From Chitinophagaceae bacterium (GTDB lineage: Bacteria > Bacteroidota > Bacteroidia > Chitinophagales > Chitinophagaceae): 64,000 nt of DNA. The stretch covers positions 1-64,000 of the forward strand of contig SEAD01000018.1 in NCBI GenBank assembly GCA_004173355.1, read 5' to 3'. Shown here piece by piece: positions 1 through 64,000 of this stretch. Position numbers and translations under genes: made by a program. The notes beneath the pieces are model-generated. The model saw only the letters and a list, made by a program, of their open reading frames with translations, was not told the DNA's origin and did not search any database. The first letter of the stretch is position 1. Every line of letters starts with the position of its first letter.

Positions 1-1
1 C

Positions 2-19
2 TTCCGGTATCGACCGGAA
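2..19 (+). other. Perfect 7-bp hairpin upstream of rpsP
   Basis: A perfect inverted repeat (TTCCGGT, loop ATCG, ACCGGAA) lies 39 nt before rpsP. No T-run follows, so it is not a standard terminator on the + strand. It could be the end of an upstream gene's structure or a leader structure of the rpsP transcript. The window begins at base 1, so its context cannot be seen. Confidence 0.35.
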
Positions 20-57
20 CTAACAACTATTGTTTAACGCTGTTAAATTTCTATTTA

Positions 58-504
58 ATGTCAGCAAAAATCCGACTTCAACGTCACGGGTCTAAAAAAA
101 GACCTTTCTACTTCATCGTTATCGCCGACGCACGTGCTCCACGTGACGGTAAATTCATCCAGAAATTAGGTACTTACAACCCCCTGACCGTTCCTGCTAC
201 CATCCAGCTGGATCGCCAGAAAGCCCTCGAGTGGCTGAGCAAAGGTGCTACACCAACCGATACGGTTCGTCGCATCCTGAGCTTCAAAGGTGTATTATAC
301 CTGAAACACCTTCTCCGCGGTGTCGGACTTGGTCTTTTTGATGATGCTACTGCCATGGAGAAATTCACGAAGTGGAGCGCAGAACATGAAGCGCAGATCA
401 AAAAACGCCAGGAAGATGCTTACCGCCAGAAGCGCAGCCGTCGTCCGATGGGTCGCAGGCCGGAATCACGCCCTCAGCAGAGCGAAGGTGGTGACCAGGG
501 ATAA
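58..504 (+). CDS. rpsP: 30S ribosomal protein bS16
   Basis: Small-subunit ribosomal protein S16, which binds 16S rRNA in the 5' and central domains and helps 30S assembly. The N terminus carries the family signature ([20 protein letters not shown], then the [15 protein letters not shown] region). At 148 aa it is longer than the roughly 80-90 aa proteobacterial form. The extra C-terminal part is basic, Arg/Gln-rich and low in complexity, as is usual in Bacteroidota. The ATG at 58 directly precedes the conserved SAKIRL start. A strong terminator follows 26 nt after the stop, so rpsP can form its own transcript, with rimM next as in many bacteria. Confidence 0.97.
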
Positions 505-529
505 ATCGTCCTTAAACTCTTTTTTTCAA

Positions 530-558
530 GGCCACTATCTGCGATAGTGGCCTTTTTT
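530..558 (+). terminator. Rho-independent terminator after rpsP
   Basis: Ten-bp perfect stem (GGCCACTATC at 530-539 pairing with 543-552), 3-nt loop, then six T (553-558). It sits between the rpsP stop and the rimM start, so rimM is expected to have its own promoter or to depend on read-through. Confidence 0.9.
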
Positions 559-571
559 ATTCTTTCATGAA

Positions 572-1087
572 ATGGAATACTACAGACTCGGAAAACTTGC
601 GGCTTCATTCGGACTGAAAGGGGAAATGATCCTGACCCATTACCTGGGCAAAAAATCATCGCTCAAAGGCCTGCAGGCCGTTTTCACCGAAGAAAAAACC
701 AACTCCTTCCTGCCCTGGTTTATCGAAGAAACCAGGATAAAATCAGAGGAAGAAACCTATATCAAACTGGAAGGGGTGGACACAAAGGAATCCACCATGA
801 GGCTGGTCCGTAAAGAACTCTGGATCCCCGAAGCGGAGTTTAAGAAAATGGCCGCAAAATCAGCACCCGTAAGCCTCCTGGGTTATACGATCTTCAACGG
901 GAAAGATGAACTCGGCGAAATACTTGAGATCATCGAACAACCACACCAGGTACTTTGTCGTATCGAAGTAACAGGCCGCGAAGTGCTGATTCCCCTGCAT
1001 GAGGAAACACTCGAAAAAGTGGATCATAAAAAGAAAAAAGTAGTGACCGTACTACCCGACGGCCTCCTGGAAATATACCTTGGATGA
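572..1087 (+). CDS. rimM: 16S rRNA processing protein RimM
   Basis: Ribosome maturation factor needed for late 30S assembly; it binds uS19. The 171-aa length fits the family. An N-terminal RimM beta-barrel (YRLGKLAASFGLKGEM at the start) is followed by a PRC-barrel-like C-terminal half (LLGYTIFNGKDELGEI, then LIPLHEETLEKVDHKKKKV, ending in LPDGLLEIYLG). The neighbourhood rpsP-rimM supports it; trmD, usually next in the operon, lies 4.3 kb downstream after five other genes. The last 8 nt overlap the start of dinB, suggesting translational coupling. Confidence 0.95.
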   Translation: MEYYRLGKLAASFGLKGEMILTHYLGKKSSLKGLQAVFTEEKTNSFLPWFIEETRIKSEEETYIKLEGVDTKESTMRLVRKELWIPEAEFKKMAAKSAPVSLLGYTIFNGKDELGEILEIIEQPHQVLCRIEVTGREVLIPLHEETLEKVDHKKKKVVTVLPDGLLEIYLG

Positions 1088-2243
1088 ACAACTGAAACAT
1101 ATCGCCCACTTTGATCTCGACTCCTTTTTTGTATCGGTTGAAATCATCAACAACCCCTCGCTGAAAGGCAAACCCGTACTGGTGGGTGGCTACGAACGCG
1201 GAGTGGTGGCGGCATGCAGTTACGAGGCCCGGAAATTCGGTATCCATTCGGCCATGCCGATGAAAAAAGCAAAACAGCTTTGCCCGCAGGCCATCATCAC
1301 CAACAGCAGCCGGGGCGAATACAGCAAATACTCGCGCTGGGTCACCGATATCATCGCATCCAAAGTCCCACTGTTTGAAAAGGCATCCATCGATGAATTT
1401 TATATCGATCTCAGCGGCATGGATAAATTCTTTGGTGTGACGCAGTATGCCAAAGACCTGCGCACACTGATCACAAAGGAAACCGGACTGCCCATTTCCT
1501 GCGGTCTCGCCTCTGCCCGCTTCATCGCCAAAATGGCCACGAACGAAGCCAAACCAAATGGATTCCTGCAGGTGCTGCATGGACGTGAAACCGATTTCCT
1601 CTGGCCCATGGGTATTGAAAAAATAAACGGGGTAGGCAAACAGACCGAACAGTCACTGAAAAATTTTGGCATCTATACCATCGAGGATATCGCGCGCACA
1701 CCGATCGAACTCATGGAACGGTATGCCGGCAAATGGGGGCACGACCTCTGGCACAAAGCACACGGACGTGGCAGCACGGAGATCGCTACGGACTGGGAAC
1801 AGAAAAGCATCAGCCACGAAAACACGTTCCACGAAAACTCTACCGATACTGCCTTCCTCCACCAGGAACTCGTGCGCCTCACAGAGAAAACCGCCTTCTC
1901 CCTGCGGGAAGACGAAAAACTGGCGGGATGCCTCACAGTGAAAGTGAGGTACGGGGATTTTGAAACCGTATCGCGGCAGGAAACCATCGATTATACCGCA
2001 CTTGATGATGTACTCAACGCAAAAGTCAAGGACCTGTTTAATAAAGTCTGGCAGAAAGGCCGCCCCGTGCGGCTCCTGGGCGTCCGGCTTTCACAGTTCA
2101 TCCCCTTCACCATGCAGATGAGCCTGTTTGGAAACAAGGTGGAAAAACTGAATCTCTATAAAGCCATGGATGAAATCAAGGAACGCTTTGGTGTAAAATC
2201 AGTAACCAAAGCCGTGAGCATCAAAAAAGAAAAAGAAGAATGA
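1080..2243 (+). CDS. dinB: DNA polymerase IV (Y-family, DinB)
   Basis: Error-prone translesion DNA polymerase. The catalytic acidic residues are visible: Asp12 in HFDLDSFFVSVE, and Asp105-Glu106 in SIDEFYIDLSG. The fingers and thumb regions follow, with the helix-hairpin-helix segment INGVGKQTEQSLKNFGIYTIEDIA around residues 180-205 and a little-finger domain to the end. Length 387 aa fits. The start is a TTG at 1080 that overlaps rimM by 8 nt; no ATG precedes the conserved Asp in frame. The C terminus contains MQMSLFGNK, which resembles a QxSLF-type beta-clamp binding motif, although it is not at the extreme end. Confidence 0.93.
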   Translation: MDEQLKHIAHFDLDSFFVSVEIINNPSLKGKPVLVGGYERGVVAACSYEARKFGIHSAMPMKKAKQLCPQAIITNSSRGEYSKYSRWVTDIIASKVPLFEKASIDEFYIDLSGMDKFFGVTQYAKDLRTLITKETGLPISCGLASARFIAKMATNEAKPNGFLQVLHGRETDFLWPMGIEKINGVGKQTEQSLKNFGIYTIEDIARTPIELMERYAGKWGHDLWHKAHGRGSTEIATDWEQKSISHENTFHENSTDTAFLHQELVRLTEKTAFSLREDEKLAGCLTVKVRYGDFETVSRQETIDYTALDDVLNAKVKDLFNKVWQKGRPVRLLGVRLSQFIPFTMQMSLFGNKVEKLNLYKAMDEIKERFGVKSVTKAVSIKKEKEE

Positions 2244-2279
2244 CCGGGCATACCTGCCGGTAACAAAGACCATTAAACA

Positions 2280-3272
2280 ATGAATACCCCTCAGCACCCG
2301 CCGCGGCAAAGCCTTATCATTGCAGCATTCGCAGCCATCTACCTGATCTGGGGTTCTACATTTATTGCGGTGCTGATTGCCATCCGCGATATCCCGCCCT
2401 TCCTCATGGGTGGCATCCGGTTCACAACAGCGGGTATCATCCTTTTCATTTATGCCAGGGTGAAAAAACATTCCGTGCCGCCACCAAAAGACAGCGCACG
2501 TATCGCCCTTACCGGTGTGATGACGCTCTTCTTCGGCACCGGCGCAGTGGCATTCGTGGAGCAATACATCAGCAGCGGATTCGCGGCCATCGTTGTGGCC
2601 ACGGTCCCGATCTGGTTTATCCTGCTCGACAAACGCCAGTGGGTGGCCAACTTTTCCAACAAATGGATCGTGGCCGGGCTGCTGATCGGGTTCATCGGCG
2701 TACTCACCCTTTTTGCAGATAAAAACTCCCTCGACTTCTCCGGCGATCCCATGAAAATCTGGAGCGTATTCATCCTGCTGGCCGGTACCATGTGCTGGGC
2801 TATCGGTTCACTCTATTCCAAATACGCGGTCCTCAGTGGCAGCACGCTGATGAAAGCCTCCATCCAGATGATCGGGGCGGGACTGGTCTCGCTGTCGGCA
2901 GGTTTCCTGTATGGCGAACACCATCATTTCACAATCAGCCAGGTCACCCGCGACTCCCTGTTTGCCCTGCTCTACCTGATATTTATCGGTTCACTGATCG
3001 GATATATCGCTTACTTCTGGCTCCTGTCGGTCCGCTCACCGGCCATCGTGGGCACCTATGCCTATGTGAATCCGGTAGTGGCCGTATTCCTCGGCTGGCT
3101 TATTGCCGGGGAAACCATATCCGGCCAGCAGGTGATCGCACTCACGGTAATTGTGTCGGGTGTGGTGCTGGTCACTTTCTCCAAAAAGAAAAAACAAAAG
3201 GTATCTTCGCATTTTCCCAACACTCAAAATGACGGCTATGCAAACCTGGAAAGATTATCAGGAAAAAAATAA
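2280..3272 (+). CDS. EamA/DMT-family transporter
   Basis: Inner-membrane permease of the drug/metabolite transporter superfamily, about ten transmembrane helices in two EamA repeats. The first repeat starts with AAFAAIYLIWGSTFIAV and the second begins near the WAIGSLYSKYA segment. At 330 aa it has the normal size. The conserved positions IWGSTF and PPFLMGGIRF are typical of YedA/RhaT-like members, whose substrates are amino acids, purines or other metabolites. The substrate here cannot be read from sequence. Its 3' end overlaps the likely start of the following M20 peptidase by 44 nt, an unusually long same-strand overlap. Confidence 0.85.
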   Translation: MNTPQHPPRQSLIIAAFAAIYLIWGSTFIAVLIAIRDIPPFLMGGIRFTTAGIILFIYARVKKHSVPPPKDSARIALTGVMTLFFGTGAVAFVEQYISSGFAAIVVATVPIWFILLDKRQWVANFSNKWIVAGLLIGFIGVLTLFADKNSLDFSGDPMKIWSVFILLAGTMCWAIGSLYSKYAVLSGSTLMKASIQMIGAGLVSLSAGFLYGEHHHFTISQVTRDSLFALLYLIFIGSLIGYIAYFWLLSVRSPAIVGTYAYVNPVVAVFLGWLIAGETISGQQVIALTVIVSGVVLVTFSKKKKQKVSSHFPNTQNDGYANLERLSGKK

Positions 3273-4599
3273 GGACCGCTTCCTCAATGAAATGCTCGAC
3301 CTGCTGCGCATCCCCTCCATCAGCGCGAAATCAGAGCACAAGGGCGATATGGTGAAATGTGCCGAAGCAGTACGGAAAAGCCTGCTCGATTCAGGGTGTG
3401 ATAAAGCCGAAGTAATGGCCACCGATGGCTACCCTGTAGTGTATGGTGAAAAAATCACCGATCCTTCCAAACCCACCGTATTGGTATACGGACACTATGA
3501 TGTACAACCTGCCGAACCACTCGAACTCTGGCACAGCGGCCCGTTTGAACCCGTCATAAAAGACGGTAAGGTATTCGCCCGTGGTTCCGCAGATGACAAG
3601 GGACAGTTCTACATGCATGTGAAAGCACTGGAAGTGCTGGTGAAAACCAACAGCATGACAACCAATATCAAATTCCTGATTGAAGGCGAAGAGGAAATCG
3701 GTTCCCCCAACCTCGGCAAATTCGTGGCTGAAAATAAAGAACTGCTCAAAGCCGATGTGATCCTGATCAGCGACAGCTCGATGCTGAGCATGGAAAACCC
3801 TTCACTGGATACCGGTGTACGCGGACTGAGTTATATCCAGGTGGAAGTAACCGGTGCCAACCGTGACCTGCACAGCGGAACCTATGGCGGTGCAGTGGCC
3901 AACCCGATCACCATCCTCGCAAAAATGATCGCATCCTGCCATGATGAAAACAACCATATCACCATCCCCGGTTTTTATGATGATGTAGCCGTGGCCACAA
4001 AGGAAGAACGCGAGTTGCTGAATAAAGCACCCTATGATGAAAAGGAATACTCCGACGAACTCGGCGTGAAGGAACTCTGGGGTGAAAAAGGATATACCAC
4101 CTACGAACGTACCGGCATCCGCCCGACACTTGAGGTCAACGGGATCTGGGGCGGTTATACCGGCGAAGGCGCCAAAACGGTGTTGCCATCAAAGGCATAC
4201 GCAAAAATTTCCGCACGCCTGGTACCCAACCAGTCATCCGACAAAATCACGGAAAAACTGCTGGAGTACTTCAAGTCAATTGCACCGGCATCCGTCACCG
4301 TGGAGGCAGAACTGCACCATGGCGGCGAACCCTACATGACACCAATCGACAGCAAGGGTTACCTCTCGGCAGCGAAAGCAGTGGAACAGACGTTTGGCAA
4401 GGCACCCATCCCCGTTCGCGGCGGTGGCAGTATCCCGATCTGTTCAATACTCGAAAAGGAACTGGGCATCAAAATCGTGTTCATGGGCTTTGGCCTCGAC
4501 AACGATAACCTGCATAGCCCGAATGAAAAATACAATCTGGAGAACTATTACAAGGGCATCGAAACAATCCCCTATTTCCATAAGTTCTTCGCGGAATAA
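3229..4599 (+). CDS. M20/M25/M40-family dipeptidase
   Basis: Metal-dependent exo- or dipeptidase of the M20 family (PepV/CNDP-like), probably cytosolic as no signal peptide is seen. Metal-site motifs are present: LVYGHYDVQPAEPLELW (His and Asp ligands), RGSADDKGQ (bridging Asp), EGEEEIGS (catalytic Glu and Glu ligand), and a late GFGLDNDNLHSPNEKY (His ligand). A dimerisation (lid) domain occupies the middle. The start was taken at ATG 3229 (456 aa); ATG 3238 is an alternative. The longer open frame beginning at 3151 reads through the 3' end of the transporter gene and is not family-like. The peptide substrate is unknown. Confidence 0.88.
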   Translation: MTAMQTWKDYQEKNKDRFLNEMLDLLRIPSISAKSEHKGDMVKCAEAVRKSLLDSGCDKAEVMATDGYPVVYGEKITDPSKPTVLVYGHYDVQPAEPLELWHSGPFEPVIKDGKVFARGSADDKGQFYMHVKALEVLVKTNSMTTNIKFLIEGEEEIGSPNLGKFVAENKELLKADVILISDSSMLSMENPSLDTGVRGLSYIQVEVTGANRDLHSGTYGGAVANPITILAKMIASCHDENNHITIPGFYDDVAVATKEERELLNKAPYDEKEYSDELGVKELWGEKGYTTYERTGIRPTLEVNGIWGGYTGEGAKTVLPSKAYAKISARLVPNQSSDKITEKLLEYFKSIAPASVTVEAELHHGGEPYMTPIDSKGYLSAAKAVEQTFGKAPIPVRGGGSIPICSILEKELGIKIVFMGFGLDNDNLHSPNEKYNLENYYKGIETIPYFHKFFAE

Positions 4600-4639
4600 C
4601 CGGTGAAGCTTACTTCGCCGTACCATAAAAGGAAGGTGC

Positions 4640-5017
4640 ATGAAAGAGAAATTGCGGCTGGACAAATATCTCTGGGCCATACGGCTTTTTAAAACCCGTT
4701 CGCAGGCAGCAGATGCCTGCGATTCGGGAAAGGTAAAACATGATGGCAGCCAGGCAAAGCCATCCAGGGCGGTTGTGCTGGGTGATGAATACGAAGTAAA
4801 AACCGAAGCCAAACGCTGGCGTATCAAGGTAACCGGGTTGCTGGAAAAAAGGGTGGCCTTCCCGGAAGCCATCCAGCACTACGATGATATCACCCCGGAG
4901 GAAGAAGTGGAACGGATCCAGTTCCAGTCAGCAAGTTTCCACACCGGAAAACGCCAGAGCAAAATCGGAAGGCCGACCAAAAAAGAACGACGCGACCTCG
5001 ATGGGTTCATGGAATGA
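4640..5017 (+). CDS. RNA-binding S4 domain protein (Hsp15-like)
   Basis: Small basic protein of 125 aa with an N-terminal S4 RNA-binding domain (LRLDKYLWAIRLFKTRSQAA, residues 4-23, then ACDSGKVKHDG). This is the arrangement of Hsp15/HslR, which in E. coli binds stalled 50S subunits carrying nascent chains. A charged tail follows (GRPTKKERRDLDGF). The last 4 nt overlap the ATG of the following lipoprotein gene. Function is inferred from the domain only; other short S4 proteins have different roles, so no symbol is assigned. Confidence 0.82.
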   Translation: MKEKLRLDKYLWAIRLFKTRSQAADACDSGKVKHDGSQAKPSRAVVLGDEYEVKTEAKRWRIKVTGLLEKRVAFPEAIQHYDDITPEEEVERIQFQSASFHTGKRQSKIGRPTKKERRDLDGFME

Positions 5018-5412
5018 AAAAAACAACCACCATACATATCCTGGTGCTGGCGGTGATGACCTGCCTCGCAGCGGGCTGTACAAAAAGCAGCGATGCCGAT
5101 GCGGACAGGGAGAACCCCGTGGTCACACTTACCTCGCTGTCGGACGGGCAGGTATTTACCGGTGCACAAACCATCAATATCACCGGCAGCGTTACCGACA
5201 ACCGGTACATCAAGGAGATCCATATTGAAATTTCCAGTCTTGATACCGGCGAGGAATACCTGCATGTACACATCCATCCGGCCGCCGCATCCTACAACTA
5301 CGACCAGCCTTACCTGCTTACCGCAGGCAGGAATTATAAAATACGCGTGATCGCTGATGATGCCCAATCCAACTCATCCGTGCGGAGCGTCAATATCAGC
5401 TGCATCCCGTAA
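5014..5412 (+). CDS. Small lipoprotein with an Ig-like fold
   Basis: A 132-aa predicted lipoprotein. The N terminus has a Lys-rich start, a hydrophobic core and a lipobox (CLAAGC at about residues 17-22), so lipidation at Cys22 is expected. The mature part resembles bacterial Ig-like/DUF4625-type domains, with alternating hydrophobic strands around [34 protein letters not shown] and a late [13 protein letters not shown]. It starts in a 4-nt overlap with the S4 gene and is followed 14 nt later by trmD. Role unknown; cell-envelope location is the only safe inference. Confidence 0.7.
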
Positions 5413-5426
5413 TAATTTTTTTACCA

Positions 5427-6104
5427 ATGGTTATTGATATCCTGACTGTACAGCCTGACCTGCTCAACAGTCCCTTCGAACATAGCATCATGAAAAGGGC
5501 GCAGCAGAAAAACCTGCTGAACATCCGCGTGCACCAGCTGCGCAAATGGGCGGTGAATGAATACGGGATGGTGGATGATTACCAGTTTGGCGGTGGCGCG
5601 GGAATGGTGATGATGTGTGAACCACTTGTCAAAGCCATTGAAGAACTTTCAGCCGAAGCGCCATACGACGAAATCATCTTCCTGACACCGGACGGCAAAA
5701 CACTCAACCAGCAGACCTCCAACAGCCTCTCGCTGAAAGGCAGGCTGCTGCTCATCTGTGGCCATTATAAAGGGATTGATGAACGCATCCGTGAACACTT
5801 TGTCACCATGGAAATTTCCATCGGCGACTATGTGCTGAGCGGTGGCGAACTGGCCGCAGCCGTACTCGTGGACAGCATCGGACGCCTGCTGCCCGGCGTG
5901 CTGGGCGACGAGACATCTGCACTCTTTGATTCCTTCCAGGACAACCTGCTGGCACCACCCGTGTACACCAGACCGGTGGAATACAGGGGATGGACCGTAC
6001 CATCCGTACTCATGAGCGGCGACCACCGCAAAATTGACGAGTGGAGGCACGACCAGGCACTGGAACGCACGAGACAAAGACGACCCGACCTGCTGGACGA
6101 ATGA
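5427..6104 (+). CDS. trmD: tRNA (guanine-N1)-methyltransferase TrmD
   Basis: SPOUT-class methylase that makes m1G37 in tRNAs reading CNN codons, preventing +1 frameshifting. Visible motifs are [16 protein letters not shown], the SAM-binding trefoil-knot segments [14 protein letters not shown] and [14 protein letters not shown], and a C-terminal [16 protein letters not shown] region followed by a helical end. Length 225 aa is normal. Its stop codon abuts a possible micro-ORF on the opposite strand at 6105. Other genes separate it here from rpsP-rimM. Confidence 0.96.
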
Positions 6105-6176
6105 TCATCCGAAAACCAATACCAGGCAATAGTATGCAAGGATCATGGCTACATTGATTACAAAGGTTTTCATCAT
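6105..6176 (-). CDS. Possible 23-aa hydrophobic micropeptide
   Basis: A 23-codon open frame on the minus strand (MMKTFVINVAMILAYYCLVL, then VFG and stop) encodes a single hydrophobic segment that would fit one membrane span. Its stop codon ends exactly where trmD ends on the other strand. It occupies part of the otherwise empty 266-nt gap between trmD and the adenine deaminase gene. No clear ribosome binding site is seen and frames this short occur by chance, so this is only a candidate. Confidence 0.2.
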   Translation of the reverse strand: MMKTFVINVAMILAYYCLVLVFG

Positions 6177-6302
6177 AAGCTGGATTTAGAACCCTCAGGG
6201 CAAAAGCACTGCCAAAGCGTGCCAGGAAGCATTCAAAAACACGCATTTTCAGGTTTTACTTCGTGATCACACGCCGCGCCCGGTGGAACACCCCGGCTTT
6301 TC

Positions 6303-6324
6303 CCCGGACCAGTCCGGGTATTTT
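6303..6324 (+). terminator. Possible terminator between trmD and ade
   Basis: Six-bp stem CCCGGA/TCCGGG with loop CCAG, followed by TATTTT. It lies 200 nt after the trmD stop and before the ade promoter region. The U-run is interrupted, so this is a weak call. Confidence 0.4.
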
Positions 6325-6358
6325 CACCTTTGGCGAGTCCGTTTTACAGTGAATGAAT

Positions 6359-6366
6359 TAAGTTTA
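6359..6366 (+). promoter_or_regulatory. -7 box (TAAGTTTA) 4 nt before ade
   Basis: TAAGTTTA matches the Bacteroidota -7 consensus TAnnTTTG at 7 of 8 considered positions and ends 4 nt before the ade ATG. If used, transcription would start at or beside the start codon. The nearest TTTG (6329-6332) is 26 nt upstream, longer than the usual spacing, so the -33 element is uncertain. Confidence 0.35.
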
Positions 6367-6370
6367 CAAC

Positions 6371-8014
6371 ATGCCGACAATCTCAATCAAAGCCAGGCTG
6401 GCTGATGCTTTCGCACGCCGGACCTACCCCGCGGAAATCACCATCAGCAACGGACGCATCAGCCAGATCACTGAACTGACCAGCACCGGTGATACAGTGC
6501 TTCCTTATATCCTTCCGGGCTTTACCGACAGCCATGTGCATATTGAAAGTTCCATGCTGGTGCCATCGGAGTTTGCAAAAATGGCGGTGGTACACGGTAC
6601 CGTGGCAACCGTGAGTGACCCGCATGAGATCGCAAATGTGTGCGGACCTGCAGGGGTGGAGTTCATGATCGAAAATGGCAGGACCGTTCCATTCAAATTC
6701 AATTTCGGTGCCCCGAGCTGTGTACCTGCAACGACATTTGAAACGGCCGGCGCCACCCTCGATGCAAAACAGGTGGCCAGCCTGCTGGCCCGCCCTGAAA
6801 TAAAATACCTCAGCGAAATGATGAACTTCCCGGGTGTGCTTTTCAGGGATCCGGAGGTAATGGAAAAAATTGCTGCTGCACATGCCCTGGGAAAACCGGT
6901 AGACGGTCATGCACCCGGGCTTCGTGGCCTCGATGCACAAACTTATATCGATGCCGGTATCAGCACCGATCATGAATGTTTTACGGCGGAAGAGGCACTC
7001 GACAAACTGGACCGTGGTATGAAAATCCTGATCCGTGAAGGAAGTGCGGCAAGGAACTTTGATGCACTGATCGGGCTGCTGGCTGATCATGAAGATCATA
7101 TCATGTTCTGCAGTGATGACAAACACCCGGACAGCCTGCTGCTCGGGCATATCGACCAGCTCTGCGCAAGGGCCGCGGCCAGGGGCATAAATGTTTACAG
7201 CATCATCCGTGCTGCCTGTATCAATCCGGTGCTGCATTACAAGCTGGATGTAGGACTGTTACGGACCGGTGATCCTGCCGATTTTATTTTGGTGGATGAT
7301 CTCACCGGATTCAGGGTACGGGAGACCTGGATCAATGGGGAAAAAGTGGCGGCCAATGGCCGGTCGCTGATCAGCACCACACCCGCCGGCACCATCAACC
7401 AGTTTGACTGCCAGCCCATCCATCCTTCACATATTACTTTCCTTGTGCCGGATACGGATACCATACCCGTGATAGAAGCACTCGATGGACAACTCATAAC
7501 CACCCGGGGGTCCCAGGCGGTGAGCGACCTGCTGCATACCAACGGAAGGGAACTGGTCAGCAACACCGCTGCAGATGTGTTGAAAATTATTGTGGTGAAC
7601 CGCTACAAACCCTCTGCTGTTGCAGTGGCCTTTATCCGCAACTTCGGATTGCAGGCTGGTGCACTGGCTTCGTCAGTTGCACATGACAGCCACAATATCG
7701 TGGCAGTGGGAGCAGATGATGGCAGTCTCTGCCGCGCGGTGAACCTGGTGATTGAGGCAACCGGTGGCGTAAGTGCGGTGTATGGCGACCGCGAAGAGAT
7801 TGTGGCCTTACCCGTGGCCGGACTCATGAGTAATGCACCCGGACCGGATGTGGCAGCAGCCTACACCTCTATCGACAGGCTCTCAAAAGAAATGGGAAGC
7901 CGTCTCGGCTCCCCATTTATGACTTTGTCGTTTATGGCTTTGCTGGTCATTCCCCATCTCAAACTCAGCGATCTTGGTTTGTTTGACGGCGACAGGTTTC
8001 AGCTGCTGGATTAA
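6371..8014 (+). CDS. ade: Adenine deaminase
   Basis: Metal-dependent hydrolase converting adenine to hypoxanthine and ammonia in purine salvage. The amidohydrolase metal site is visible as GFTDSHVHIESSM (His55 and His57), with DPHEIANVCG nearby. The middle holds GHAPGL and STDHECFTAEEALDKLDRGM, and MFCSDDKHPDSLL supplies the late Asp. The C-terminal adenine-deaminase-specific domain includes SSVAHDSHNIVAVG. Length 547 aa matches the family. The gene ends in a 4-nt convergent overlap with the TolB/amidohydrolase gene. Confidence 0.94.
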   Translation: MPTISIKARLADAFARRTYPAEITISNGRISQITELTSTGDTVLPYILPGFTDSHVHIESSMLVPSEFAKMAVVHGTVATVSDPHEIANVCGPAGVEFMIENGRTVPFKFNFGAPSCVPATTFETAGATLDAKQVASLLARPEIKYLSEMMNFPGVLFRDPEVMEKIAAAHALGKPVDGHAPGLRGLDAQTYIDAGISTDHECFTAEEALDKLDRGMKILIREGSAARNFDALIGLLADHEDHIMFCSDDKHPDSLLLGHIDQLCARAAARGINVYSIIRAACINPVLHYKLDVGLLRTGDPADFILVDDLTGFRVRETWINGEKVAANGRSLISTTPAGTINQFDCQPIHPSHITFLVPDTDTIPVIEALDGQLITTRGSQAVSDLLHTNGRELVSNTAADVLKIIVVNRYKPSAVAVAFIRNFGLQAGALASSVAHDSHNIVAVGADDGSLCRAVNLVIEATGGVSAVYGDREEIVALPVAGLMSNAPGPDVAAAYTSIDRLSKEMGSRLGSPFMTLSFMALLVIPHLKLSDLGLFDGDRFQLLD

Positions 8015-11000
8015 TGCTGCCCGCAGCTGCAGGTTTCCGCATCTGCCCCTGCCTGGTCATGCCAGGGGAAACTCGTTGCGTTTTTCGTGAGTTCCCAGTA
8101 GAAGCGGCCACGTGTTTTTGATACGTTGCCTTTTTCATCCATGGTTTCCGAATCATAGAGCCGGCCGTTGACCATCGTGTAACGGATTGATTCGGTATTC
8201 CGGATATTTTCCAGCGGGTTCTGATCCAGGACCAGCAGGTCGGCGAACTTACCCACTTCAAGACTGCCGATCTGTGTATCCAGGCCCAGGGTTTTGGCGG
8301 GATTGATGGTGGCTGTACGTAAAGCCTGCAATGGAGTCATGCCCCCCTGCGACATCATCCAGATTTCCCAATGCGCACCAATGCCCTGGATCTGTCCGTG
8401 TGCACCCATATTGACCAGCACACCGGCATCAGCAAGGCGTTTGGCTGTTTTTGCCACCAGGAAATGACCGTTTTCATACTCTTCTTCCGGCAGCATGGTG
8501 CGGTGACGGCTGCGCGTATCAATCACACTGCGGGGTGTAAAGCGCAGCAGGCGTTCCTTTTCCCACACATTGGTATGCTGGTACCAGTAGTACTCGCCAC
8601 TCACTGCACCATAACTCACGATCAGGGTGGGTGTATAAGCCGTGCCGGCATTTTTCCATAACTGGATCACATCATCGTTCACCGATACCACCGGCAGGTT
8701 ATGTTCTACCGTAGTGTGTCCGTCAAGCACCATGCTGATATTGGTAAAAAAAGTTGATCCGCCCTCGGGTACTACTTCCATCTTTAATTCCCTTGCTGCT
8801 TCAATAACCATCTGCCGCTGTTCACGGCGGGGCTGGTTATAACTTTTTACGGAGAAGGCACCAAAGGCTTTGGTGCGGCGTAATGCACTCCTGGCATCAT
8901 CCAGTGAATTGATCACCGCCTTGAAATCGCCATCCGCGCCATAGAGGATAGTACCGGTGGAAAATACCCGCGGACCGGTGATCAGTCCCGCCCGTACCAT
9001 TTCAGCCTGGGCAAAAACCGTTTCGCTGTTTGCCGATGGATCGTGCATGGTAGTAACACCATACGCCAGGTTGGCAAAATAAGGCCAGTGCTTCTGTGGC
9101 AATACCCCACCGCGGAAATGCCCGCCATGTGCGTGTGCATCAATAAAACCGGGAATGATGGTTTGCCCCTTGCAGTCGATTGTTTGTGCCCCTGCCGGGA
9201 TCGTCACCGAGCCCGCAGCACCTACTGCCCTGATAATATTATTCTCCACCACCAGTGTGCCGCCTTCAATCACCTCATCCCCTTTCATGGTTACAATACG
9301 TGCGTTGGTGAAAACGATAACGCCACCGGGTTTATCTGTTTTTGCCTTAAGGCCGATCGTGGTGCCTGTTTCAGGCACCTTGAATAACGAATCAGGTGTA
9401 TTGGCTATAAACCCGAAACGATCCTGCAGCCTGATGGTATAATACTGGTCACCCTGGGTATAAAATAATTGCTGGTTATCGCTGCTCCAGTGAAGGTTGA
9501 ATCCTGCGTCACGCGATACCACTTTGACGGGGAAATCGGCCGTGCTGCTGCCGATATCGATCGTTTTACCCGTTTTCGGGAAAGCTGCTATATACACTTT
9601 ATGGAGGTCAATAAACGCCACCCATTTTTCATCCGGTGACACGGTGAACTGGCTGCCATAAGTGCTCTTCAGGTGCGTGCGTTCATCACTGCCATCCGGC
9701 TTGCAGCTTGCGTAACCGTGATTCAGTCCGCCACCCGTCTGGTAATAAATCCGGTCGCCGGCTGCATTGAAATGTGGCTCGTCGCCACCCGCGCGTACAA
9801 AAGTTGCACTGCCCCCTGCAACCGGCATGGTATAAATCCCCGGTTGGGCCGTATGTGCTTCACCCAGTGCATCACTGCCGCCTTCCATCCGGAAGATAAT
9901 GGATTTGCCGTCAGGCGAAAACGCAGGCTGGCGATAGATCCCTGGTTTCTGGCTGACCTTTACAGGTTTGGCGGCCCCCGATGTATTTACCTTGTAAATG
10001 GCACCGGACGCTGAGTCATTCCAGGTGGTATAGATCATCCATTTACCGTCAGGTGAAAAAGCCGGTTCGCTTTCGAAGTTGGTAAATGGATAGTTTTTGT
10101 CGCTGGTGATTCGCACCGGGTTGCCGGAGGGCAGTTCTTTTTTCCAGATCGAGCCGAGTGCATTAAAGACGAGTGTCTTCCGGTCCGGGGATGTCACGGC
10201 CTGGCGGATCACATTCACCGTGAATTCATCCTGTCCGAAGTCCTGCGTGAAGCGCACCACATCCGTGACCTGCTGGCTGACGTTACAGGTAAAGGGAATT
10301 TCTGTTGACTGGTTGACGCGGTTAATATCAATACGGTTGATTTTACCCTGGCTCCAGATGATGATGCCTTTGTTGTCGGGTGTCCATGCATAACCCGGAT
10401 AGAGTCCGAACACACTCCATGATTCCTGCTGGTCCTTGCTGAGTTTGTCGTATACCGGCCATTCCTCACCGGTTTCAAGATCACGGATAAACAGGACAGT
10501 CTGTGTACGCACCCGTTTCACAAATGAAAGCAGTTTGCCATCACGTGAAAGCTGCGGACGTACCGCGCCACCCGGACCACCGGTCACGTTATCGATTTTG
10601 CCGGTATTACGGTCGAGCCTGCGGATAATAAAAATCTGGTTGTTCGGGTCCTTGTTGTACTGGAAGAAACCACCGGGATACATGTCCTCGCTGAAGTAGA
10701 GGTACTGCCCATCGGGACTCAGCACCGGTTCGTTCACATCCTGCTGGTCATTCTTGCGGGTGGTGAGCTGCAGTCCGCCCCCGCCACTCGTATGGTACAT
10801 CCACATTTCACCGGCACCCAGCGAGCGGGTGGAAGTAAAATGTTTGCGGGCCACAATGTATTGCCCGTCCGGTGACCAGGCCGCGTTATTCAGCAAACGG
10901 AAATTCTCTTTTGTTACCTGTCTTGGTTTGCTGCCATCGCTTTCCATCACCCAGATATTGTCGCCACCCCCTGCATCGGAGGTATAGAGGATCTGTTTGC

Positions 11001-11286
11001 CATCGGGGCTGAAGCGAGGCTGTACTTCAAAGGCCCTGCCTCCGCGAAGCAGTTTTGCCTCGCCACCTCCCGCAGGGATGCTGTAAATATCCCCCAGCAG
11101 GTCGAAGAGGATCGTACTGCCATCGGGTGAAAGGTCGAGGTTCATCCAGGTGCCTTCATTCACAGTAAAAGAAACAGTCTTGGATGGCCCGCCGGGATTG
11201 CTCACATCCCATTTTTTTTCAGCCTGGGCCTGGGCATTTGCAGCAACGAAACCTAGAAGCAGCACGGGTAATACGTATCGGGTCAT
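8011..11286 (-). CDS. Secreted TolB-propeller/amidohydrolase fusion
   Basis: Two-part exported protein of 1091 aa. After a signal peptide (MTRYVLPVLLLGFVAANAQA) come about 600 residues of WD40-like/TolB propeller repeats, recognisable by recurring PDGKQILYTSDAGGGDNIWV, SPDGQYI and SPDGKWMIYTTW units. A C-terminal amidohydrolase domain follows, opening with IPGFIDAHAHGGHFRGG (metal-binding HxH) and containing VEHNLP and a late FADLLVLDQNPL. This architecture is common in Bacteroidota proteins of uncertain substrate; a periplasmic cyclic-amide or dipeptide hydrolase is plausible. The ATG at 11286 was chosen because it starts the signal peptide; the longer frame from 11352 has no such feature. 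Confidence 0.85.
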   Translation of the reverse strand: MTRYVLPVLLLGFVAANAQAQAEKKWDVSNPGGPSKTVSFTVNEGTWMNLDLSPDGSTILFDLLGDIYSIPAGGGEAKLLRGGRAFEVQPRFSPDGKQILYTSDAGGGDNIWVMESDGSKPRQVTKENFRLLNNAAWSPDGQYIVARKHFTSTRSLGAGEMWMYHTSGGGGLQLTTRKNDQQDVNEPVLSPDGQYLYFSEDMYPGGFFQYNKDPNNQIFIIRRLDRNTGKIDNVTGGPGGAVRPQLSRDGKLLSFVKRVRTQTVLFIRDLETGEEWPVYDKLSKDQQESWSVFGLYPGYAWTPDNKGIIIWSQGKINRIDINRVNQSTEIPFTCNVSQQVTDVVRFTQDFGQDEFTVNVIRQAVTSPDRKTLVFNALGSIWKKELPSGNPVRITSDKNYPFTNFESEPAFSPDGKWMIYTTWNDSASGAIYKVNTSGAAKPVKVSQKPGIYRQPAFSPDGKSIIFRMEGGSDALGEAHTAQPGIYTMPVAGGSATFVRAGGDEPHFNAAGDRIYYQTGGGLNHGYASCKPDGSDERTHLKSTYGSQFTVSPDEKWVAFIDLHKVYIAAFPKTGKTIDIGSSTADFPVKVVSRDAGFNLHWSSDNQQLFYTQGDQYYTIRLQDRFGFIANTPDSLFKVPETGTTIGLKAKTDKPGGVIVFTNARIVTMKGDEVIEGGTLVVENNIIRAVGAAGSVTIPAGAQTIDCKGQTIIPGFIDAHAHGGHFRGGVLPQKHWPYFANLAYGVTTMHDPSANSETVFAQAEMVRAGLITGPRVFSTGTILYGADGDFKAVINSLDDARSALRRTKAFGAFSVKSYNQPRREQRQMVIEAARELKMEVVPEGGSTFFTNISMVLDGHTTVEHNLPVVSVNDDVIQLWKNAGTAYTPTLIVSYGAVSGEYYWYQHTNVWEKERLLRFTPRSVIDTRSRHRTMLPEEEYENGHFLVAKTAKRLADAGVLVNMGAHGQIQGIGAHWEIWMMSQGGMTPLQALRTATINPAKTLGLDTQIGSLEVGKFADLLVLDQNPLENIRNTESIRYTMVNGRLYDSETMDEKGNVSKTRGRFYWELTKNATSFPWHDQAGADAETCSCGQH

Positions 11287-11383
11287 CTGTGTTATTTTTT
11301 GGGCCGGGAAGATAATCAAATCCCCGCTGACCCCTTCCATTCCCCCGTTCACCGAGAATTCCGGTTGAATGGGCTACGACCAG

Positions 11384-11414
11384 TTGGCGCAAGCCCTTCC
11401 CTGCCCTAGTTTTA
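11384..11414 (+). promoter_or_regulatory. Promoter of the LiaF-like/LytS-LytTR operon
   Basis: TTG at 11384-11386, a 20-nt spacer, then TAGTTTTA at 11407-11414, close to the Bacteroidota TTTG/TAnnTTTG promoter type. It is 18 nt upstream of the first ATG of the + strand operon and lies in the 146-nt divergent gap. Confidence 0.5.
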
Positions 11415-11432
11415 CTGAAAATAACAAACACC

Positions 11433-12218
11433 ATGAACGATAGCAGACAACAGAGGCGGGAACAGTGGATGAACAACTGGCACCACGACCAGGGCAACAG
11501 CCACCTGTGGACCGGTCTCTTTATACTGGTGATTGGTGGTATCGCCCTGGCAAAAAGTTTCGGGGCCCCTGTGCCGAAATGGTTATTCAGCTGGCAGATG
11601 CTGCTCATCGCAATCGGTCTTTTTACCGGTATCAAGAAAAAATTCAGTGACGGTGGCTGGTTCATCCCGATCATCGTTGGTGGTGCCTTCCTGGTGAATG
11701 ACTATGTAATGCTCGGTGATTTGCGTAAGCATATCTGGCCGGTAGTGCTGATTGTGGTCGGACTTGTGTTTATCCTCCGTCCCAAAAAAAAACGGCCGGT
11801 GGTTTTTCCTGCCACGGGAGAAGCCGGTTCGGATGCACAGCTCAGCCAGCAGCTGGAAGATAATCCCCTGCGGACAACGGATGACTATGTAGACAGCACC
11901 TGCATCTTCAGCGGGAACAAAAAGATCATCCTTTCCAAATCATTCCGCGGCGGCGAACTCGTCAATATTTTCGGGGGATGTGAAGTGGATCTCACCCAGG
12001 CCGATATGACCATGCCCGCTGTACTTGAGGTAACAGCCATATTTGGCGGCGCCACCCTGATCATACCCTCCAACTGGGCCATACAGTCCGAAGCAGTGAC
12101 CATATTCGGAGGCATATCCGATCGCCGCAAAATGCCCGTGCTCAACGATGGACCCAAGAAGACGCTCATACTGAAAGGAACCATGGTGTTCGGCGGTATG
12201 GAAATAAAAAGCTACTGA
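11433..12218 (+). CDS. LiaF-like membrane protein
   Basis: A 261-aa protein with an N-terminal block of short transmembrane helices (HLWTGLFILVIGGIALAKSF, FSWQMLLIAIGLFTGI, HIWPVVLIVVGLVFIL; DUF5668-like) and a C-terminal beta-rich domain (TCIFSGNKKIILSKSFRGGE, then VNIFGGCEVDLTQADM and MVFGGMEIKS). This is the layout of LiaF/VraT-type proteins, which restrain cell-wall-stress two-component systems in Firmicutes. Here it heads a run that ends in a LytS-type kinase and LytTR regulator, which fits a signalling partner role. That role is inferred, not shown. Confidence 0.8.
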   Translation: MNDSRQQRREQWMNNWHHDQGNSHLWTGLFILVIGGIALAKSFGAPVPKWLFSWQMLLIAIGLFTGIKKKFSDGGWFIPIIVGGAFLVNDYVMLGDLRKHIWPVVLIVVGLVFILRPKKKRPVVFPATGEAGSDAQLSQQLEDNPLRTTDDYVDSTCIFSGNKKIILSKSFRGGELVNIFGGCEVDLTQADMTMPAVLEVTAIFGGATLIIPSNWAIQSEAVTIFGGISDRRKMPVLNDGPKKTLILKGTMVFGGMEIKSY

Positions 12219-12276
12219 CCAACCAGCCACCGGGAGGAATCAAAACCATTTTTCCTGAAACCTACAACTGTCTTTT

Positions 12277-12636
12277 ATGAATTGGTATCTCTCCAAACTT
12301 GTTTTCCAGATCATCTGCGGTGAGGGCAGTCATTCCCCGCAGTTTGATGAACAGCTCCGGCTGGTATCCGGTGATTCAAAGGAAGAAGCCTTCCTGAAAT
12401 CACAGGATCTTGGCCGGCGGGAGGAAGACACATTTTATAACCAGAAGGAACAACTCGTACGCTGGCAGTTTGTCAATGTATGTGAACTGTACCAGATCAG
12501 TGAACTGATCGACGGGGCCGAACTTTACTCACGCATCGAAGAGCGTGACAGTGCTGAAGCATATATCCAGACCGTGCACCAGAAAGCAGAAAATATTTAT
12601 TTCACCCATACGCACCAGTTGCTGAAACTGGCCTGA
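12277..12636 (+). CDS. DUF4288-family protein
   Basis: A 119-aa soluble protein starting MNWYLSKLVFQIICGEG and containing FDEQLRLVSGDSKEEAFLKS, WQFVNVCELYQIS and LYSRIEERDSAEAYI. This pattern matches the DUF4288 family as I recall it, whose function is unknown. It sits 58 nt after the LiaF-like gene and one nt before the sensor kinase ATG, so co-transcription is likely. No catalytic motif is visible. Confidence 0.7.
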   Translation: MNWYLSKLVFQIICGEGSHSPQFDEQLRLVSGDSKEEAFLKSQDLGRREEDTFYNQKEQLVRWQFVNVCELYQISELIDGAELYSRIEERDSAEAYIQTVHQKAENIYFTHTHQLLKLA

Positions 12637-12637
12637 T

Positions 12638-13693
12638 ATGCCTGCATCCCTGTTTTCCGTAAGACGGTTCACTGTGATTTTCAGCATCAGCTGGCTGCTG
12701 CTGATGGCCGACCATGCAGCCCTGCTGTACTGGTTCCAGATGCCGCTGGAAGACGCAATCCGGGACAGCCTGATCAGCAATATCCTGTTGCTGCTTGCCT
12801 GCCTGCTGGTGATGAACACGATCCGTTATTATGTGCCTTCCTTCAACCAGTACACGAATGTGTTCTGCATGTGTATCCTGCTGACCATCCTCTGGGTGGT
12901 GCTCTGCAAATGGATCCTTGGCAGCGCGATTGATGCAACCGAATACCCGATGTTCCTGCGACGTTCGCTGGTAATCCGCGGCAGTATCGGTTTCCTCGTG
13001 ATGGGTATACTGACCATGATCGCCATTATCTGGTACAACTGGCAGGAACAACAGAAGTCGGAGGAACGCAAAACCGATGCGGAAAGACTTGCCAGGGAAG
13101 CAGAGCTGTTCAAACTCCGCCAGCAACTGCAACCGCATTTCCTGTTCAACAGCCTCAACTCTATCAATGCCCTGATCGGGTCGCGGCCGCAGGAAGCGCG
13201 CAAGATGGTACAGCAGTTGTCGGACTTCCTGAGGGGGACTATTAAAAAAGAGGAAACCCAGTGGGTGACGCTCCGCGAGGAAATGGCCTACCTGCAACTG
13301 TACCTCGATATCGAAAAAGTGCGGTTCGGTAACCGGCTCGATACCCTCATCGAATCGGAGGAAGCATCGCTTGATATGCGTCTGCCCGCACTGCTGCTCC
13401 AGCCGATCGTGGAAAATGCCATCAAATTCGGGCTGTATGATACCATTGGCGACACGGTTATCCGTATCACCACATCCCGCCAGGACAACCAGCTGGTAAT
13501 TTCGGTATGCAATCCTTATGATCCGGAAACCTCCACACCCAGGCAGGGTACGGGTTTCGGCCTGAAATCGGTGCAACGCCGCCTCGACCTGCTGTTTGCC
13601 AGGAATGACTTGCTCAGCACCGAGGCAAAAAACAATATTTTTACAACAACGGTCCGTATCCCGGACCTGCCCGCCGGCTATCGCCTGGGATAA
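12638..13693 (+). CDS. LytS-type sensor histidine kinase
   Basis: Inner-membrane sensor kinase of 351 aa. Four transmembrane helices occupy residues 10-135, followed by a short coiled coil. The His_kinase domain has the phospho-acceptor His167 in LRQQLQPHFLFNSLNSINAL. The C-terminal HATPase_c domain has its N-box in PIVENAIKFGL and a G-box in GTGFGLKSVQRRLDLLF. No periplasmic ligand domain is present, so sensing is probably within the membrane or through a partner such as the LiaF-like protein. The cognate LytTR regulator starts 26 nt downstream. Confidence 0.92.
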   Translation: MPASLFSVRRFTVIFSISWLLLMADHAALLYWFQMPLEDAIRDSLISNILLLLACLLVMNTIRYYVPSFNQYTNVFCMCILLTILWVVLCKWILGSAIDATEYPMFLRRSLVIRGSIGFLVMGILTMIAIIWYNWQEQQKSEERKTDAERLAREAELFKLRQQLQPHFLFNSLNSINALIGSRPQEARKMVQQLSDFLRGTIKKEETQWVTLREEMAYLQLYLDIEKVRFGNRLDTLIESEEASLDMRLPALLLQPIVENAIKFGLYDTIGDTVIRITTSRQDNQLVISVCNPYDPETSTPRQGTGFGLKSVQRRLDLLFARNDLLSTEAKNNIFTTTVRIPDLPAGYRLG

Positions 13694-13718
13694 TATAAAC
13701 TACCAACAAACACGGGAG

Positions 13719-14459
13719 ATGAATAAAGTACTGATCATAGACGATGAACCACTTGCCAGGAGTATTGTGAAGGAATACCTTGAACAGTATCCCGATCTTG
13801 AACTGGTAACGGAGTGTGGTGATGGCTTCGAAGGACTGAAAGCGATCCAGCAACACCAGCCTTCACTGGTATTTCTTGATATCCAGATGCCAAAAATCAA
13901 TGGCTTTGAAATGCTGGAGCTGGTGGACAATCCGCCCGCAGTGATTTTTACCACGGCGTTTGATGAATATGCAATCAAGGCATTTGAAGCCCATGCGATC
14001 GATTACCTGCTGAAACCGTTTAACCAGGACCGCTTTGACAAGGCGATCAGCAAATGGAAAGAACAACATGCGAGGCAGCAGACCCCAAAAACGGATGAAC
14101 TGCTGGAAACGGCGTCACTTTCCCCGTCGCAGAACCAGCGGGTGGTGGTGAAAAACGGCAGCAAGATCAAGATCATCCCCGTACATGATATTTATTACCT
14201 CGAAGCCGCAGATGATTACGTGAAGATCCATACTTCGGAAGGATATTTCCTGAAGAACAAGACCATGAGCCATTTCGAACAGGCGCTGGACCAGCAGCAG
14301 TTTGTACGCGCACACCGGAGTTATATTGTAAACATCCAGCAGATCACCCGCATCGATCCGTATGAAAAGGATAACCATGTGGCCATACTGCGGTCGGGCC
14401 ATAAAGTACCGGTCAGCCGCGGCGGATATGGCAAACTCAAAGCGGTACTGGGTCTCTGA
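13719..14459 (+). CDS. LytTR-family response regulator
   Basis: DNA-binding response regulator of 246 aa. The receiver domain (1-120) has the acidic pair in VLIIDDEPLAR, the phosphorylated Asp54 in LVFLDIQMPKINGFEML, and a conserved Lys in YLLKPF. A LytTR domain fills the C-terminal half (VVVKNGSKIKIIPVHDIYYL, then FVRAHRSYIVNIQQI). The start was placed at ATG 13719, preceded by GGGAG; the longer open frame from 13596 reads through the end of the kinase gene. It pairs with the adjacent LytS-type kinase. Targets are unknown. Confidence 0.93.
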   Translation: MNKVLIIDDEPLARSIVKEYLEQYPDLELVTECGDGFEGLKAIQQHQPSLVFLDIQMPKINGFEMLELVDNPPAVIFTTAFDEYAIKAFEAHAIDYLLKPFNQDRFDKAISKWKEQHARQQTPKTDELLETASLSPSQNQRVVVKNGSKIKIIPVHDIYYLEAADDYVKIHTSEGYFLKNKTMSHFEQALDQQQFVRAHRSYIVNIQQITRIDPYEKDNHVAILRSGHKVPVSRGGYGKLKAVLGL

Positions 14460-14461
14460 GC

Positions 14462-15604
14462 CTACCCCTCCTGTCCCATCCAGAATGCCCCGCCAACGCT
14501 GTTGCGTGATGCACCTGTCACCGAGGAGAGCACATTACTTTCCTCGCGCCAGCGCAATACCCCGATCAGTGCCATGATCAGTGCTTCCTTGTAACGGACC
14601 ACCTGTTCATCCGGGATGACAACAGTAATATTGTGGGCGTTGAGTTTTTCCCGGATTTTTGTTATCAGGAAATCGTTGAAGGCCCCGCCGCCGGTGACCA
14701 TCATCTGGTATGCGGTCCCTTCGGTCAACGGCTGGTTCGCGGTCCCGTCGGTAAACGGCTGGTCTGCGGTCCCGTCGATAAACGGGCAAACCGCTTTCTC
14801 CACCTGGTTTGCGATATGTTCGACATAGGTCGCCAGCGCATCTTTCAGCTCCAGTCCATGCTGGCGGATCAGCGGATAAACTGTATGGGTGCCGAAGTCA
14901 TTGGCCAGTGATTTTGGCGAAGCCTGCCGGTAATAATCCAGTGCATCAAGATCGGCCAGCAGGTGTTTGCTTACAATGCCGGAGGCAGCAATCTTTCCCC
15001 TGTCATCATAATCATCACCTCCCTGTTGCGCCAGCATATTGAGTACCCGGTTGGCCGCGCAGATATCAAAGGCCCTGAATCCCTCGCCTGTCCGCGCCGA
15101 AAGATTGGCAATGCCGCCGATATTAAGAAAAAAACGATAGCCAGGGAACAGCAGTTCTTCGCCGATAGGAACAATCGGTGCGCCCTGCCCTCCAAAAGCA
15201 ATATCCATTGCCCGCAGGTCGCTCACCACCGGCAATCCCGTTTGCGCGGCAATCGCCGCACCATCCCCCAGCTGGGCAGTCATTTTTTCCGAAGGGATAT
15301 GGAATGTGGTATGACCATGCGACGCAACCAGCGCAACCTTAAAATCAAGGCCGTGTGCATTAATAAAACGGTTAACCTGTTGTCCGAGATAGTGTCCGTA
15401 CCGGGTATGCAGGAGCTGGTAATCCAGGGCGTTCATTTTTACCGCACCGGCCAGTTCGCCGGCGAGTGAGGTATCGTAGGGGATACAATCGGCCGCAATG
15501 ATTTCAAACTCCCATTTACTGCCACTCGACTGCAGTGCCACAAACACAATATCGAGGCCGTCCAGCGAACTCCCGCTCATTAATCCTATCGCCCTGTAAA
15601 GCAT
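14462..15604 (-). CDS. anmK: Anhydro-N-acetylmuramic acid kinase
   Basis: Cytosolic kinase that opens and phosphorylates 1,6-anhydroMurNAc to MurNAc-6-phosphate in peptidoglycan recycling. Family motifs are AIGLMSGSSLDGLDIV (phosphate loop), ASHGHTTFH, FLNIGGIANLS, DYDDRGKIAASG and MVTGGGAFNDFLI. Of the 380 aa, about 27 derive from a 9-residue unit repeated three times just before VTGGGAFND. This segment is encoded by a 27-bp tandem triplication and is not part of the usual fold. ATG 15604 is preferred to a TTG nine codons upstream. The gene converges on the LytTR gene with only 2 nt between stops. Confidence 0.94.
   Translation of the reverse strand: MLYRAIGLMSGSSLDGLDIVFVALQSSGSKWEFEIIAADCIPYDTSLAGELAGAVKMNALDYQLLHTRYGHYLGQQVNRFINAHGLDFKVALVASHGHTTFHIPSEKMTAQLGDGAAIAAQTGLPVVSDLRAMDIAFGGQGAPIVPIGEELLFPGYRFFLNIGGIANLSARTGEGFRAFDICAANRVLNMLAQQGGDDYDDRGKIAASGIVSKHLLADLDALDYYRQASPKSLANDFGTHTVYPLIRQHGLELKDALATYVEHIANQVEKAVCPFIDGTADQPFTDGTANQPLTEGTAYQMMVTGGGAFNDFLITKIREKLNAHNITVVIPDEQVVRYKEALIMALIGVLRWREESNVLSSVTGASRNSVGGAFWMGQEG
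14712..14792 (-). repeat. 27-bp x3 tandem repeat inside anmK
   Basis: Three consecutive 27-bp units (14712-14738, 14739-14765, 14766-14792) differ at a handful of positions and encode PFIDGTADQ, PFTDGTANQ and PLTEGTAYQ. The unit length is a multiple of three, so copy-number change would keep the frame. Confidence 0.93.
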
Positions 15605-15681
15605 GAACCCTATTTTAGTTAGATTTGCCAAAAGTACGAAGGATTACAACCTTCCCCTTAACGGCTGTAAATATTACGATT

Positions 15682-16332
15682 ATGATTATCAACTTAAGCG
15701 AACAGCACAGCCTGGTCAGTAACTGGATCAGTGAACTCAGGGACCTGGATATCCAGGCCGACCGGATGCGTTTCCGCCGCAACCTGGAAAGGATCGGCGA
15801 AGTGGCCGCTTATGAAATCAGTAAAATCCTGCCTTCAAAAGAACGGGAAGTACAGACCTCCCTGGGTATCGCCACCTCAAAGGTGCTCGAGGAGCAGCCG
15901 GTACTGGCAACTATCCTGCGTGCCGGATTGCCCCTTCACCAGGGTTTGCTTAATTATTTTGACCGTGCGGATAATGCCTTTATTTCCGCGTACCGCAAAC
16001 ACAACAAGGACGGCAGTTTTGAGATCAGTCTCGATTATATCTCCTGTCCTGAACTGGAAAACCGGACCATCATCATTTCCGATCCCATGCTGGCGACCGG
16101 TGCTTCGCTGGTCAAAACCATCGCCTTCCTCCGGGCAGAGGGTCATCCAAAGGAAATCCATATCGTAGCGGCCATTGCCTGCAGCGTTGGCATAGAATAC
16201 GTTGTCAGGAACGAACCGAACGTTACCATCTGGTGTGGAGATATCGACGATGAGATCACCGCGAAGGGCTATATAGTGCCTGGCCTGGGTGATGCCGGCG
16301 ACCTCGCTTTTGGTGTGAAAGTGCAGATGTAA
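15682..16332 (+). CDS. upp: Uracil phosphoribosyltransferase
   Basis: Pyrimidine salvage enzyme making UMP from uracil and PRPP. The PRPP loop is IIISDPMLATGASLVKTI and the uracil-binding C-terminal segment is YIVPGLGDAGDLAFGV. LATILRAGLPLHQGLL and AFISAYRKH are also typical. Length 216 aa is normal for the family. The ATG at 15682 gives the conserved N terminus (MIINLSEQHSLV); the open frame extends further upstream into the divergent gap. It diverges from anmK across 77 nt. Confidence 0.95.
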   Translation: MIINLSEQHSLVSNWISELRDLDIQADRMRFRRNLERIGEVAAYEISKILPSKEREVQTSLGIATSKVLEEQPVLATILRAGLPLHQGLLNYFDRADNAFISAYRKHNKDGSFEISLDYISCPELENRTIIISDPMLATGASLVKTIAFLRAEGHPKEIHIVAAIACSVGIEYVVRNEPNVTIWCGDIDDEITAKGYIVPGLGDAGDLAFGVKVQM

Positions 16333-16360
16333 ACGTAATTCCACGCAGCAAATCCCGGTT

Positions 16361-16390
16361 TTTGCGGGTCTTGATTTTTGTTGTACTTTG
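16361..16390 (+). promoter_or_regulatory. Promoter upstream of the PorP/SprF-family gene
   Basis: TTTG at 16361-16364, 19-nt spacer, TACTTTG at 16384-16390, close to the Bacteroidota TTTG/TAnnTTTG pattern but one base short in the -7 box. It leaves a leader of about 110 nt before the ATG at 16509. Confidence 0.4.
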
Positions 16391-16508
16391 GCTGGCACCC
16401 GCGGCCAGGACAGCACCCTGCCGTGCAATTTCCGGCTGTTCCGGACGTTAAAGACGGGTGCCGTTCAATCCGGTTGACACCAGACCAGTGAAAAAACTAA
16501 ATGCTTTG

Positions 16509-17522
16509 ATGAAAAAGATCCTTTCCACCCTGACGTTCTGTGTTGCCATCGCCGGCTCCGCATCGGCTCAGGATCCCAACTTCTCGCAGTTTTTTGCGTC
16601 ACCACTTACGCTGAACCCTGCACAAACCGGGAAGTTCGACGGCGAGTTCCGTGTTGCGGGCAATTACCGCAACCAGTGGCCGACCATCAGTAATGCATAT
16701 ACCACTTCCACCGTTTCCATTGATATGGGTATCCTGAAAAACCGGATCCCCCAGAATGACCAGTTCGGCGTGGGTCTCCTCGCATTCAATGACCGCGCGG
16801 GTGATGGGGCCCTGACCAATACCTATTTCGGTCTCTCCACCGCTTACCATAAATCGCTTGATGAAAACGGATACCATTCCATCGGTGCCGGTTTCCAGGG
16901 CACATTTGTAAGTAAACGGCTTAATACGTCTAACCTGAAGTTCCAGGACCAGCTTACACCATTTGGTTTTACCAATGTCAGTCTCGACCCGTACTCCAAC
17001 CGCCAGTTCAGCATTAATTACTTCGACCTGAATGCCGGTTTTATGTATAATGGTACCACTAACGGGTACAACAGCTTTTACCTCGGCGCCTCGATGTACC
17101 ATATCAACCGCCCGAAGGAAAATTTTGATGGCGGGGATTTTATCCTGAGCGCCCGTACCACTATCCAGGCTGGTGCAAAACTACCGGTCGGTACCTACAA
17201 TGCCCTGCACCTGTCAGCCAACCATAGCATGCAGGCGAAAGCAAAAAACACCATGCTCGGCGGTGCGTTTTCACTCAACGTAAACAATGATGAGGAAAAC
17301 CCAACCAATGTGTATATCGGTACATGGTACCGTTTCAATGATGCCCTGATTCCCTACATGGGACTGGAATTCGGCGAATGGCATCTTGGAGCCACCTATG
17401 ATGTGAACACATCCTCCCTCAAAGCAGCATCTGCCTCAAGGGGTGGTATCGAATTATCGCTGATCTATATCCGCAAACATTCAGACCCTTCGATGAAGCG
17501 ACTGAACTGTCCCAAATTCTGA
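16509..17522 (+). CDS. PorP/SprF-family outer-membrane protein
   Basis: Predicted outer-membrane beta-barrel of 337 aa with a signal peptide (MKKILSTLTFCVAIAGSASA) followed by QDPNFSQFFASPLTLNPAQT, the hallmark opening of the PorP/SprF family. The C-terminal part alternates strands and includes GIELSLIYIRKH. Family members work with the type IX secretion system and often help secrete or anchor a partner adhesin (SprF with SprB in Flavobacterium johnsoniae). No adhesin gene is adjacent here; the nearest visible type IX cargo gene is 25 kb away. The start was moved from 16458 to the ATG that begins the signal peptide. Confidence 0.9.
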   Translation: MKKILSTLTFCVAIAGSASAQDPNFSQFFASPLTLNPAQTGKFDGEFRVAGNYRNQWPTISNAYTTSTVSIDMGILKNRIPQNDQFGVGLLAFNDRAGDGALTNTYFGLSTAYHKSLDENGYHSIGAGFQGTFVSKRLNTSNLKFQDQLTPFGFTNVSLDPYSNRQFSINYFDLNAGFMYNGTTNGYNSFYLGASMYHINRPKENFDGGDFILSARTTIQAGAKLPVGTYNALHLSANHSMQAKAKNTMLGGAFSLNVNNDEENPTNVYIGTWYRFNDALIPYMGLEFGEWHLGATYDVNTSSLKAASASRGGIELSLIYIRKHSDPSMKRLNCPKF

Positions 17523-17543
17523 TCCCGCTTTTAACCGTAATAC

Positions 17544-17567
17544 AAGACCGTCAATTGACGGTCTTTT
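17544..17567 (+). terminator. Terminator after the PorP/SprF-family gene
   Basis: A 22-nt perfect palindrome (AAGACCGTCAA/TTGACGGTCTT, 17544-17565) ending in TTTT, 22 nt after the stop. In the hairpin the central AATT forms the loop. Confidence 0.7.
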
Positions 17568-17658
17568 GCTTTGGCGCCGGCGTCGGACGGGGTTCCTGAA
17601 GGGGCCAGCCCGCGAAACCCGGGCATTTCCGATCATCTTTATTATATTCGGCACTACC

Positions 17659-18981
17659 ATGAAGAAACTATTCACGAACCTCACATTCTGGGTACTGGTT
17701 GCCATCACACTGGGTGTTGTTGCCGGGCACTACTTCCCCGAATTTGTCCAGCAACGGATTCTCGCAGCTGAGTTCAAAACCCGTTTCCTCAACCAGGAGT
17801 TTTCCATCAAACCTTCGCTGAGTGAAGTACTCATGGGTACATTCATCAGTGTGATCAAACTCTTTATCCTGCCGATCATTTTCCTTACCATCACCCTGGG
17901 TATCGTCAGTATGGGCGATCTTAAAAAAGTCGGCCGCGTTGGACTGAAGGCCCTTATCTATTTCGAAGTGGTAACCACGTTCGCCCTGCTCGCCGGTGTG
18001 GCGATTGCATTTATTGTAAAACCCGGACATGGCATCGACACTTCCGCAGTGAAACAGGGGGATATCAGCCGCTATACAAAAGGGGATGGTTTCAGCTGGC
18101 TGAAGTTCCTGGAAGACAATGCCACCCTGCAGGCGCTGATCCTTGCGCTGGTCTGTGGCATCGTGCTCAGTTTCATGAAAAACCGCGATGTGATCATCAA
18201 ACCCCTCAAAAAAATATCAACGGTCATTTTCCGTGGATTACATTTTGTGATGTTGCTGGCACCCATCGGCGCTTTCGGCGGTATGGCCTACATGGTGAGC
18301 ACCTATGGTATCGATACACTCCTGCCGATGTTCAAACTGCTCGGCACTATGTACGCAACCATGGCAGTATTCATATTCGTGGTGCTTTATTATATCCTCC
18401 GGATGTACAGGGTCAGCGTATTCCGCTTCCTGAAATACATCCGCGAGGAACTGCTCATCGTGCTTGGCACTTCGTCTTCCGAATCATCACTGCCCAACCT
18501 CATGGAAAAACTGGAACGGATGGGCTGTTCGAAATCCGTTGTGGGACTCGTGGTACCAACCGGTTATTCCTTCAACCTGGATGGCACAACTATTTACCTG
18601 TCCATGTCGATGATCTTTCTAGCACAGGTATATGATGTGCATCTCAGCCTCTCGCAGGTGGCAAGCATCATCGGTATTCTTATGCTGACTTCCAAAGGCG
18701 CGGCAGGTGTGGCCGGGAGCGGGTTTGCCGTACTTGCGTCCACACTCGTAACCATCCGGGTAATTCCCATCGAGGGTCTCGCACTGCTGGTGGGGATCGA
18801 CCGCTTCATGTCTGAGGGACGTGCCATAACCAACTTCATCGGCAATGGCGTGGCAACCATCTGGCTCGCGAATAACGAGAAGGAATTTGACCGGGAAAAA
18901 ATGGAGATTGCTTTCAGTACCGTCCGGAAAACGGAGGATATCGGGGAAGACAATATCAATGCCAGCACCATGAACCATTAA
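17659..18981 (+). CDS. Dicarboxylate/amino acid:cation symporter
   Basis: Inner-membrane symporter of the DAACS family (GltP/DctA/GltPh type), 440 aa with about eight transmembrane helices and two re-entrant loops. The Ser-rich hairpin tip is GTSSSESSLPNLMEKL. The substrate/cation signature follows as PTGYSFNLDGTTIYLSMSMI (NLDGT), with LLVGIDRFMSEGRAITNFIG near the end. Substrates in this family are C4-dicarboxylates, glutamate or aspartate; the choice cannot be read here. Start at ATG 17659 removes an Arg-rich extension not seen in the family. The stop touches the convergent glycosylase gene with no gap. Confidence 0.92.
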   Translation: MKKLFTNLTFWVLVAITLGVVAGHYFPEFVQQRILAAEFKTRFLNQEFSIKPSLSEVLMGTFISVIKLFILPIIFLTITLGIVSMGDLKKVGRVGLKALIYFEVVTTFALLAGVAIAFIVKPGHGIDTSAVKQGDISRYTKGDGFSWLKFLEDNATLQALILALVCGIVLSFMKNRDVIIKPLKKISTVIFRGLHFVMLLAPIGAFGGMAYMVSTYGIDTLLPMFKLLGTMYATMAVFIFVVLYYILRMYRVSVFRFLKYIREELLIVLGTSSSESSLPNLMEKLERMGCSKSVVGLVVPTGYSFNLDGTTIYLSMSMIFLAQVYDVHLSLSQVASIIGILMLTSKGAAGVAGSGFAVLASTLVTIRVIPIEGLALLVGIDRFMSEGRAITNFIGNGVATIWLANNEKEFDREKMEIAFSTVRKTEDIGEDNINASTMNH

Positions 18982-19602
18982 TCATCTTGGCTTTCCACTG
19001 ACATACGGATTGCCTTTGATGTAAAAGCGATACGGCAGCTGTGCATCCTCACCCGCATAATCTACACCGATCCTCGGCGATACCCCTAGCAGCTGATCCG
19101 CATACCTGAATCCGTCATCCATGATGAACATCCTGTCGCCATCCAGTGCAGTGCGGGTATCAGCAGTATGCAGGCCGAGTGCGCGGGATACATTTCCCGG
19201 TCCGCGTGTGAGGGTACTGTCCGCTTTCGTTTTGCCGGTCCGCAGCAACATATCAGTGATCCCTTCCAGTGGTTCAATCCCGCGGATCAGCACGGCCTGC
19301 GGGTTGTCCTCCGGGCCGGTCACCACATTGAACAGGTGGTGGATCCCGTAACATAAGTATACATAGGCAACGCCTCCTGCTGCATACATCACTTCGGTGC
19401 GTGGAGTACGCCTGCCACCAAAGGAATGTGCCGCACGGTCGTTGACACCTGTGTATGCTTCCACTTCCACTATACGTCCCGATGTGCGGATGCCATCCCG
19501 GTCGGTCACCAGGATGCGACCAGGTAAAGCCCGCGCAACCTCCAGCGCATCAAGCCGGTAAAATGAAGCCGGTAATTTTTTAAATGCCTTCTTTAAACCC
19601 AT
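18982..19602 (-). CDS. DNA-3-methyladenine glycosylase (AAG/MPG type)
   Basis: Base-excision repair glycosylase removing alkylated purines, 206 aa, of the mammalian-type AAG family. Motifs: GRIVEVEAYTGVNDRAAHSF (catalytic Glu in EVEAY), GGVAYVYLCYGIHHLFNVVT, AVLIRGIEPLEG and RGPGNVSRALGL. ATG 19602 was preferred over a TTG one codon earlier. It is immediately downstream of the symporter stop on the opposite strand and diverges from the EI24 gene with no dedicated gap. Confidence 0.92.
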   Translation of the reverse strand: MGLKKAFKKLPASFYRLDALEVARALPGRILVTDRDGIRTSGRIVEVEAYTGVNDRAAHSFGGRRTPRTEVMYAAGGVAYVYLCYGIHHLFNVVTGPEDNPQAVLIRGIEPLEGITDMLLRTGKTKADSTLTRGPGNVSRALGLHTADTRTALDGDRMFIMDDGFRYADQLLGVSPRIGVDYAGEDAQLPYRFYIKGNPYVSGKPR

Positions 19603-19634
19603 CAATGTTTATATTTACCGCACAAAATCAGATT

Positions 19635-20381
19635 TTGCTCAAGGAAATCGTCATAACGGTCCAATCCTGGGGAGAAGCCCATCGTTTTATTATCCAGCAC
19701 AAATTATGGAAATGGGTGCTGGTACCCGGTCTCGTTTATGCCATCCTTTTCCTCACCGGTATGTATTTTTTTGTGCAGTCCGCTACCGGTGTGCTCGAAT
19801 ACATCACGCATATCCTCGGGCTGAGTGACCGGATCCAGCAATTGCAGAACAGTTTCCTTGGTTTCCTGTTCACCCTCTCCGGACTCATGTTCTGGCTCAC
19901 ACTCCTCCTGTTCTACTTCTCCTTCTTCAAATATATCTGTCTTATTATCGGCTCCCCCCTCTTTGCCATGCTCAGCCGGAAGACCGAATCCATTATTGAA
20001 GGACACGAAAATGAAACGCCCACCTGGAAACAGGCGCATACCGAAGCACGCCGGGGCATTTTCATGGCCCTGCGCAACTGTGGCTGGCAGTCAGTCTACC
20101 TGGTTGCACTGCTCTTCCTTTCCCTGCTGCCCGTTGTTGGCTGGATCGTACCGCTGATTGTGATCCTGGTGGAATGTTATTACTACGGCTTCAGCATGCT
20201 CGATTATGGTTTTGCCCGGAACAACTACAGCCGTCCCGATGCCATCAGTTTTATCGGCCGCCACAAGGGCCTCGCAATCGGTAATGGCATCCTGTTTTAC
20301 CTGATCCACCTGGTGGTGTTCGTGGCACCTGCCTATGCAATCATTGCCGGAACCCTCACCGTGCACAAAATAAAAAAATAA
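19635..20381 (+). CDS. EI24-domain membrane protein (CysZ-like)
   Basis: Integral membrane protein of about 248 aa with roughly four to five long hydrophobic helices (WVLVPGLVYAILFLTGMYFF, FLFTLSGLMFWLTLLLFYFS, VYLVALLFLSLLPVVGWIVP, GILFYLIHLVVFVAPAYAII). The pattern, with SMLDYGFARN before the last helix, fits the EI24/CysZ family; CysZ is a sulfate transporter in E. coli, but other members are uncharacterised. The start is doubtful. TTG 19635 gives the expected LKEIV opening and follows a TATATTTA box (19610-19617); in-frame ATGs exist at 19605 and 19584. Confidence 0.75.
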   Translation: MLKEIVITVQSWGEAHRFIIQHKLWKWVLVPGLVYAILFLTGMYFFVQSATGVLEYITHILGLSDRIQQLQNSFLGFLFTLSGLMFWLTLLLFYFSFFKYICLIIGSPLFAMLSRKTESIIEGHENETPTWKQAHTEARRGIFMALRNCGWQSVYLVALLFLSLLPVVGWIVPLIVILVECYYYGFSMLDYGFARNNYSRPDAISFIGRHKGLAIGNGILFYLIHLVVFVAPAYAIIAGTLTVHKIKK

Positions 20382-20383
20382 AC

Positions 20384-21085
20384 ATGGCACTGGGAACGGT
20401 ACAACTCATTCCGACAATACTCGACGAGAATGGCCGCGAAACCATTCCACCTTATATCACCGGCGCGGTAAAACAATGCCAGGTATTTTTTGTGGAAAAT
20501 GAACGGACCGCGAGGCGGTTCCTTAAATCACTGTGGAAAGAAATGGTGATCGACGATTACCAGTGGTTCACGATCCATAAAGCCGAACAGGAAGTGGTGC
20601 AGGAGTTCACCGCGAAACTGAAACAGGGCCTTCATATCGGTATCATCAGCGAAGCAGGTTGCCCCGGTGTGGCAGATCCCGGGCAGGTGCTGGTGGCTGC
20701 TGCGCAGAAAGCAGGCGCCGTGGTGAAACCCCTGGTAGGACCGAGTTCCATCCTGCTGGCACTCATGGCCAGTGGCATGAACGGCCAGCAGTTCCGCTTC
20801 ACCGGTTACCTGCCGATCGACAACGCGTTACGCGTAAAAGCCATCCGTGAACTGGAACAGGATTCCCGGAAAAACAACTGCACGCAGATCTTCATCGAAA
20901 CCCCCTACCGTAACAACCAGTTGCTGGAAACCCTGGCGAAAACCGCTGCCGACAATACATCCCTCTGTGTAGCCGTCGACCTTACCGGCCCCGGCGAATG
21001 GATCCGCACCAGGACAATGGCTGAATGGAAAAAGGAAATCCCCGATATCCATAAGCGGCCCGCCATCTTCCTGCTGATGGCCTGA
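20384..21085 (+). CDS. Tetrapyrrole methylase-family (RsmI-like) methyltransferase
   Basis: SAM-dependent methylase of 233 aa in the TP_methylase fold shared by RsmI (16S rRNA C1402 2'-O-methylation) and cobalamin-pathway enzymes. Seen: LHIGIISEAGCPGVADPGQV (the RsmI-like EAGxPxxxDPG motif), KPLVGPSSILLALMASG and QIFIETPYRNNQLL. It lacks the longer C-terminal part of true RsmI, and Bacteroidota often carry this shorter paralogue besides RsmI. It starts 2 nt after the EI24 gene stop, so the two are probably co-transcribed. Substrate unknown. Confidence 0.82.
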   Translation: MALGTVQLIPTILDENGRETIPPYITGAVKQCQVFFVENERTARRFLKSLWKEMVIDDYQWFTIHKAEQEVVQEFTAKLKQGLHIGIISEAGCPGVADPGQVLVAAAQKAGAVVKPLVGPSSILLALMASGMNGQQFRFTGYLPIDNALRVKAIRELEQDSRKNNCTQIFIETPYRNNQLLETLAKTAADNTSLCVAVDLTGPGEWIRTRTMAEWKKEIPDIHKRPAIFLLMA

Positions 21086-21092
21086 CCAATCC

Positions 21093-21515
21093 TCACTGCG
21101 GCGGATTCCGCATACTGATAATACTGTCGACAATATACCGGCTGTTACCCCGCCATGGCAGCACACCATTGTATTCCTTGTAATGAAGGTCGAAGATTTT
21201 ACCGCTGTTGAGTTTCAGCACTTCAAATACAGCTTCATCTTTTACCGAAAATTCAAACTCGTTTGACTGGATTGCCCCGGCAGTCTTACTGCGGATCCCT
21301 TCCTGTATCAGCTTGCCTTCATAAGTCTTGAAGATCTGCCCCTTCTTTACTGCAAAATTCAGGTAACCTGATTTTACCCCATCGCTGGTGTAAGGGAAGT
21401 AATACTTCCAGTAGATGAATCCGGCGAGCACCAGCACTCCAACCAGTACAATCGTTAGTACAAATTTCCGGATCCCGGAGAAGTCTGATCGTTTAGCAGG
21501 TTTTATACCTTCCAT
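21093..21515 (-). CDS. Single-pass membrane protein of unknown function
   Basis: A 140-aa protein with a short charged N terminus, one transmembrane helix (residues about 18-36, KFVLTIVLVGVLVLAGFIYW) and an extracytoplasmic beta-rich part (YLNFAVKKGQIFKTYEGKLI, FEFSVKDEAVFEVL, YKEYNGVLPWRGNSRYIVDS). I recognise the general type as conserved in Chitinophagaceae and Cytophagales but know no function. It converges on the methylase gene and diverges from the arginine leader region. Confidence 0.7.
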   Translation of the reverse strand: MEGIKPAKRSDFSGIRKFVLTIVLVGVLVLAGFIYWKYYFPYTSDGVKSGYLNFAVKKGQIFKTYEGKLIQEGIRSKTAGAIQSNEFEFSVKDEAVFEVLKLNSGKIFDLHYKEYNGVLPWRGNSRYIVDSIISMRNPPQ

Positions 21516-21563
21516 AACATTATTTTATAACAAAATTTTTCTCCCCTAATTCAATTATTCGTC

Positions 21564-21571
21564 TAACTTTA
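21564..21571 (+). promoter_or_regulatory. -7 box of the arginine operon leader
   Basis: TAACTTTA resembles the Bacteroidota -7 consensus (one mismatch) and lies 29 nt before the GTG of the candidate leader peptide. No convincing -33 TTTG is seen at the usual distance; a T-run sits at 21536-21540. Confidence 0.35.
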
Positions 21572-21600
21572 CAACCTCAATTTACAATTGTTTTGTAAAC

Positions 21601-21723
21601 GTGAACAATATACTGACACATACCAAGCAATTTGCATTCCATGCACCCATCACCAGCGGCGTTTATGCTGTAGGTTATGATCTCTTTACGTCCAGTTTGC
21701 CGCGACGTCGTCCTGAGTTCTGA
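21601..21723 (+). CDS. Candidate arginine leader peptide
   Basis: A 40-codon frame starting with GTG and ending in PRRRPEF-stop, with three consecutive Arg codons (CGA CGT CGT, 21703-21711) four codons before the stop. It lies just before the arginine biosynthesis genes and overlaps the first arm of a hairpin that competes with a second one (see next entry). This matches the layout of ribosome-mediated attenuators. The frame also has an ordinary-looking peptide upstream (VNNILTHTKQFAFHAPITSG), so it is longer than a minimal leader. Start codon and expression are unproven. Confidence 0.5.
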   Translation: MNNILTHTKQFAFHAPITSGVYAVGYDLFTSSLPRRRPEF

Positions 21724-21781
21724 CAGGACGAACCCCTCACCCCGGTCCCTGTCAGTGAATTTCCCCCCGGAATTTGTTTTT
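21708..21781 (+). promoter_or_regulatory. Candidate transcription attenuator of the arginine operon
   Basis: Hairpin A pairs 21708-21715 (TCGTCCTG) with 21724-21731 (CAGGACGA). Hairpin B pairs 21720-21729 with 21745-21755 (ten pairs, one bulged C). They share 21724-21729, so they exclude each other. A weaker hairpin (about 21757-21775, one bulge) is followed by TTTTT at 21777-21781 and could terminate. The leader's Arg codons lie at the 5' arm of A. The structure was drawn by eye without energy calculation. Confidence 0.45.
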
Positions 21782-21818
21782 AGGAATGGTGGACCTGTTA
21801 TTCTAATTCTTTAACAAA

Positions 21819-22547
21819 GTGGACAATCAGCAGATCATCGTCAGGGTGGCTACCCTCGATGACAAAAAATACTCGACGATCATTACCGACGAAATGGAGG
21901 CATCGGCCAAAGCCCGGGGCACCGGTATCGCCAAACGCTCGCCACAGTATATAGAACAGAAAATCGATGAAGGCAAGGCAGTAATTGCGCTCACCAGAGA
22001 AGGCGATTGGGTCGGATTCTGTTATATCGAAACATGGAGCCATGGCGAATATGTGGCCAACAGCGGACTGATCGTATCACCCAATTTCCGCAAAAGCGGC
22101 GTGGCAAAATCGATCAAGGAACGCATCTTCAAACTATCCCGCGAAAAGTACCCCGATTCAAAAATATTCGGACTTACTACCGGGCTGGCCGTGATGAAAA
22201 TCAACAGCGATCTTGGCTATGAGCCTGTCACCTACTCCGAGCTGACCCAGGATGAAGCTTTCTGGGCGGGCTGCAAAAGTTGTGTGAACTACGAGATATT
22301 GATGGGCAAGGATCGCAAAAACTGTATGTGCACCGCCATGCTTTTCGATCCGAAGGATCATTACAAACCAGAGGAAACACAGGAATATTTTAAGGAGAAT
22401 GCCAAGCTGTTTGAGCGCCTGCTGCGATTCAAACAGTGGAAATTACTGGCACCATTCATGAGAAAGGACAAGGACAAAAAAGACAGTCCGTCCAAAGGTG
22501 GCAGCAGCCGTCCGAAATCTTTGCTGCATTACTTTTTCCATTTTTAA
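21819..22547 (+). CDS. GNAT N-acyltransferase of arginine biosynthesis
   Basis: A 242-aa protein with a GNAT domain in its first two-thirds (VIALTREGDWVGFCYIETWS; acyl-CoA loop region NFRKSGVAKSIKERIF) and a Cys-containing segment after it (GCKSCVNYEI, then CMCTAML). As first gene before argG, it most likely performs the first committed step, acylation of glutamate. In Bacteroidota that may be succinylation rather than acetylation, since the transcarbamylase type seen here uses acyl-ornithine. It starts with GTG at 21819, with no Shine-Dalgarno. The leader and attenuator candidate lie directly upstream. Confidence 0.75.
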   Translation: MDNQQIIVRVATLDDKKYSTIITDEMEASAKARGTGIAKRSPQYIEQKIDEGKAVIALTREGDWVGFCYIETWSHGEYVANSGLIVSPNFRKSGVAKSIKERIFKLSREKYPDSKIFGLTTGLAVMKINSDLGYEPVTYSELTQDEAFWAGCKSCVNYEILMGKDRKNCMCTAMLFDPKDHYKPEETQEYFKENAKLFERLLRFKQWKLLAPFMRKDKDKKDSPSKGGSSRPKSLLHYFFHF

Positions 22548-22560
22548 ACAAGGTTAGCAG

Positions 22561-23760
22561 ATGTCAAAAAAAGTTGTTTTAGGATTCAGCGGGGGATTAG
22601 ATACATCATTTTGTGTGAAATACCTCGCGGGTGACCTGGGCTACGAAGTGCATAGCATTATCGTAAACACAGGTGGCTTCACGGAAGAAGAACTGCGCGC
22701 GGTGGAAGCCCATGCCTACCAGCTGGGTGTAAAAACCCATAAGACCGTCAATGCCGTACACAGCTACTACGACAGCATTATCAAATACCTTATTTACGGA
22801 AACGTATTAAAGAATAACACTTACCCGCTGAGCGTTTCTGCCGAGCGGCTCAGCCAGGCATTACATATCGCTTCCTATGCGGAAGAACTGAATGCTGATG
22901 CGGTGGCACATGGCAGTACTGGTGCGGGTAATGACCAGGTACGTTTTGATATGATTTTCCATATCATGATCCCGGGCGTGGAGATCATCACCCCGATCCG
23001 CGACCTGAAACTTAGTCGTGAAGCGGAGATCGCCTACCTGCAGGAACGTAAGGTGGATATGAATTTTGCCAAAGCAGCCTACTCGATCAATAAGGGTCTC
23101 TGGGGCACCAGCGTTGGTGGCCGAGAGACGCTCTCCTCCAAAGGACTGCTGCCCGAGGAAGCGTGGCCGACACAGGTGACAAAAACAGATGCAGAGGAAG
23201 TAAAACTTCATTTTGAAAAAGGACAACTCACGGCAATCAACGACCAGCCGTTCCGCCATCCATCCGAAGCCATCCAGTACCTGCAGCAGATCGCCGGTGC
23301 TTATGGGATCGGCCGCGACATCCATGTAGGCGATACGATTATCGGTATCAAGGGCCGTGTGGGATTTGAAGCCGCAGCCCCCATGGTGATCCTGAAAGCA
23401 CACCATGCCCTTGAAAAACATGTACTCACCAAATGGCAGCTGAACTGGAAAGACCAGCTGGCTTCATTCTATGGCAACTGGTTACATGAAGGGCAAATCC
23501 TTGATCCGGTGATGCGCGATATCGAGGCTTACCTCGAAACCAGCCAGCGCAACGTCACCGGTGACGTGTTTGTACACCTGCAGCCCTACCGCTTCCAGGT
23601 GATCGGTATCGAAAGCAAATACGACCTGATGAACAGCAAGTTTGGTAAATATGGTGAAATGAATACAGGTTTCACCGGTGATGATGTGAAAGGTTTCAGC
23701 CGGATTTTCGGCAACCAGACCATGATGTATCACCTGGTGAAAACTGATAACGAACAATAA
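22561..23760 (+). CDS. argG: Argininosuccinate synthase
   Basis: Joins citrulline and aspartate with ATP to give argininosuccinate. The N-type ATP pyrophosphatase P-loop is LGFSGGLDTSFCVKYLA. AVAHGSTGAGNDQVRFD is the conserved substrate segment, and the multimerisation domain runs from about residue 190 to the end. Length 399 aa is usual. It starts 13 nt after the GNAT gene and ends 2 nt before argC, inside a tightly spaced arginine operon. Confidence 0.96.
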   Translation: MSKKVVLGFSGGLDTSFCVKYLAGDLGYEVHSIIVNTGGFTEEELRAVEAHAYQLGVKTHKTVNAVHSYYDSIIKYLIYGNVLKNNTYPLSVSAERLSQALHIASYAEELNADAVAHGSTGAGNDQVRFDMIFHIMIPGVEIITPIRDLKLSREAEIAYLQERKVDMNFAKAAYSINKGLWGTSVGGRETLSSKGLLPEEAWPTQVTKTDAEEVKLHFEKGQLTAINDQPFRHPSEAIQYLQQIAGAYGIGRDIHVGDTIIGIKGRVGFEAAAPMVILKAHHALEKHVLTKWQLNWKDQLASFYGNWLHEGQILDPVMRDIEAYLETSQRNVTGDVFVHLQPYRFQVIGIESKYDLMNSKFGKYGEMNTGFTGDDVKGFSRIFGNQTMMYHLVKTDNEQ

Positions 23761-23762
23761 CT

Positions 23763-24740
23763 ATGGCGTTTAAAGTTGGTACCATAGGAGGCGCAGGATA
23801 TACAGGGGGTGAACTGATCCGTTTACTGGTCAACCACCCGGATGTTGAACTGTCATTTATCCATAGCCGGAGTAACGCGGGCCAGCCGGTGCATTCCGTG
23901 CACCAGGACCTGGTGGGTGAAACCGACCTCCGGTTCACCGGGGAACTCAGCACAACGATCGATTTCCTCTTCCTCTGTCTAGGTCATGGCGAATCCAGGA
24001 AATTCCTTGCCGAAAATTCTTTCCCTGATTCCGTACGCATCATCGATCTCGCAAATGATTTCCGGCTCAGGGCTGCGTCCACCGCGGGCAGCCGAAGTTT
24101 TGTGTATGGTTTACCCGAAATCAACCGCGAGGCCATCCGGACCGCACAGAATATTGCCAATCCCGGTTGTTTCGCAACCGCTATCCAGCTGGGCCTGCTG
24201 CCACTGGCAAAAGCAGAAATCCTGAAGGACGTGTACACAACGGGCATTACCGGATCAACCGGTGCAGGCCAGTCACTGTCCGCCTCCTCCCATTTCAGCT
24301 GGCGCTCCAATAATATCCAGGCATACAAAACCCTGACGCACCAGCACCTTGCCGAAATCGGTGAGTCGCTGCTGCAACTCGGACCATCTTCCGAAGTTGA
24401 CCTGTCCTTTGTACCCTGGCGTGGTGATTTCACCCGCGGGATCTTTATCAGTTCAACCGTAGCCACTGACCTGAGCGTGGAAGAACTTTACGTACTTTAT
24501 AATGAATTCTACTCCGGCCATCCGTTTGTAGCGGTTAGCAGGGAACCCGTATTCCTGAAACAGGTGGTCAATACCAACAAGGCCGTGATCCAGCTGGAGA
24601 AAGCCGGGAGTAAACTGGTGGTGCATTCGGCCATCGATAACCTGCTGAAAGGCGCGAGCGGACAGGCAGTGCAGAACATGAACCTGCTGGCCGGTCTCGA
24701 CGAGCGGACCGGACTGCGGCTGAAAGCAAATTATTTTTAA
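23763..24740 (+). CDS. argC: N-acyl-gamma-glutamyl-phosphate reductase
   Basis: NADPH-dependent reduction of N-acyl-glutamyl phosphate to the semialdehyde. The Rossmann glycine motif is GTIGGAGYTGGELIRLL and the catalytic Cys sits in NPGCFATAIQLGLLPL. TGSTGAGQSLSASSHFSWRS is the dimerisation/substrate region. Length 325 aa. It lies 2 nt after argG and is followed by a 119-nt gap before argD, the largest gap in the cluster, where no obvious promoter or terminator was recognised. Confidence 0.95.
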   Translation: MAFKVGTIGGAGYTGGELIRLLVNHPDVELSFIHSRSNAGQPVHSVHQDLVGETDLRFTGELSTTIDFLFLCLGHGESRKFLAENSFPDSVRIIDLANDFRLRAASTAGSRSFVYGLPEINREAIRTAQNIANPGCFATAIQLGLLPLAKAEILKDVYTTGITGSTGAGQSLSASSHFSWRSNNIQAYKTLTHQHLAEIGESLLQLGPSSEVDLSFVPWRGDFTRGIFISSTVATDLSVEELYVLYNEFYSGHPFVAVSREPVFLKQVVNTNKAVIQLEKAGSKLVVHSAIDNLLKGASGQAVQNMNLLAGLDERTGLRLKANYF

Positions 24741-24859
24741 GATAACGGGCAGCGATAACCCGGACAGGCTTGCCATACGATTGATGCAAAAACAGTATTC
24801 CAAAACAACGCGGATTGTCGGGACCTATCATACCCCCGCAGGACGCACAAACTTCCGGT

Positions 24860-26026
24860 ATGAATCTCTTTGATGTCTATCCCCTGCAAGATGTTACCAT
24901 TGTAAAAGCCAAAGGATCCTATGTTTGGGATGACAAAGGCGAACAATACCTCGACCTGTATGGCGGCCATGCCGTGATCAGCATCGGGCATACACATCCG
25001 CACTGGGTGCAGCGCGTGGAAGACCAGCTGGAAAAACTGGCGTTCTATTCCAATTCAGTCAAACTGCCCATCCAGCAGGAACTGGCGACCAAACTGGGAA
25101 AAATTTCCGGGAAAGAAGACTACCAGCTGTTCCTCTGCAACAGTGGCGCGGAAGCAAATGAAAACGCACTCAAACTGGCCTCCTTCCACAACGGTCGCAA
25201 AAAGATAATTGCATTCAGCAAAGCATTCCATGGCCGTACGTCACTGGCAGTAGCCGTGACCGATAATAAAGCCTACACCGCACCCGTCAACGAAACGGAC
25301 AATGTAACCTTCCTGCCCTTCAATGATGAAGCAGCACTGGAAGCAGAATTTAAAAAACATGGTGCGGAAATTTCTTCCGTGATCATCGAAGGGATCCAGG
25401 GTGTGGGTGGTATCAATGTGGCCAGCGACGCATTTCTCAAACTGATCCGTGCGCTCTGCGACAAACATGGTGCAGTATATATCGCCGATTCAGTACAGTG
25501 CGGATATGGTCGCAGCGGGAAATTTTTCAGCCACGATTTCGCAGGTGTCAATGCCGATATCTATACAATGGCCAAGGGAATGGGCAATGGCTTCCCGGTA
25601 GCCGGGCTGATCATCACGCCAGCAATCGCCGCAAAATACTTCCAGCTGGGTACCACATTCGGCGGCAACCCGCTTGCCTGCGCAGCCGCGCTGGCCGTAC
25701 TCGAAACCATTGAAGAAGAAAAACTCATGGGGAATGCAGTGATGATCGGCAAATACCTGCGGGACGAACTGGCAAAAATCCCCGGTATCAAAAATGTCCG
25801 CGGCCGTGGCCTGATGATCGGGTTTGATGTGAGCGAAAAACTGAAGGACCTCCGGAAAAACCTGCTGACGGAACAGAAAATTTTCACCGGCGAAGCAAAA
25901 CCAAACGTCATCCGACTCCTGCCATCACTCGGCCTGAAAAAACGCGATGCCGAATCCCTGATCGAAGCGATCCAGGAAGAAGTGGCGAGGCTCGAAGAAA
26001 CCCCGGCAGCAGCACAGGAAGCATAA
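24860..26026 (+). CDS. argD: N-acyl-ornithine aminotransferase
   Basis: PLP-dependent class III aminotransferase giving N-acyl-ornithine from the semialdehyde. Seen: YLDLYGGHAVISIGHTHPHW, FLCNSGAEANENALKLA, AFHGRTSLA, the PLP-Lys segment YTMAKGMGNGFPVAG, and GTTFGGNPLACAAALAVLE. Length 388 aa from ATG 24860, which begins the conserved MNLFDVYPL; the open frame extends 15 codons further upstream without family similarity. The Gly/Lys loop is canonical. Confidence 0.94.
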   Translation: MNLFDVYPLQDVTIVKAKGSYVWDDKGEQYLDLYGGHAVISIGHTHPHWVQRVEDQLEKLAFYSNSVKLPIQQELATKLGKISGKEDYQLFLCNSGAEANENALKLASFHNGRKKIIAFSKAFHGRTSLAVAVTDNKAYTAPVNETDNVTFLPFNDEAALEAEFKKHGAEISSVIIEGIQGVGGINVASDAFLKLIRALCDKHGAVYIADSVQCGYGRSGKFFSHDFAGVNADIYTMAKGMGNGFPVAGLIITPAIAAKYFQLGTTFGGNPLACAAALAVLETIEEEKLMGNAVMIGKYLRDELAKIPGIKNVRGRGLMIGFDVSEKLKDLRKNLLTEQKIFTGEAKPNVIRLLPSLGLKKRDAESLIEAIQEEVARLEETPAAAQEA

Positions 26027-26044
26027 TATAAAAACAAACATCCA

Positions 26045-27001
26045 GTGAAACAGTTTATCTCTGTTAATGATGTGGATGATATCGATGCCCTCGTAAAACA
26101 GGCGCGTCTTTACAAAGCATCCCCTTATACTGATAACTCCCTTGGCACCAACAAACGCATTGGCTGCCTGTTCCTCAATCCCAGCATGCGCACACGCCTG
26201 AGTACCCAGATTGCAGCGCAGAACCTGGGTATGGAAGCCATTATATTCAATATAGGTAGCGAAGGCTGGGCACTCGAATTCGAGGAAGAAGCGATCATGA
26301 GCGGCTCCACCGTTGAACATGTAAAGGATGCCGCCCCAATTTTCGGGAAGTATTTTGATATCCTCGCCATCCGCACCTTCCCTTCGTTGAAAAACAAGGA
26401 AGATGATTACAGCGAACTTTATATCAGACAGTTTATCAAATACGCAGGGATACCGGTAGTCAGCCTGGAAAGTTCCACGCTCCATCCCCTCCAGTCACTG
26501 ACCGATATCATCACCATTGAAGAGAATATGCCAGTGGGACGCAAGCCGAAGATTGTGCTCAGCTGGGCTCCGCATGTGAAACCATTGCCGCAATGTGTGG
26601 CCAATAGTTTTTCCCAATGGGTCAATGCATGGGGCAAGGCAGATTTTGTGATCACACATCCGGAAGACTATGAATTGAGCGGGGAATTTACCGCAGGCGC
26701 TACCATCACACATAACCAGGACGAAGCGTTGAAAGACGCAGATTTCGTGTATGTGAAAAACTGGAGCACCTATACCGACTATGGCAAGATCTACGAAAGC
26801 GACCCAAAATGGATGCTGACCAATAAAAAACTGGAACAGACCAATAATGCCAGGGTCATGCATTGCCTGCCCGTCAGGAGGAATGTGGAACTGAGCGACG
26901 AAGTACTCGACGGGCCCAACAGCCTTGTCACACAGGAAGCATCCAACCGCGTATGGGCTGCACAGTCGGTGCTTTCACGGATACTCAAAACCAATGGATA
27001 A
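26045..27001 (+). CDS. argF': N-acyl-ornithine (probably succinyl) transcarbamylase
   Basis: A transcarbamylase acting on N-acyl-ornithine rather than ornithine, as in Bacteroides fragilis ArgF' (N-succinylornithine) and Xanthomonas (N-acetyl). The carbamoyl-phosphate loop reads LNPSMRTRLST instead of the OTCase STRTR, and ESSTLHPLQSLTDI and MHCLPVRRNVELSDEVLDGP are typical. The acyl-specificity loop is near GWALEFEEEAIMSG and STVEHVKDAA. Length 318 aa, GTG start at 26045. It overlaps argB by 8 nt. Succinyl preference is inferred from taxonomy and cluster, not from a residue I can verify. Confidence 0.9.
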   Translation: MKQFISVNDVDDIDALVKQARLYKASPYTDNSLGTNKRIGCLFLNPSMRTRLSTQIAAQNLGMEAIIFNIGSEGWALEFEEEAIMSGSTVEHVKDAAPIFGKYFDILAIRTFPSLKNKEDDYSELYIRQFIKYAGIPVVSLESSTLHPLQSLTDIITIEENMPVGRKPKIVLSWAPHVKPLPQCVANSFSQWVNAWGKADFVITHPEDYELSGEFTAGATITHNQDEALKDADFVYVKNWSTYTDYGKIYESDPKWMLTNKKLEQTNNARVMHCLPVRRNVELSDEVLDGPNSLVTQEASNRVWAAQSVLSRILKTNG

Positions 27002-27788
27002 ACTTTATATAATCAAGATCGGTGGTAATATCATCGATAATGAAACGAAGCTGGACAGCTTCCTGAGCGATTTTTCATCCGTTGAAGGAAAAAAAATCCT
27101 CGTCCATGGAGGTGGCAAACTGGCTACCAGGCTCGCCGGACAGATGGGTGTGCAGCAGCAACTGGTGGATGGACGCCGGATCACCGACGCAGAAACACTG
27201 AAGATCGTAACCATGGTGTACGCGGGAGAGATCAACAAGAATATCGTGGCCAGCCTGCAGTCAAAAAACTGCAACGCACTTGGTCTTACCGGCGCCGATG
27301 GGAATGTGATCCTTGCGCACAAACGCCGGCATGCATCGATGGACTATGGATTTGTAGGTGATGTGGATGCCGTCAATTCCGCACTGGTGACGCAGTTGCT
27401 GCAGCTCGGGCTTGCACTGGTTTTTGCACCCCTGACCCACGACCGGCAGGGACAGTTGCTCAACACCAATGCCGATACCATTGCACAGGAACTCGCGAGG
27501 GGGCTCAGCGACAGTTTTGATGTGGAACTGATCTATTCCTTTGAGAAAAAAGGGGTGCTCCTGGATGCAAATGATGATGATACTGTAATCCCCCGGATCA
27601 GCCCTGCTTACTACCAGGAACTGAAGTCGGAAAAGAAAATATTTGAAGGCATGATCCCGAAGATGGACAATGCCTTTACGGCCCTCAACAGTGGCGTGCG
27701 GAAAGTGATCATTGGCAATGCCGAGGAACTTCCCGCGCTGGTGCAGGGCATGGCAGGTACCACGATCTCCCTGGAAGAAAACAGATGA
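26994..27788 (+). CDS. argB: N-acyl-glutamate kinase
   Basis: Amino-acid kinase that phosphorylates N-acyl-glutamate. Motifs: YIIKIGGNIIDN, ILVHGGGKLATRLAGQMG, NALGLTGADGNVI, LNTNADTIAQELA and GVRKVIIGNAEEL. Length 264 aa is typical. The start is ATG 26994, overlapping the last 8 nt of the transcarbamylase gene (translational coupling). The open frame extends upstream through that gene but is not family-like there. The argE/argH fusion follows 71 nt later. Confidence 0.95.
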   Translation: MDKLYIIKIGGNIIDNETKLDSFLSDFSSVEGKKILVHGGGKLATRLAGQMGVQQQLVDGRRITDAETLKIVTMVYAGEINKNIVASLQSKNCNALGLTGADGNVILAHKRRHASMDYGFVGDVDAVNSALVTQLLQLGLALVFAPLTHDRQGQLLNTNADTIAQELARGLSDSFDVELIYSFEKKGVLLDANDDDTVIPRISPAYYQELKSEKKIFEGMIPKMDNAFTALNSGVRKVIIGNAEELPALVQGMAGTTISLEENR

Positions 27789-27859
27789 GCTGCTGATGAA
27801 TGGATCCCGGCAGCAACAGGTCCTGTAAGCCAGGCGACATACGCGTTAAAGCGGAAATT

Positions 27860-30196
27860 ATGAGCGGAAAAACGGATACATATTTTGATTCACTGGCCCC
27901 TGCATCACTCAACCAGCTGGCGGATGATGCAGTAAAATTGCTGTCATCCCTGATCAGCACCCCTTCCTTCAGCAGGGAAGAACGGGACACCGCAGCGATC
28001 CTCAGCACCTTCCTCGAAGCCCGGGGTGTGCAGGTCGAACGGCTGGGCAATAACGTATCTGCCCGCAACCTCCATTTCGACAGCACAAAACCTACCATAC
28101 TGCTCAACTCACACCATGATACCGTCAAACCCAATCCGCAATACAGCAGGGATCCTTTCTCCCCGATAGTGGAAGACGGGAAATTATACGGTCTTGGTTC
28201 CAATGATGCCGGCGGTTGCCTTGTGGCACTGCTGGCGGTATTCCTGCACTATTACCAACGGACCGACCTGCGGTACAACTTCTTTTTTGCCGCAACAGCG
28301 GAAGAAGAGATTTCCGGTACGGGTGGTATCGAACTGCTGTTGCCACAACTGCCACCGATCGATTTTGCGATTGTCGGTGAACCCACACTGCTGCAGATGG
28401 CCGTGGCAGAACGCGGACTGATGGTGCTGGATTGCATCAGCCAGGGCCGTGCCGGCCATGCCGCGCGGAATGAAGGCGAGAATGCGCTATACAAGGCAAT
28501 AGATGATATCAACTGGTTCAGGAATTATACGTTTGATGAAGTATCACCCCTGCTTGGCCCGTCGAGGATGAATGTAACAGTGGTCGAAACCGGTAACAAA
28601 GCGCATAATGTTGTACCCGACTCCTGCCACTTTGTAGTGGATGTCCGGGTAAACGAATTATATACATTTGAGGAAGTCCTTGAATTGGTGAGGCAGCATA
28701 CTTCCTCCGATGTGAAAGCCCGTAGCATGCGGCTCCGGAGCACTTCCATCCCGCTGGATCATCCGGTTGTAAAAGCCGGGAGCAGTCTTGGCCGGAGCCA
28801 TTATGGTTCACCCACCACATCCGACAAGGCACTGATGCCATTCCTTTCGCTGAAGATGGGACCTGGTGATTCCGCCCGCAGCCATACCGCAGATGAGTAT
28901 ATTTACATCCGCGAAATTGGTGAAGGCATGGAAATGGATCAGTACCTTGCAGCGTTTGATGTGCTGGGATCACTGGCACATACCCAGATGCTGAAATCGG
29001 TTGGCCTGCTCACGAAAGATGAGTGGTTGTCACTTCAGACGGAATTACGTGCTATCTACAAACAGGTGGCGGAAGGCGGCTTCACATTACAGGATGATGT
29101 GGAGGATATCCATTCACAGGTGGAACTGCTGCTGACCGAACGACTGGGTGATACGGGTAAAAAAATCCATAGCGCCCGCAGCCGCAACGACCAGGTACTG
29201 GTGGATATAAAACTATACCTGCGGCATGAACTGGAAGAAACGGCGAACGCAGTATTACCCTTTTTTACTTTACTGCAGGAACAAAGCGAAAAATATAAAG
29301 GTCATCTCTTTCCGGGTTATACCCATTTGCAGCTGGCCATGCCTTCCTCCTTTGGACTCTGGTTTGGCGCTTATGCCGAAAGCCTCGTTGACGACCTGAT
29401 TACGCTCCGCGCAGCATATGATGTGGTGAATAAAAATCCGCTTGGCTCCGCAGCCGGGTATGGATCTTCCTTTCCGATCAACCGTACGCTGACCACTTCC
29501 CTGCTGGGTTTCGAAGACCTGAATTACAATGTGGTATATGCACAGATGGGTCGGGGCAAAGCCGAACGGATTGTTGCACAGTCCATCGCCAACATCGCCG
29601 ATACACTTGCACGCCTCAGCATGGATGCCTGCCTCTACCTCAACCAGAACTTCGGGTTTGTGAGTTTCCCGCCGGAACTGACCACAGGCAGCAGCATCAT
29701 GCCGCATAAAAAAAACCCGGATGTGTTTGAGCTGATCCGTTCGCATTGCAACCGCCTCCGCGCATTACCGAATGAAATCATGATGATGACCACCAACCTG
29801 CCATCCGGTTACCATCGCGACCTGCAATTGCTGAAAGAACACCTGTTCCCCGCATTTGCCCAGTTGCGTTATTGCCTGCAGATGGCCGGACTGATGCTCT
29901 CCAATATTTCCATCCAGGAAAATATCCTGCAGGATGAGAAATACAAATACCTGTTTAGTGTGGAAGAAGTAAATAAACTTGTACTCGATGGCACTGCTTT
30001 CCGTGATGCCTATAAAAAAGTCGGACTGGAAATCGAAGCGGGGAATTTTACCTACGATACCAACGTGAACCATACGCATGAAGGGAGCATAGGCAACCTC
30101 AACACAAAAGAAATCGCTGCGCAGATGACGCGGGTAATGGATTCTTTCCCGTTTGATAAAGTGAATGGGGCTATTGCAAAACTGGCGGGGATCTGA
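27860..30196 (+). CDS. argE-argH: ArgE-type deacylase fused to argininosuccinate lyase
   Basis: One uninterrupted 778-codon frame. Residues 1 to about 358 are an M20 N-acyl-ornithine/citrulline deacylase with all metal-site motifs (LLNSHHDTVKP, LGSNDAGGC, TAEEEISGTGG, IVGEPT, ARSHTADEYIY). Residues about 359-778 are argininosuccinate lyase with SARSRNDQVLVDI, FPGYTHLQLAMPSSFG and signature TGSSIMPHKKNPDVFEL. At the joint (28925-28940, GMEMDQYLAAFDVLGS) the usual last dozen or so residues of ArgE, the intergenic DNA and roughly the first 25-30 residues of ArgH are absent. It may be a genuine fusion, a recent in-frame deletion, or an assembly error. Start chosen at ATG 27860. Confidence 0.88.
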   Translation: MSGKTDTYFDSLAPASLNQLADDAVKLLSSLISTPSFSREERDTAAILSTFLEARGVQVERLGNNVSARNLHFDSTKPTILLNSHHDTVKPNPQYSRDPFSPIVEDGKLYGLGSNDAGGCLVALLAVFLHYYQRTDLRYNFFFAATAEEEISGTGGIELLLPQLPPIDFAIVGEPTLLQMAVAERGLMVLDCISQGRAGHAARNEGENALYKAIDDINWFRNYTFDEVSPLLGPSRMNVTVVETGNKAHNVVPDSCHFVVDVRVNELYTFEEVLELVRQHTSSDVKARSMRLRSTSIPLDHPVVKAGSSLGRSHYGSPTTSDKALMPFLSLKMGPGDSARSHTADEYIYIREIGEGMEMDQYLAAFDVLGSLAHTQMLKSVGLLTKDEWLSLQTELRAIYKQVAEGGFTLQDDVEDIHSQVELLLTERLGDTGKKIHSARSRNDQVLVDIKLYLRHELEETANAVLPFFTLLQEQSEKYKGHLFPGYTHLQLAMPSSFGLWFGAYAESLVDDLITLRAAYDVVNKNPLGSAAGYGSSFPINRTLTTSLLGFEDLNYNVVYAQMGRGKAERIVAQSIANIADTLARLSMDACLYLNQNFGFVSFPPELTTGSSIMPHKKNPDVFELIRSHCNRLRALPNEIMMMTTNLPSGYHRDLQLLKEHLFPAFAQLRYCLQMAGLMLSNISIQENILQDEKYKYLFSVEEVNKLVLDGTAFRDAYKKVGLEIEAGNFTYDTNVNHTHEGSIGNLNTKEIAAQMTRVMDSFPFDKVNGAIAKLAGI

Positions 30197-30251
30197 TCAG
30201 CTGCGTCGGAAATGGCATAAGCGACATGTGCCCTGGCGTCCCGATCATTTT

Positions 30252-31619
30252 CTACAACCCATATTTATCCACCAGGTACACCAATGCCGCCATATTGACT
30301 GCCCCCAGCAGCAGTTCACGTTTGTTTACATTTTCAAACACATCATTCCTGGTGTGATGGATATCAAAATAACGTTGCGTGTCCGGTTCAAGCCCGGCCA
30401 GCGGCACCTGCAATAACTTATTCAGTGGCGCGATATCCGTGCCGCCGCCGCCATTGCTGAAACTTCCGCCGCCATAGGGTTCCAGTAACGCTTTCCATGT
30501 ATTCAGCTTTGTCCAGGCATCCGGAGGTACGGTAAATCCAAAGCCCCTTGGAGTAAAACCGCCGCCATCACTCTCCAGCGCAAATACATGCTGTTCGTTC
30601 TTTTCCTTTGCTTCCTCTGCGTATTTCTTTCCGCCACGTGCGCCATTTTCTTCGTTGGCAAACAAGACAAAACGGATCGTATGTTTTGGTTTGAATCCAA
30701 GGGCTTTGAAACTCCGGAGTATTTCGATCGTCTGCACACAACCGGTACCATCATCATGTGCACCTTCACCAAGATCCCAGCTGTCGAGGTGCCCTCCGAT
30801 TGTGATGATCCGGTCCGGGAATTCCGAGCCCGTTATTTCACCGATAACATTATGTCCGACAGTATCCGGCAGGAAATGTCCGTTGGTTTTCATGGTGACT
30901 GTTACTTCTCCCTTCGCAAGCTGCTGGCTGAGCCAGTCGGCGTCTTTTAACCCGATGGCCACCGCAGGGATTTTCGCAAAGCTGCTATCGTACCCCATTC
31001 CGCCGGTATGCGGATAGTTATCGGTTGCTGACGACATGCTGCGGACGATGGTGGCCTTCGCCCCATACTTTGACCCAGCAGATGGTCCGCCACCCCGATA
31101 TTTTACTGCATCCACGTATGCTTCGAATGTGCGGACATAATCCTCGCGGAACCGGTAGTTATAAAAAACGATTTTCCCTCTCACCTGTTCCTTTTTTGCT
31201 TCAAGGTCGGCGTAGCTGCCTACTTCGATCACCCCTGCGGTTACACCGGCTTTCCCGGTACCGATCGAGTTCCCAAGTGCCAGCACGTCAAGGCTCCGGG
31301 GCTTCGATCCTTTTGGCGCATACAATAGCTGGTCCTTTCCACCCCGCACCCACCTCGGCACCATACATTCCTGCAGCCAGGCCTTATCCGCCCCTGCAGC
31401 AGCCATCTGTACCCTGCCCCAGTTTTCCGCCTTTACCATACCAGGTGAACCCGCAAGGCGGTTACCAATCCCCTTGGTCAGCTCCCGCAGCTGGTCGTAT
31501 GCCTTGCTATTAACGAGGATCTCGGTTGATATTTTACGGATAAACAGGGAATCATCCTGCTGGGCTTCCAGCCCGTTAAACAGGAAAAGGGCTATAACGG
31601 CCGCAAGGTATTTTCTCAT
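30252..31619 (-). CDS. Secreted M28-family peptidase (carboxypeptidase Q-like)
   Basis: Exported zinc peptidase of 455 aa with a signal peptide (MRKYLAAVIALFLFNGLEA). A PA-like insert lies in the first half. The M28 catalytic core has ITIGGHLDSWDLGEGAHDDG (His, Asp, bridging Asp), FANEENGARGG (catalytic Glu and ligand Glu) and a late DIHHTRNDVFENV (His ligand). The order fits carboxypeptidase Q/plasma glutamate carboxypeptidase-like enzymes that act on dipeptides. It converges on the arginine cluster with 55 nt between. Confidence 0.9.
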   Translation of the reverse strand: MRKYLAAVIALFLFNGLEAQQDDSLFIRKISTEILVNSKAYDQLRELTKGIGNRLAGSPGMVKAENWGRVQMAAAGADKAWLQECMVPRWVRGGKDQLLYAPKGSKPRSLDVLALGNSIGTGKAGVTAGVIEVGSYADLEAKKEQVRGKIVFYNYRFREDYVRTFEAYVDAVKYRGGGPSAGSKYGAKATIVRSMSSATDNYPHTGGMGYDSSFAKIPAVAIGLKDADWLSQQLAKGEVTVTMKTNGHFLPDTVGHNVIGEITGSEFPDRIITIGGHLDSWDLGEGAHDDGTGCVQTIEILRSFKALGFKPKHTIRFVLFANEENGARGGKKYAEEAKEKNEQHVFALESDGGGFTPRGFGFTVPPDAWTKLNTWKALLEPYGGGSFSNGGGGTDIAPLNKLLQVPLAGLEPDTQRYFDIHHTRNDVFENVNKRELLLGAVNMAALVYLVDKYGL

Positions 31620-31739
31620 GAAATCAATTTAGGGAATCTTTCCGTAAATGGGTTAAGGCTTAAATAATTAAGACTGGCTGCCAACCTTACTCCCGCAAAA
31701 CTGTTAACTTAGTCGTCCCCTACCGGGACATATACCTTT

Positions 31740-32882
31740 ATGAATATTGGAATTGTTTGTTACCCGACCTTTGGCGGAAGCGGCGTCCTGGCTACCGAAC
31801 TGGGCAAGGCGCTCGCGCAGAAGGGCCATTCCGTGCATTTTATCACCTACCAGCAGCCCGTCCGGCTGACCGGATTTATCCCGAATATATATTACCACGA
31901 AGTTCAGGTGCCGACCTATCCGTTGTTCGACTACCCCCCGTATGAGACGGCCCTTGCCAGCACCATGGTCCATGTAATCAAGAGCAATAACCTCGACCTG
32001 CTTCACGTACACTATGCCATCCCGCACGCATCGGCTGCGTACATGGCGAAACAGATCCTGGCAAAAGAAGGACGATCCATTCCCGTTGTCACTACCCTTC
32101 ACGGCACGGATATCACACTCGTGGGCCGCGACAAAACCTATGCTCCGGTAGTCGCATTTTCCATCAATCAGAGTGATGCCATCACCGCAGTGTCGCAGAA
32201 CCTCCGCGATGAAACTTTCAAGAGTTTCCCGATCGAAAAAGACATTGCCGTTATCTACAACTTCGTGGATGTGGAGCGTTTCAGCCGCAAACCGATCGAT
32301 GCATTCCGGCGCGTGATTGCACCAAATGGCGAACGCATCCTGATCCACGCATCCAATTTCCGAAAAGTAAAAAGGGTGCAGGACGTGGTACGGATTTTTG
32401 CACAGGTCATAAAGGAAATCCCTTCTAAATTACTGTTCGTCGGGGATGGTCCCGAACGATCCACTGCGGAAGACCTTGCACGTGAACTCGGCGTAGGGGA
32501 TGATATCCGTTTTGTGGGCAAACAGGAACAGATGGAAGATATTCTGGCCATCGGGGACCTGTTCCTGCTTACCTCTGATTACGAAAGCTTTGGCCTCGCC
32601 GCCCTCGAAGCAATGGCTGCTGGTGTGCCTGTGGTGTCAACTAATGCCGGTGGTCTCGGGGAAATCAACATCAATGGCGAGACCGGATACATGTCAAACG
32701 TGGGCGATATCGATTCGATGTCGGCCCAGTCGCTTGCAATACTCAAAGATGACAACATTCTCAAGGGATTTAAGGAACGTGCCTCGGCACATGCATTGAA
32801 ATATGATATCCGGAATATCATCCCGCAGTATGAGACTTTATACGAACAATGTTTCGAACGCGGCCGGGCCGTGGTTCAATAA
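31740..32882 (+). CDS. bshA: N-acetyl-alpha-D-glucosaminyl L-malate synthase
   Basis: Glycosyltransferase family 4 enzyme that joins UDP-GlcNAc and L-malate in the first step of bacillithiol synthesis. The N terminus (MNIGIVCYPTFGGSGVLATE) and LLHVHYAIPHASAAYMA are characteristic of BshA. The GT-B C-terminal domain contains HASNFRKVKRVQDVV and the nucleotide-sugar EX7E region SDYESFGLAALEAMAAGVPV. Length 380 aa matches. The other bsh genes are not in this window. A TACCTTTA box overlaps the ATG itself, so the promoter may lie elsewhere in the 120-nt divergent gap. Confidence 0.94.
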   Translation: MNIGIVCYPTFGGSGVLATELGKALAQKGHSVHFITYQQPVRLTGFIPNIYYHEVQVPTYPLFDYPPYETALASTMVHVIKSNNLDLLHVHYAIPHASAAYMAKQILAKEGRSIPVVTTLHGTDITLVGRDKTYAPVVAFSINQSDAITAVSQNLRDETFKSFPIEKDIAVIYNFVDVERFSRKPIDAFRRVIAPNGERILIHASNFRKVKRVQDVVRIFAQVIKEIPSKLLFVGDGPERSTAEDLARELGVGDDIRFVGKQEQMEDILAIGDLFLLTSDYESFGLAALEAMAAGVPVVSTNAGGLGEININGETGYMSNVGDIDSMSAQSLAILKDDNILKGFKERASAHALKYDIRNIIPQYETLYEQCFERGRAVVQ

Positions 32883-32914
32883 AAAAAAGCAATCCGGACC
32901 GGATTGCTTTTTTT
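32881..32914. terminator. Bidirectional terminator between bshA and the EnvC-like gene
   Basis: An A-run (32881-32888), an 11-bp inverted repeat (AAGCAATCCGG with CCGGATTGCTT) and a T-run to 32914. The symmetry suits termination of both converging genes. Confidence 0.88.
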
Positions 32915-32932
32915 ATATGTTGTTTGATAAAC

Positions 32933-34267
32933 TTACCTTCTCAACCATCCGGCAGGATTTGTTTCCTGCAACTCATTCATCAGTACGAAGTCGATCTGGC
33001 CACCACTGCCTTCCTCATTCTCGCCGGCCTTCCCGATCAGCTGCCCGGTCTTCACGGCCATCCCTTTCGTAACCGAACAGTTGCTCAGGTTACCATAAGT
33101 GGTGTAGTACTTACCATGTTTGATGGTCACAGCCATACCATCGCCATAATTATATACCGCGGCAACAGTGCCGTCAAATACCGCCTTTACCGGTGCACCC
33201 GCAGGTGTACCCAGTGTGAGTCCGGGGTTTACCCCTGTGATCTTGTCACCGATATTATACTTGCCGAAAGGGATCATTACAATCGCACGGTCAACCGGCC
33301 AGGGGAGTTTCCCGCGGCTGCTGGCAAAGTCGTTACCCAGGCGCTCATCGCTTGCATTCACCTCGAGGTAACTCGCTGTGGTTTTTTTCTCCGGGGCAGC
33401 AGTGGTTTTCGGGGCAGCTGCTGTGCTGCTGTTATTGTTTGTTGCAGGTTTCGGGGGCGCTGCAATATTCGCTGCCTTAATTTTTTCTTCTTCGGCTTTC
33501 CTCAGCGCTGCAAGACGTTGCTCTTCTTTCTTCGCCGCTTCGATCTCGCGGCGTATGATGGCCGTGATTGCATTTTTCAGCGACTGGTCACGTTTTTTCT
33601 TGTTAGTGATCTGACCCTGCAATTCCTTTTCCTGTGATTTCAGCCTCGCGAGTACCTGCTCTTTGTCTTTTTTCTGTTCGGCGAGCTCGTTCCGCTGTTT
33701 GCCCTGCTCCTGCAGTGCATTGCTCTTTTGTTGTTTCCGGCCAACCTGTGCCTGTTGTTTCTCCTTGATCACCTGTGCAGTTGCCCTGATGTCGCCAATC
33801 TGTTTCTCACGGAACTGGCGATAACTTTTCAGGTACGATACCCGGCGCAGCGCATCATTAAAACTATTGGCGGAAAAAATAAAGTTTACGTAGTCGAAGC
33901 TGCTGCGGTTCTTATATGCATACACCACAGTACGGGCGTACTGCGACTTCAATGTGTCAAGCTGTTTTTCCAAACGATAGATTTCTATATTGCTGAGGTA
34001 AATATCATCATCAATATACCGAAGCTCTTTATTTGTATTGGAGATCAGGCGCTCCTGGAGCTCCACTTTCCTGCGGGCCATGTTGGCCTGCGCCAGGGAT
34101 TGTTTCGTCTGTCCTTTTACCTGGTTATATACTCCCTGGATCTCCTTCAGTTCATTCTGGATTTCGCGGCGTTCGCGTTCGAGTTCCGCCTTTTCAGTTG
34201 CCGGGTTCTGGGCCAATACCCAGCCTGTCGTCAATGTCAGGATGACTGTAACAAGGAGTTTTTGCAT
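32933..34267 (-). CDS. EnvC-like protein with degenerate M23/LytM domain
   Basis: Exported 444-aa protein: signal peptide (MQKLLVTVILTLTTGWVLA), a long coiled coil (about residues 25-250, Glu/Lys/Gln-rich), a low-complexity Ala/Pro/Lys linker and a C-terminal LytM domain. The zinc ligands of active M23 peptidases are missing. NPGLTLGTPAGAPV stands where a His/Asp pair is expected, and GGQIDFVL where HxH occurs, though IKHGKYYTTYGNLS is kept. This is the layout of EnvC/NlpD-type amidase activators, so regulation of peptidoglycan amidases at division is plausible. Start moved to ATG 34267. Confidence 0.87.
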   Translation of the reverse strand: MQKLLVTVILTLTTGWVLAQNPATEKAELERERREIQNELKEIQGVYNQVKGQTKQSLAQANMARRKVELQERLISNTNKELRYIDDDIYLSNIEIYRLEKQLDTLKSQYARTVVYAYKNRSSFDYVNFIFSANSFNDALRRVSYLKSYRQFREKQIGDIRATAQVIKEKQQAQVGRKQQKSNALQEQGKQRNELAEQKKDKEQVLARLKSQEKELQGQITNKKKRDQSLKNAITAIIRREIEAAKKEEQRLAALRKAEEEKIKAANIAAPPKPATNNNSSTAAAPKTTAAPEKKTTASYLEVNASDERLGNDFASSRGKLPWPVDRAIVMIPFGKYNIGDKITGVNPGLTLGTPAGAPVKAVFDGTVAAVYNYGDGMAVTIKHGKYYTTYGNLSNCSVTKGMAVKTGQLIGKAGENEEGSGGQIDFVLMNELQETNPAGWLRR

Positions 34268-34345
34268 CTGTTTTGTGTTTTTCGGTGCAGGAACCTGCTT
34301 TGGCAGGTCATCCTTTAACGCCGGTGAAACCAATAAATTATGCCC

Positions 34346-35161
34346 TTAGTTGGATTTGTAGTTTTTCGGTACGGAGAACGGGAAACTTAACGTTTCATTA
34401 AATTCATATGATTTGAAATCCAGCTTGATATCGAGGTTTGTTTTCTCTGAAACCGTTATCCGGCGCTTGGTCGCGAAGGCAGGGCCCTTCTTGGTTTCGT
34501 AATCCGAGTAGTTCAGGTTGCAGGTCCGGCTGCGTTTGCTGTCAATATCGTCCAGCTTGCTGTTGTCAATCCGCGATTCAGCATTCAGCGTAAGCAGGTT
34601 TTTGAAAAACTCCCCGATGCTCAGCAGTGATACGGTATTCGCGTTGCGGGAAAAGGACACAATATTGCTGTCCACAAACACCGGGTTTCCGATCAGGATA
34701 TCCTGGAGTGTGGTGAGTGTGAGTGGCAGTTTTGTGATCTCCTGCAGGTAGGCCACACTGCGCAGCGTCACCACCTTGTCCTGTTTGTTGATCAGTTTCA
34801 CCGAATCTTTTGTGATGTAGGCGCGGAGCCCTTCAATGCCAAACACGGCCGTCACCGAAATCCAGATGACGCTGTCTTTGTACATCCGGAGGTTGGCATT
34901 CACATCATATTTTTTTCCATCGGTACCCTGGTAGTCTACATTCACCTTGGCAGAAAACGTGGTGTACTCAATACGATTGGCCCTGAGTTTTGCAGCAGTC
35001 TCCCGGATAAATGCCGCCGAATCAAACGCTGGCTGGTCGGGCTGTGGCTTCACCACCGCAACGCTGTCTTTCCGCACAATCGCGGTATTGATTTTTTTAG
35101 TGGAGCGGCAGGCAGCAAGCAAGGAGAGGGAGGCCAGGAGAAAGAACAATGATCGGATCAT
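34346..35161 (-). CDS. DUF4292-family lipoprotein
   Basis: A 271-aa predicted lipoprotein with lipobox LLAACRS (Cys18) after a hydrophobic leader. The body (VNVDYQGTDGKKYDVNANLR, DSVIWISVTAVFGIEGLRAY, then KINKQDK-type strands) is a LolA/LolB-like beta fold found in the DUF4292 family of Bacteroidota. A role in lipoprotein or envelope assembly is possible but unproven. It sits directly upstream of the EnvC-like gene and downstream of dut on the same strand. Confidence 0.8.
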   Translation of the reverse strand: MIRSLFFLLASLSLLAACRSTKKINTAIVRKDSVAVVKPQPDQPAFDSAAFIRETAAKLRANRIEYTTFSAKVNVDYQGTDGKKYDVNANLRMYKDSVIWISVTAVFGIEGLRAYITKDSVKLINKQDKVVTLRSVAYLQEITKLPLTLTTLQDILIGNPVFVDSNIVSFSRNANTVSLLSIGEFFKNLLTLNAESRIDNSKLDDIDSKRSRTCNLNYSDYETKKGPAFATKRRITVSEKTNLDIKLDFKSYEFNETLSFPFSVPKNYKSN

Positions 35162-35172
35162 TAGCTGATTTT

Positions 35173-35616
35173 TTACTGTTTGCCGGTATGGCCAAAACCG
35201 CCGGCGTTACGTTCAGTGGATTCCAATTCCTGTACCAGCTTCCAGCTGACCTGTTCCACCTGCTGGACAACCATCTGTGCCACCCGGTCGCCGGGTGACA
35301 ACACCTGCGGACCATCGGAAAGATTGATCAGTATGACTTTGATCTCACCCCTGTAATCGGCATCGATCGTGCCGGGAGTATTCAGGCAGGTGATTCCCTG
35401 TTTCACCGCAAGACCACTCCGCGGCCGTACCTGGGCTTCATATCCAACCGGAAGTTCTATAAAAAGTCCGGTAGGTATGAGTGTGCGCTGGAGCGATTGC
35501 AGGGTGACGGGTTCTTCGATATTCGCCCGGAGATCCATACCGGATGACCCTTTCGTGGCATATTCAGGCAATGGATGCGCCGAGTTATTGATGATTTTCA
35601 CTTCGATGGTAGCCAT
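35173..35616 (-). CDS. dut: dUTP diphosphatase
   Basis: Trimeric dUTPase hydrolysing dUTP to dUMP, 147 aa. All five motifs are present: [10 protein letters not shown] (I), [11 protein letters not shown] (II), [11 protein letters not shown] (III), GDRVAQMVV (IV) and the C-terminal [12 protein letters not shown] (V, here RNAGGFG for the usual RGxGGFGSTG). ATG 35616 gives the usual N terminus. It lies 11 nt upstream of the DUF4292 gene and 47 nt downstream of ispF. Confidence 0.95.
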
Positions 35617-35621
35617 GTTTA

Positions 35622-35629
35622 CAAATATA
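35622..35629 (-). promoter_or_regulatory. -7 box (TATATTTG) 5 nt before dut
   Basis: On the minus strand TATATTTG fits TAnnTTTG exactly and ends 5 nt before the dut ATG. It would give a transcript with almost no leader. Confidence 0.45.
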
Positions 35630-35663
35630 GGGATTGTTGGCTTTAAGGGTAAGCACCGGGAAA

Positions 35664-36146
35664 TCAAACCCCACGCTCCAGCAGGATGCTGGCATAGGCA
35701 ACCAGTCCCTCTTCCCGGCCAACAAAACCCATCAGTTCTGTGGTGGTTGCTTTGATCGACACATCTTCGGTAGTGAGTCCGCAGATCCGGGCAATCACTG
35801 ATTGCATTTCGGGAACATAGGGTTTGATCTTCGGCGCCTGCAGGCAGAGGGTGGAATCGATATTGATGATATTGTACCCCTTGTCGCGCACGAGTGTAAC
35901 CGTTTTTTCCAGGAGGATCTTGCTGTCAATATTTTTATACGTGCTATCTGTGTCCGGGAAATGCTGGCCGATATCACCGAGGCTGGCGGCGCCGAGTAAA
36001 GCATCGCAGATCGCATGCAGCAGTACATCCGCATCACTGTGTCCGAGCGAACCCTTGTGGTGCGGGATCTTCACGCCTCCGATCCAGAGATCACGTCCTT
36101 CTGCCAGCTGATGAAAATCGACCCCTGATCCAATGCGGTATCCCAT
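35664..36146 (-). CDS. ispF: 2-C-methyl-D-erythritol 2,4-cyclodiphosphate synthase
   Basis: Fifth enzyme of the MEP isoprenoid pathway, 160 aa, forming the cyclic diphosphate with release of CMP. Zinc and substrate motifs are [40 protein letters not shown] and GDIGQHFPD. The C terminus has [23 protein letters not shown] 36146 is preferred over an in-frame start five codons upstream. It is followed by dut on the same strand. Confidence 0.96.
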
Positions 36147-36168
36147 ATTTCTTTTTCGCAAATATCAC

Positions 36169-36194
36169 AAAAAAAAGGCCTGCAGAAGCAGGCC
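36169..36194 (-). terminator. Terminator after porV
   Basis: Reading the minus strand: stem GGCCTGC, loop TTCT, GCAGGCC, then a run of eight T (36176-36169). It lies 27 nt after the porV stop and before ispF. Confidence 0.9.
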
Positions 36195-36220
36195 CTTTTC
36201 TATTGGAAGTTGACTTGTTA

Positions 36221-37354
36221 TTATTCGCCGGCACTGCTGCCACCATCGAGATCAAACAGTACAGAAAAACGTACGGTGTTTGAAAGCGGGTTACGGGTAG
36301 TTCCGCTACCTGAAGGAGCCAGGTAAGAGAAGTTCAGGCCAAATACGTTGTACTTAAGACCAATACCCGCTGTGAAATATTTACGGTTACCCTTGTTTTT
36401 GTCTTCAAAGAAATAACCGGCGCGGAGTGCAAACTGGTTGTTATACCAGTACTCAGCACCAAGCGAGGCGTTGGCCTGACCGGGGAAATCGCTGAATGAA
36501 CTGCCCCAGCTGCTTACTACACCTTTGCTGCGGTAGTCGGCAATGGCTGCAGGATCATTGCTTTCGAGTGCAGGAACCAGCAGTTTGTTGAGGTCCACAC
36601 CGAAAGTGATTTTATTCTGCTCATCAAAGGCCTTGTTCCAGGTGGCACCGATACCAAAGTTGGCAGGGATGAAATCACGCTGGTCAGCATTATCGGTGTA
36701 GGCAATTTTACCACCGAGGTTGGATAAGGCAGCACCAAAGGTGAAACCGTCGCCGGCTTCAGACTTGCCATCGTAGTACAGGCCGATATCACCGGCAACC
36801 GTGCTACCCACTTTATAGGTATTACCACCGGAAGCAGCACCTGACGCCAGGTCAGAGTTGATATACCGGAGGGACACACCCAGACCGAGTTTCTCGGAGA
36901 GTTTGCGGGAGTAACCGAAATCCAGGCCGAATTCACGGGGTTTACCGTTGCCGGTAAGGTTGCCGTTCTGGTCAGTAAACTGGATATTGCCAAGGCTGAA
37001 GTAGCGGATGCCACCGGTAATTGCTTGGTTTTCATCCAGTTTGTAGTAACCCGAAGCAGAAAGCAGGTAAACATCGTTTACCAGTTGTTTCAGCCAGGGA
37101 GTATAAGTTGCAGAAATTCCGCCTTTGCTTTGGTTAAAAGCGACTTTACCCATGTTCCAGAAGCCGGAAGCGGCATCTGGTGATGTGGCCAGCCCGAGTT
37201 CACCCATTCCGCCCGCACGGGCATCAGGGGAAATACGAAGGAAAGGCACAGCGGTGGTGACAACATTAATGGGCTGGTCCTGTGCTTTAAGGGCAGGCGA
37301 CAGACCTGACATGATTAGTAAACAGGCAGTTAGCTTTGAAGCAGTTGAATTCAT
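36221..37354 (-). CDS. porV: Type IX secretion outer-membrane protein PorV (LptO)
   Basis: FadL-like outer-membrane barrel of 377 aa that shuttles cargo from the SprA translocon to the attachment complex of the type IX secretion system. After a signal peptide come VPFLRISPDARAGGMGELGL and TSPDAASGFWNMGKVAF, the family's characteristic N-terminal motifs. VSLRYINSDLASGAA and a C-terminal GLNFSYLAPSG strand follow. It is transcribed divergently from gldJ across a 323-nt gap, placing two gliding/secretion genes side by side. Confidence 0.93.
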   Translation of the reverse strand: MNSTASKLTACLLIMSGLSPALKAQDQPINVVTTAVPFLRISPDARAGGMGELGLATSPDAASGFWNMGKVAFNQSKGGISATYTPWLKQLVNDVYLLSASGYYKLDENQAITGGIRYFSLGNIQFTDQNGNLTGNGKPREFGLDFGYSRKLSEKLGLGVSLRYINSDLASGAASGGNTYKVGSTVAGDIGLYYDGKSEAGDGFTFGAALSNLGGKIAYTDNADQRDFIPANFGIGATWNKAFDEQNKITFGVDLNKLLVPALESNDPAAIADYRSKGVVSSWGSSFSDFPGQANASLGAEYWYNNQFALRAGYFFEDKNKGNRKYFTAGIGLKYNVFGLNFSYLAPSGSGTTRNPLSNTVRFSVLFDLDGGSSAGE

Positions 37355-37677
37355 CAGATAGTGTATTTAATTATAAATGTATCAATTTGGGTTAGAAATC
37401 GACACAAGAAGGCTCGTTTCCGGACCACCGTCCGGGTTTTTCCAGATTCGAAAAACGGCATAGCAAAAGCTTTATTGTATTGTTAACAGTTTTTTTTCCA
37501 GACACAGGTGCCTGAAGACCAAATAGTTGTTTGTAGTTGATTTCCCGGCCCGGATAGGTAGTTCTCCGTAGGCGGTACCAAACCTGCGGTATATCTTTGC
37601 CAGCGGAACCGATTTTTTGCCCCGATTACAATAAATCTTTGTCCTATTCCGTTAAAAATGTTCCAATTCGTCGGTTT
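37355..37677. other. Divergent porV-gldJ intergenic region
   Basis: A 323-nt gap without a credible gene. For gldJ it holds TATCTTTG at 37592-37599, a full match to TAnnTTTG, and a second weaker box near 37633-37640. For porV, the minus strand carries TACATTTA at 37381-37374. A T-rich stretch (37488-37498) lies between. No operator-like inverted repeat was recognised. Confidence 0.5.
37592..37599 (+). promoter_or_regulatory. -7 box upstream of gldJ
   Basis: TATCTTTG matches the Bacteroidota -7 consensus exactly and would give a leader of about 70 nt before the ATG at 37678. No clear -33 TTTG is present at the usual distance. Confidence 0.4.
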
Positions 37678-39243
37678 ATGAAAAAAACACTAAGCGTGAA
37701 AAACTTAATTATCCTATTATCCTGTGTGGTGCTCATCAGTTCGTGTAAAGGCAAGGGCCTTTTTTCGAAGAAAAGTGCTAAATCAGATGTAACCGGCTGG
37801 AATTACAACGATAAAGATCGTGGTGGTTACCAGGTGGCGAAATCAAAAGACCAGGCTACAGGCCCGGGTCTAGTATTTGTAGAGGGTGGTACCTTTACGA
37901 TGGGTCAGACCGAAGAAGACGTTATGGGCGAGTGGAATAACATCCCCCGCCGTGTATCGGTCCCTTCGTTCTATATCGATCGTACGGAAGTTGCCAACGT
38001 ACACTACCGTGAGTACCTGTACTGGCTGACGAAAACATTTGATCCTACCGATCCCGTTAACGTTCCCATCATCGAAGGTGCACTTCCCGATACGCTGGTA
38101 TGGCGTAGCGAGCTGAGCTACAACGAACCGATGGTTGAATATTACCTGCGTCATCCGGGCTTCAACTACTACCCTGTAGTAGGTGTGAGCTGGAAGCAGG
38201 CCAGCGACTTCTGTCTCTGGAGGAGCGACCGTGTAAACGAAGGCATCCTGATCGATAAAGGGTTTGTCAATAAACAAAGCGTAAACGGCCAGCAGGGCAG
38301 CAATAACTTTACAACCAAGTCATACCTGTTTGATCTCTACCAGGCAGCCCCGGGTAAAGGTGCTACTTCCAAGAAGAGCAACCCCCTCCGTACTGCACAG
38401 GGCCAGGCAAGGACCAAGGTTTCCATGGAAGATGGTTTCCTGCTTCCTGATTACCGCCTGCCTTTCGAAGCTGAGTGGGAATATGCTGCTTATGGCCTGA
38501 TCGACCAGAACCCGCGTCCAACCAAAAAAGAAGGTAAACGTGGTGAGGAACTGGTTTCCAACAAACAGATTTACCCATGGTCTTCCAACGTGAATGGCCT
38601 TCGTGAGAACCGTCATGGTAGCTGGCAGGGCCAGTTCCTTGCGAACTTCAAACGTGGTAATGGTGATAACGCCGGTGTGGCTGGTGGCCTGAATGACCGC
38701 GCATTCTACACCGCTGAAGTAACTACGTTCATGCCGAATGGCTTTGGCGTGTACAACATGGCAGGTAACGTAAGCGAGTGGGTACAGGATGTGTACAGGC
38801 CGCTTTCTTCCCTCGACGTGGATGATATCGCTCCGTTCCGTGGTAACAAATACACCAAGATCTATAAAAACGATGCAGGTGAAGCTGAAATCAATGACAC
38901 TACCGGACGTATCCGTACAGTGGATGTGACTGATGCAGAAAGCAAAAACCGTCGTAACTACCAGCGTGGTAACGTTATCAACTATCTTGATGGTGATACT
39001 ACCTCACAGGCGACTTACGGTTACGGTGTAACCACACTCGTGAGTGATAAATCAAGGGTATATAAAGGTGGTAGCTGGAACGACCGTGCATACTGGCTGA
39101 GCCCGGGCACACGCCGCTTCCTCGAAGAAGACCAGGCACTGAGCACACTCGGATTCCGTTGCGCAATGGATCGCATGGGCAGTCCTGAAGGCAACGGCCG
39201 CAAGGTTGGCCAGAGCTTCCCGACAAAAAGACAAAAACGCTAA
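37678..39243 (+). CDS. gldJ: Gliding motility/type IX secretion lipoprotein GldJ
   Basis: Outer-membrane-associated lipoprotein of 521 aa with a formylglycine-generating-enzyme/sulfatase-modifying fold. Signal and lipobox: LLSCVVLISSCKGKG. Family motifs are PGLVFVEGGTFTMGQTEEDV, FYIDRTEVANVHYREYLYWL, YPVVGVSWKQASDFCLWRSD, RLPFEAEWEYAAYG, GVYNMAGNVSEWVQDV and SRVYKGGSWNDRAYWLSPG. In Flavobacterium GldJ stabilises GldK and other gliding components and is needed for type IX secretion. The start at ATG 37678 begins the signal peptide; the frame is open 27 codons further upstream. Confidence 0.93.
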   Translation: MKKTLSVKNLIILLSCVVLISSCKGKGLFSKKSAKSDVTGWNYNDKDRGGYQVAKSKDQATGPGLVFVEGGTFTMGQTEEDVMGEWNNIPRRVSVPSFYIDRTEVANVHYREYLYWLTKTFDPTDPVNVPIIEGALPDTLVWRSELSYNEPMVEYYLRHPGFNYYPVVGVSWKQASDFCLWRSDRVNEGILIDKGFVNKQSVNGQQGSNNFTTKSYLFDLYQAAPGKGATSKKSNPLRTAQGQARTKVSMEDGFLLPDYRLPFEAEWEYAAYGLIDQNPRPTKKEGKRGEELVSNKQIYPWSSNVNGLRENRHGSWQGQFLANFKRGNGDNAGVAGGLNDRAFYTAEVTTFMPNGFGVYNMAGNVSEWVQDVYRPLSSLDVDDIAPFRGNKYTKIYKNDAGEAEINDTTGRIRTVDVTDAESKNRRNYQRGNVINYLDGDTTSQATYGYGVTTLVSDKSRVYKGGSWNDRAYWLSPGTRRFLEEDQALSTLGFRCAMDRMGSPEGNGRKVGQSFPTKRQKR

Positions 39244-39264
39244 GAGTTCCTTCCCGACAATATC

Positions 39265-39294
39265 AACCCTCCGGATTTTTCCGGAGGGTTTTTT
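39265..39294 (+). terminator. Terminator after gldJ
   Basis: Ten-bp perfect stem AACCCTCCGG/CCGGAGGGTT with loop ATTTTT and a T-run to 39294, 22 nt after the gldJ stop. Confidence 0.92.
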
Positions 39295-39307
39295 ATTCCC
39301 GCTAACC

Positions 39308-39315
39308 TACTTTTG
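39308..39315 (+). promoter_or_regulatory. -7 box (TACTTTTG) 4 nt before murF
   Basis: TACTTTTG is an exact TAnnTTTG match. It lies between the gldJ terminator and the murF ATG (39320), leaving 4 nt. Transcription from it would begin at or next to the ATG. Confidence 0.5.
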
Positions 39316-39319
39316 TTGT

Positions 39320-40606
39320 ATGCAGATTGAACAGTTATACGAGATTTATAAAAAATACCCATCGGTGCAGACCGATACCCGCAAACTGAAAACCGGCGAT
39401 ATCTTCTTTGCACTGAAGGGTGATAAATTCAACGCCAACAAATTCGCAGCCGCTGCACTGGAAGCCGGCGCCGCTTACGCCGTAATCGATGAACCGGAAT
39501 TCATACACGGTGACCGTTTCATACTGGTGCCCGATGTACTCACCGCACTGCAGGACCTGGCCGCCTACCACCGTGCCCGGCTTGACATCCCCGTTATCGC
39601 CATTACCGGAAGCAATGGGAAAACAACCACCAAGGAACTGGTGCATGCGGTGCTTTCGTCCAGTTTCCGCACCTCCACCACCGAAGGCAATCTCAACAAC
39701 CATATCGGCATTCCCCTCACCCTGCTGAAGATCCCTGCGGATGCGCAGTTCGCAGTGGTGGAAATGGGAGCCAACCACCAGAAAGAAATTGAGTCCTATT
39801 GTGTGTACGCCAATCCAACCCACGGCCTGATCACCAACGCGGGTAAGGCACATCTCGAAGGGTTCGGCGGACCGGATGGTGTGATCAAAGGCAAAGGCGA
39901 ACTGTTTGCCCATCTCCGCAGCTTGCAGCATGGGATTGCATTCGTTAACTGGGATTATGATTACCTGCGTGAACTGAGCAAGGGCATCAGCGGCATCATC
40001 AAGTACGGAACCGGGGATGATGCGCATGTATCCGGTCATGTGGTGAAAAATGATCCCCTGCTGGAAGTGGGATTCAGTACGGGTTTCAGCGGGGACAATA
40101 TCCGCACGCAACTGGTAGGCGAATACAACCTTCCCAATATCCTGGCAGCAGTCACCATCGGTAAATATTTTGAAGTACCGGAAGAAAATATACAACAGGC
40201 CCTGCAGGAGTACGAACCATCCAACAGCCGCTCGCAACTGGTGAAGACGGGCACCAACCAGGTAATCCTCGATGCATATAATGCTAACCCGAGCAGCATG
40301 AAACTCGCCATCGAAAACTTTTCCAATGTGGATGCACCGGAAAAAGTGCTGGTGCTGGGAGCAATGGCCGAACTCGGGGAACATAGCCTCGATGAACACC
40401 GGCAGGTACTCGAACTCATCGGCAAATACCAGTGGAAAGATGTGGCGCTGGTGGGCGGTGATTTTTTAAATATTAAACACCCTTACAATTCCTTTGCCGA
40501 CTCTGAGCTCGCCCGTGACTGGTACCGTAAACAACGGTACAACGATACGTTTATACTTGTCAAGGGAAGCCGCAGTACAAAAATGGAAAAGGTGATTGAA
40601 CCATAA
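39320..40606 (+). CDS. murF: UDP-MurNAc-tripeptide-D-Ala-D-Ala ligase
   Basis: Adds the D-Ala-D-Ala dipeptide to the muropeptide precursor, in the cytosol. Mur ligase features: N-terminal domain with VQTDTRKLKTGDIFFALKGD, ATP loop VIAITGSNGKTTTKELVHAV, NNHIGIPLTLL, VEMGANHQKEI, and the C-terminal EYEPSNSRSQLVKTG and DAYNANPSSMKLAIENF. Length 428 aa is normal. The start at ATG 39320 avoids a 38-codon extension running back through the gldJ terminator. A permease gene follows 1 nt after its stop. Confidence 0.95.
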   Translation: MQIEQLYEIYKKYPSVQTDTRKLKTGDIFFALKGDKFNANKFAAAALEAGAAYAVIDEPEFIHGDRFILVPDVLTALQDLAAYHRARLDIPVIAITGSNGKTTTKELVHAVLSSSFRTSTTEGNLNNHIGIPLTLLKIPADAQFAVVEMGANHQKEIESYCVYANPTHGLITNAGKAHLEGFGGPDGVIKGKGELFAHLRSLQHGIAFVNWDYDYLRELSKGISGIIKYGTGDDAHVSGHVVKNDPLLEVGFSTGFSGDNIRTQLVGEYNLPNILAAVTIGKYFEVPEENIQQALQEYEPSNSRSQLVKTGTNQVILDAYNANPSSMKLAIENFSNVDAPEKVLVLGAMAELGEHSLDEHRQVLELIGKYQWKDVALVGGDFLNIKHPYNSFADSELARDWYRKQRYNDTFILVKGSRSTKMEKVIEP

Positions 40607-40607
40607 C

Positions 40608-41405
40608 ATGGAGATCTTCGGTTACATTGCTTCGGTATTTATCGGCGTGTCACTCGGACTGGTTGGCAGCGGCGGCTCTATCCTCACCGTGCCTGTGCTG
40701 GTATACCTGATGTCCGTGAACCCGCTCCTGGCCACAACCAGTTCACTGTTCATCGTTGGTGTAACCAGCCTCGTGGGTGGCATCCGCGCCTACTTAAAAC
40801 ACCTGGTCGATTTCAGGGCTGTGTCGGAATTCGGGATCCCCAGTATTTTCTCCATCTTCCTGACCCGTCACTACCTGCTGCCGGCTATCCCCTCCCCCAT
40901 GTTTTACATCCGGCACGAAGCTGTGTCGCGGGAAATGTTCCTGATGATCGTTTTCGCCGTGCTCATGCTTGGTGCCTCCATCTCGATGATCCGGAGGATT
41001 CCCGAACCTGAAACCGGCACGCATCCGGAAACAGCCCCTTCCAGGGCATTGCCGGTGATCCTGATCGGACTCATAATCGGGTTGATTACAGGACTGCTTG
41101 GTGCCGGAGGCGGCTTCCTGATCATTCCCACGCTGGTGCTTTTCCTGAAAATACCTATGAAAACCGCCGTGGGCACCTCGCTGCTCGTGATTGCCATCAA
41201 CTCCCTTTTCGGATTTCTCTTCAGCCTGAAACAATTTACCTACGACTGGATGCTCATTCTGAGCTTCACCGGACTGGCCATCATCGGCATTTTTGCCGGC
41301 AGCAAACTTTCCGAACGCATTCCCCCGGCTTCGCTGAAAAAAGGATTCGGGTGGTTTGTCATGATCATGGGCATATACATTATTGCCCGGGAACTTTTCC
41401 TTTGA
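40608..41405 (+). CDS. TSUP/TauE-SafE family permease
   Basis: Inner-membrane protein of 265 aa with about eight transmembrane helices in two related halves. Each half has a Gly-rich entrance: SLGLVGSGGSILTVPVLVYL and GLITGLLGAGGGFLIIPTLV. These are the hallmarks of the TSUP (sulfite exporter TauE/SafE) family, whose members move sulfite, sulfonates or organic acids. The substrate here is unknown. ATG 40608 starts 1 nt after the murF stop, so expression is probably coupled to murF; a TTG start 12 nt earlier is possible. Confidence 0.88.
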   Translation: MEIFGYIASVFIGVSLGLVGSGGSILTVPVLVYLMSVNPLLATTSSLFIVGVTSLVGGIRAYLKHLVDFRAVSEFGIPSIFSIFLTRHYLLPAIPSPMFYIRHEAVSREMFLMIVFAVLMLGASISMIRRIPEPETGTHPETAPSRALPVILIGLIIGLITGLLGAGGGFLIIPTLVLFLKIPMKTAVGTSLLVIAINSLFGFLFSLKQFTYDWMLILSFTGLAIIGIFAGSKLSERIPPASLKKGFGWFVMIMGIYIIARELFL

Positions 41406-41455
41406 GTCAACCTTATAATGCGGACCTTTGCAGCTCACCAACTACCATTACCGGC

Positions 41456-41914
41456 ATGAGCGGACAAAAAGCAAGCAGGGGATATTTTTCATCAGCACTC
41501 GGATGCCGCTGCCCGCGTTGCCGTGAAGGGAAACTCTTTACCAACCCGCTGACCATCAAACTGAAAAAAAATATGGTCATGAATCGCTTTTGTCCCGTCT
41601 GTGGCCAGGCCACCGAGATAGAGGTAGGTTTTTATTACGGCACCAGTTATGTCAGTTACGCCCTTACAGTGGCCATCAGCGTGGCTACACTCGTGGCCTG
41701 GTGGGTATTTATCGGCCTCGGACTGGATGATAACCGCTTCTTCTACTGGCTTGCCTTCAACGGCGTCTTCCTCCTCTTCCTCCAGCCCTGGCTGATGCGC
41801 ATCAGCCGCAGCCTTTGGATCTCCTGGTTTGTTTCCTATGACCCCGACTGGGAAACAAATGAAGCACCCGATGTGTCCGAACGAAACAACCCTGACCAGG
41901 CTAACAACTGGTAA
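41456..41914 (+). CDS. DUF983-family zinc-ribbon membrane protein
   Basis: A 152-aa protein with two cysteine knuckles (CRCPRCREGKLF and FCPVCGQATEIE) that probably form a zinc ribbon on the cytosolic side. Two transmembrane helices follow (YVSYALTVAISVATLVAWWV and WLAFNGVFLLFLQPWLM). This is the DUF983 layout; function unknown. The ATG at 41456 is preceded by GACCTTTG (41423-41430), one base off the -7 consensus. A strong terminator follows, ending the murF-led group. Confidence 0.82.
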   Translation: MSGQKASRGYFSSALGCRCPRCREGKLFTNPLTIKLKKNMVMNRFCPVCGQATEIEVGFYYGTSYVSYALTVAISVATLVAWWVFIGLGLDDNRFFYWLAFNGVFLLFLQPWLMRISRSLWISWFVSYDPDWETNEAPDVSERNNPDQANNW

Positions 41915-41950
41915 TTCGTATCATTTACCAGTGTTTACCCATACGATTTT

Positions 41951-41974
41951 AAGCCCTTCACGAAGGGCTTTTTT
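41951..41974 (+). terminator. Terminator after the DUF983 gene
   Basis: Eight-bp stem AAGCCCTT/AAGGGCTT, loop CACG, then TTTT continuing the stem's final TT (six T in all), 36 nt after the stop. Confidence 0.88.
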
Positions 41975-42104
41975 ATGACCCCTCTTTAACGTTTTGTGTA
42001 CATATACGGGATGGTGACCGTATTTTCAGCAGATTCTAATGTCTGTAATGAATTGTCAACCAACTGATTAATTTTTTATCCCTATAGTAAAAGCCCGTAG
42101 GCGC

Positions 42105-42135
42105 TTGCACCCACCGTATTTTCCGTATACATTAG
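42105..42135 (+). promoter_or_regulatory. Promoter of the large secreted repeat protein
   Basis: TTG at 42105-42107, 20-nt spacer, TACATTAG at 42128-42135 (one mismatch to TAnnTTTG). It would give a leader of roughly 35 nt before ATG 42177. Confidence 0.4.
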
Positions 42136-42176
42136 CTGAGTATTTGTACCAGTCCCAACCCTTAGAAAAAACAACA

Positions 42177-45100
42177 ATGAAACAAGTTATTACCCTTGTG
42201 CTGGCATTCGTGCTGTTTGCGCAAAACTCCCAATCGCAATCAGGGACGACGAATTGCGAAAACCTCCAGGCTACTTATTCAACTACTGAATCAAGATGTG
42301 CCTCCACCGGGACAATCACCATCAGCGTGACCGGCGGATCCGGGGAATACAGCTACAAGATCCTCGAACCATTCACCACCCCCCTTACATCCACGTCGCA
42401 GATCAGTGGCCTGCCCCCGGGAACCTACACGGTCCAGGCAAAAGACATGGTCAGTGGTTGTACCCTGGTTCTTGAAAATGTAGTGGTGGCAGGTTCCTAC
42501 AGCGACCCGCGCTTCCAGCTTACCAAAACCGACGTCAGCTGCACGGGCGGATCGGACGGGGCCATAAACGTGACCGGACAACAGTACGGCCGGGCACCAC
42601 TCAGCTACACCATCGTTGCCCCATCACCTGCGGCAATCGGCACAAGCAACGTTTCGGGTGTTTTTTCCGGACTTCCCCCGGGATATTATTATGTACAACT
42701 GCGTGACTCCTGCGGAGGTATCCAGACACGTTCCATCTCGGTGATGGATTACAGCTGGAGTATCAATGCAAGGGTGATCACCAAAATAAACTGTAACACC
42801 GTATCAGTGACCATCGACCTGCTCGACAACAGGGGTAATACAAATGCATCCGGTACCGCCTTCAATGGTTTTGCATACGGGGTTGTGAATGCACCGGGTG
42901 ATACCACCTGGAACAGCACACGCAGCTTCAATTACGTGGCTACTCCATTACGCACGCTGAAATTTGTAGTGCGTGACCGTTGCGGAAATGTCCAGCTCTT
43001 CAACTGGAGCAACCCGGTACCATCACTTGGCAGCAATGTAACCCTCAGCAACCAGGCCTGCGCTACATTCACTGCCCAGGTAACCAGCCCGGCCAACCTG
43101 ACCAGCCCGCAGTACTATCTCCGCGAGGGTCTGACTCCCGTTGCCAATAACAACAACGGCCGGTTTGACAACATACCATACGGATCATATTGTATCGATA
43201 TGGTAGACGCGTGTTATGACACAACCATCACCCGTTGTTTCACGGTAACTGCACCACGTCCCTCACTGGGAGCAACTGTTAACCAGACAGCACTTACCTG
43301 TTCGACCTTCACCGCCGCAGTGACCAGCATCACCAACTTTTTCAACCCGACCTACAGCATCTATACCGCCGGCGGGATCTTTGTTGCCAACAGCAGCAAC
43401 GGCACCTTCACCGGGCTTGCATACGGCGACTATTGTATCCGCGTGCGTTCCAATGCGCCTTGTTACGATACCACCATCGAACGTTGTTTCACTGCCACGC
43501 AGCCGCGACCTGCCATTCCTGTAAACGTCACTACCAATAATATCACCTGCGCCGGCTTTGATGCATCGATTACCGGCACCTATCTTTCAAACCCGCAGTT
43601 CTGCCTCTATAATTCCGTAACCAATGCACTTATCGGTTGTAACGGCGACGGTAATTTCCCGGGACTTGAATTCGGTGACTACTGCGTGCGGATCACCACC
43701 CAGGCCCCCTGTTATGATACCACCATCCAGCGCTGCTTCAGCGTTGGCCAGCCACAGCCATCTGCAGCAGATCCTGTAATCTCTGCAAGGGGTTGTGATG
43801 ACTTCACGGTACGCATCCCGTCGGTAACCAATATTGCGTCTCCTGAATATTGCCTCTTCGATGCTGCAAACAACCCGCTGGGATGCAACAGCACCGGTAC
43901 ATTCACCAACGTACCTTATGGCACCTATTCGATCCGCATCGCCACCACAGCTACAGGCGGCAGCTGCCCGACCTCACCAGTGATAAAAACATTTACAGTA
44001 ACCCGCATCAACCCGACCGCGAATGCAACAGTTACCGTATCAAACAAGGACTGTTCAACCTTCAGTGCTGATATAACCGGTGAAGCAAACCTCATCAACC
44101 CGCATTACTACCTGGTTGACCTGGCCAATAACCCGATCGCCGACAACAACACCGGTACTTTCCATAACATCCCTTATGGTTCATACAAGATCATCATCCG
44201 TGATGCCTGCCCTTCCACCAACCTTGAAAGGAATGTGAGCGCAGCAGGTGACCCGCTGGTATTTACCGCCACCGCAGCCGAATCATGTACTTTCACCACC
44301 ACGAATATCGCGGTGAACGTGAGCGGTGGCCGGGCACCCTTCCTTGCAAGAATACTCAACCCAATGAATGTGGTTGTTGCCACCCAGACGTTCAGCTCTG
44401 CCAGCTTTACATTTGCAGACATTGCGGGACTGCCTGCCGGAATGGAATACACCATTGAAATAACAACGGACTGCGGACAAACCCAGGTAATGAACCTGGC
44501 ACCACGTACCAGCCTCTTCAGCCGCAACAACAACGTATCCTCCAAATGCCCGAGTGCATCATGGGAAAATGGTTCGGGTGAAATCGTCACCGAACTCGTT
44601 TCAAACATCGGGATGTATACACCAACCATTATCCGTCGCAACGGCAGCGTGGTGAACATCGGCCCGACGCTGAACCAGTCGATTTCGGCCAACCACCGCA
44701 GGTACACGTTCTCCGATCTTGGTCCGGCCACTTACATCCTCGAATACAATATCACTACCTGCGCACGCAGGGTATACGATACGATTGTGGTATCAAATTA
44801 TATCTACCCGAACCTGCTTAACTCAGCGGCTTACCAGTGTGACAACAGCAACTTCAGCGTAAACGCAGTTGCCAGCAATGGCGTGGCTCCGTTTACCTAC
44901 GAGATCATCGGCAGTAACCCCGCCGGTCCGAGCATCGTGTCACCGATGCAGAACAGTCCGGTATTCAACATCAATACCGCTGCGGCCTACTCACTCGTAC
45001 GTATGCGTGCAGTGGATGCCTGCGGCAATGGTACCCTGAACGATGTGAGCGTACTGCCACTCGGCCAGCTGACCATCCAGGTAAACAATGTCGACTGCTG

Positions 45101-45872
45101 GTCAAATGCTATCACCCTTTCAGTGGATACCATCCCGAATGCAACTTACGAATGGTACAAAAAAACAAGCGCGACCGATAGTACCCTGATCGGCACCACG
45201 CAGAGTTACCAGATCCCTGCACTGTACCCCAGCCACACCGGCATATATGTTTGTAAAACAGTGGTCAACAGCGGCTGTCTTGTGCGGCTGTCGAGCTACC
45301 ACCTCCGTGGCGCCTGCAGTATTGTGCTTCCGGTTAAGATGCTTGGTTTCGAAGGACGTCTCGAAAACAATAAAGTAAAGCTGAAGTGGAATGTATCGGA
45401 TGAAAAATCGGTAAAGGAATACCAGGTCGAGCGCAAATCGGATAACAGCAGTTTTGAAAAAATCGGAACCGTTACGGCTGAAAACAAAGGCGGCACAAAA
45501 CTCTATCCCTTTACGGATGCGAACCCCGGTTCAGGTATCATCCAGTACAGGCTGAAGATTGTTGCGCTCGACGGGGCAGTGACGTACAGCAATGCCGTAA
45601 CTATCCAGCGGGAACTGGACGAGATCACAGCGGGACCAAACCCGGTGAAAGACATGCTGAAAATCAGCATCACCGGCAAAACAGAAAGCGCATATGAAAT
45701 CAGCCTCGTAAGCATGAATGGCCAGCTGATCCTTTCACAGACAACGGCAACAACAAGGACCGCCAACCTTCAGATTCCACGCACGAGCAGGATGTCGCCA
45801 GGAATGTACATCCTTAAAATAAAGAACCTGGGCACCGGTTCATTGTTCACGAAAAAGATGCTGTTCGAATAA
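42177..45872 (+). CDS. Large secreted repeat protein with type IX sorting domain
   Basis: A 1231-aa exported protein. After a signal peptide (MKQVITLVLAFVLFAQNSQS) come SprB-like segments (TITISVTGGSGEYSYKI, LPPGTYTVQAKD) and five repeats of about 80-85 residues sharing C-x-x-F-x-A near the start, YGxYCIxxxDACYDTTI-like centres and a closing CFTVTxPRP. An Ig-like domain follows near residue 970 (YEWYKKTSATDSTLIG). The end has VLPVKMLGFEGRLENNKVKL and a type A sorting domain (AGPNPVKDMLKISI, SPGMYILKI, ending FTKKMLFE), predicting export by the type IX system and cell-surface anchoring or release. Adhesin-like; ligand unknown. Confidence 0.88.
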   Translation: MKQVITLVLAFVLFAQNSQSQSGTTNCENLQATYSTTESRCASTGTITISVTGGSGEYSYKILEPFTTPLTSTSQISGLPPGTYTVQAKDMVSGCTLVLENVVVAGSYSDPRFQLTKTDVSCTGGSDGAINVTGQQYGRAPLSYTIVAPSPAAIGTSNVSGVFSGLPPGYYYVQLRDSCGGIQTRSISVMDYSWSINARVITKINCNTVSVTIDLLDNRGNTNASGTAFNGFAYGVVNAPGDTTWNSTRSFNYVATPLRTLKFVVRDRCGNVQLFNWSNPVPSLGSNVTLSNQACATFTAQVTSPANLTSPQYYLREGLTPVANNNNGRFDNIPYGSYCIDMVDACYDTTITRCFTVTAPRPSLGATVNQTALTCSTFTAAVTSITNFFNPTYSIYTAGGIFVANSSNGTFTGLAYGDYCIRVRSNAPCYDTTIERCFTATQPRPAIPVNVTTNNITCAGFDASITGTYLSNPQFCLYNSVTNALIGCNGDGNFPGLEFGDYCVRITTQAPCYDTTIQRCFSVGQPQPSAADPVISARGCDDFTVRIPSVTNIASPEYCLFDAANNPLGCNSTGTFTNVPYGTYSIRIATTATGGSCPTSPVIKTFTVTRINPTANATVTVSNKDCSTFSADITGEANLINPHYYLVDLANNPIADNNTGTFHNIPYGSYKIIIRDACPSTNLERNVSAAGDPLVFTATAAESCTFTTTNIAVNVSGGRAPFLARILNPMNVVVATQTFSSASFTFADIAGLPAGMEYTIEITTDCGQTQVMNLAPRTSLFSRNNNVSSKCPSASWENGSGEIVTELVSNIGMYTPTIIRRNGSVVNIGPTLNQSISANHRRYTFSDLGPATYILEYNITTCARRVYDTIVVSNYIYPNLLNSAAYQCDNSNFSVNAVASNGVAPFTYEIIGSNPAGPSIVSPMQNSPVFNINTAAAYSLVRMRAVDACGNGTLNDVSVLPLGQLTIQVNNVDCWSNAITLSVDTIPNATYEWYKKTSATDSTLIGTTQSYQIPALYPSHTGIYVCKTVVNSGCLVRLSSYHLRGACSIVLPVKMLGFEGRLENNKVKLKWNVSDEKSVKEYQVERKSDNSSFEKIGTVTAENKGGTKLYPFTDANPGSGIIQYRLKIVALDGAVTYSNAVTIQRELDEITAGPNPVKDMLKISITGKTESAYEISLVSMNGQLILSQTTATTRTANLQIPRTSRMSPGMYILKIKNLGTGSLFTKKMLFE
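43024..44240 (+). repeat. Five tandem domain repeats in the secreted protein gene
   Basis: Units start near 43024, 43262, 43512, 43760 and 44014 and are about 240-255 bp each. The protein units align well (NVT..NQACATFTAQVTS, NQTALTCSTFTAAVTS, NNITCAGFDASITG, ARGCDDFTVRIPS, SNKDCSTFSADITG), whereas the DNA has diverged, so the array is old rather than a recent amplification. Boundaries are approximate. Confidence 0.75.
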
Positions 45873-45900
45873 ACCGCCAGCATCCAGGGCCACACCACCC

Positions 45901-45929
45901 GGCCGCCTGTGAGGGCGGCCTTTTTTTTT
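45901..45929 (+). terminator. Terminator after the secreted repeat protein gene
   Basis: Seven-bp GC-rich stem GGCCGCC/GGCGGCC, loop TGTGAG, followed by nine T. It also separates this gene from the convergent aldehyde dehydrogenase gene. Confidence 0.93.
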
Positions 45930-45972
45930 AATAACTCATTCCATCCGGTTCACGTTGCCACTGCTGCAGTTT

Positions 45973-47340
45973 TTAACCTTTCCGCAGGTGCCATGCTTTT
46001 GGTTTTGTAAATGCCCGCAGGCCGGTGTAGGAAAGTGTTGAGCCAAAACCAGAATGCCCACGCCCGCTCCATGGCAGTGCCGCACTCACCCGGTCACAGC
46101 AATTCCAGTAACCCGATCCACTGTCAACCTGCCCGAGAATAGACTCCGCGCGGTCGCGGCTGCTGCTATACACACTGGCCGTGAGACCATACTCCGTATC
46201 CTGCATCAGGACGATCGCTTCGGCATCGTCTTTTACTTTCATGATACCGATCACCGGTCCGAACGATTCCTCTTTCATCAGGTCCATGTCATGGCTGGCA
46301 TCGGCAAGTACCGTAGGCTGGAAATAGTATCCCCTTCCCGCAGGCTTTTCACCGCCAGTGAGCAGTCTCGCACCTTTCGCCACCGCATCGCTTACCTGGC
46401 CGGCAAGAAAACCGGACTGGGCAGCTCGGCTCAGCGGACCGATATATACACCCGCTTCCAGCGGATCGCCGGTTTTCCACGACTTCACCTCTTTTACAAA
46501 TTCATCGAGGTAGCGGTCATAGATTTTTTCGTGTACATAAATCCTTTCAACCGCACAGCAGCTCTGCCCGTTATTGTAAAACGCACCATCGGCCGTGGCC
46601 GCAGCCACTGCAGGCACGTCTTCAATATCATCCGCCACATACAACGGATCCTTGCCGCCTAGTTCACATTGCACGGGGATCATACGCGGGGCCACTTTTT
46701 CAAAAATATATTTCCCCGTTCGATAGCTTCCGGTAAAATAATATCCGTCAAATGGCATATCCAGCAGGAGCCTGCCGGTATCCGCCGCCCCTTTTGCCAG
46801 CAGGAAAACATGGCTGTCCACTCCCGCTTCATGCAACAGTTTTTCAATTTCCAGTCCCGTGAGTGTGGCAAACTCGGAAGGTTTATAACAAACGGCGTTC
46901 CCTGCCAGCAGGGCTGGCACGAACACATTCACTCCCACGAGGTATGGGTAGTTCCAGGCGGAGATATTACAGATCACACCCAGCGGGTCGTAACTGATCC
47001 GCTCTTCCATCGTCGCAGTCTCACTGACCAGTTCCGGTGACAGCCATTTGCCGGCACTGCCCGTGAGCCAGTTGATACGTGTGATAGCGCCATTGATCTC
47101 ATTGCGCGACTGCTGAAGGGGTTTGCCTACTTCGCTGGTCAGCACACCGGCAAGCTGTTTGATATTGTCTTTCAGCAAAACCGCAAAACGTTCGATCACT
47201 TCAATCCGCTCCCGCAATGCTTTTGCCGCCCACGATGGCTGTGCCTTCCGGAGCCGCGTGTAAAGGATTTCCAGTGTGGCCGCATTGTCATCCGGCAGTT
47301 CGGTGATCAGTTCTTCTGTTGCTGGATTAATTATTCTCAC
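45973..47340 (-). CDS. NAD(P)-dependent aldehyde dehydrogenase
   Basis: Aldehyde dehydrogenase of 455 aa. Motifs: ICNISAWNYPYLVGVNVFVP, GYYFTGSYRTGKYI (cofactor loop), QCELGGKDPLYV (general base Glu), FYNNGQSCCAVERIYV (catalytic Cys) and EESFGPVIGIMKV. It resembles succinate-semialdehyde and gamma-glutamyl-aminoaldehyde dehydrogenases. As the last gene of the permease-ligase-ADH-hydrolase operon, it probably oxidises a gamma-glutamyl aminoaldehyde to the acid. A GTG start at 47340 gives the expected VRIINPATEEL opening and overlaps the upstream hydrolase gene by 14 nt; the frame is open 53 codons further but reads through that gene. Confidence 0.88.
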   Translation of the reverse strand: MRIINPATEELITELPDDNAATLEILYTRLRKAQPSWAAKALRERIEVIERFAVLLKDNIKQLAGVLTSEVGKPLQQSRNEINGAITRINWLTGSAGKWLSPELVSETATMEERISYDPLGVICNISAWNYPYLVGVNVFVPALLAGNAVCYKPSEFATLTGLEIEKLLHEAGVDSHVFLLAKGAADTGRLLLDMPFDGYYFTGSYRTGKYIFEKVAPRMIPVQCELGGKDPLYVADDIEDVPAVAAATADGAFYNNGQSCCAVERIYVHEKIYDRYLDEFVKEVKSWKTGDPLEAGVYIGPLSRAAQSGFLAGQVSDAVAKGARLLTGGEKPAGRGYYFQPTVLADASHDMDLMKEESFGPVIGIMKVKDDAEAIVLMQDTEYGLTASVYSSSRDRAESILGQVDSGSGYWNCCDRVSAALPWSGRGHSGFGSTLSYTGLRAFTKPKAWHLRKG

Positions 47341-48052
47341 TGTATTTTTTTGAAGCGTTAATAAACTGGTCACGGATGCCGGCAGATGCCGGTTCGTCCT
47401 GTAACCCGAAACGGAACATCCGTTCTGGATGCCACTGCACAGCGAGCAGGAACGATAACCCCTCCGGGGAAATCCGCTCCAGTGATTCGGGTTCACCATC
47501 TTGTGAAAATGCGCCTATCCGAAAACCCGGGGCCACCTGCCCTACCGACTGGTGATGTGCGCTGTTGATGCTGATCCGGCTGCTGCGCACGATCGCGGAC
47601 AACTGGCTTCCCTCTTCCACATTCGCCCAATGTTGCTTATCGCCGGGTATGGCGCGGTGCGTCTGGTTACCAGCGATACCCAGGTCCTGTGTCAGTGTAC
47701 CACCCGACAAGGCGTTGATCAGTTGCATGCCGCGACAGACCCCCAGCACCGGCAAACCGAGTTGCTGTGTTTTTTCAAAAAGCTGTTTTTCAAAAACATC
47801 CCTTGTTTTATTAAATAGTTCCGGTGCATTCGGGTAACCCTCCTGCATTCCATAAAGCGATGGCTGTATATCCACCCCACCCGAAAAAAGTATTCCGGCA
47901 AATCCATCCAGTTCCGGCAAGCCCGCGGATGGATACAGTGTCACGATCTCCATCCCGCTCCCTGCGCCCTCGAGCCAACGGAGGTAGTTCAGTTGTTTTT
48001 CTTCGAGTTTGTTTTCATCCATCCCGGTAAATGTCACTCCTATCTTTCTCAT
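47327..48052 (-). CDS. Class I glutamine-amidotransferase-like gamma-glutamyl hydrolase (PuuD-like)
   Basis: Peptidase C26-type hydrolase, 241 aa, related to PuuD, which cleaves gamma-glutamyl-GABA to glutamate and GABA. Seen: GFAGILFSGGVDIQPSLY, the nucleophile Cys in GLPVLGVCRGMQLINALSGG, and the His/Glu of the triad in LLAVQWHPERM. In this operon it would release glutamate from a gamma-glutamyl amino acid, closing the cycle started by the ligase. It overlaps the alcohol dehydrogenase gene by 4 nt upstream and the aldehyde dehydrogenase by 14 nt downstream. Confidence 0.88.
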   Translation of the reverse strand: MRKIGVTFTGMDENKLEEKQLNYLRWLEGAGSGMEIVTLYPSAGLPELDGFAGILFSGGVDIQPSLYGMQEGYPNAPELFNKTRDVFEKQLFEKTQQLGLPVLGVCRGMQLINALSGGTLTQDLGIAGNQTHRAIPGDKQHWANVEEGSQLSAIVRSSRISINSAHHQSVGQVAPGFRIGAFSQDGEPESLERISPEGLSFLLAVQWHPERMFRFGLQDEPASAGIRDQFINASKKYSENN

Positions 48053-49197
48053 AATGCCTCCTGGTAAAGCGTCCGGAAATCAGCACGGCTGACGGGACGT
48101 GGATTATTGGGATGGGCAAAATCAGCCAATGCAAGATCCGCAAGCGTATCAAGGTGTTCCTCTTTTACGCCAACATCCCGGAGCCGGGATGGGATACTGA
48201 TGGCTGCATTCAGGGCATGCAGGTATTCCACGACTGCCGCGCCGGTTTTTTCATTCAGTTCCAGCACCTCGGCAATGCGTTTGAATTTATGTTCCGATCC
48301 CGGGATATTAAATGCCATGCCATAGGGAATGTTCACCGCGTTGGCGAGGCCATGATGGGTATCCAGCAGGCTCGACATCGGATGGGCAAGTGAATGCACT
48401 ACTCCCAGGCCTTTCTGGAATGCCACTGCACCCATGAGTGACGCAACCAGCATCTTGCTTTTATTTTCCAGGTCTGGTTTTTTCACCGCGTCCCTGAGCG
48501 ACTGATGTATCAGTGAAATGCCTTCCAGCGCGATGCCATCACACATGGGATGGAACATGTTTACAAGGAACGCTTCCATATTATGGGTGAGTGCATCCAT
48601 CCCGGTTGCGGCGGTGATGGGTGCAGGCAGGTCCATCGTCAGCAAGGGATCTGCAAAGACAATCTTCGCCAGGAGTTTTGGGGAAAAAAGGATTTTCTTC
48701 TGGTGGGTTTCATCGTCAGCGATAATGGCACTGCGACCCACCTCACTGCCGGTGCCCGCAGTGGTGGGGATAGTGATGAAATGCGGAACCGTTCCGGTCA
48801 CATATACATCCCCGCCAATCAGGTCATCGTATTTAAAAAGATCCTCGCGGTGATCAACCCGAAGCACGATCGCGCGCGCCACATCGATGGCTGCACCACC
48901 ACCGACCCCGATGATACAGTCCCGGCTGGTATTGTCATACAGCTCTGTGCCCCTGTATACATCCGACTTGACGGGGTTTTTATGGATGTCGCTGAACACT
49001 TCAGCGGAAAGACCCGCCGCTTCGAGTGAAGACAGAATTTTCCGGAAAAAATCCAGTTGCACCACATTGGGATCTGATACCAGCAACGGACGCCGCAGCT
49101 TGCTGGACAAAAGATAAGCCGGCAGTTCGCCGGTCACACCAGCGCCGAAGCGGATGGTGGTTGGAAAGTTGTACTGATATACCTGGTTGAATGACAC
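48049..49197 (-). CDS. Iron-containing alcohol dehydrogenase
   Basis: Group III alcohol dehydrogenase of 382 aa. NAD-binding segment IIGVGGGAAIDVARAIVLR, then TIPTTAGTGSEVGRSAII. Iron ligands lie in GMDALTHNMEAFL and GLGVVHSLAHPMSSLLDTHH (Asp and three His). Its presence between a gamma-glutamyl ligase and an aldehyde dehydrogenase suggests that the amine substrate carries a hydroxyl group, such as ethanolamine or another amino-alcohol, since simple polyamine routes use an oxidase here. It ends in a 4-nt overlap with the hydrolase gene. Confidence 0.9.
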   Translation of the reverse strand: MSFNQVYQYNFPTTIRFGAGVTGELPAYLLSSKLRRPLLVSDPNVVQLDFFRKILSSLEAAGLSAEVFSDIHKNPVKSDVYRGTELYDNTSRDCIIGVGGGAAIDVARAIVLRVDHREDLFKYDDLIGGDVYVTGTVPHFITIPTTAGTGSEVGRSAIIADDETHQKKILFSPKLLAKIVFADPLLTMDLPAPITAATGMDALTHNMEAFLVNMFHPMCDGIALEGISLIHQSLRDAVKKPDLENKSKMLVASLMGAVAFQKGLGVVHSLAHPMSSLLDTHHGLANAVNIPYGMAFNIPGSEHKFKRIAEVLELNEKTGAAVVEYLHALNAAISIPSRLRDVGVKEEHLDTLADLALADFAHPNNPRPVSRADFRTLYQEAL

Positions 49198-49260
49198 GGT
49201 AGTGTTATTTTAAAGGTTAGGTATATGGCAGGCGTAATCGTTGTGTGATGCCGGGGCATC

Positions 49261-50619
49261 TTATATGATCTCGAGATAACGTCGGAGTTCCCAGTCTGTC
49301 ACCGCTTTCAGGTGTTGCTTCCACTCCCATTCCCGTGTACCGGTAAAATGGGCCGTGAATTCCTCACCAAAAAGTTCGGCAGCAATTGGCGATGACTTCA
49401 TATTTGCTGCAGCCTGTTCGAGTGTGTGTGGCAGTTGTCCGTTTGAAAAATCAAGGTAACCGTTGCCCACACTCCTCGGCTGGCCGAGGCTGAGTTTGTT
49501 GCGGATTCCATATAAACCCGATGCCACTGATGCGGCCATGGCGAGATAGGGATTTGCATCGGCACCGATCACGCGGTTTTCGATCCGTGCGGAAGCGGGT
49601 GATGCCGCGAGGATCCTCAGTGCGACGGTGCGGTTGTCCAGTCCCCAGGTCAGTGTGGTAGGCGCCCAGGCCCCTTCTACCAGCCGTTTGTAACTATTGA
49701 TCGTGGGTGCATACATCGGCAACACATAGGGGAGACAATACAACTGGCCGGCTACATACTGCTGCATGGTTTCACTCATGGAATGTTCCGCCTTGCCATC
49801 AAAGAAAACGTTGTTGCCTTTTTTGTCGCTGAGACTCTGGTGCACATGTCCTCCGCAACCCGGAAGGCTCTCATTGATTTTGGCCATGAAACTGGCGATG
49901 ATCCCGTGGCGGTAGGCAATCTCCTTTACAGCAGTTTTAAACAGCACTGCCCGGTCACCGGCTTCCACAAGACCGGAATATTCGATGGCCGCTTCGTAGG
50001 TACCCGGGCCTGTTTCGGTATGGATGCCCTCTACCGGGATCCCGAATTTCCCCAGCAGGTCAAAGAGGTCGGTAAAAAAATCGCTGTTGTAGGAAGTGCG
50101 CAGGTGCGAGTAACCAAACATACCCGGCGTAAGTGGCGTCAGCTGCCGGAAGTTTTTGCTGTGCAGGGTCTGTGGGGTTTCAAGGAAGTTGTACCATTCG
50201 AATTCCTGTGAGGCATTGACCGTGTAACCCATTTCGCCTGCCACACCAGCAATCTTTTTCAGCAGTTGCCGCGGGTCAACCGCAGAAGGTTGCTGTTGTT
50301 TGTCGGTGAGCTCGGCCAGGAAAAAAGGAATGTCCCCTTCCCATGGAATACTCCGGAAAGTGGACAGGTCCAGCCGCGCAGGCGAGTCAGGATATCCTGT
50401 ATGCCAACCGGTGTAGGCCAGCTTTTCATAGGCAGTGTCGGCGGAATCCCAGCCAAAGATGACATCGCAGAAACTGGTGTGGCTCTCTACGGCGGACAGG
50501 AATTTCCTGGTCGAGATATATTTTCCACGGAGCACACCATCGATATCAGTGATCGCGAGTTTCACTTTTCCCGAAGGGTGGTCCGTGACCGCCTTGATGG
50601 TCTCCTGTTTAGTACTCAT
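49261..50619 (-). CDS. Glutamine synthetase-like gamma-glutamyl-amine ligase
   Basis: ATP-dependent ligase of 452 aa in the glutamine synthetase superfamily, PuuA/GlnA-like. Catalytic-domain motifs include TETGPGTYEAAIEYSG (metal-binding Glu), MAKINESLPGCGGHVHQSLS (GGHVH for the GS His loop), YKRLVEGAWAPTTLTWGLDN and RIENRVIGADANPYLAMAAS. The Tyr-adenylylation loop of housekeeping GS is not evident. Context argues for gamma-glutamylation of an amine imported by the adjacent permease (4-nt overlap). The amine cannot be identified from sequence. Confidence 0.88.
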   Translation of the reverse strand: MSTKQETIKAVTDHPSGKVKLAITDIDGVLRGKYISTRKFLSAVESHTSFCDVIFGWDSADTAYEKLAYTGWHTGYPDSPARLDLSTFRSIPWEGDIPFFLAELTDKQQQPSAVDPRQLLKKIAGVAGEMGYTVNASQEFEWYNFLETPQTLHSKNFRQLTPLTPGMFGYSHLRTSYNSDFFTDLFDLLGKFGIPVEGIHTETGPGTYEAAIEYSGLVEAGDRAVLFKTAVKEIAYRHGIIASFMAKINESLPGCGGHVHQSLSDKKGNNVFFDGKAEHSMSETMQQYVAGQLYCLPYVLPMYAPTINSYKRLVEGAWAPTTLTWGLDNRTVALRILAASPASARIENRVIGADANPYLAMAASVASGLYGIRNKLSLGQPRSVGNGYLDFSNGQLPHTLEQAAANMKSSPIAAELFGEEFTAHFTGTREWEWKQHLKAVTDWELRRYLEII

Positions 50620-51932
50620 ACAGTTTTATTTGTTGGCAGCAGCCTGAACAGCCCGAAGGCCAGTAAAAGGATGCCGCAATAAATCAATGCTAAATTAAAA
50701 TTATAATAACTCATGGCAATGAGTGCGAGTACGGCAATGACCAGCGCCAGTACAGGTGTAAACGGGTACAGCGGCACCTTGAAAGGCCTGGCCAGTGCAG
50801 GTTCGCGCTTCCGGAGCCGCAGGATCGATAACATAGAAATAATATACAGCGTCAATGCCCCGAATACGGAAAGCGTGATGATATCACCGGTTTTACCCGT
50901 AAGTAAGGCGATGATGCCCAGCACCATATTGCCCAGCAGGGCATTGGCGGGTGTCCTGAATTTCGGATGCACTTTCCCCAGCAGGGCGGGCGCCATTTTC
51001 ACGCGGCCGAATTCAAAACTGGACCGGCCCGCAGCGAGGATGATGCCGTGGAAGGAAGCTACCAGTCCGAGCAGACCAATACTGACCAGCAGGTGGTACA
51101 GGAAATTATTACCTTCCACGATCTGGCCCAGTGCAAGGGGCAGTGGCGAATCAGACTCGGCACCGTCGGTGTTGTAGACGATTTTTTCCCATCCACCTAC
51201 ACCGACCGAACTCGTAAAGGTGATGACACAAAGCACGACCAGTGTCAGGATCGCAAATCCGAAACCGCGGATAATGGTACGCTGGGGATTGATTGTTTCT
51301 TCCGCCACATTGGCCACGCCTTCGATGCCAAGGAAAAACCAGATGGCAAAAGGAATGGATGCGAGTATTCCCTGCCAGCCATTTGGCAGTGCGTTATGCG
51401 TGAGATTCTCCCAGTGGAAAGAAGGGTAACTCACCCCGGCAAAAAGCAGGAGTTCACCCACCGCGAGAATGGTAACAAACAATTCAAAAGTTGCCGCTGC
51501 CTTCACCCCATAGATATTGAGACCGGTAAACAGGAGATAGGCAATAATGGCGATCGCGGGGATCGGGACCTGCGGAAAAAAGAGGTTGAAATAGGTGCCG
51601 ATCGCGATGGCGATTGCGGGTGGTGCAAAGATGAATTCAATATTCTGCGCCATACCCGCGAGGAAACCCACATTCCGTCCAAATGCCCTGCTGGCATAAT
51701 CGAATACGCCACCCGCTTTCGGGATACTGCAGGCCAGTTCAGTATAACTGAACGTAAAGCAGAGATACATGATGATGATGAAGATGGTCGCGATGCCCAG
51801 CCCCAGGGTACCTCCTTTTGGAAGACCCAGGTTCCACCCGAAATACATCCCCGAGATAACATAACCCACGCCCAGTCCCCAGAGCATGGTCGCGTTCAGC
51901 GTCCTTGTGAGTTCAGCTACCGGTTTTCCCAA
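50616..51932 (-). CDS. APC-superfamily permease, ethanolamine-permease type
   Basis: Inner-membrane permease of 438 aa with about twelve transmembrane helices. The N terminus GLGVGYVISGMYFGWNLGLP and TELACSIPKAGGVFDYASRA are strongly reminiscent of Pseudomonas-type ethanolamine permeases in the amino acid-polyamine-organocation family. IWFFLGIEGVANVAEETINP and SFEFGRVKMAPALLGKVHP also fit. First gene of a five-gene minus-strand operon, overlapping the ligase gene by 4 nt. The substrate, ethanolamine or a related amino-alcohol, is inferred. Confidence 0.85.
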   Translation of the reverse strand: MGKPVAELTRTLNATMLWGLGVGYVISGMYFGWNLGLPKGGTLGLGIATIFIIIMYLCFTFSYTELACSIPKAGGVFDYASRAFGRNVGFLAGMAQNIEFIFAPPAIAIAIGTYFNLFFPQVPIPAIAIIAYLLFTGLNIYGVKAAATFELFVTILAVGELLLFAGVSYPSFHWENLTHNALPNGWQGILASIPFAIWFFLGIEGVANVAEETINPQRTIIRGFGFAILTLVVLCVITFTSSVGVGGWEKIVYNTDGAESDSPLPLALGQIVEGNNFLYHLLVSIGLLGLVASFHGIILAAGRSSFEFGRVKMAPALLGKVHPKFRTPANALLGNMVLGIIALLTGKTGDIITLSVFGALTLYIISMLSILRLRKREPALARPFKVPLYPFTPVLALVIAVLALIAMSYYNFNLALIYCGILLLAFGLFRLLPTNKTV

Positions 51933-52019
51933 GATTTTTTATTTCCGGGAAGTTAACACAAATCAGCGTTGGAATTACCTGCCGGTGAAGCTGGCCGGTT
52001 CCCGTATAACCGCTGCGGA

Positions 52020-52415
52020 CTATGCAGCCTCTGGCTGTTTCGGTACAACCTTTTTCCTGCCCCGCCGTTGCTGGTTGTCAGTGACCGCCCACAGCGCCAT
52101 CTGGTGGAGAAGCGGCTTCATGGTAAGACCGGAGCTGCCGAGGCTGTACTCCACAAATGGTGGTACCACATTTTTAGCCTTCCGGATCACCAGCTCATCT
52201 TCCTGTAACTGCTTCAGGTGCTGGATCAGCACTTTCTCGGTAATGGACGGTATCGCACGTTTGAGTTCGCTGTATCGCTTCGGACCTTCCATGAGCTGGT
52301 ACAGGATGATCGGTTTCCAGTGGCCACCGATCCGATCCATTACATAGGTAACCGGGCACTGGAGCTGGGCCAGCTTGTTGATACTGCGAGTTGAGTTCTC
52401 TTTAACTTTTGCCAT
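52020..52415 (-). CDS. HxlR-family transcriptional regulator
   Basis: Winged-helix regulator of 131 aa. QCPVTYVMDRIGGHWKPIIL (a conserved Cys at the N-terminal helix, possibly redox or aldehyde sensing) and YSELKRAIPSITEKVLIQHL (recognition helix region) are the family hallmarks. The C-terminal tail is basic. ATG 52415 was chosen. It is transcribed divergently from the NmrA-family reductase, with an inverted repeat in the 80-nt gap, so it probably controls that gene and itself, as HxlR/YodB-type regulators often do. Confidence 0.92.
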   Translation of the reverse strand: MAKVKENSTRSINKLAQLQCPVTYVMDRIGGHWKPIILYQLMEGPKRYSELKRAIPSITEKVLIQHLKQLQEDELVIRKAKNVVPPFVEYSLGSSGLTMKPLLHQMALWAVTDNQQRRGRKKVVPKQPEAA

Positions 52416-52433
52416 AGGTATACATACTTTGGG

Positions 52434-52472
52434 GTAAGTACTTGTATAAAAGTAAGTACAAAGATACCTTTG
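52434..52472 (+). promoter_or_regulatory. NmrA-gene promoter with putative HxlR operator
   Basis: The promoter reads TTG (52442-52444), 20-nt spacer, TACCTTTG (52465-52472, exact TAnnTTTG). Overlapping it, GTACTT (52438-52443) and AAGTAC (52454-52459) form an inverted repeat, and GTAAGTAC occurs twice in direct orientation (52434-52441 and 52452-52459), 18 bp apart. The placement suits repression by HxlR. Confidence 0.6.
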
Positions 52473-52495
52473 TGTTCCAACAAACAAATACAGTT

Positions 52496-53383
52496 ATGAA
52501 ATTTATTATTACAGGTTCATTAGGTAATATCAGCCGCCCACTCGTAGCCTTGCTTGTGAAAGCCGGTCATGATGTTACAGTGATCAGCCGTTCGGCCGGC
52601 AAAACCGTCGAAATTGAAGAAGCCGGGGCAAAAGCCGCCATCGGCTCACTCGAAGATGTATCCTTCCTTACAAACACGTTTACCGGGGCGGACGCAGTGT
52701 ATACGATGGTGCCTCCCAACTATGGGGCAGCCAATATGCCGGACTTCATTGAAGCAACCGGCAAAGGTTATGCCACCGGAATCAAAGCGGCAGGTGTGAA
52801 AAAGATTGTGAACCTCAGCAGTATCGGGGCGGATGTGCCGGCAGGTACGGGTCCTATTGCGGGACTTCACCGGGTGGAAAACATTCTCAACCAGCTGGAA
52901 GGCGTGGATGTGAAACATGTGCGCGCCGGATTCTTTTATGTGAACTTCTTTAATGATATCCCGCTGGTAAAACACAATAATGTCATTGGCGCCAACTATC
53001 CGGCTACTACTGAGATGATCATGGTGCATCCCGCTGATATCGCAGATGCAATTGCAGAGGAACTGCTGGGAAGTTTCTCCGGCAAGTCGGTCCGGTACGC
53101 GATCAGTGAAGAAAAACTGATCAGTGATATCGTTCCGCTGATAGCAGCTGCCACTGGTAAACCCGGATTGCCCTGGGTGGAGTTCACCGATGACCAGTCG
53201 CTCGAAGGAATGAAAGGGGCCGGTATACCTGCACCAACAGCTGCCACCTATGTGGAAATGGGTCAGGCATTACGTGACGGCGTCCTGAACAAGTACTACC
53301 GCGCCAACAATTTCAAGCCAACGGGAAAAAGGAAGTTTGCGGATTTTGTGAAAAATGAATTTACAGCCGCCTGGAATAGCTGA
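52496..53383 (+). CDS. NmrA-family NAD(P)H-binding oxidoreductase
   Basis: Atypical short-chain dehydrogenase of 295 aa. The nucleotide-binding loop is FIITGSLGNISRPLVALLVK, a variant of GxxGxxG, and AVYTMVPPNYGAANMPDFIE and VKKIVNLSSIGADVPAGTGP are typical of the NmrA/QOR2-like group. QOR2-type enzymes reduce quinones, and pairing with a divergent HxlR regulator recalls quinone- or electrophile-responsive systems. That function is inferred. ATG 52496 starts the conserved MKFIITGS; the longer frame covers the promoter. Confidence 0.87.
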   Translation: MKFIITGSLGNISRPLVALLVKAGHDVTVISRSAGKTVEIEEAGAKAAIGSLEDVSFLTNTFTGADAVYTMVPPNYGAANMPDFIEATGKGYATGIKAAGVKKIVNLSSIGADVPAGTGPIAGLHRVENILNQLEGVDVKHVRAGFFYVNFFNDIPLVKHNNVIGANYPATTEMIMVHPADIADAIAEELLGSFSGKSVRYAISEEKLISDIVPLIAAATGKPGLPWVEFTDDQSLEGMKGAGIPAPTAATYVEMGQALRDGVLNKYYRANNFKPTGKRKFADFVKNEFTAAWNS

Positions 53384-53482
53384 TGATACGATAAAGCAGG
53401 GGTGCAATAGCATTCCTGCTTTATATTTCATAAACACGCAAGGAGGAAATGTTGGCCGTCTGGCAAGCATACCAGCCGGATA

Positions 53483-54064
53483 TTACCGGAATTGTTTTGG
53501 CCTTTCACCCACAGCTGCGAGTGATGCGGTTTCTTCCGCCCTTTTCAGTTTCGTTTCAATACGTCGGGCACTATGTACCCAATGCAGGATCATTTTCTTC
53601 ACTGACTTACTGAGACCGTTAAAATATTTACGTGAACCGGGGTGGGCCCTGAATGCACTGGCAAGTTCTTTTGGGATGACAAGCGACTCTACCTGATCCA
53701 GTTTATTCCATGAACCATTTTCTTTTGCAATCCGGATACTCTCCAGACCAGCCTTCGCCATTTTCTTTCCTGCAATCAGTCGTTCCACCTTATCCTTGTT
53801 GATTTTTGACCAGTGGCTTTGTGGCTTGCGCCTGGTGATCAGTTGCAGGAATTTCCCATCCCCGATGGATTTCCTGGTACTGTCAATCCACCCGAAACAG
53901 AGCGCTTCATCCACTACATGGGTCCATTCAACCGATGGGGTGCCTGTTCCTTTTTTATAACAGAGTAGCAGGACCGACTGCTTCGACTGATGGTTTTCTT
54001 TCAGCCATTTGCGCCATTCCTTTGCACTCGCAGGGTAGAATATTTCCCGTTCAGGCCTGATCAT
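53483..54064 (-). CDS. YdeI/OmpD-associated family protein
   Basis: A 193-aa cytosolic protein. WRKWLKENHQSKQSVLLLCY, VDEALCFGWIDSTRKSIGDG and ITRRKPQSHWSKINKDKVER are the signature of the YdeI family, some members of which are linked to bacteriocin or antimicrobial-peptide tolerance. The C-terminal half is basic and ends KRAEETASLAAVGERPKQFR. ATG 54064 begins the conserved domain; upstream codons in the frame look non-coding. Biochemical function is unknown. Confidence 0.85.
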   Translation of the reverse strand: MIRPEREIFYPASAKEWRKWLKENHQSKQSVLLLCYKKGTGTPSVEWTHVVDEALCFGWIDSTRKSIGDGKFLQLITRRKPQSHWSKINKDKVERLIAGKKMAKAGLESIRIAKENGSWNKLDQVESLVIPKELASAFRAHPGSRKYFNGLSKSVKKMILHWVHSARRIETKLKRAEETASLAAVGERPKQFR

Positions 54065-54181
54065 TTTGCGGAACTGTTTGATTAAAGCTAAGGAATCAGT
54101 AGGGAAAAAAGGGCTGCGGGCAGGCACAGATATTGGAGCCCTTTACTGGTTAATCTGATCATTTAATAAAAGTCAACAGTG

Positions 54182-54682
54182 ATGGCAACAACGCAGAAAA
54201 TAAGCTCCAACCTCTGGTTTGATAACCAGGCAGAGGAGGCAGCAAACTATTATGTATCTGTTTTCAAAAATTCAAAGCTCGGTGCTGTCGCCAGGTATGG
54301 CAAAGTGGGTTACGAACAGCACAAACAAAAAGAGGGCACGGTGATGACCGTTGAGTTCACGCTTGACGGACATGATTTCATCGCACTCAACGGAGGCCCC
54401 ATTTTCAAATTCAGTGAAGCGGTTTCGTTTGTAATCAATTGTGATACGCAGGAAGAAATTGATTATTACTGGGAAAAACTCTCCGATGGCGGTGACAAAC
54501 AGGCGCAGGTATGTGGGTGGCTGAAAGACAGGTTTGGCCTGTCCTGGCAGGTAGTGCCATCCATGATGAGCCAGTGGTTTGCCGGTGGGCCGACAGAAAA
54601 AACCGAGCGTGCAATGGGTGCCATGCTGGAAATGAAAAAGCTCGATATTGCTGCCTTACAGGCCGCGTACGATGGGAAATAG
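54182..54682 (+). CDS. VOC-superfamily protein, PhnB/3-demethylubiquinone type
   Basis: A 166-aa protein of the glyoxalase/VOC fold. SSNLWFDNQAEEAANYYVSV, MTVEFTLDGHDFIALNGGPI, SFVINCDTQEEIDYYWEKLS and FGLSWQVVPSMM are the usual PhnB-like (DUF1338-unrelated) motifs. Function is not established for this subgroup. ATG 54182 is preferred to the GTG one codon upstream. It is a single gene between two minus-strand genes, without an obvious operon partner. Confidence 0.88.
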   Translation: MATTQKISSNLWFDNQAEEAANYYVSVFKNSKLGAVARYGKVGYEQHKQKEGTVMTVEFTLDGHDFIALNGGPIFKFSEAVSFVINCDTQEEIDYYWEKLSDGGDKQAQVCGWLKDRFGLSWQVVPSMMSQWFAGGPTEKTERAMGAMLEMKKLDIAALQAAYDGK

Positions 54683-54709
54683 CTGCCTGGCGAACCAAGC
54701 CGGCGATGG

Positions 54710-55732
54710 TTACCGCCAGCCCAGTCCCGGGGCAACATGTTCCAGGATCGACGAAATCACATGTACGTTATAGTCCACCCCAAGTGTGTTGGGAATGGTC
54801 AGCAATACCGTATCCGCCTCTTTGATTGCTTCATCTTCTGCCAGCTCCCTGATCAGCTGGTCGGGTTCGGCTGCATAGCCCCTTCCAAAGATTGCGCGTT
54901 TGTCCGGCTCAATATACCCAAGGCTATCCGACTGGCGGCCTTCCCTCCCAAAATAGGCGCGGTCCATGTCGTTAACGATTGCAAAAATAGAACGGCTGAC
55001 CGAAACCCTCGCTTCACGGGTATGCCCGGCCTTTTTCCATGCATCCCGGTAGAGCCTGATCTGTTCGGCCTGCTGGATATGGAAGGGTTTACCGCTCTCA
55101 TCAAATTTCAATGTAGAGCTCTGCAGATGCATTCCTCTTTCAGCAGCCCATACTGCTGTGGCATTGGAAGCAGCACCCCACCAGATCCTGTCACGCAGGC
55201 CGGGTGAATGTGGCTCAAGACGCAACAACCCGGGAGGATTGGGGAACATGGGATTGGGATTGGGTGTGGCAAATCCACGGCCTTCCAGCTTGTCAAGGAA
55301 CTCCAGTGTTTTCCGCCGTCCCATATCCGCGTCATTTTCACCCGCAGCTGGCTCGTAACCAAAATGTTTCCAGCCATCGATCACCTGTTCGGGCGAACCG
55401 CGGCTCACACCAAGCTGCAGCCTGCCACCTGAAATCAGGTCGGCCGCACCGGCATCTTCGACCATGTACATAGGATTCTCATACCGCATATCGATCACAC
55501 CTGTCCCGATTTCAATCTTGCTTGTCTTTGCCCCGATGGCAGACAGCAGCGGAAACGGCGAAGCCAGCTGGGCGGCAAAATGATGCACCCGGAAATACGC
55601 ACCATCGAGGCCGATCTGTTCGGCTGCGACTGCCAGGTCGATGGACTGCAATAGAGTATCGCTGGCGGTACGTGCCTTGTATCCGGGATGATTTGCCCAG
55701 TGCCCGAACGATAAAAAACCTATTTTCTTCAT
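54710..55732 (-). CDS. Luciferase-like FMN-dependent monooxygenase
   Basis: LLM-class flavin monooxygenase of 340 aa with a TIM-barrel fold. Seen: MKKIGFLSFGHWANHPGYKA, AEQIGLDGAYFRVHHFAAQL (HHF), IEIGTGVIDMRYENPMYMVE, and GGRLQLGVSRGSPEQVIDGW. The substrate cannot be assigned; this group includes alkanal and xenobiotic monooxygenases. It is divergent from an AraC-type regulator across 117 nt, where an inverted repeat CGGAAG-N14-CTTCCG (about 55750-55775) might be an operator. Confidence 0.88.
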   Translation of the reverse strand: MKKIGFLSFGHWANHPGYKARTASDTLLQSIDLAVAAEQIGLDGAYFRVHHFAAQLASPFPLLSAIGAKTSKIEIGTGVIDMRYENPMYMVEDAGAADLISGGRLQLGVSRGSPEQVIDGWKHFGYEPAAGENDADMGRRKTLEFLDKLEGRGFATPNPNPMFPNPPGLLRLEPHSPGLRDRIWWGAASNATAVWAAERGMHLQSSTLKFDESGKPFHIQQAEQIRLYRDAWKKAGHTREARVSVSRSIFAIVNDMDRAYFGREGRQSDSLGYIEPDKRAIFGRGYAAEPDQLIRELAEDEAIKEADTVLLTIPNTLGVDYNVHVISSILEHVAPGLGWR

Positions 55733-55849
55733 AACTTCCTTTTTGTGACCGGAAGCGGGGTCGAATCACTTCCGTACACATATGACAAAGATCAATAAAT
55801 AAAGTTCGTTGTCTGAACATCGATTTAAATTAAAGCCCAATCCAGCTTC

Positions 55850-56698
55850 GTGCAGGTACGCATTTATCATCCGGATCCGGTACTGCGGGAGTTTGTCATG
55901 AACTACCTGACCATTGATGCCACGCTGCCCGATTCGGTCATGGAGGTGGTGAATCCTTATCCCCCATCCCCTTTCCAGTCACTGATTTTTTACTGCAATG
56001 ATCCCGTGTCCATGGGCAGGCCCGGCAGTTCGCTGTTTGACAAACAACCGATGGTAGTGGTCACAGGTCCGCAACTCTCGATGGTGCATGTAAAAGTGCA
56101 TCGCCAGCTCCGTTCTATCCGCGTTGATTTCCTGCCCGGTGCCCTGTACCGGATCCTGGGCATCCCGATGGCTGAACTGGCAGATGGCGGTTATGACGCG
56201 GTGGATCTGTTTGATGAAGAGATGCGTTCCCTCCTACATCAGCTGCAGGATGTGCCATCACTTGCTGCAGGCAAGATACTGGTCGAGTCATTCCTGCTGC
56301 GAAGGATCCACCGGTTCCGCCAGGTGCTGCCCTTCGATGCTGCCATCCGCGGCATGTTATTCAGCGACGGCCTGATGACGGTGGAACAGACCGCTTCACT
56401 TGCCTGCCTGAGCCTGAAACAGTTTGAACGCAAATGCAAGGAACGCATTGGGATGAACCCGAAAACCTATGCCCGTATCCTGAAATTTTCAAAAGCATAC
56501 CGGCTTCGCGAAACCTCACCGCAACACAGCTGGCTGCAGATTGCCCATGAGTCGGGATATTTTGACCAGATGCACATGATCCGGGATTTCAAAACCTTTG
56601 CGGGTGTGAATCCGTCGGTGATTGAAGGGCAACTGTCCGGCACCCCACTCCGGATGCAGAAAGACATGCATTCGCAGAATGTCGATTTTGTACTATGA
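55850..56698 (+). CDS. AraC-family transcriptional regulator
   Basis: A 282-aa regulator with an N-terminal sensing domain (residues 1-170; VNPYPPSPFQSLIFYCNDPV, VHRQLRSIRVDFLPGALYRI) of the DUF6597 type. The C-terminal double helix-turn-helix has MTVEQTASLACLSLKQFERK, then GMNPKTYARILKFSKAYRLR and WLQIAHESGYFDQMHMIRDF. The GTG at 55850 is the likely start. Divergence from the monooxygenase gene suggests it controls that gene. Ligand unknown. Confidence 0.88.
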   Translation: MQVRIYHPDPVLREFVMNYLTIDATLPDSVMEVVNPYPPSPFQSLIFYCNDPVSMGRPGSSLFDKQPMVVVTGPQLSMVHVKVHRQLRSIRVDFLPGALYRILGIPMAELADGGYDAVDLFDEEMRSLLHQLQDVPSLAAGKILVESFLLRRIHRFRQVLPFDAAIRGMLFSDGLMTVEQTASLACLSLKQFERKCKERIGMNPKTYARILKFSKAYRLRETSPQHSWLQIAHESGYFDQMHMIRDFKTFAGVNPSVIEGQLSGTPLRMQKDMHSQNVDFVL

Positions 56699-56735
56699 AC
56701 CAGGGGTAGTTACGGGATAGATTTGATGAAAAAAG

Positions 56736-57635
56736 ATGCCCCGATTATTATTGTTCCCCCGATACTTGCTCCTGTCAGGTTTGCTGTTGCTGGCTAATTG
56801 TTTGTATTCGCAGTCGTATGACAGCCTGCACAAACTGGACGGACACCAGGCGACCGCGTACTACAGTCACGGATGCGAAAAAAAAGCAACGCGGATGGCC
56901 CGGCAACTCGACAGTGTAATGGCGTTTTACACCAGGGAGATCCGATTCACACCCACCGTTACATTACTGGTACTCTCGCCGGCCGACTGGCCACTTTATA
57001 CAAACTTCCCATTTTACGGAATGCCACATTATACCAGCAACAAAACGCTGGTGGTAGCAGCGGAAAATAACGACTACTGGAAAAGTATGGTGCCGGCACT
57101 GGATAAGATCCCGGAGGCAGAGGCACGCAGAATCCGGGAGACCTACACGGACAAGGACGGGCAAATCAATATGGAAGCATTCTTCGACCTGCTCGCCATC
57201 CATGAACTGGGTCATGCTTATCACAACCAGGGCGGACTGCTGATGCAACGGAGATGGATGGGGGAACTGTTTCCAAACATTTTACTTCACACTTATATCG
57301 CCGAAAAAGAACCAGCATTGTTGCCGGCCCTGAAGGTCTTTCCGGAAATGGTGGTGTCTACAACGGACACGGCTACACTGGCATTTACCACGCTGGCCGA
57401 ACTGGAAACGAATTATGGCAGGATGGGACCGGAATTCCCGCAGAACTATGGCTGGTACCAGTGCCGCTGGCATATGGCTGCCGGGAAGATTTATGAAGCC
57501 GGGGGTATCGAAACGGTAAGGAAACTCTGGCTGGCGCTAAAAACACAAAGGGAAAAACTGGATGATGCAGGACTCGCCGGATTACTGAAGACCCAGGTCC
57601 ATCCGGCAGTGGCGGATGTATTGCTTCGCTGGTAA
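56736..57635 (+). CDS. Exported HELGH zinc-metallopeptidase-like protein
   Basis: A 299-aa protein with a signal peptide (LLLSGLLLLANCLYSQSY) and a zinc motif HELGHAYHNQ at about residues 158-167, with AELETNYGRM about 65 residues later as a possible third ligand (gluzincin pattern). I do not recognise a named family. It lies 37 nt after the AraC regulator on the same strand. Location is periplasmic or secreted; the Cys in the signal region (LLANCLYSQ) might instead be a lipobox, though it fits poorly. Confidence 0.72.
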   Translation: MPRLLLFPRYLLLSGLLLLANCLYSQSYDSLHKLDGHQATAYYSHGCEKKATRMARQLDSVMAFYTREIRFTPTVTLLVLSPADWPLYTNFPFYGMPHYTSNKTLVVAAENNDYWKSMVPALDKIPEAEARRIRETYTDKDGQINMEAFFDLLAIHELGHAYHNQGGLLMQRRWMGELFPNILLHTYIAEKEPALLPALKVFPEMVVSTTDTATLAFTTLAELETNYGRMGPEFPQNYGWYQCRWHMAAGKIYEAGGIETVRKLWLALKTQREKLDDAGLAGLLKTQVHPAVADVLLRW

Positions 57636-57682
57636 AATGCGGGGCAAAAAAATCGCCGCAGTTTTGCTGCGGCGACGAGGTG

Positions 57683-57769
57683 CGGAGACGGCGAGATTCG
57701 AACTCGCGATACAGTTTCCCGTATACACACTTTCCAGGCGTGCTCCTTCAACCACTCGGACACGTCTCC
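57683..57769 (-). tRNA. tRNA-Ser (GGA)
   Basis: Reading the minus strand, GGAGACG (57769-57763) pairs with CGTCTCC to close the acceptor stem. The anticodon loop CTGGAAA gives anticodon GGA (Ser UCC/UCU codons). A long variable arm (class II) and the T-loop GTTCGAATC are present. Length 87 nt with discriminator G; CCA is not encoded. Confidence 0.96.
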
Positions 57770-57854
57770 TTTTCGGGCAGCAAAAATAAGGTTTACTCGC
57801 TTGCCGGGCGAATAAATTTTGAGGTTTAATTTGTTTTTTCCGGAAGACAAAACC

Positions 57855-58622
57855 CTACAGTCCAAACAATTCCTTTGCATTGGCGGTCGTTTTTTCCGCA
57901 ATCGTTTCAATGGGCTGTTCAAAAATATCCGCGAGTTTCTGTGCAATCAGCGGCAGGTAAGCCGGTTCATTCTGTTTACCGCGATAAGGCGTTGGTGCGA
58001 GATAGGGTGCATCGGTCTCCAGCACCAGCCGGTCAGTACCCAGTTCTTTCACCACCTTATCCAGCCCGCTGTTTTTAAAAGTCAGCACCCCACCGATCCC
58101 GAGATAGAAACCGAGATCAATTACCTGACGCGCCTGCTCCACCGTACCGGAAAAACAATGGAACACGCCGGTGAGCCCACCGTTTTGTTTTTCACGTACC
58201 ACTTCAATGCTTTCATCGGTAGAATTGCGGGAGTGGATGACCAGGGGCTTTTTAAACGCGATTGCCCAGTCAGCCTGCTTTTTAAAGGCAATGTATTGCT
58301 GCCCGGTGAAGCTGAGGTCCCAGTAAAAATCAAGACCCGTTTCCCCGATCCCGTGAAAGGCCCGCTGGTCAAGGTATTGCTCGATTGCGTCCAGCTCATC
58401 CTCGAAATCCTCGCGCACCGAACAGGGATGCAGGCCAATCATACTAAGGCACAGACCCGGGTTATCCTTCTCGGTATCAAGCATTAAGCCATGGGTAGAC
58501 CGGTCGATCGCCGGCATCAGGATTGTTTTTACGCCGGCTTCAGCAGCGCGGGCGAGCATTTCCTGGCGTCCTTCACCGAAGTCCGTAGAATATACATGTG
58601 AATGGGTATCGATCAATATCAT
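57855..58622 (-). CDS. tatD: TatD-family metal-dependent DNase
   Basis: TIM-barrel hydrolase of 255 aa. LIDTHSHVYSTDFGEG (HxH metal ligands), MIGLHPCSVREDF, FHGIGETGLDFYWDLSF (Glu), PLVIHSRNSTDE (His), GVFHCFSGTVEQA (His) and VLETDAPYLAPTPYRGKQNE (Asp) cover the complete site. Family members are 3'-5' exonucleases or deaminase-like hydrolases. ATG 58622 starts the conserved MILIDTHSH; a 17-codon extension upstream was discarded. The exact family branch (TatD or YcfH) is not resolved. Confidence 0.92.
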   Translation of the reverse strand: MILIDTHSHVYSTDFGEGRQEMLARAAEAGVKTILMPAIDRSTHGLMLDTEKDNPGLCLSMIGLHPCSVREDFEDELDAIEQYLDQRAFHGIGETGLDFYWDLSFTGQQYIAFKKQADWAIAFKKPLVIHSRNSTDESIEVVREKQNGGLTGVFHCFSGTVEQARQVIDLGFYLGIGGVLTFKNSGLDKVVKELGTDRLVLETDAPYLAPTPYRGKQNEPAYLPLIAQKLADIFEQPIETIAEKTTANAKELFGL

Positions 58623-58688
58623 AGTCTGTCCATTTTCCTGAAACCCGCATCTGGCTACGAAATCAGGGCCCAAAGAGTTTTAAATTAG

Positions 58689-58719
58689 TTTGGCTAAATG
58701 AAAAAAAATTATACCTTTA
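58689..58719 (+). promoter_or_regulatory. Consensus-like orphan promoter in the tatD-nodB gap
   Basis: TTTG (58689-58692), exactly 19-nt spacer, TACCTTTA (58712-58719), an excellent match to the Bacteroidota promoter. No + strand gene follows within 800 nt. A hairpin with a T-run lies about 30 nt after the expected start (58751-58783), so a short RNA could be made. A 39-codon frame (58698-58817) also covers this region. The rest of the 236-nt gap holds nothing else recognised. Confidence 0.45.
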
Positions 58720-58744
58720 GTCCAGTTTTCATAGGGTACGGATT

Positions 58745-58774
58745 AAAAACGGGCCAGGGTTTCTACCCAGGCCC
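58745..58774 (-). terminator. Terminator after the NodB-type deacetylase gene
   Basis: On the minus strand the stem GGGCC-T-GGGT/ACCC-T-GGCCC (one T-T mismatch, 58774-58751) is followed by G and TTTTT (58749-58745), 85 nt after the deacetylase stop. On the + strand the same hairpin is followed by TAAATTTTT, so it may act both ways. Confidence 0.65.
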
Positions 58775-58858
58775 TAAATTTTTGACTGATTTTCAACACT
58801 TTACTTCTTCCACCTAAGACCGCACCAATTCTACCCGTATTGACCCTGATCAACAAAT

Positions 58859-59488
58859 TCACAACTTTTTTATTTTGTATCCCTGCCCGGTGAGGTAAAC
58901 CATTAACCTGGGTAACAGGTATTCCAGTCGCTCCCATGCTTTCTGGCTATCGTGCATAATAACAATCGAACCAGGCTTAATGTTAAGCACCACATTCTTC
59001 AGGCAGTCCTCCCCACTCAGCGTAGTATCAAAATCGGCACTCAGCACATCCCACATTACCACTTTCACGGATGGTTTCTTCAGTGCATTCGCAAGGGCAG
59101 AGGCCTGGAAGCGGCTGATCCTTCCATATGGCGGACGGAACAGATCGCTGTCGATATATTTACCCGCTTCGGCCACATCATTCAGGTAAATCCTGTTGCT
59201 GGTCTTCCATCCGTTGAGATGGTTGTGGGTATGGTTGCCCACGGAATGGCCTTCATCAAGGATCCGGCGATAGATCGCCGGTTGGGCCACTACATTTTTC
59301 CCGATACAGAAAAAAGTGGCGGTAGCGCCGGCTTTCTTGAGTTCGTCCAGCACAAATGGGGTAGCCACCTCATGGGGACCGTCATCAAAGCTCAGGTAAA
59401 CTATTTTTTCCTTTGCAGGGATATCCCAGGTATAATTCGGATAAACTTTCTTGAGCCACCAGGGTGTTTTGATAAAATAGTTTTTCAT
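58859..59488 (-). CDS. Polysaccharide deacetylase (NodB domain)
   Basis: Carbohydrate esterase family 4 protein of 209 aa. IVYLSFDDGPHEVATPFVLD (motif with the catalytic base and metal Asp), GHSVGNHTHNHL (HxxxH metal ligands), LFRPPYGRIS and VIMHDSQKAWE (late His) are present. No clear signal peptide; the N terminus (MKNYFIKTPWWLKKVYPNYT) suggests a cytosolic or membrane-proximal protein, which is unusual for peptidoglycan or chitin deacetylases but common for this small Bacteroidota type. ATG 59488 chosen. It diverges from gltX by 63 nt. Confidence 0.9.
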   Translation of the reverse strand: MKNYFIKTPWWLKKVYPNYTWDIPAKEKIVYLSFDDGPHEVATPFVLDELKKAGATATFFCIGKNVVAQPAIYRRILDEGHSVGNHTHNHLNGWKTSNRIYLNDVAEAGKYIDSDLFRPPYGRISRFQASALANALKKPSVKVVMWDVLSADFDTTLSGEDCLKNVVLNIKPGSIVIMHDSQKAWERLEYLLPRLMVYLTGQGYKIKKL

Positions 59489-59537
59489 CGCCACAAAGAT
59501 AACGCCCGCCATTCTCAGGATAACAAACGTTCCCTTT

Positions 59538-59545
59538 TATCTTTG
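59538..59545 (+). promoter_or_regulatory. -7 box (TATCTTTG) 6 nt before gltX
   Basis: TATCTTTG matches TAnnTTTG exactly and ends 6 nt before the gltX ATG at 59552, implying a near-leaderless mRNA. Confidence 0.5.
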
Positions 59546-59551
59546 CTGCAT

Positions 59552-61081
59552 ATGAGTAACGTTCGTGTGCGCTTCGCTCCCAGCCCAACCGGCGGTCTCC
59601 ATCTGGGAGGTATCCGCACGGTTTTATACAATTACCTGTTTGCAAAAAAGAACGGTGGTGAATTCATCCTCCGGATTGAAGACACCGACCAGACACGTTA
59701 TGTGGCGGGTGCAGAGGAGTACATTATGGAATGCCTGCAGTGGCTGGGTCTGGAACCGGATGAAAGCCCGGCGAAACCCGGTGCCGTGGGTCCTTATCGC
59801 CAGAGCGAACGAAAAGCAGCCAGCATCTACCAGCAATATGCGGAACAACTGGTACGTGAGGGACATGCCTACTATGCATTTGATACACCGGAGGAACTGG
59901 AAACCATGCGGCAGCAATACCGCAGCGATACCAATCCCTCACCACAATATGACCACCGGGTGCGTGCCGCCATGCGGAACTCCACCAGCCTCGATGCAAA
60001 AACAACACAACGCCTGCTCGATGAAGGGACGCGGTACGTTATCCGGATAAAAATGCCGGAAAACGAAACCATTGGTTTCACCGATATGATCCGCGGTGAA
60101 GTGAACTTTGAAACAGGACTCGTGGATGATAAAGTCCTGCTGAAGGCCGATGGTATGCCGACCTATCACCTTGCGGTGGTGGTGGATGACCAGCTGATGG
60201 GTATTACCCATGCCTTCCGCGGGGAAGAATGGCTGCCATCGGCACCCGTCCATGTGCTGCTCTGGAAATACCTGTTCGGTCTTGATGCAATGCCACAATG
60301 GGCACACCTTCCGCTCATCCTGGGACCCAATGGGAAACTCAGCAAAAGGGATGGTGCAAAATACGGATTCCCCGTTTTCGCGATGAACTGGACGGACGCA
60401 AAAACAGGCGAGCTCACCGAAGGATTCCGTGAAAAAGGATTCCTGCCGGAAGCATTTATCAATCTGCTGGCTTTACTCGGATGGAATGACGGAACAGAAA
60501 AAGAACTGTTCACCCTCGAAGAACTCAGCGCCGTCTTCAGCATGGACCGCGTACACAGCGCAGGCGCAAAATTCGATTACGAAAAAGCACGCTGGTTCAA
60601 CCACGAATGGATAAAAAAAACAGACAACGAAACACTCGTTACCCTGGTTTTACCGCTCCTTGAAAAAGAAGGTGTGACAGTCACCGATAACAGTTTGGCT
60701 ACACAGGCAATAGCATCGGTGAAAGACCGGGCTACCCTGCTTCCGGATTTTATCCCGCAGGTGTCCTTCTTTTTCCGCGCACCTATCAGCTGGGACCTGG
60801 CTGCGGTGAAACCGAAATGGAATACCGATAAAGAAAAGTTTTTCCAGGTGTTTGTGGAGGAACTGGATGCCACGCCCGATTTCCAGAGCGCATTTATCGA
60901 AGAGGCATTCAAAAAAACAGCTGCCTTGCAGAATATCAAACCGGGTGAACTGCAACTGCCTTTCCGCATCATGCTGGTTGGCGGGAAGTTTGGGCCCCCG
61001 GTATTCGATATCGCCGCAATCATCGGTAAATCCGAAACCATCAGCCGCATCAGAACCGCGCTGAAGGCTTTCGGGGAATGA
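59552..61081 (+). CDS. gltX: Glutamyl-tRNA synthetase
   Basis: Class I synthetase charging tRNA-Glu, 509 aa. VRFAPSPTGGLHLGGIRTVL contains the HIGH-type motif (HLGG), FILRIEDTDQTRY follows, and KLSKRDGAKYG is the KMSKS loop. The C-terminal anticodon-binding helical domain runs from about residue 330. ATG 59552 begins the conserved MSNVRVRFAPSP; the open frame extends 200 codons upstream across the opposite-strand deacetylase gene and is spurious there. Confidence 0.96.
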   Translation: MSNVRVRFAPSPTGGLHLGGIRTVLYNYLFAKKNGGEFILRIEDTDQTRYVAGAEEYIMECLQWLGLEPDESPAKPGAVGPYRQSERKAASIYQQYAEQLVREGHAYYAFDTPEELETMRQQYRSDTNPSPQYDHRVRAAMRNSTSLDAKTTQRLLDEGTRYVIRIKMPENETIGFTDMIRGEVNFETGLVDDKVLLKADGMPTYHLAVVVDDQLMGITHAFRGEEWLPSAPVHVLLWKYLFGLDAMPQWAHLPLILGPNGKLSKRDGAKYGFPVFAMNWTDAKTGELTEGFREKGFLPEAFINLLALLGWNDGTEKELFTLEELSAVFSMDRVHSAGAKFDYEKARWFNHEWIKKTDNETLVTLVLPLLEKEGVTVTDNSLATQAIASVKDRATLLPDFIPQVSFFFRAPISWDLAAVKPKWNTDKEKFFQVFVEELDATPDFQSAFIEEAFKKTAALQNIKPGELQLPFRIMLVGGKFGPPVFDIAAIIGKSETISRIRTALKAFGE

Positions 61082-61126
61082 TGAAGCGGTGTCCGCTCCT
61101 TTGCCAGAATGCACTAAACTTGCTAT

Positions 61127-61534
61127 ATGAAAAGACCGGTCAGGATCCTTGTTGCGAAAGTCGGCCTCGATGGCCATGATCGCGGCGCAAAAGTTATTGC
61201 CACCGCCATGCGTGATGCAGGTATGGAAGTGATCTATACAGGGCTTCGCCAGACACCGGAAATGGTGGTGAATGCCGCATTACAGGAAGACGTGGATGCC
61301 ATCGGTGTGAGCATCCTCTCGGGTGCCCATATGACCGTGTTTCCGCGGATCATCAACCTGATGAAAGAAAAGAAAATGGATGATGTACTGCTTACCGGCG
61401 GTGGCATCATCCCCGAAGAGGATATGCTTGCCCTGCAGGCACTCGGTGTCGGAAAATTATTTGCTCCCGGTGCGGCCACTGCCGATATCGCAGGTTATAT
61501 CCGCGACTGGGTCAGCTCCAACCGCAGTTTCTGA
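61127..61534 (+). CDS. Cobalamin-binding protein (methylmalonyl-CoA mutase C-terminal type)
   Basis: Stand-alone B12-binding domain of 135 aa, comparable to the small/C-terminal part of methylmalonyl-CoA mutase. [18 protein letters not shown] carries the DxHxxG histidine that coordinates cobalt, with [17 protein letters not shown] (SxL) and [14 protein letters not shown] (GG) completing the site. A separate catalytic subunit must be encoded elsewhere. A TAAACTTG box (61115-61122) ends 4 nt before the ATG. The enoyl-CoA hydratase gene follows 41 nt later. Confidence 0.9.
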
Positions 61535-61575
61535 TTTTACCGGACCACTATTTCAATCATACCCAAACAGCGAAT

Positions 61576-62349
61576 ATGTACAACAGCCTGCTCACTTCAC
61601 TGGAAAACGGAATCCTCACGATCACGGTAAACCGGCCCGACAAACTGAATGCGCTCAACAAAACAGTGATCAGCGAACTGGGCGAAGTGCTCTCGGACCT
61701 GTATACAAACGACTCCATCCATGCCGCTATCCTTACCGGGGCCGGGCCAAAAGCTTTTGTTGCCGGTGCAGATATTTCCGAATTCCTGTCGCTGGATGCA
61801 GGCGGAGGGGCCGAGCTGGCAGAAAAAGGACAGGACCTGGTGTTTGATAAAATTGAACATTCACCCAAACCAATCGTTGCCGCCGTCAATGGTTTTGCAC
61901 TCGGCGGTGGCTGCGAGCTCGCCATGAGCTGCCATTTCCGCATCGCATCAGCCAATGCAAAATTTGGCCAGCCCGAAGTCAACCTCGGACTAATACCGGG
62001 TTACGGTGGTACGCAGCGACTCACCCAGCTGGTTGGTAAAGGTCGGGCTATGGAACTCATCCTGAGCGGTAATATGATCGATGCAACAGAAGCGCATCGT
62101 ATCGGATTGGTGAATCATGTAACAGCACCCGAAGCACTGCTCACCAAAGCAACCGAAATCCTGCTCACCATTACCCAAAAAGGCCCGCAGGCTGTTGCGC
62201 GGTCAATCAGGGCAATCAATGCTGCCACTTCATCCGGTGGTTATGCCGAAGAGATCCGTTTGTTCGGTGAAGGTTTTGGTACCGATGAAATGAAAGAAGG
62301 TGTTACTGCCTTTTTGGAAAAGAGACGGGCATCGTTTTCGGGTCGCTGA
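61576..62349 (+). CDS. Enoyl-CoA hydratase/isomerase family protein
   Basis: Crotonase-fold enzyme of 257 aa. LTITVNRPDKLNALNKTVIS, GPKAFVAGADISEFLSLD (oxyanion loop), PIVAAVNGFALGGGCELAMS and FGQPEVNLGLIPGYGGTQRL (the catalytic Glu positions) fit short-chain enoyl-CoA hydratases. The natural CoA ester is not identifiable; being next to the cobalamin-binding subunit it may serve propionate or branched-chain acyl-CoA metabolism. Its 3' end overlaps the convergent GH88 gene by 47 nt. Confidence 0.9.
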   Translation: MYNSLLTSLENGILTITVNRPDKLNALNKTVISELGEVLSDLYTNDSIHAAILTGAGPKAFVAGADISEFLSLDAGGGAELAEKGQDLVFDKIEHSPKPIVAAVNGFALGGGCELAMSCHFRIASANAKFGQPEVNLGLIPGYGGTQRLTQLVGKGRAMELILSGNMIDATEAHRIGLVNHVTAPEALLTKATEILLTITQKGPQAVARSIRAINAATSSGGYAEEIRLFGEGFGTDEMKEGVTAFLEKRRASFSGR

Positions 62350-63778
62350 ATTTTGCCAGCTGGAGTAATGGTATGCCCCAGGCTGAATCGTCCAGCGGAA
62401 TCCATTCGCCTTTCCTGACCTGCCTTGCCCTTGCCGACCCGCTGTACCTGCTGACCATCTGCAAGGTCTGCTCCTTGGTCATGCCGGCAGGCATGGGGAA
62501 ATTGTAATTTGTAACATCGGTGAGATACCATTTCCAGAATCGGGACAATGCTTCAAGGAAATAGTAATCAGCATAAGTCAGCGATACATCCACTTCGGAG
62601 TTGTACGGAACCGCTCCCACGCTGTGTTTCAGGATAAATCCCCCGTTCTCCCCTTTTTTGCTCCGGTACTTATCGGTGGAAAGATTGGTCAGTATCCGGG
62701 CAACCGCGGATACATATTCATTCCTCAGGTCCTGGTCTACATACAACGACAATTCGAGCAGTCCGGATGCAAGTATCGATGCCGCAGACACATCCCGGTA
62801 AGTATCCGGGATATCAGGTGCATCAAAATCCCAGTATGGAATTTTATCTTTTGGCAGGCGGGGATGGTTTAATATAAATTTTGCAATCCCCTTTGCCTGT
62901 TCGAGGTAACGGGGTTCCCTGGTAAAACGGTACATCGTGGTAAACCCATAAAGTCCCCATGACTGTCCGCGGGCCCATGCAGAACTTTCCGAGTAACCCT
63001 GCGCTGACTTGCGGCTTACGATTTGACCCGTCTGCAGGTTGTAGTCCACCACATGGTATGAGCTGAAGTCAGGCCGGTAGTGGTTCCTGATCGCGGTTTC
63101 GGTATGGTCAATCGCTATGATCTTTAATTTAGGTTCACGGATTTCATCGGCTGCCCAGCACAACATTTCAAGATTCATCATGTTGTCGATAATCACCGGG
63201 CTGCGGTAGTGCTGGTTGGAATCCCATGACTGGATCGAATTGATTGACGGACGGTAGCGCCTGGTGAGGGTCTGTGCAGCAGTCATCACCACTTCCGCAT
63301 ATTCCGGGTTACGGGTGATCCGGTAGGCATTTCCAAAACTGTTGAAGATCATAAAACCAAGATCATGGTCGCTGCTGTGGAACTTTTCCTTCTCAAGGAT
63401 TTTCAACCTGCTGATGCCTTCGTTGAACAGTACGGAGTCCTGCCTGGCCTGCGCGATATAAAAAAGTGAACCGGGATAAAAACCACTGGTCCACCAGCTG
63501 GTCTTGCTGGTGACAAACTTATTTTCCTTTGGATTGAAATTCCGCGGCATGACGCTGTCGGGGGTATTGGCCATCATGATCCGGTACTGCTCCGATGCAA
63601 GTTTGAAATTTTCCTCCACCAGCTTTGTCATCGAGCGGTACGACTGCGCCGGTGAGGCCATTGAAAACAGCAGGACTGCCACTATGAAAAGGGTCAACCG
63701 GACTGCCTGGCCGGATGGCAATGATTTGCCCGGGGGCTGGTTCGGGTCAACATCGCTGGCAAGTGCAGATAAGGGCAT
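62303..63778 (-). CDS. Glycoside hydrolase family 88 protein
   Basis: A 491-aa exported or membrane-anchored protein with one hydrophobic segment near residues 28-45 ([18 protein letters not shown]), then an (alpha/alpha)6-barrel of the unsaturated glucuronyl hydrolase type. The two expected Asp residues are probably in [16 protein letters not shown] and in [40 protein letters not shown] is highly characteristic. Family members split unsaturated uronic acids from lyase-derived oligosaccharides (pectin, ulvan, glycosaminoglycans). No partner lyase or SusCD genes are in the window. ATG 63778 chosen over an extension starting at 63952. Confidence 0.9.
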
Positions 63779-63843
63779 TTCAATCGTTTTTGGGTTATCC
63801 CTAAAGTTAAGCCGGTTCCGGTCACCCCAATCCGGTATTTGTG

Positions 63844-63851
63844 TAAATTTG
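63844..63851 (+). promoter_or_regulatory. -7 box (TAAATTTG) upstream of fumC
   Basis: TAAATTTG is an exact TAnnTTTG match, 23 nt before the fumC ATG. A -33 element at the usual distance was not recognised. Confidence 0.5.
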
Positions 63852-63874
63852 CGGCACCTAAAAACATACACTAT

Positions 63875-64000
63875 ATGGATTATCGTATAGAAAAAGATAC
63901 CATGGGTGAAGTGAAAGTGCCTGCCAAAGCTTATTTCGGCGCACAGACCCAACGCAGTATCGACAACTTCCAGATTGCAACGGATATCAACAAAATGCCA
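63875..64000 (+). CDS. fumC: Class II fumarate hydratase (5' part)
   Basis: The first 42 codons of a gene cut by the window end. [20 protein letters not shown] followed by [15 protein letters not shown] is the characteristic opening of class II fumarases, which interconvert fumarate and malate in the TCA cycle. Aspartase shares part of this motif, but the DTMGEVKVP wording points to fumarase. Catalytic residues lie beyond the window. Confidence 0.87.

Follow-up and report, generated by a model that had tools for sequence, protein, structure and literature searches.

Arginine synthesis is usually described as being under repressor control, and the locus discussed here raises the question of how it is governed in Chitinophagales, where the ArgR domain (PF01316) was found in 0 of 61 genomes, with 9 of 14 control genomes positive. 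The window, by which I mean the whole stretch of DNA analyzed, is 64,000 nucleotides long (positions 1-64,000 of contig SEAD01000018.1, assembly GCA_004173355.1, forward strand), and a small open reading frame (ORF) sits in it between a divergent ORF, whose end lies at 21515, and the start of a GNAT gene at 21819. A sequence-only reading of this DNA had described a 40-codon frame with the ending PRRRPEF-stop and three Arg codons in a row (21703-21711) ahead of arginine genes; frame and codons stand in the sequence as described, and the nature of the downstream genes is borne out by Pfam matches. The features needed at the outset are the following.

21564..21571, + strand: promoter -7-like motif, TAACTTTA, after the Bacteroidota TAnnTTTG, with a deviating final base
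21601..21723, + strand: leader ORF, 40 codons plus stop, GTG start, peptide end ...LPRRRPEF
21703..21711, + strand: putative control codons CGA CGT CGT (Arg-Arg-Arg), in a conserved Arg tail
21721..21723, + strand: leader stop UGA (TGA in the DNA), within the 5' arm of hairpin B, its position identical in all class I sequences
21819..22547, + strand: first gene of the operon, a GNAT-family acetyltransferase (PF00583)
22561..30196, + strand: argG, argC, class-III aminotransferase, carbamoyltransferase, AA-kinase (argB type) and argE+argH type, by Pfam matches

The GNAT product probably performs the acetylation step of arginine synthesis, and its gene is kept in 194 of 246 genomes of the family. 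The protein has a conserved cysteine-rich stretch (CKSCVNYEIL...KNCMCTAM) outside the acetyltransferase domain, and at the far end of the operon a single 798-aa ORF (window 27800-30196) combines an M20 peptidase domain (argE type) with a lyase domain (argH type). Second, more distant GNAT copies occur in genomes G031, G017 and G028 (L240, L241, L242), and no Arg-tailed ORF was found in the regions upstream of these three.

Among the 27 distinct leaders that can be aligned to that of the window across 40 codons, the first codon is always ATG, GTG or TTG, base differences within the body cluster at third positions (5277 versus 1193 and 1034 at the others), and 86% of the single-base codon changes in these close relatives are synonymous where 23% would be expected. 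By this evolutionary signature the leader ORF is protein-coding, its translation being a prediction. The promoter motif, in the form TAnnTTT[GA], precedes 97% of class I leaders (the class of the window; 29% in shuffles) and 100% of class II leaders (34% in shuffles), with no clear excess ahead of class III leaders (30% versus 22%); its place upstream of the leader in class I counters a transcription start downstream of 21723, on which the sequence-only reading had been prepared to fall. The locus is therefore like the trp/his-type attenuators in having a short leader ORF, predicted to be translated, between a promoter motif and the first structural gene. An inverted repeat (TTTACAA-TTGTT-TTGTAAA, window 21580-21598) lies between the promoter motif and the leader start and may represent an operator or a 5' stem; similar repeats occur in L002 and L003.

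How widely the leader is kept was assessed in GNAT upstream regions from about 200 genomes of the family, of which 202 were classified. A small ORF with Arg codons near its stop precedes the GNAT-argG operon in 198 of the 202, and these leaders fall into three classes. Class I tails (RRRPEF, RRRPVF, PRPRRGC and similar) are found, for example, in Terrimonas pollutisoli (L135), Niabella drilacis (L147), Pinibacter soli (L155), Flavihumibacter petaseus (L159) and Sediminibacterium species (L171, L181, L189), the class II tail RRPRI in Foetidibacter luteolus (L158) and Ilyomonas limi (L213), and the class III tail VRR in Agriterribacter humi (L172), Puia dinghuensis (L166) and Longitalea luteola (L190). 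At least two Arg lie within the last nine codons of 98-100% of distinct tails, where the Arg frequency of the window would predict about 7%, and a conserved run of codons for the operon's own amino acid, judged here from the sequences, is again what trp/his-type leaders have. In other Bacteroidota families, Arg-tailed ORFs upstream of GNAT end, for example, in TRRCRPARFVRI (L217), SRRRPYMPRA (L221) and LRRNRFTFRV (L220), and the same search found none at L226, L227, L229 and L231. CGA makes up only 4% of the Arg codons in window genes, yet in the tails of classes I and II it is used more than any other Arg codon, and 95% of the Arg codons in class I tails are CGA, CGT or CGC compared with 58% in window genes, a bias that would suggest a single tRNA-Arg; the tRNA loci examined from the window's draft genome (G000) included none with anticodon ACG, and tRNA-Arg with anticodons TCT and CCG were present. 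Within the ORF of class III leaders, 5' of the last Arg codons, lies a terminator-like hairpin with a U run behind it (e.g., CUGUACGGCUCCGUACAGUUUUUU; examples L015, L016, L021, L069), seen in 91% of these leaders versus 21% of shuffles, and the hairpin may act as a pause site through which ribosome and polymerase are coupled.

The RNA that follows the Arg codons contains the elements from which a switch might be built.

21708..21731, + strand: hairpin A, -12.0 kcal/mol, present in the window, unconserved
21720..21755, + strand: hairpin B (2:3, the candidate antiterminator), -12.6 kcal/mol, with stems 21720-21727 with 21748-21755 and, inside, 21732-21734 with 21744-21746, and a conserved internal loop ACGA
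21737..21741, + strand: loop motif UCACC (consensus UNACC), covarying with 21788-21792
21744..21753, + strand: segment 3, common to hairpin B and the 3:4 helix
21783..21795, + strand: segment 4 (GGAAUGGUGGACC, that is GGAATGGTGGACC; consensus GGAYUGGUNAUCC), with an imperfect U-rich stretch after it

Folding the region with energy models, as had been proposed, did not help the case: with a z of 0.06, the local fold of 101 nucleotides does not exceed shuffled sequence in stability, and the evidence is therefore comparative rather than thermodynamic. Across 41 class I sequences the pairing of hairpin B is 100%, eight of them carrying a double change from C-G to U-A, and the inner stem alternates between A-U and G-C, 18 each, so that both the Arg run and the B pairing have proved to be conserved in relatives. 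That the leader UGA lies inside the 5' arm of B in every class I sequence is the key feature, one that the sequence-only reading had not mentioned. The sequence-only reading had hairpins A and B competing; both exist in the window and exclude each other, but A is paired in 64.3% of cells in class I compared with 64.6% in shuffles and was rejected as a part of the switch, and the predicted competitor of B is segment 4. Similarly, the weak hairpin followed by five T that had been noted ahead of the first gene can be found near 21762-21781, but at -1.5 kcal/mol and unconserved it was rejected as a terminator, and the conserved downstream element is 21783-21795 instead, where GGA.UGGU..CC is maintained in class I. 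The base before ACC in the loop of B covaries with the base after GGU in segment 4 (C-G, U-A, G-C and A-U are all seen); this pair, in UNACC/GGUNA, is the strongest long-range one outside hairpin B. Class I sequences are related, and shuffle counts alone would therefore overstate its significance; on a GNAT tree the pair shows seven compensatory changes, and 0.27% of control column pairs reach as many. A covariance model built on the class I element (79.8 bits) matches 13 of 61 relatives, with exactly one match in each and always at the GNAT-argG operon.

The effect of a ribosome was modeled by masked folding, in which the RNA 3' of the ribosome is folded and the ribosome-covered stretch is left out. 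With the ribosome on the Arg codons, hairpin B forms with a probability of 0.93 in the window and 0.96 on average, where 3:4 pairing is 0.00, and with the ribosome on the stop the 3:4 pairing reaches 0.48 on average and 0.71 in the window, where GGUCCCUGUC (21744-21753) pairs with 21784-21795 at -12.0 kcal/mol. When a sequence's own partners are compared with species-swapped ones, the loop with segment 4 gives z -3.8, the whole of segment 3 with segment 4 gives z -2.4, and the B arm alone (50-61 with segment 4) is weak at z -1.4. Hairpins that depend on the ribosome and precede a U-rich stretch are enriched at 0.32 versus 0.08 in class I and 0.30 versus 0.08 in class II, and class III shows no simulated ribosome-dependent switch (0.04 versus 0.05). 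By eye, class II loci L014, L066 and L074 have the textbook arrangement; in L066 a stop-bearing segment, UGAUA..CCUU, faces AAGG..UUAUCA, which competes with a hairpin that is followed by a U-rich stretch. In these models an antiterminator is overlapped by the stop and the position of the ribosome would pick the fold, as in trp/his-type attenuators, and they support hairpin B as the likely antiterminator, with a competitor that lies further downstream, in segment 4; hairpin A, unconserved as it is, is dispensable to this scheme.

I consider it likely that ribosome-mediated attenuation controls the arginine operon, with charged Arg-tRNA as the signal sensed, as the sequence-only reading had suggested; the position of the leader, the identity of its codons, the alternative folds and the lack of ArgR are all in keeping with control through the supply of arginyl-tRNA. 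The leader ORF would be transcribed and translated and, when charged Arg-tRNA is scarce, the ribosome would stall on the terminal Arg codons just 5' of hairpin B, so that B (2:3) could form and transcription run on into the arg genes. A ribosome that reaches the stop would free the 3' arm of B, allowing segment 3, together with the loop ACC, to pair with segment 4, and this 3:4 pairing would end the transcript early. Ribosome stalling and the response to arginine are presumed in this scheme, and I infer that the OFF state would be premature transcription termination, either intrinsic or Rho-aided. A strict scan for intrinsic terminators gives 0.41 versus 0.08 in class II and no enrichment after class I leaders (0.06 versus 0.10 in shuffles), and since class I has no strict intrinsic terminator, its OFF state may need Rho or the loop contact. 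The loop covariation could reflect a kissing loop rather than a nested helix of segments 3 and 4; this is not the sole reading, because the same bases also form the nested helix when the 5' arm of B is masked.

The lack of a strict intrinsic terminator in class I also leaves room for a different output from the same sensor, in which the leader ribosome governs access by Rho, attack by RNase or translation of the first gene, and Salmonella speF, with its two consecutive Arg codons and its use of Rho and RNase G, provides a precedent (PMC6386406). I find this rather unlikely, since ribosome-dependent hairpins before U-rich stretches are present in classes I and II and since the start region of GNAT is no more accessible with the ribosome stalled (0.53) than at the stop (0.55); control by hiding the GNAT start was rejected, its accessibility being unchanged in the needed direction. 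A quite improbable option is that the leader encodes a nascent-chain arrest peptide, with free arginine or ornithine being sensed inside the ribosome tunnel, as might be suggested by selection at the amino-acid level on the body within the window's clade and by the residues that recur after RR in the tails (PEF, PVF, GC, PRI). However, taken over the whole of class I the body is unconserved and the spacing between RR and the stop ranges from 0 to 3 codons, unlike fixed-position arrest peptides, so that neither the conserved residues nor the fixed distances expected of such a peptide were found in class I, and a ribosome arrested by arginine close to the stop would, moreover, cover hairpin B.

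Alternatively, hairpin B of class I could itself bind a ligand or a protein in the manner of a riboswitch, with the ORF secondary, and its stem and internal loop ACGA are indeed near-invariant beyond the needs of pairing. Yet Rfam (T-box, riboswitches and amino-acid leaders) gave no match over the leader, whether at the gathering score or with E allowed up to 10, and in classes II and III the Arg tail persists where the hairpin B element is missing, making the Arg codons the constant part and this explanation very improbable indeed. Finally, a chance ORF beside chance hairpins would account for a local fold that is no more stable than shuffled sequence, but this is hardly conceivable and already refuted by the comparative data, namely conservation over about 200 genomes, the synonymous bias and the covariation. 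The attenuator is favored by the Arg-tailed leaders, the coding signature, the covariation of B, its inner stem and the loop, the masked folding, the ribosome-dependent hairpins of classes I and II, the occurrence of the element once per genome at the arg operon and the ArgR-less state of Chitinophagales. Counted against it are the negative strict terminator scan in class I, the weak pairing of the B arm alone, class III without a simulated switch and the possibility that the loop covariation marks a kissing loop.

Compared with known systems, the locus shares with the trp-type scheme of E. coli trpL/hisL (PMC1183508) a short leader, here predicted to be translated, in which codons for the product of the operon stand near the end, a stop placed so that a ribosome on it would mask segment 2, and, by the folding models, a choice between 2:3 and 3:4 pairing. 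It differs in that those leaders serve tryptophan and histidine, whereas here the amino acid is arginine, the phylum is Bacteroidota and the codons include the rare CGA, and in that class I has its stop inside the antiterminator arm and a covarying loop contact without a strong intrinsic terminator. In Salmonella orf34/speF, a small upstream ORF with consecutive Arg codons likewise precedes alternative structures, and the translation rate under low or high arginine selects the RNA structure (PMC6386406); however, that leader controls an ornithine decarboxylase (polyamines) via Rho and RNase G, and no sequence relation was seen. Arg codons in the leader peptide of Staphylococcus aureus rbfL also sense arginine limitation (PMC13009471), but there the control is translational, with the rbf ribosome-binding site blocked and pausing turning the gene OFF. 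For Bacteroidota, one paper speaks broadly of leader peptides attenuating amino-acid operons in Flavobacterium psychrophilum (PMC9723704), and in the open-access literature that I searched I found no earlier report of an arginine-codon attenuator of an arginine biosynthesis operon. What is described here is a genuine and conserved arginine-codon leader that most likely belongs to a trp-type attenuator, with a possible structural twist in class I.

Repression by ArgR/AhrC is likewise a feedback control of arginine biosynthesis and ArgR occurs in other Bacteroidota, but it needs an ArgR gene, which is absent from 61 of 61 Chitinophagales. In a sample of 296 Bacteroidota genomes, ArgR was present in 110 and the GNAT gene in 126, and the two occurred together in only four among the genomes listed, two of these with weak ArgR matches. 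Two genomes of family f31 that have both genes (G491 and G499) carry ArgR within about 350 bases upstream of GNAT and, as ArgR adjoins the 5' side of GNAT, repressor and leader look like alternatives for the same place. A bolder proposal, which I hold only tentatively, as possible rather than probable, is that a phylum-wide family of arginine attenuators replaces ArgR in many Bacteroidota and that class I decides through a kissing-loop or pseudoknot contact of the antiterminator loop (UNACC) with the GGUNA hairpin downstream, not a classical intrinsic terminator. Apart from this proposal, a large group of ArgR-less Bacteroidota appears to rely on a leader peptide; such an attenuator would explain how they control arginine synthesis and would provide a sequence-defined, arginine-responsive switch for a phylum with few known switches of this kind, and the exchange between repressor and attenuator would become testable through phylogeny.
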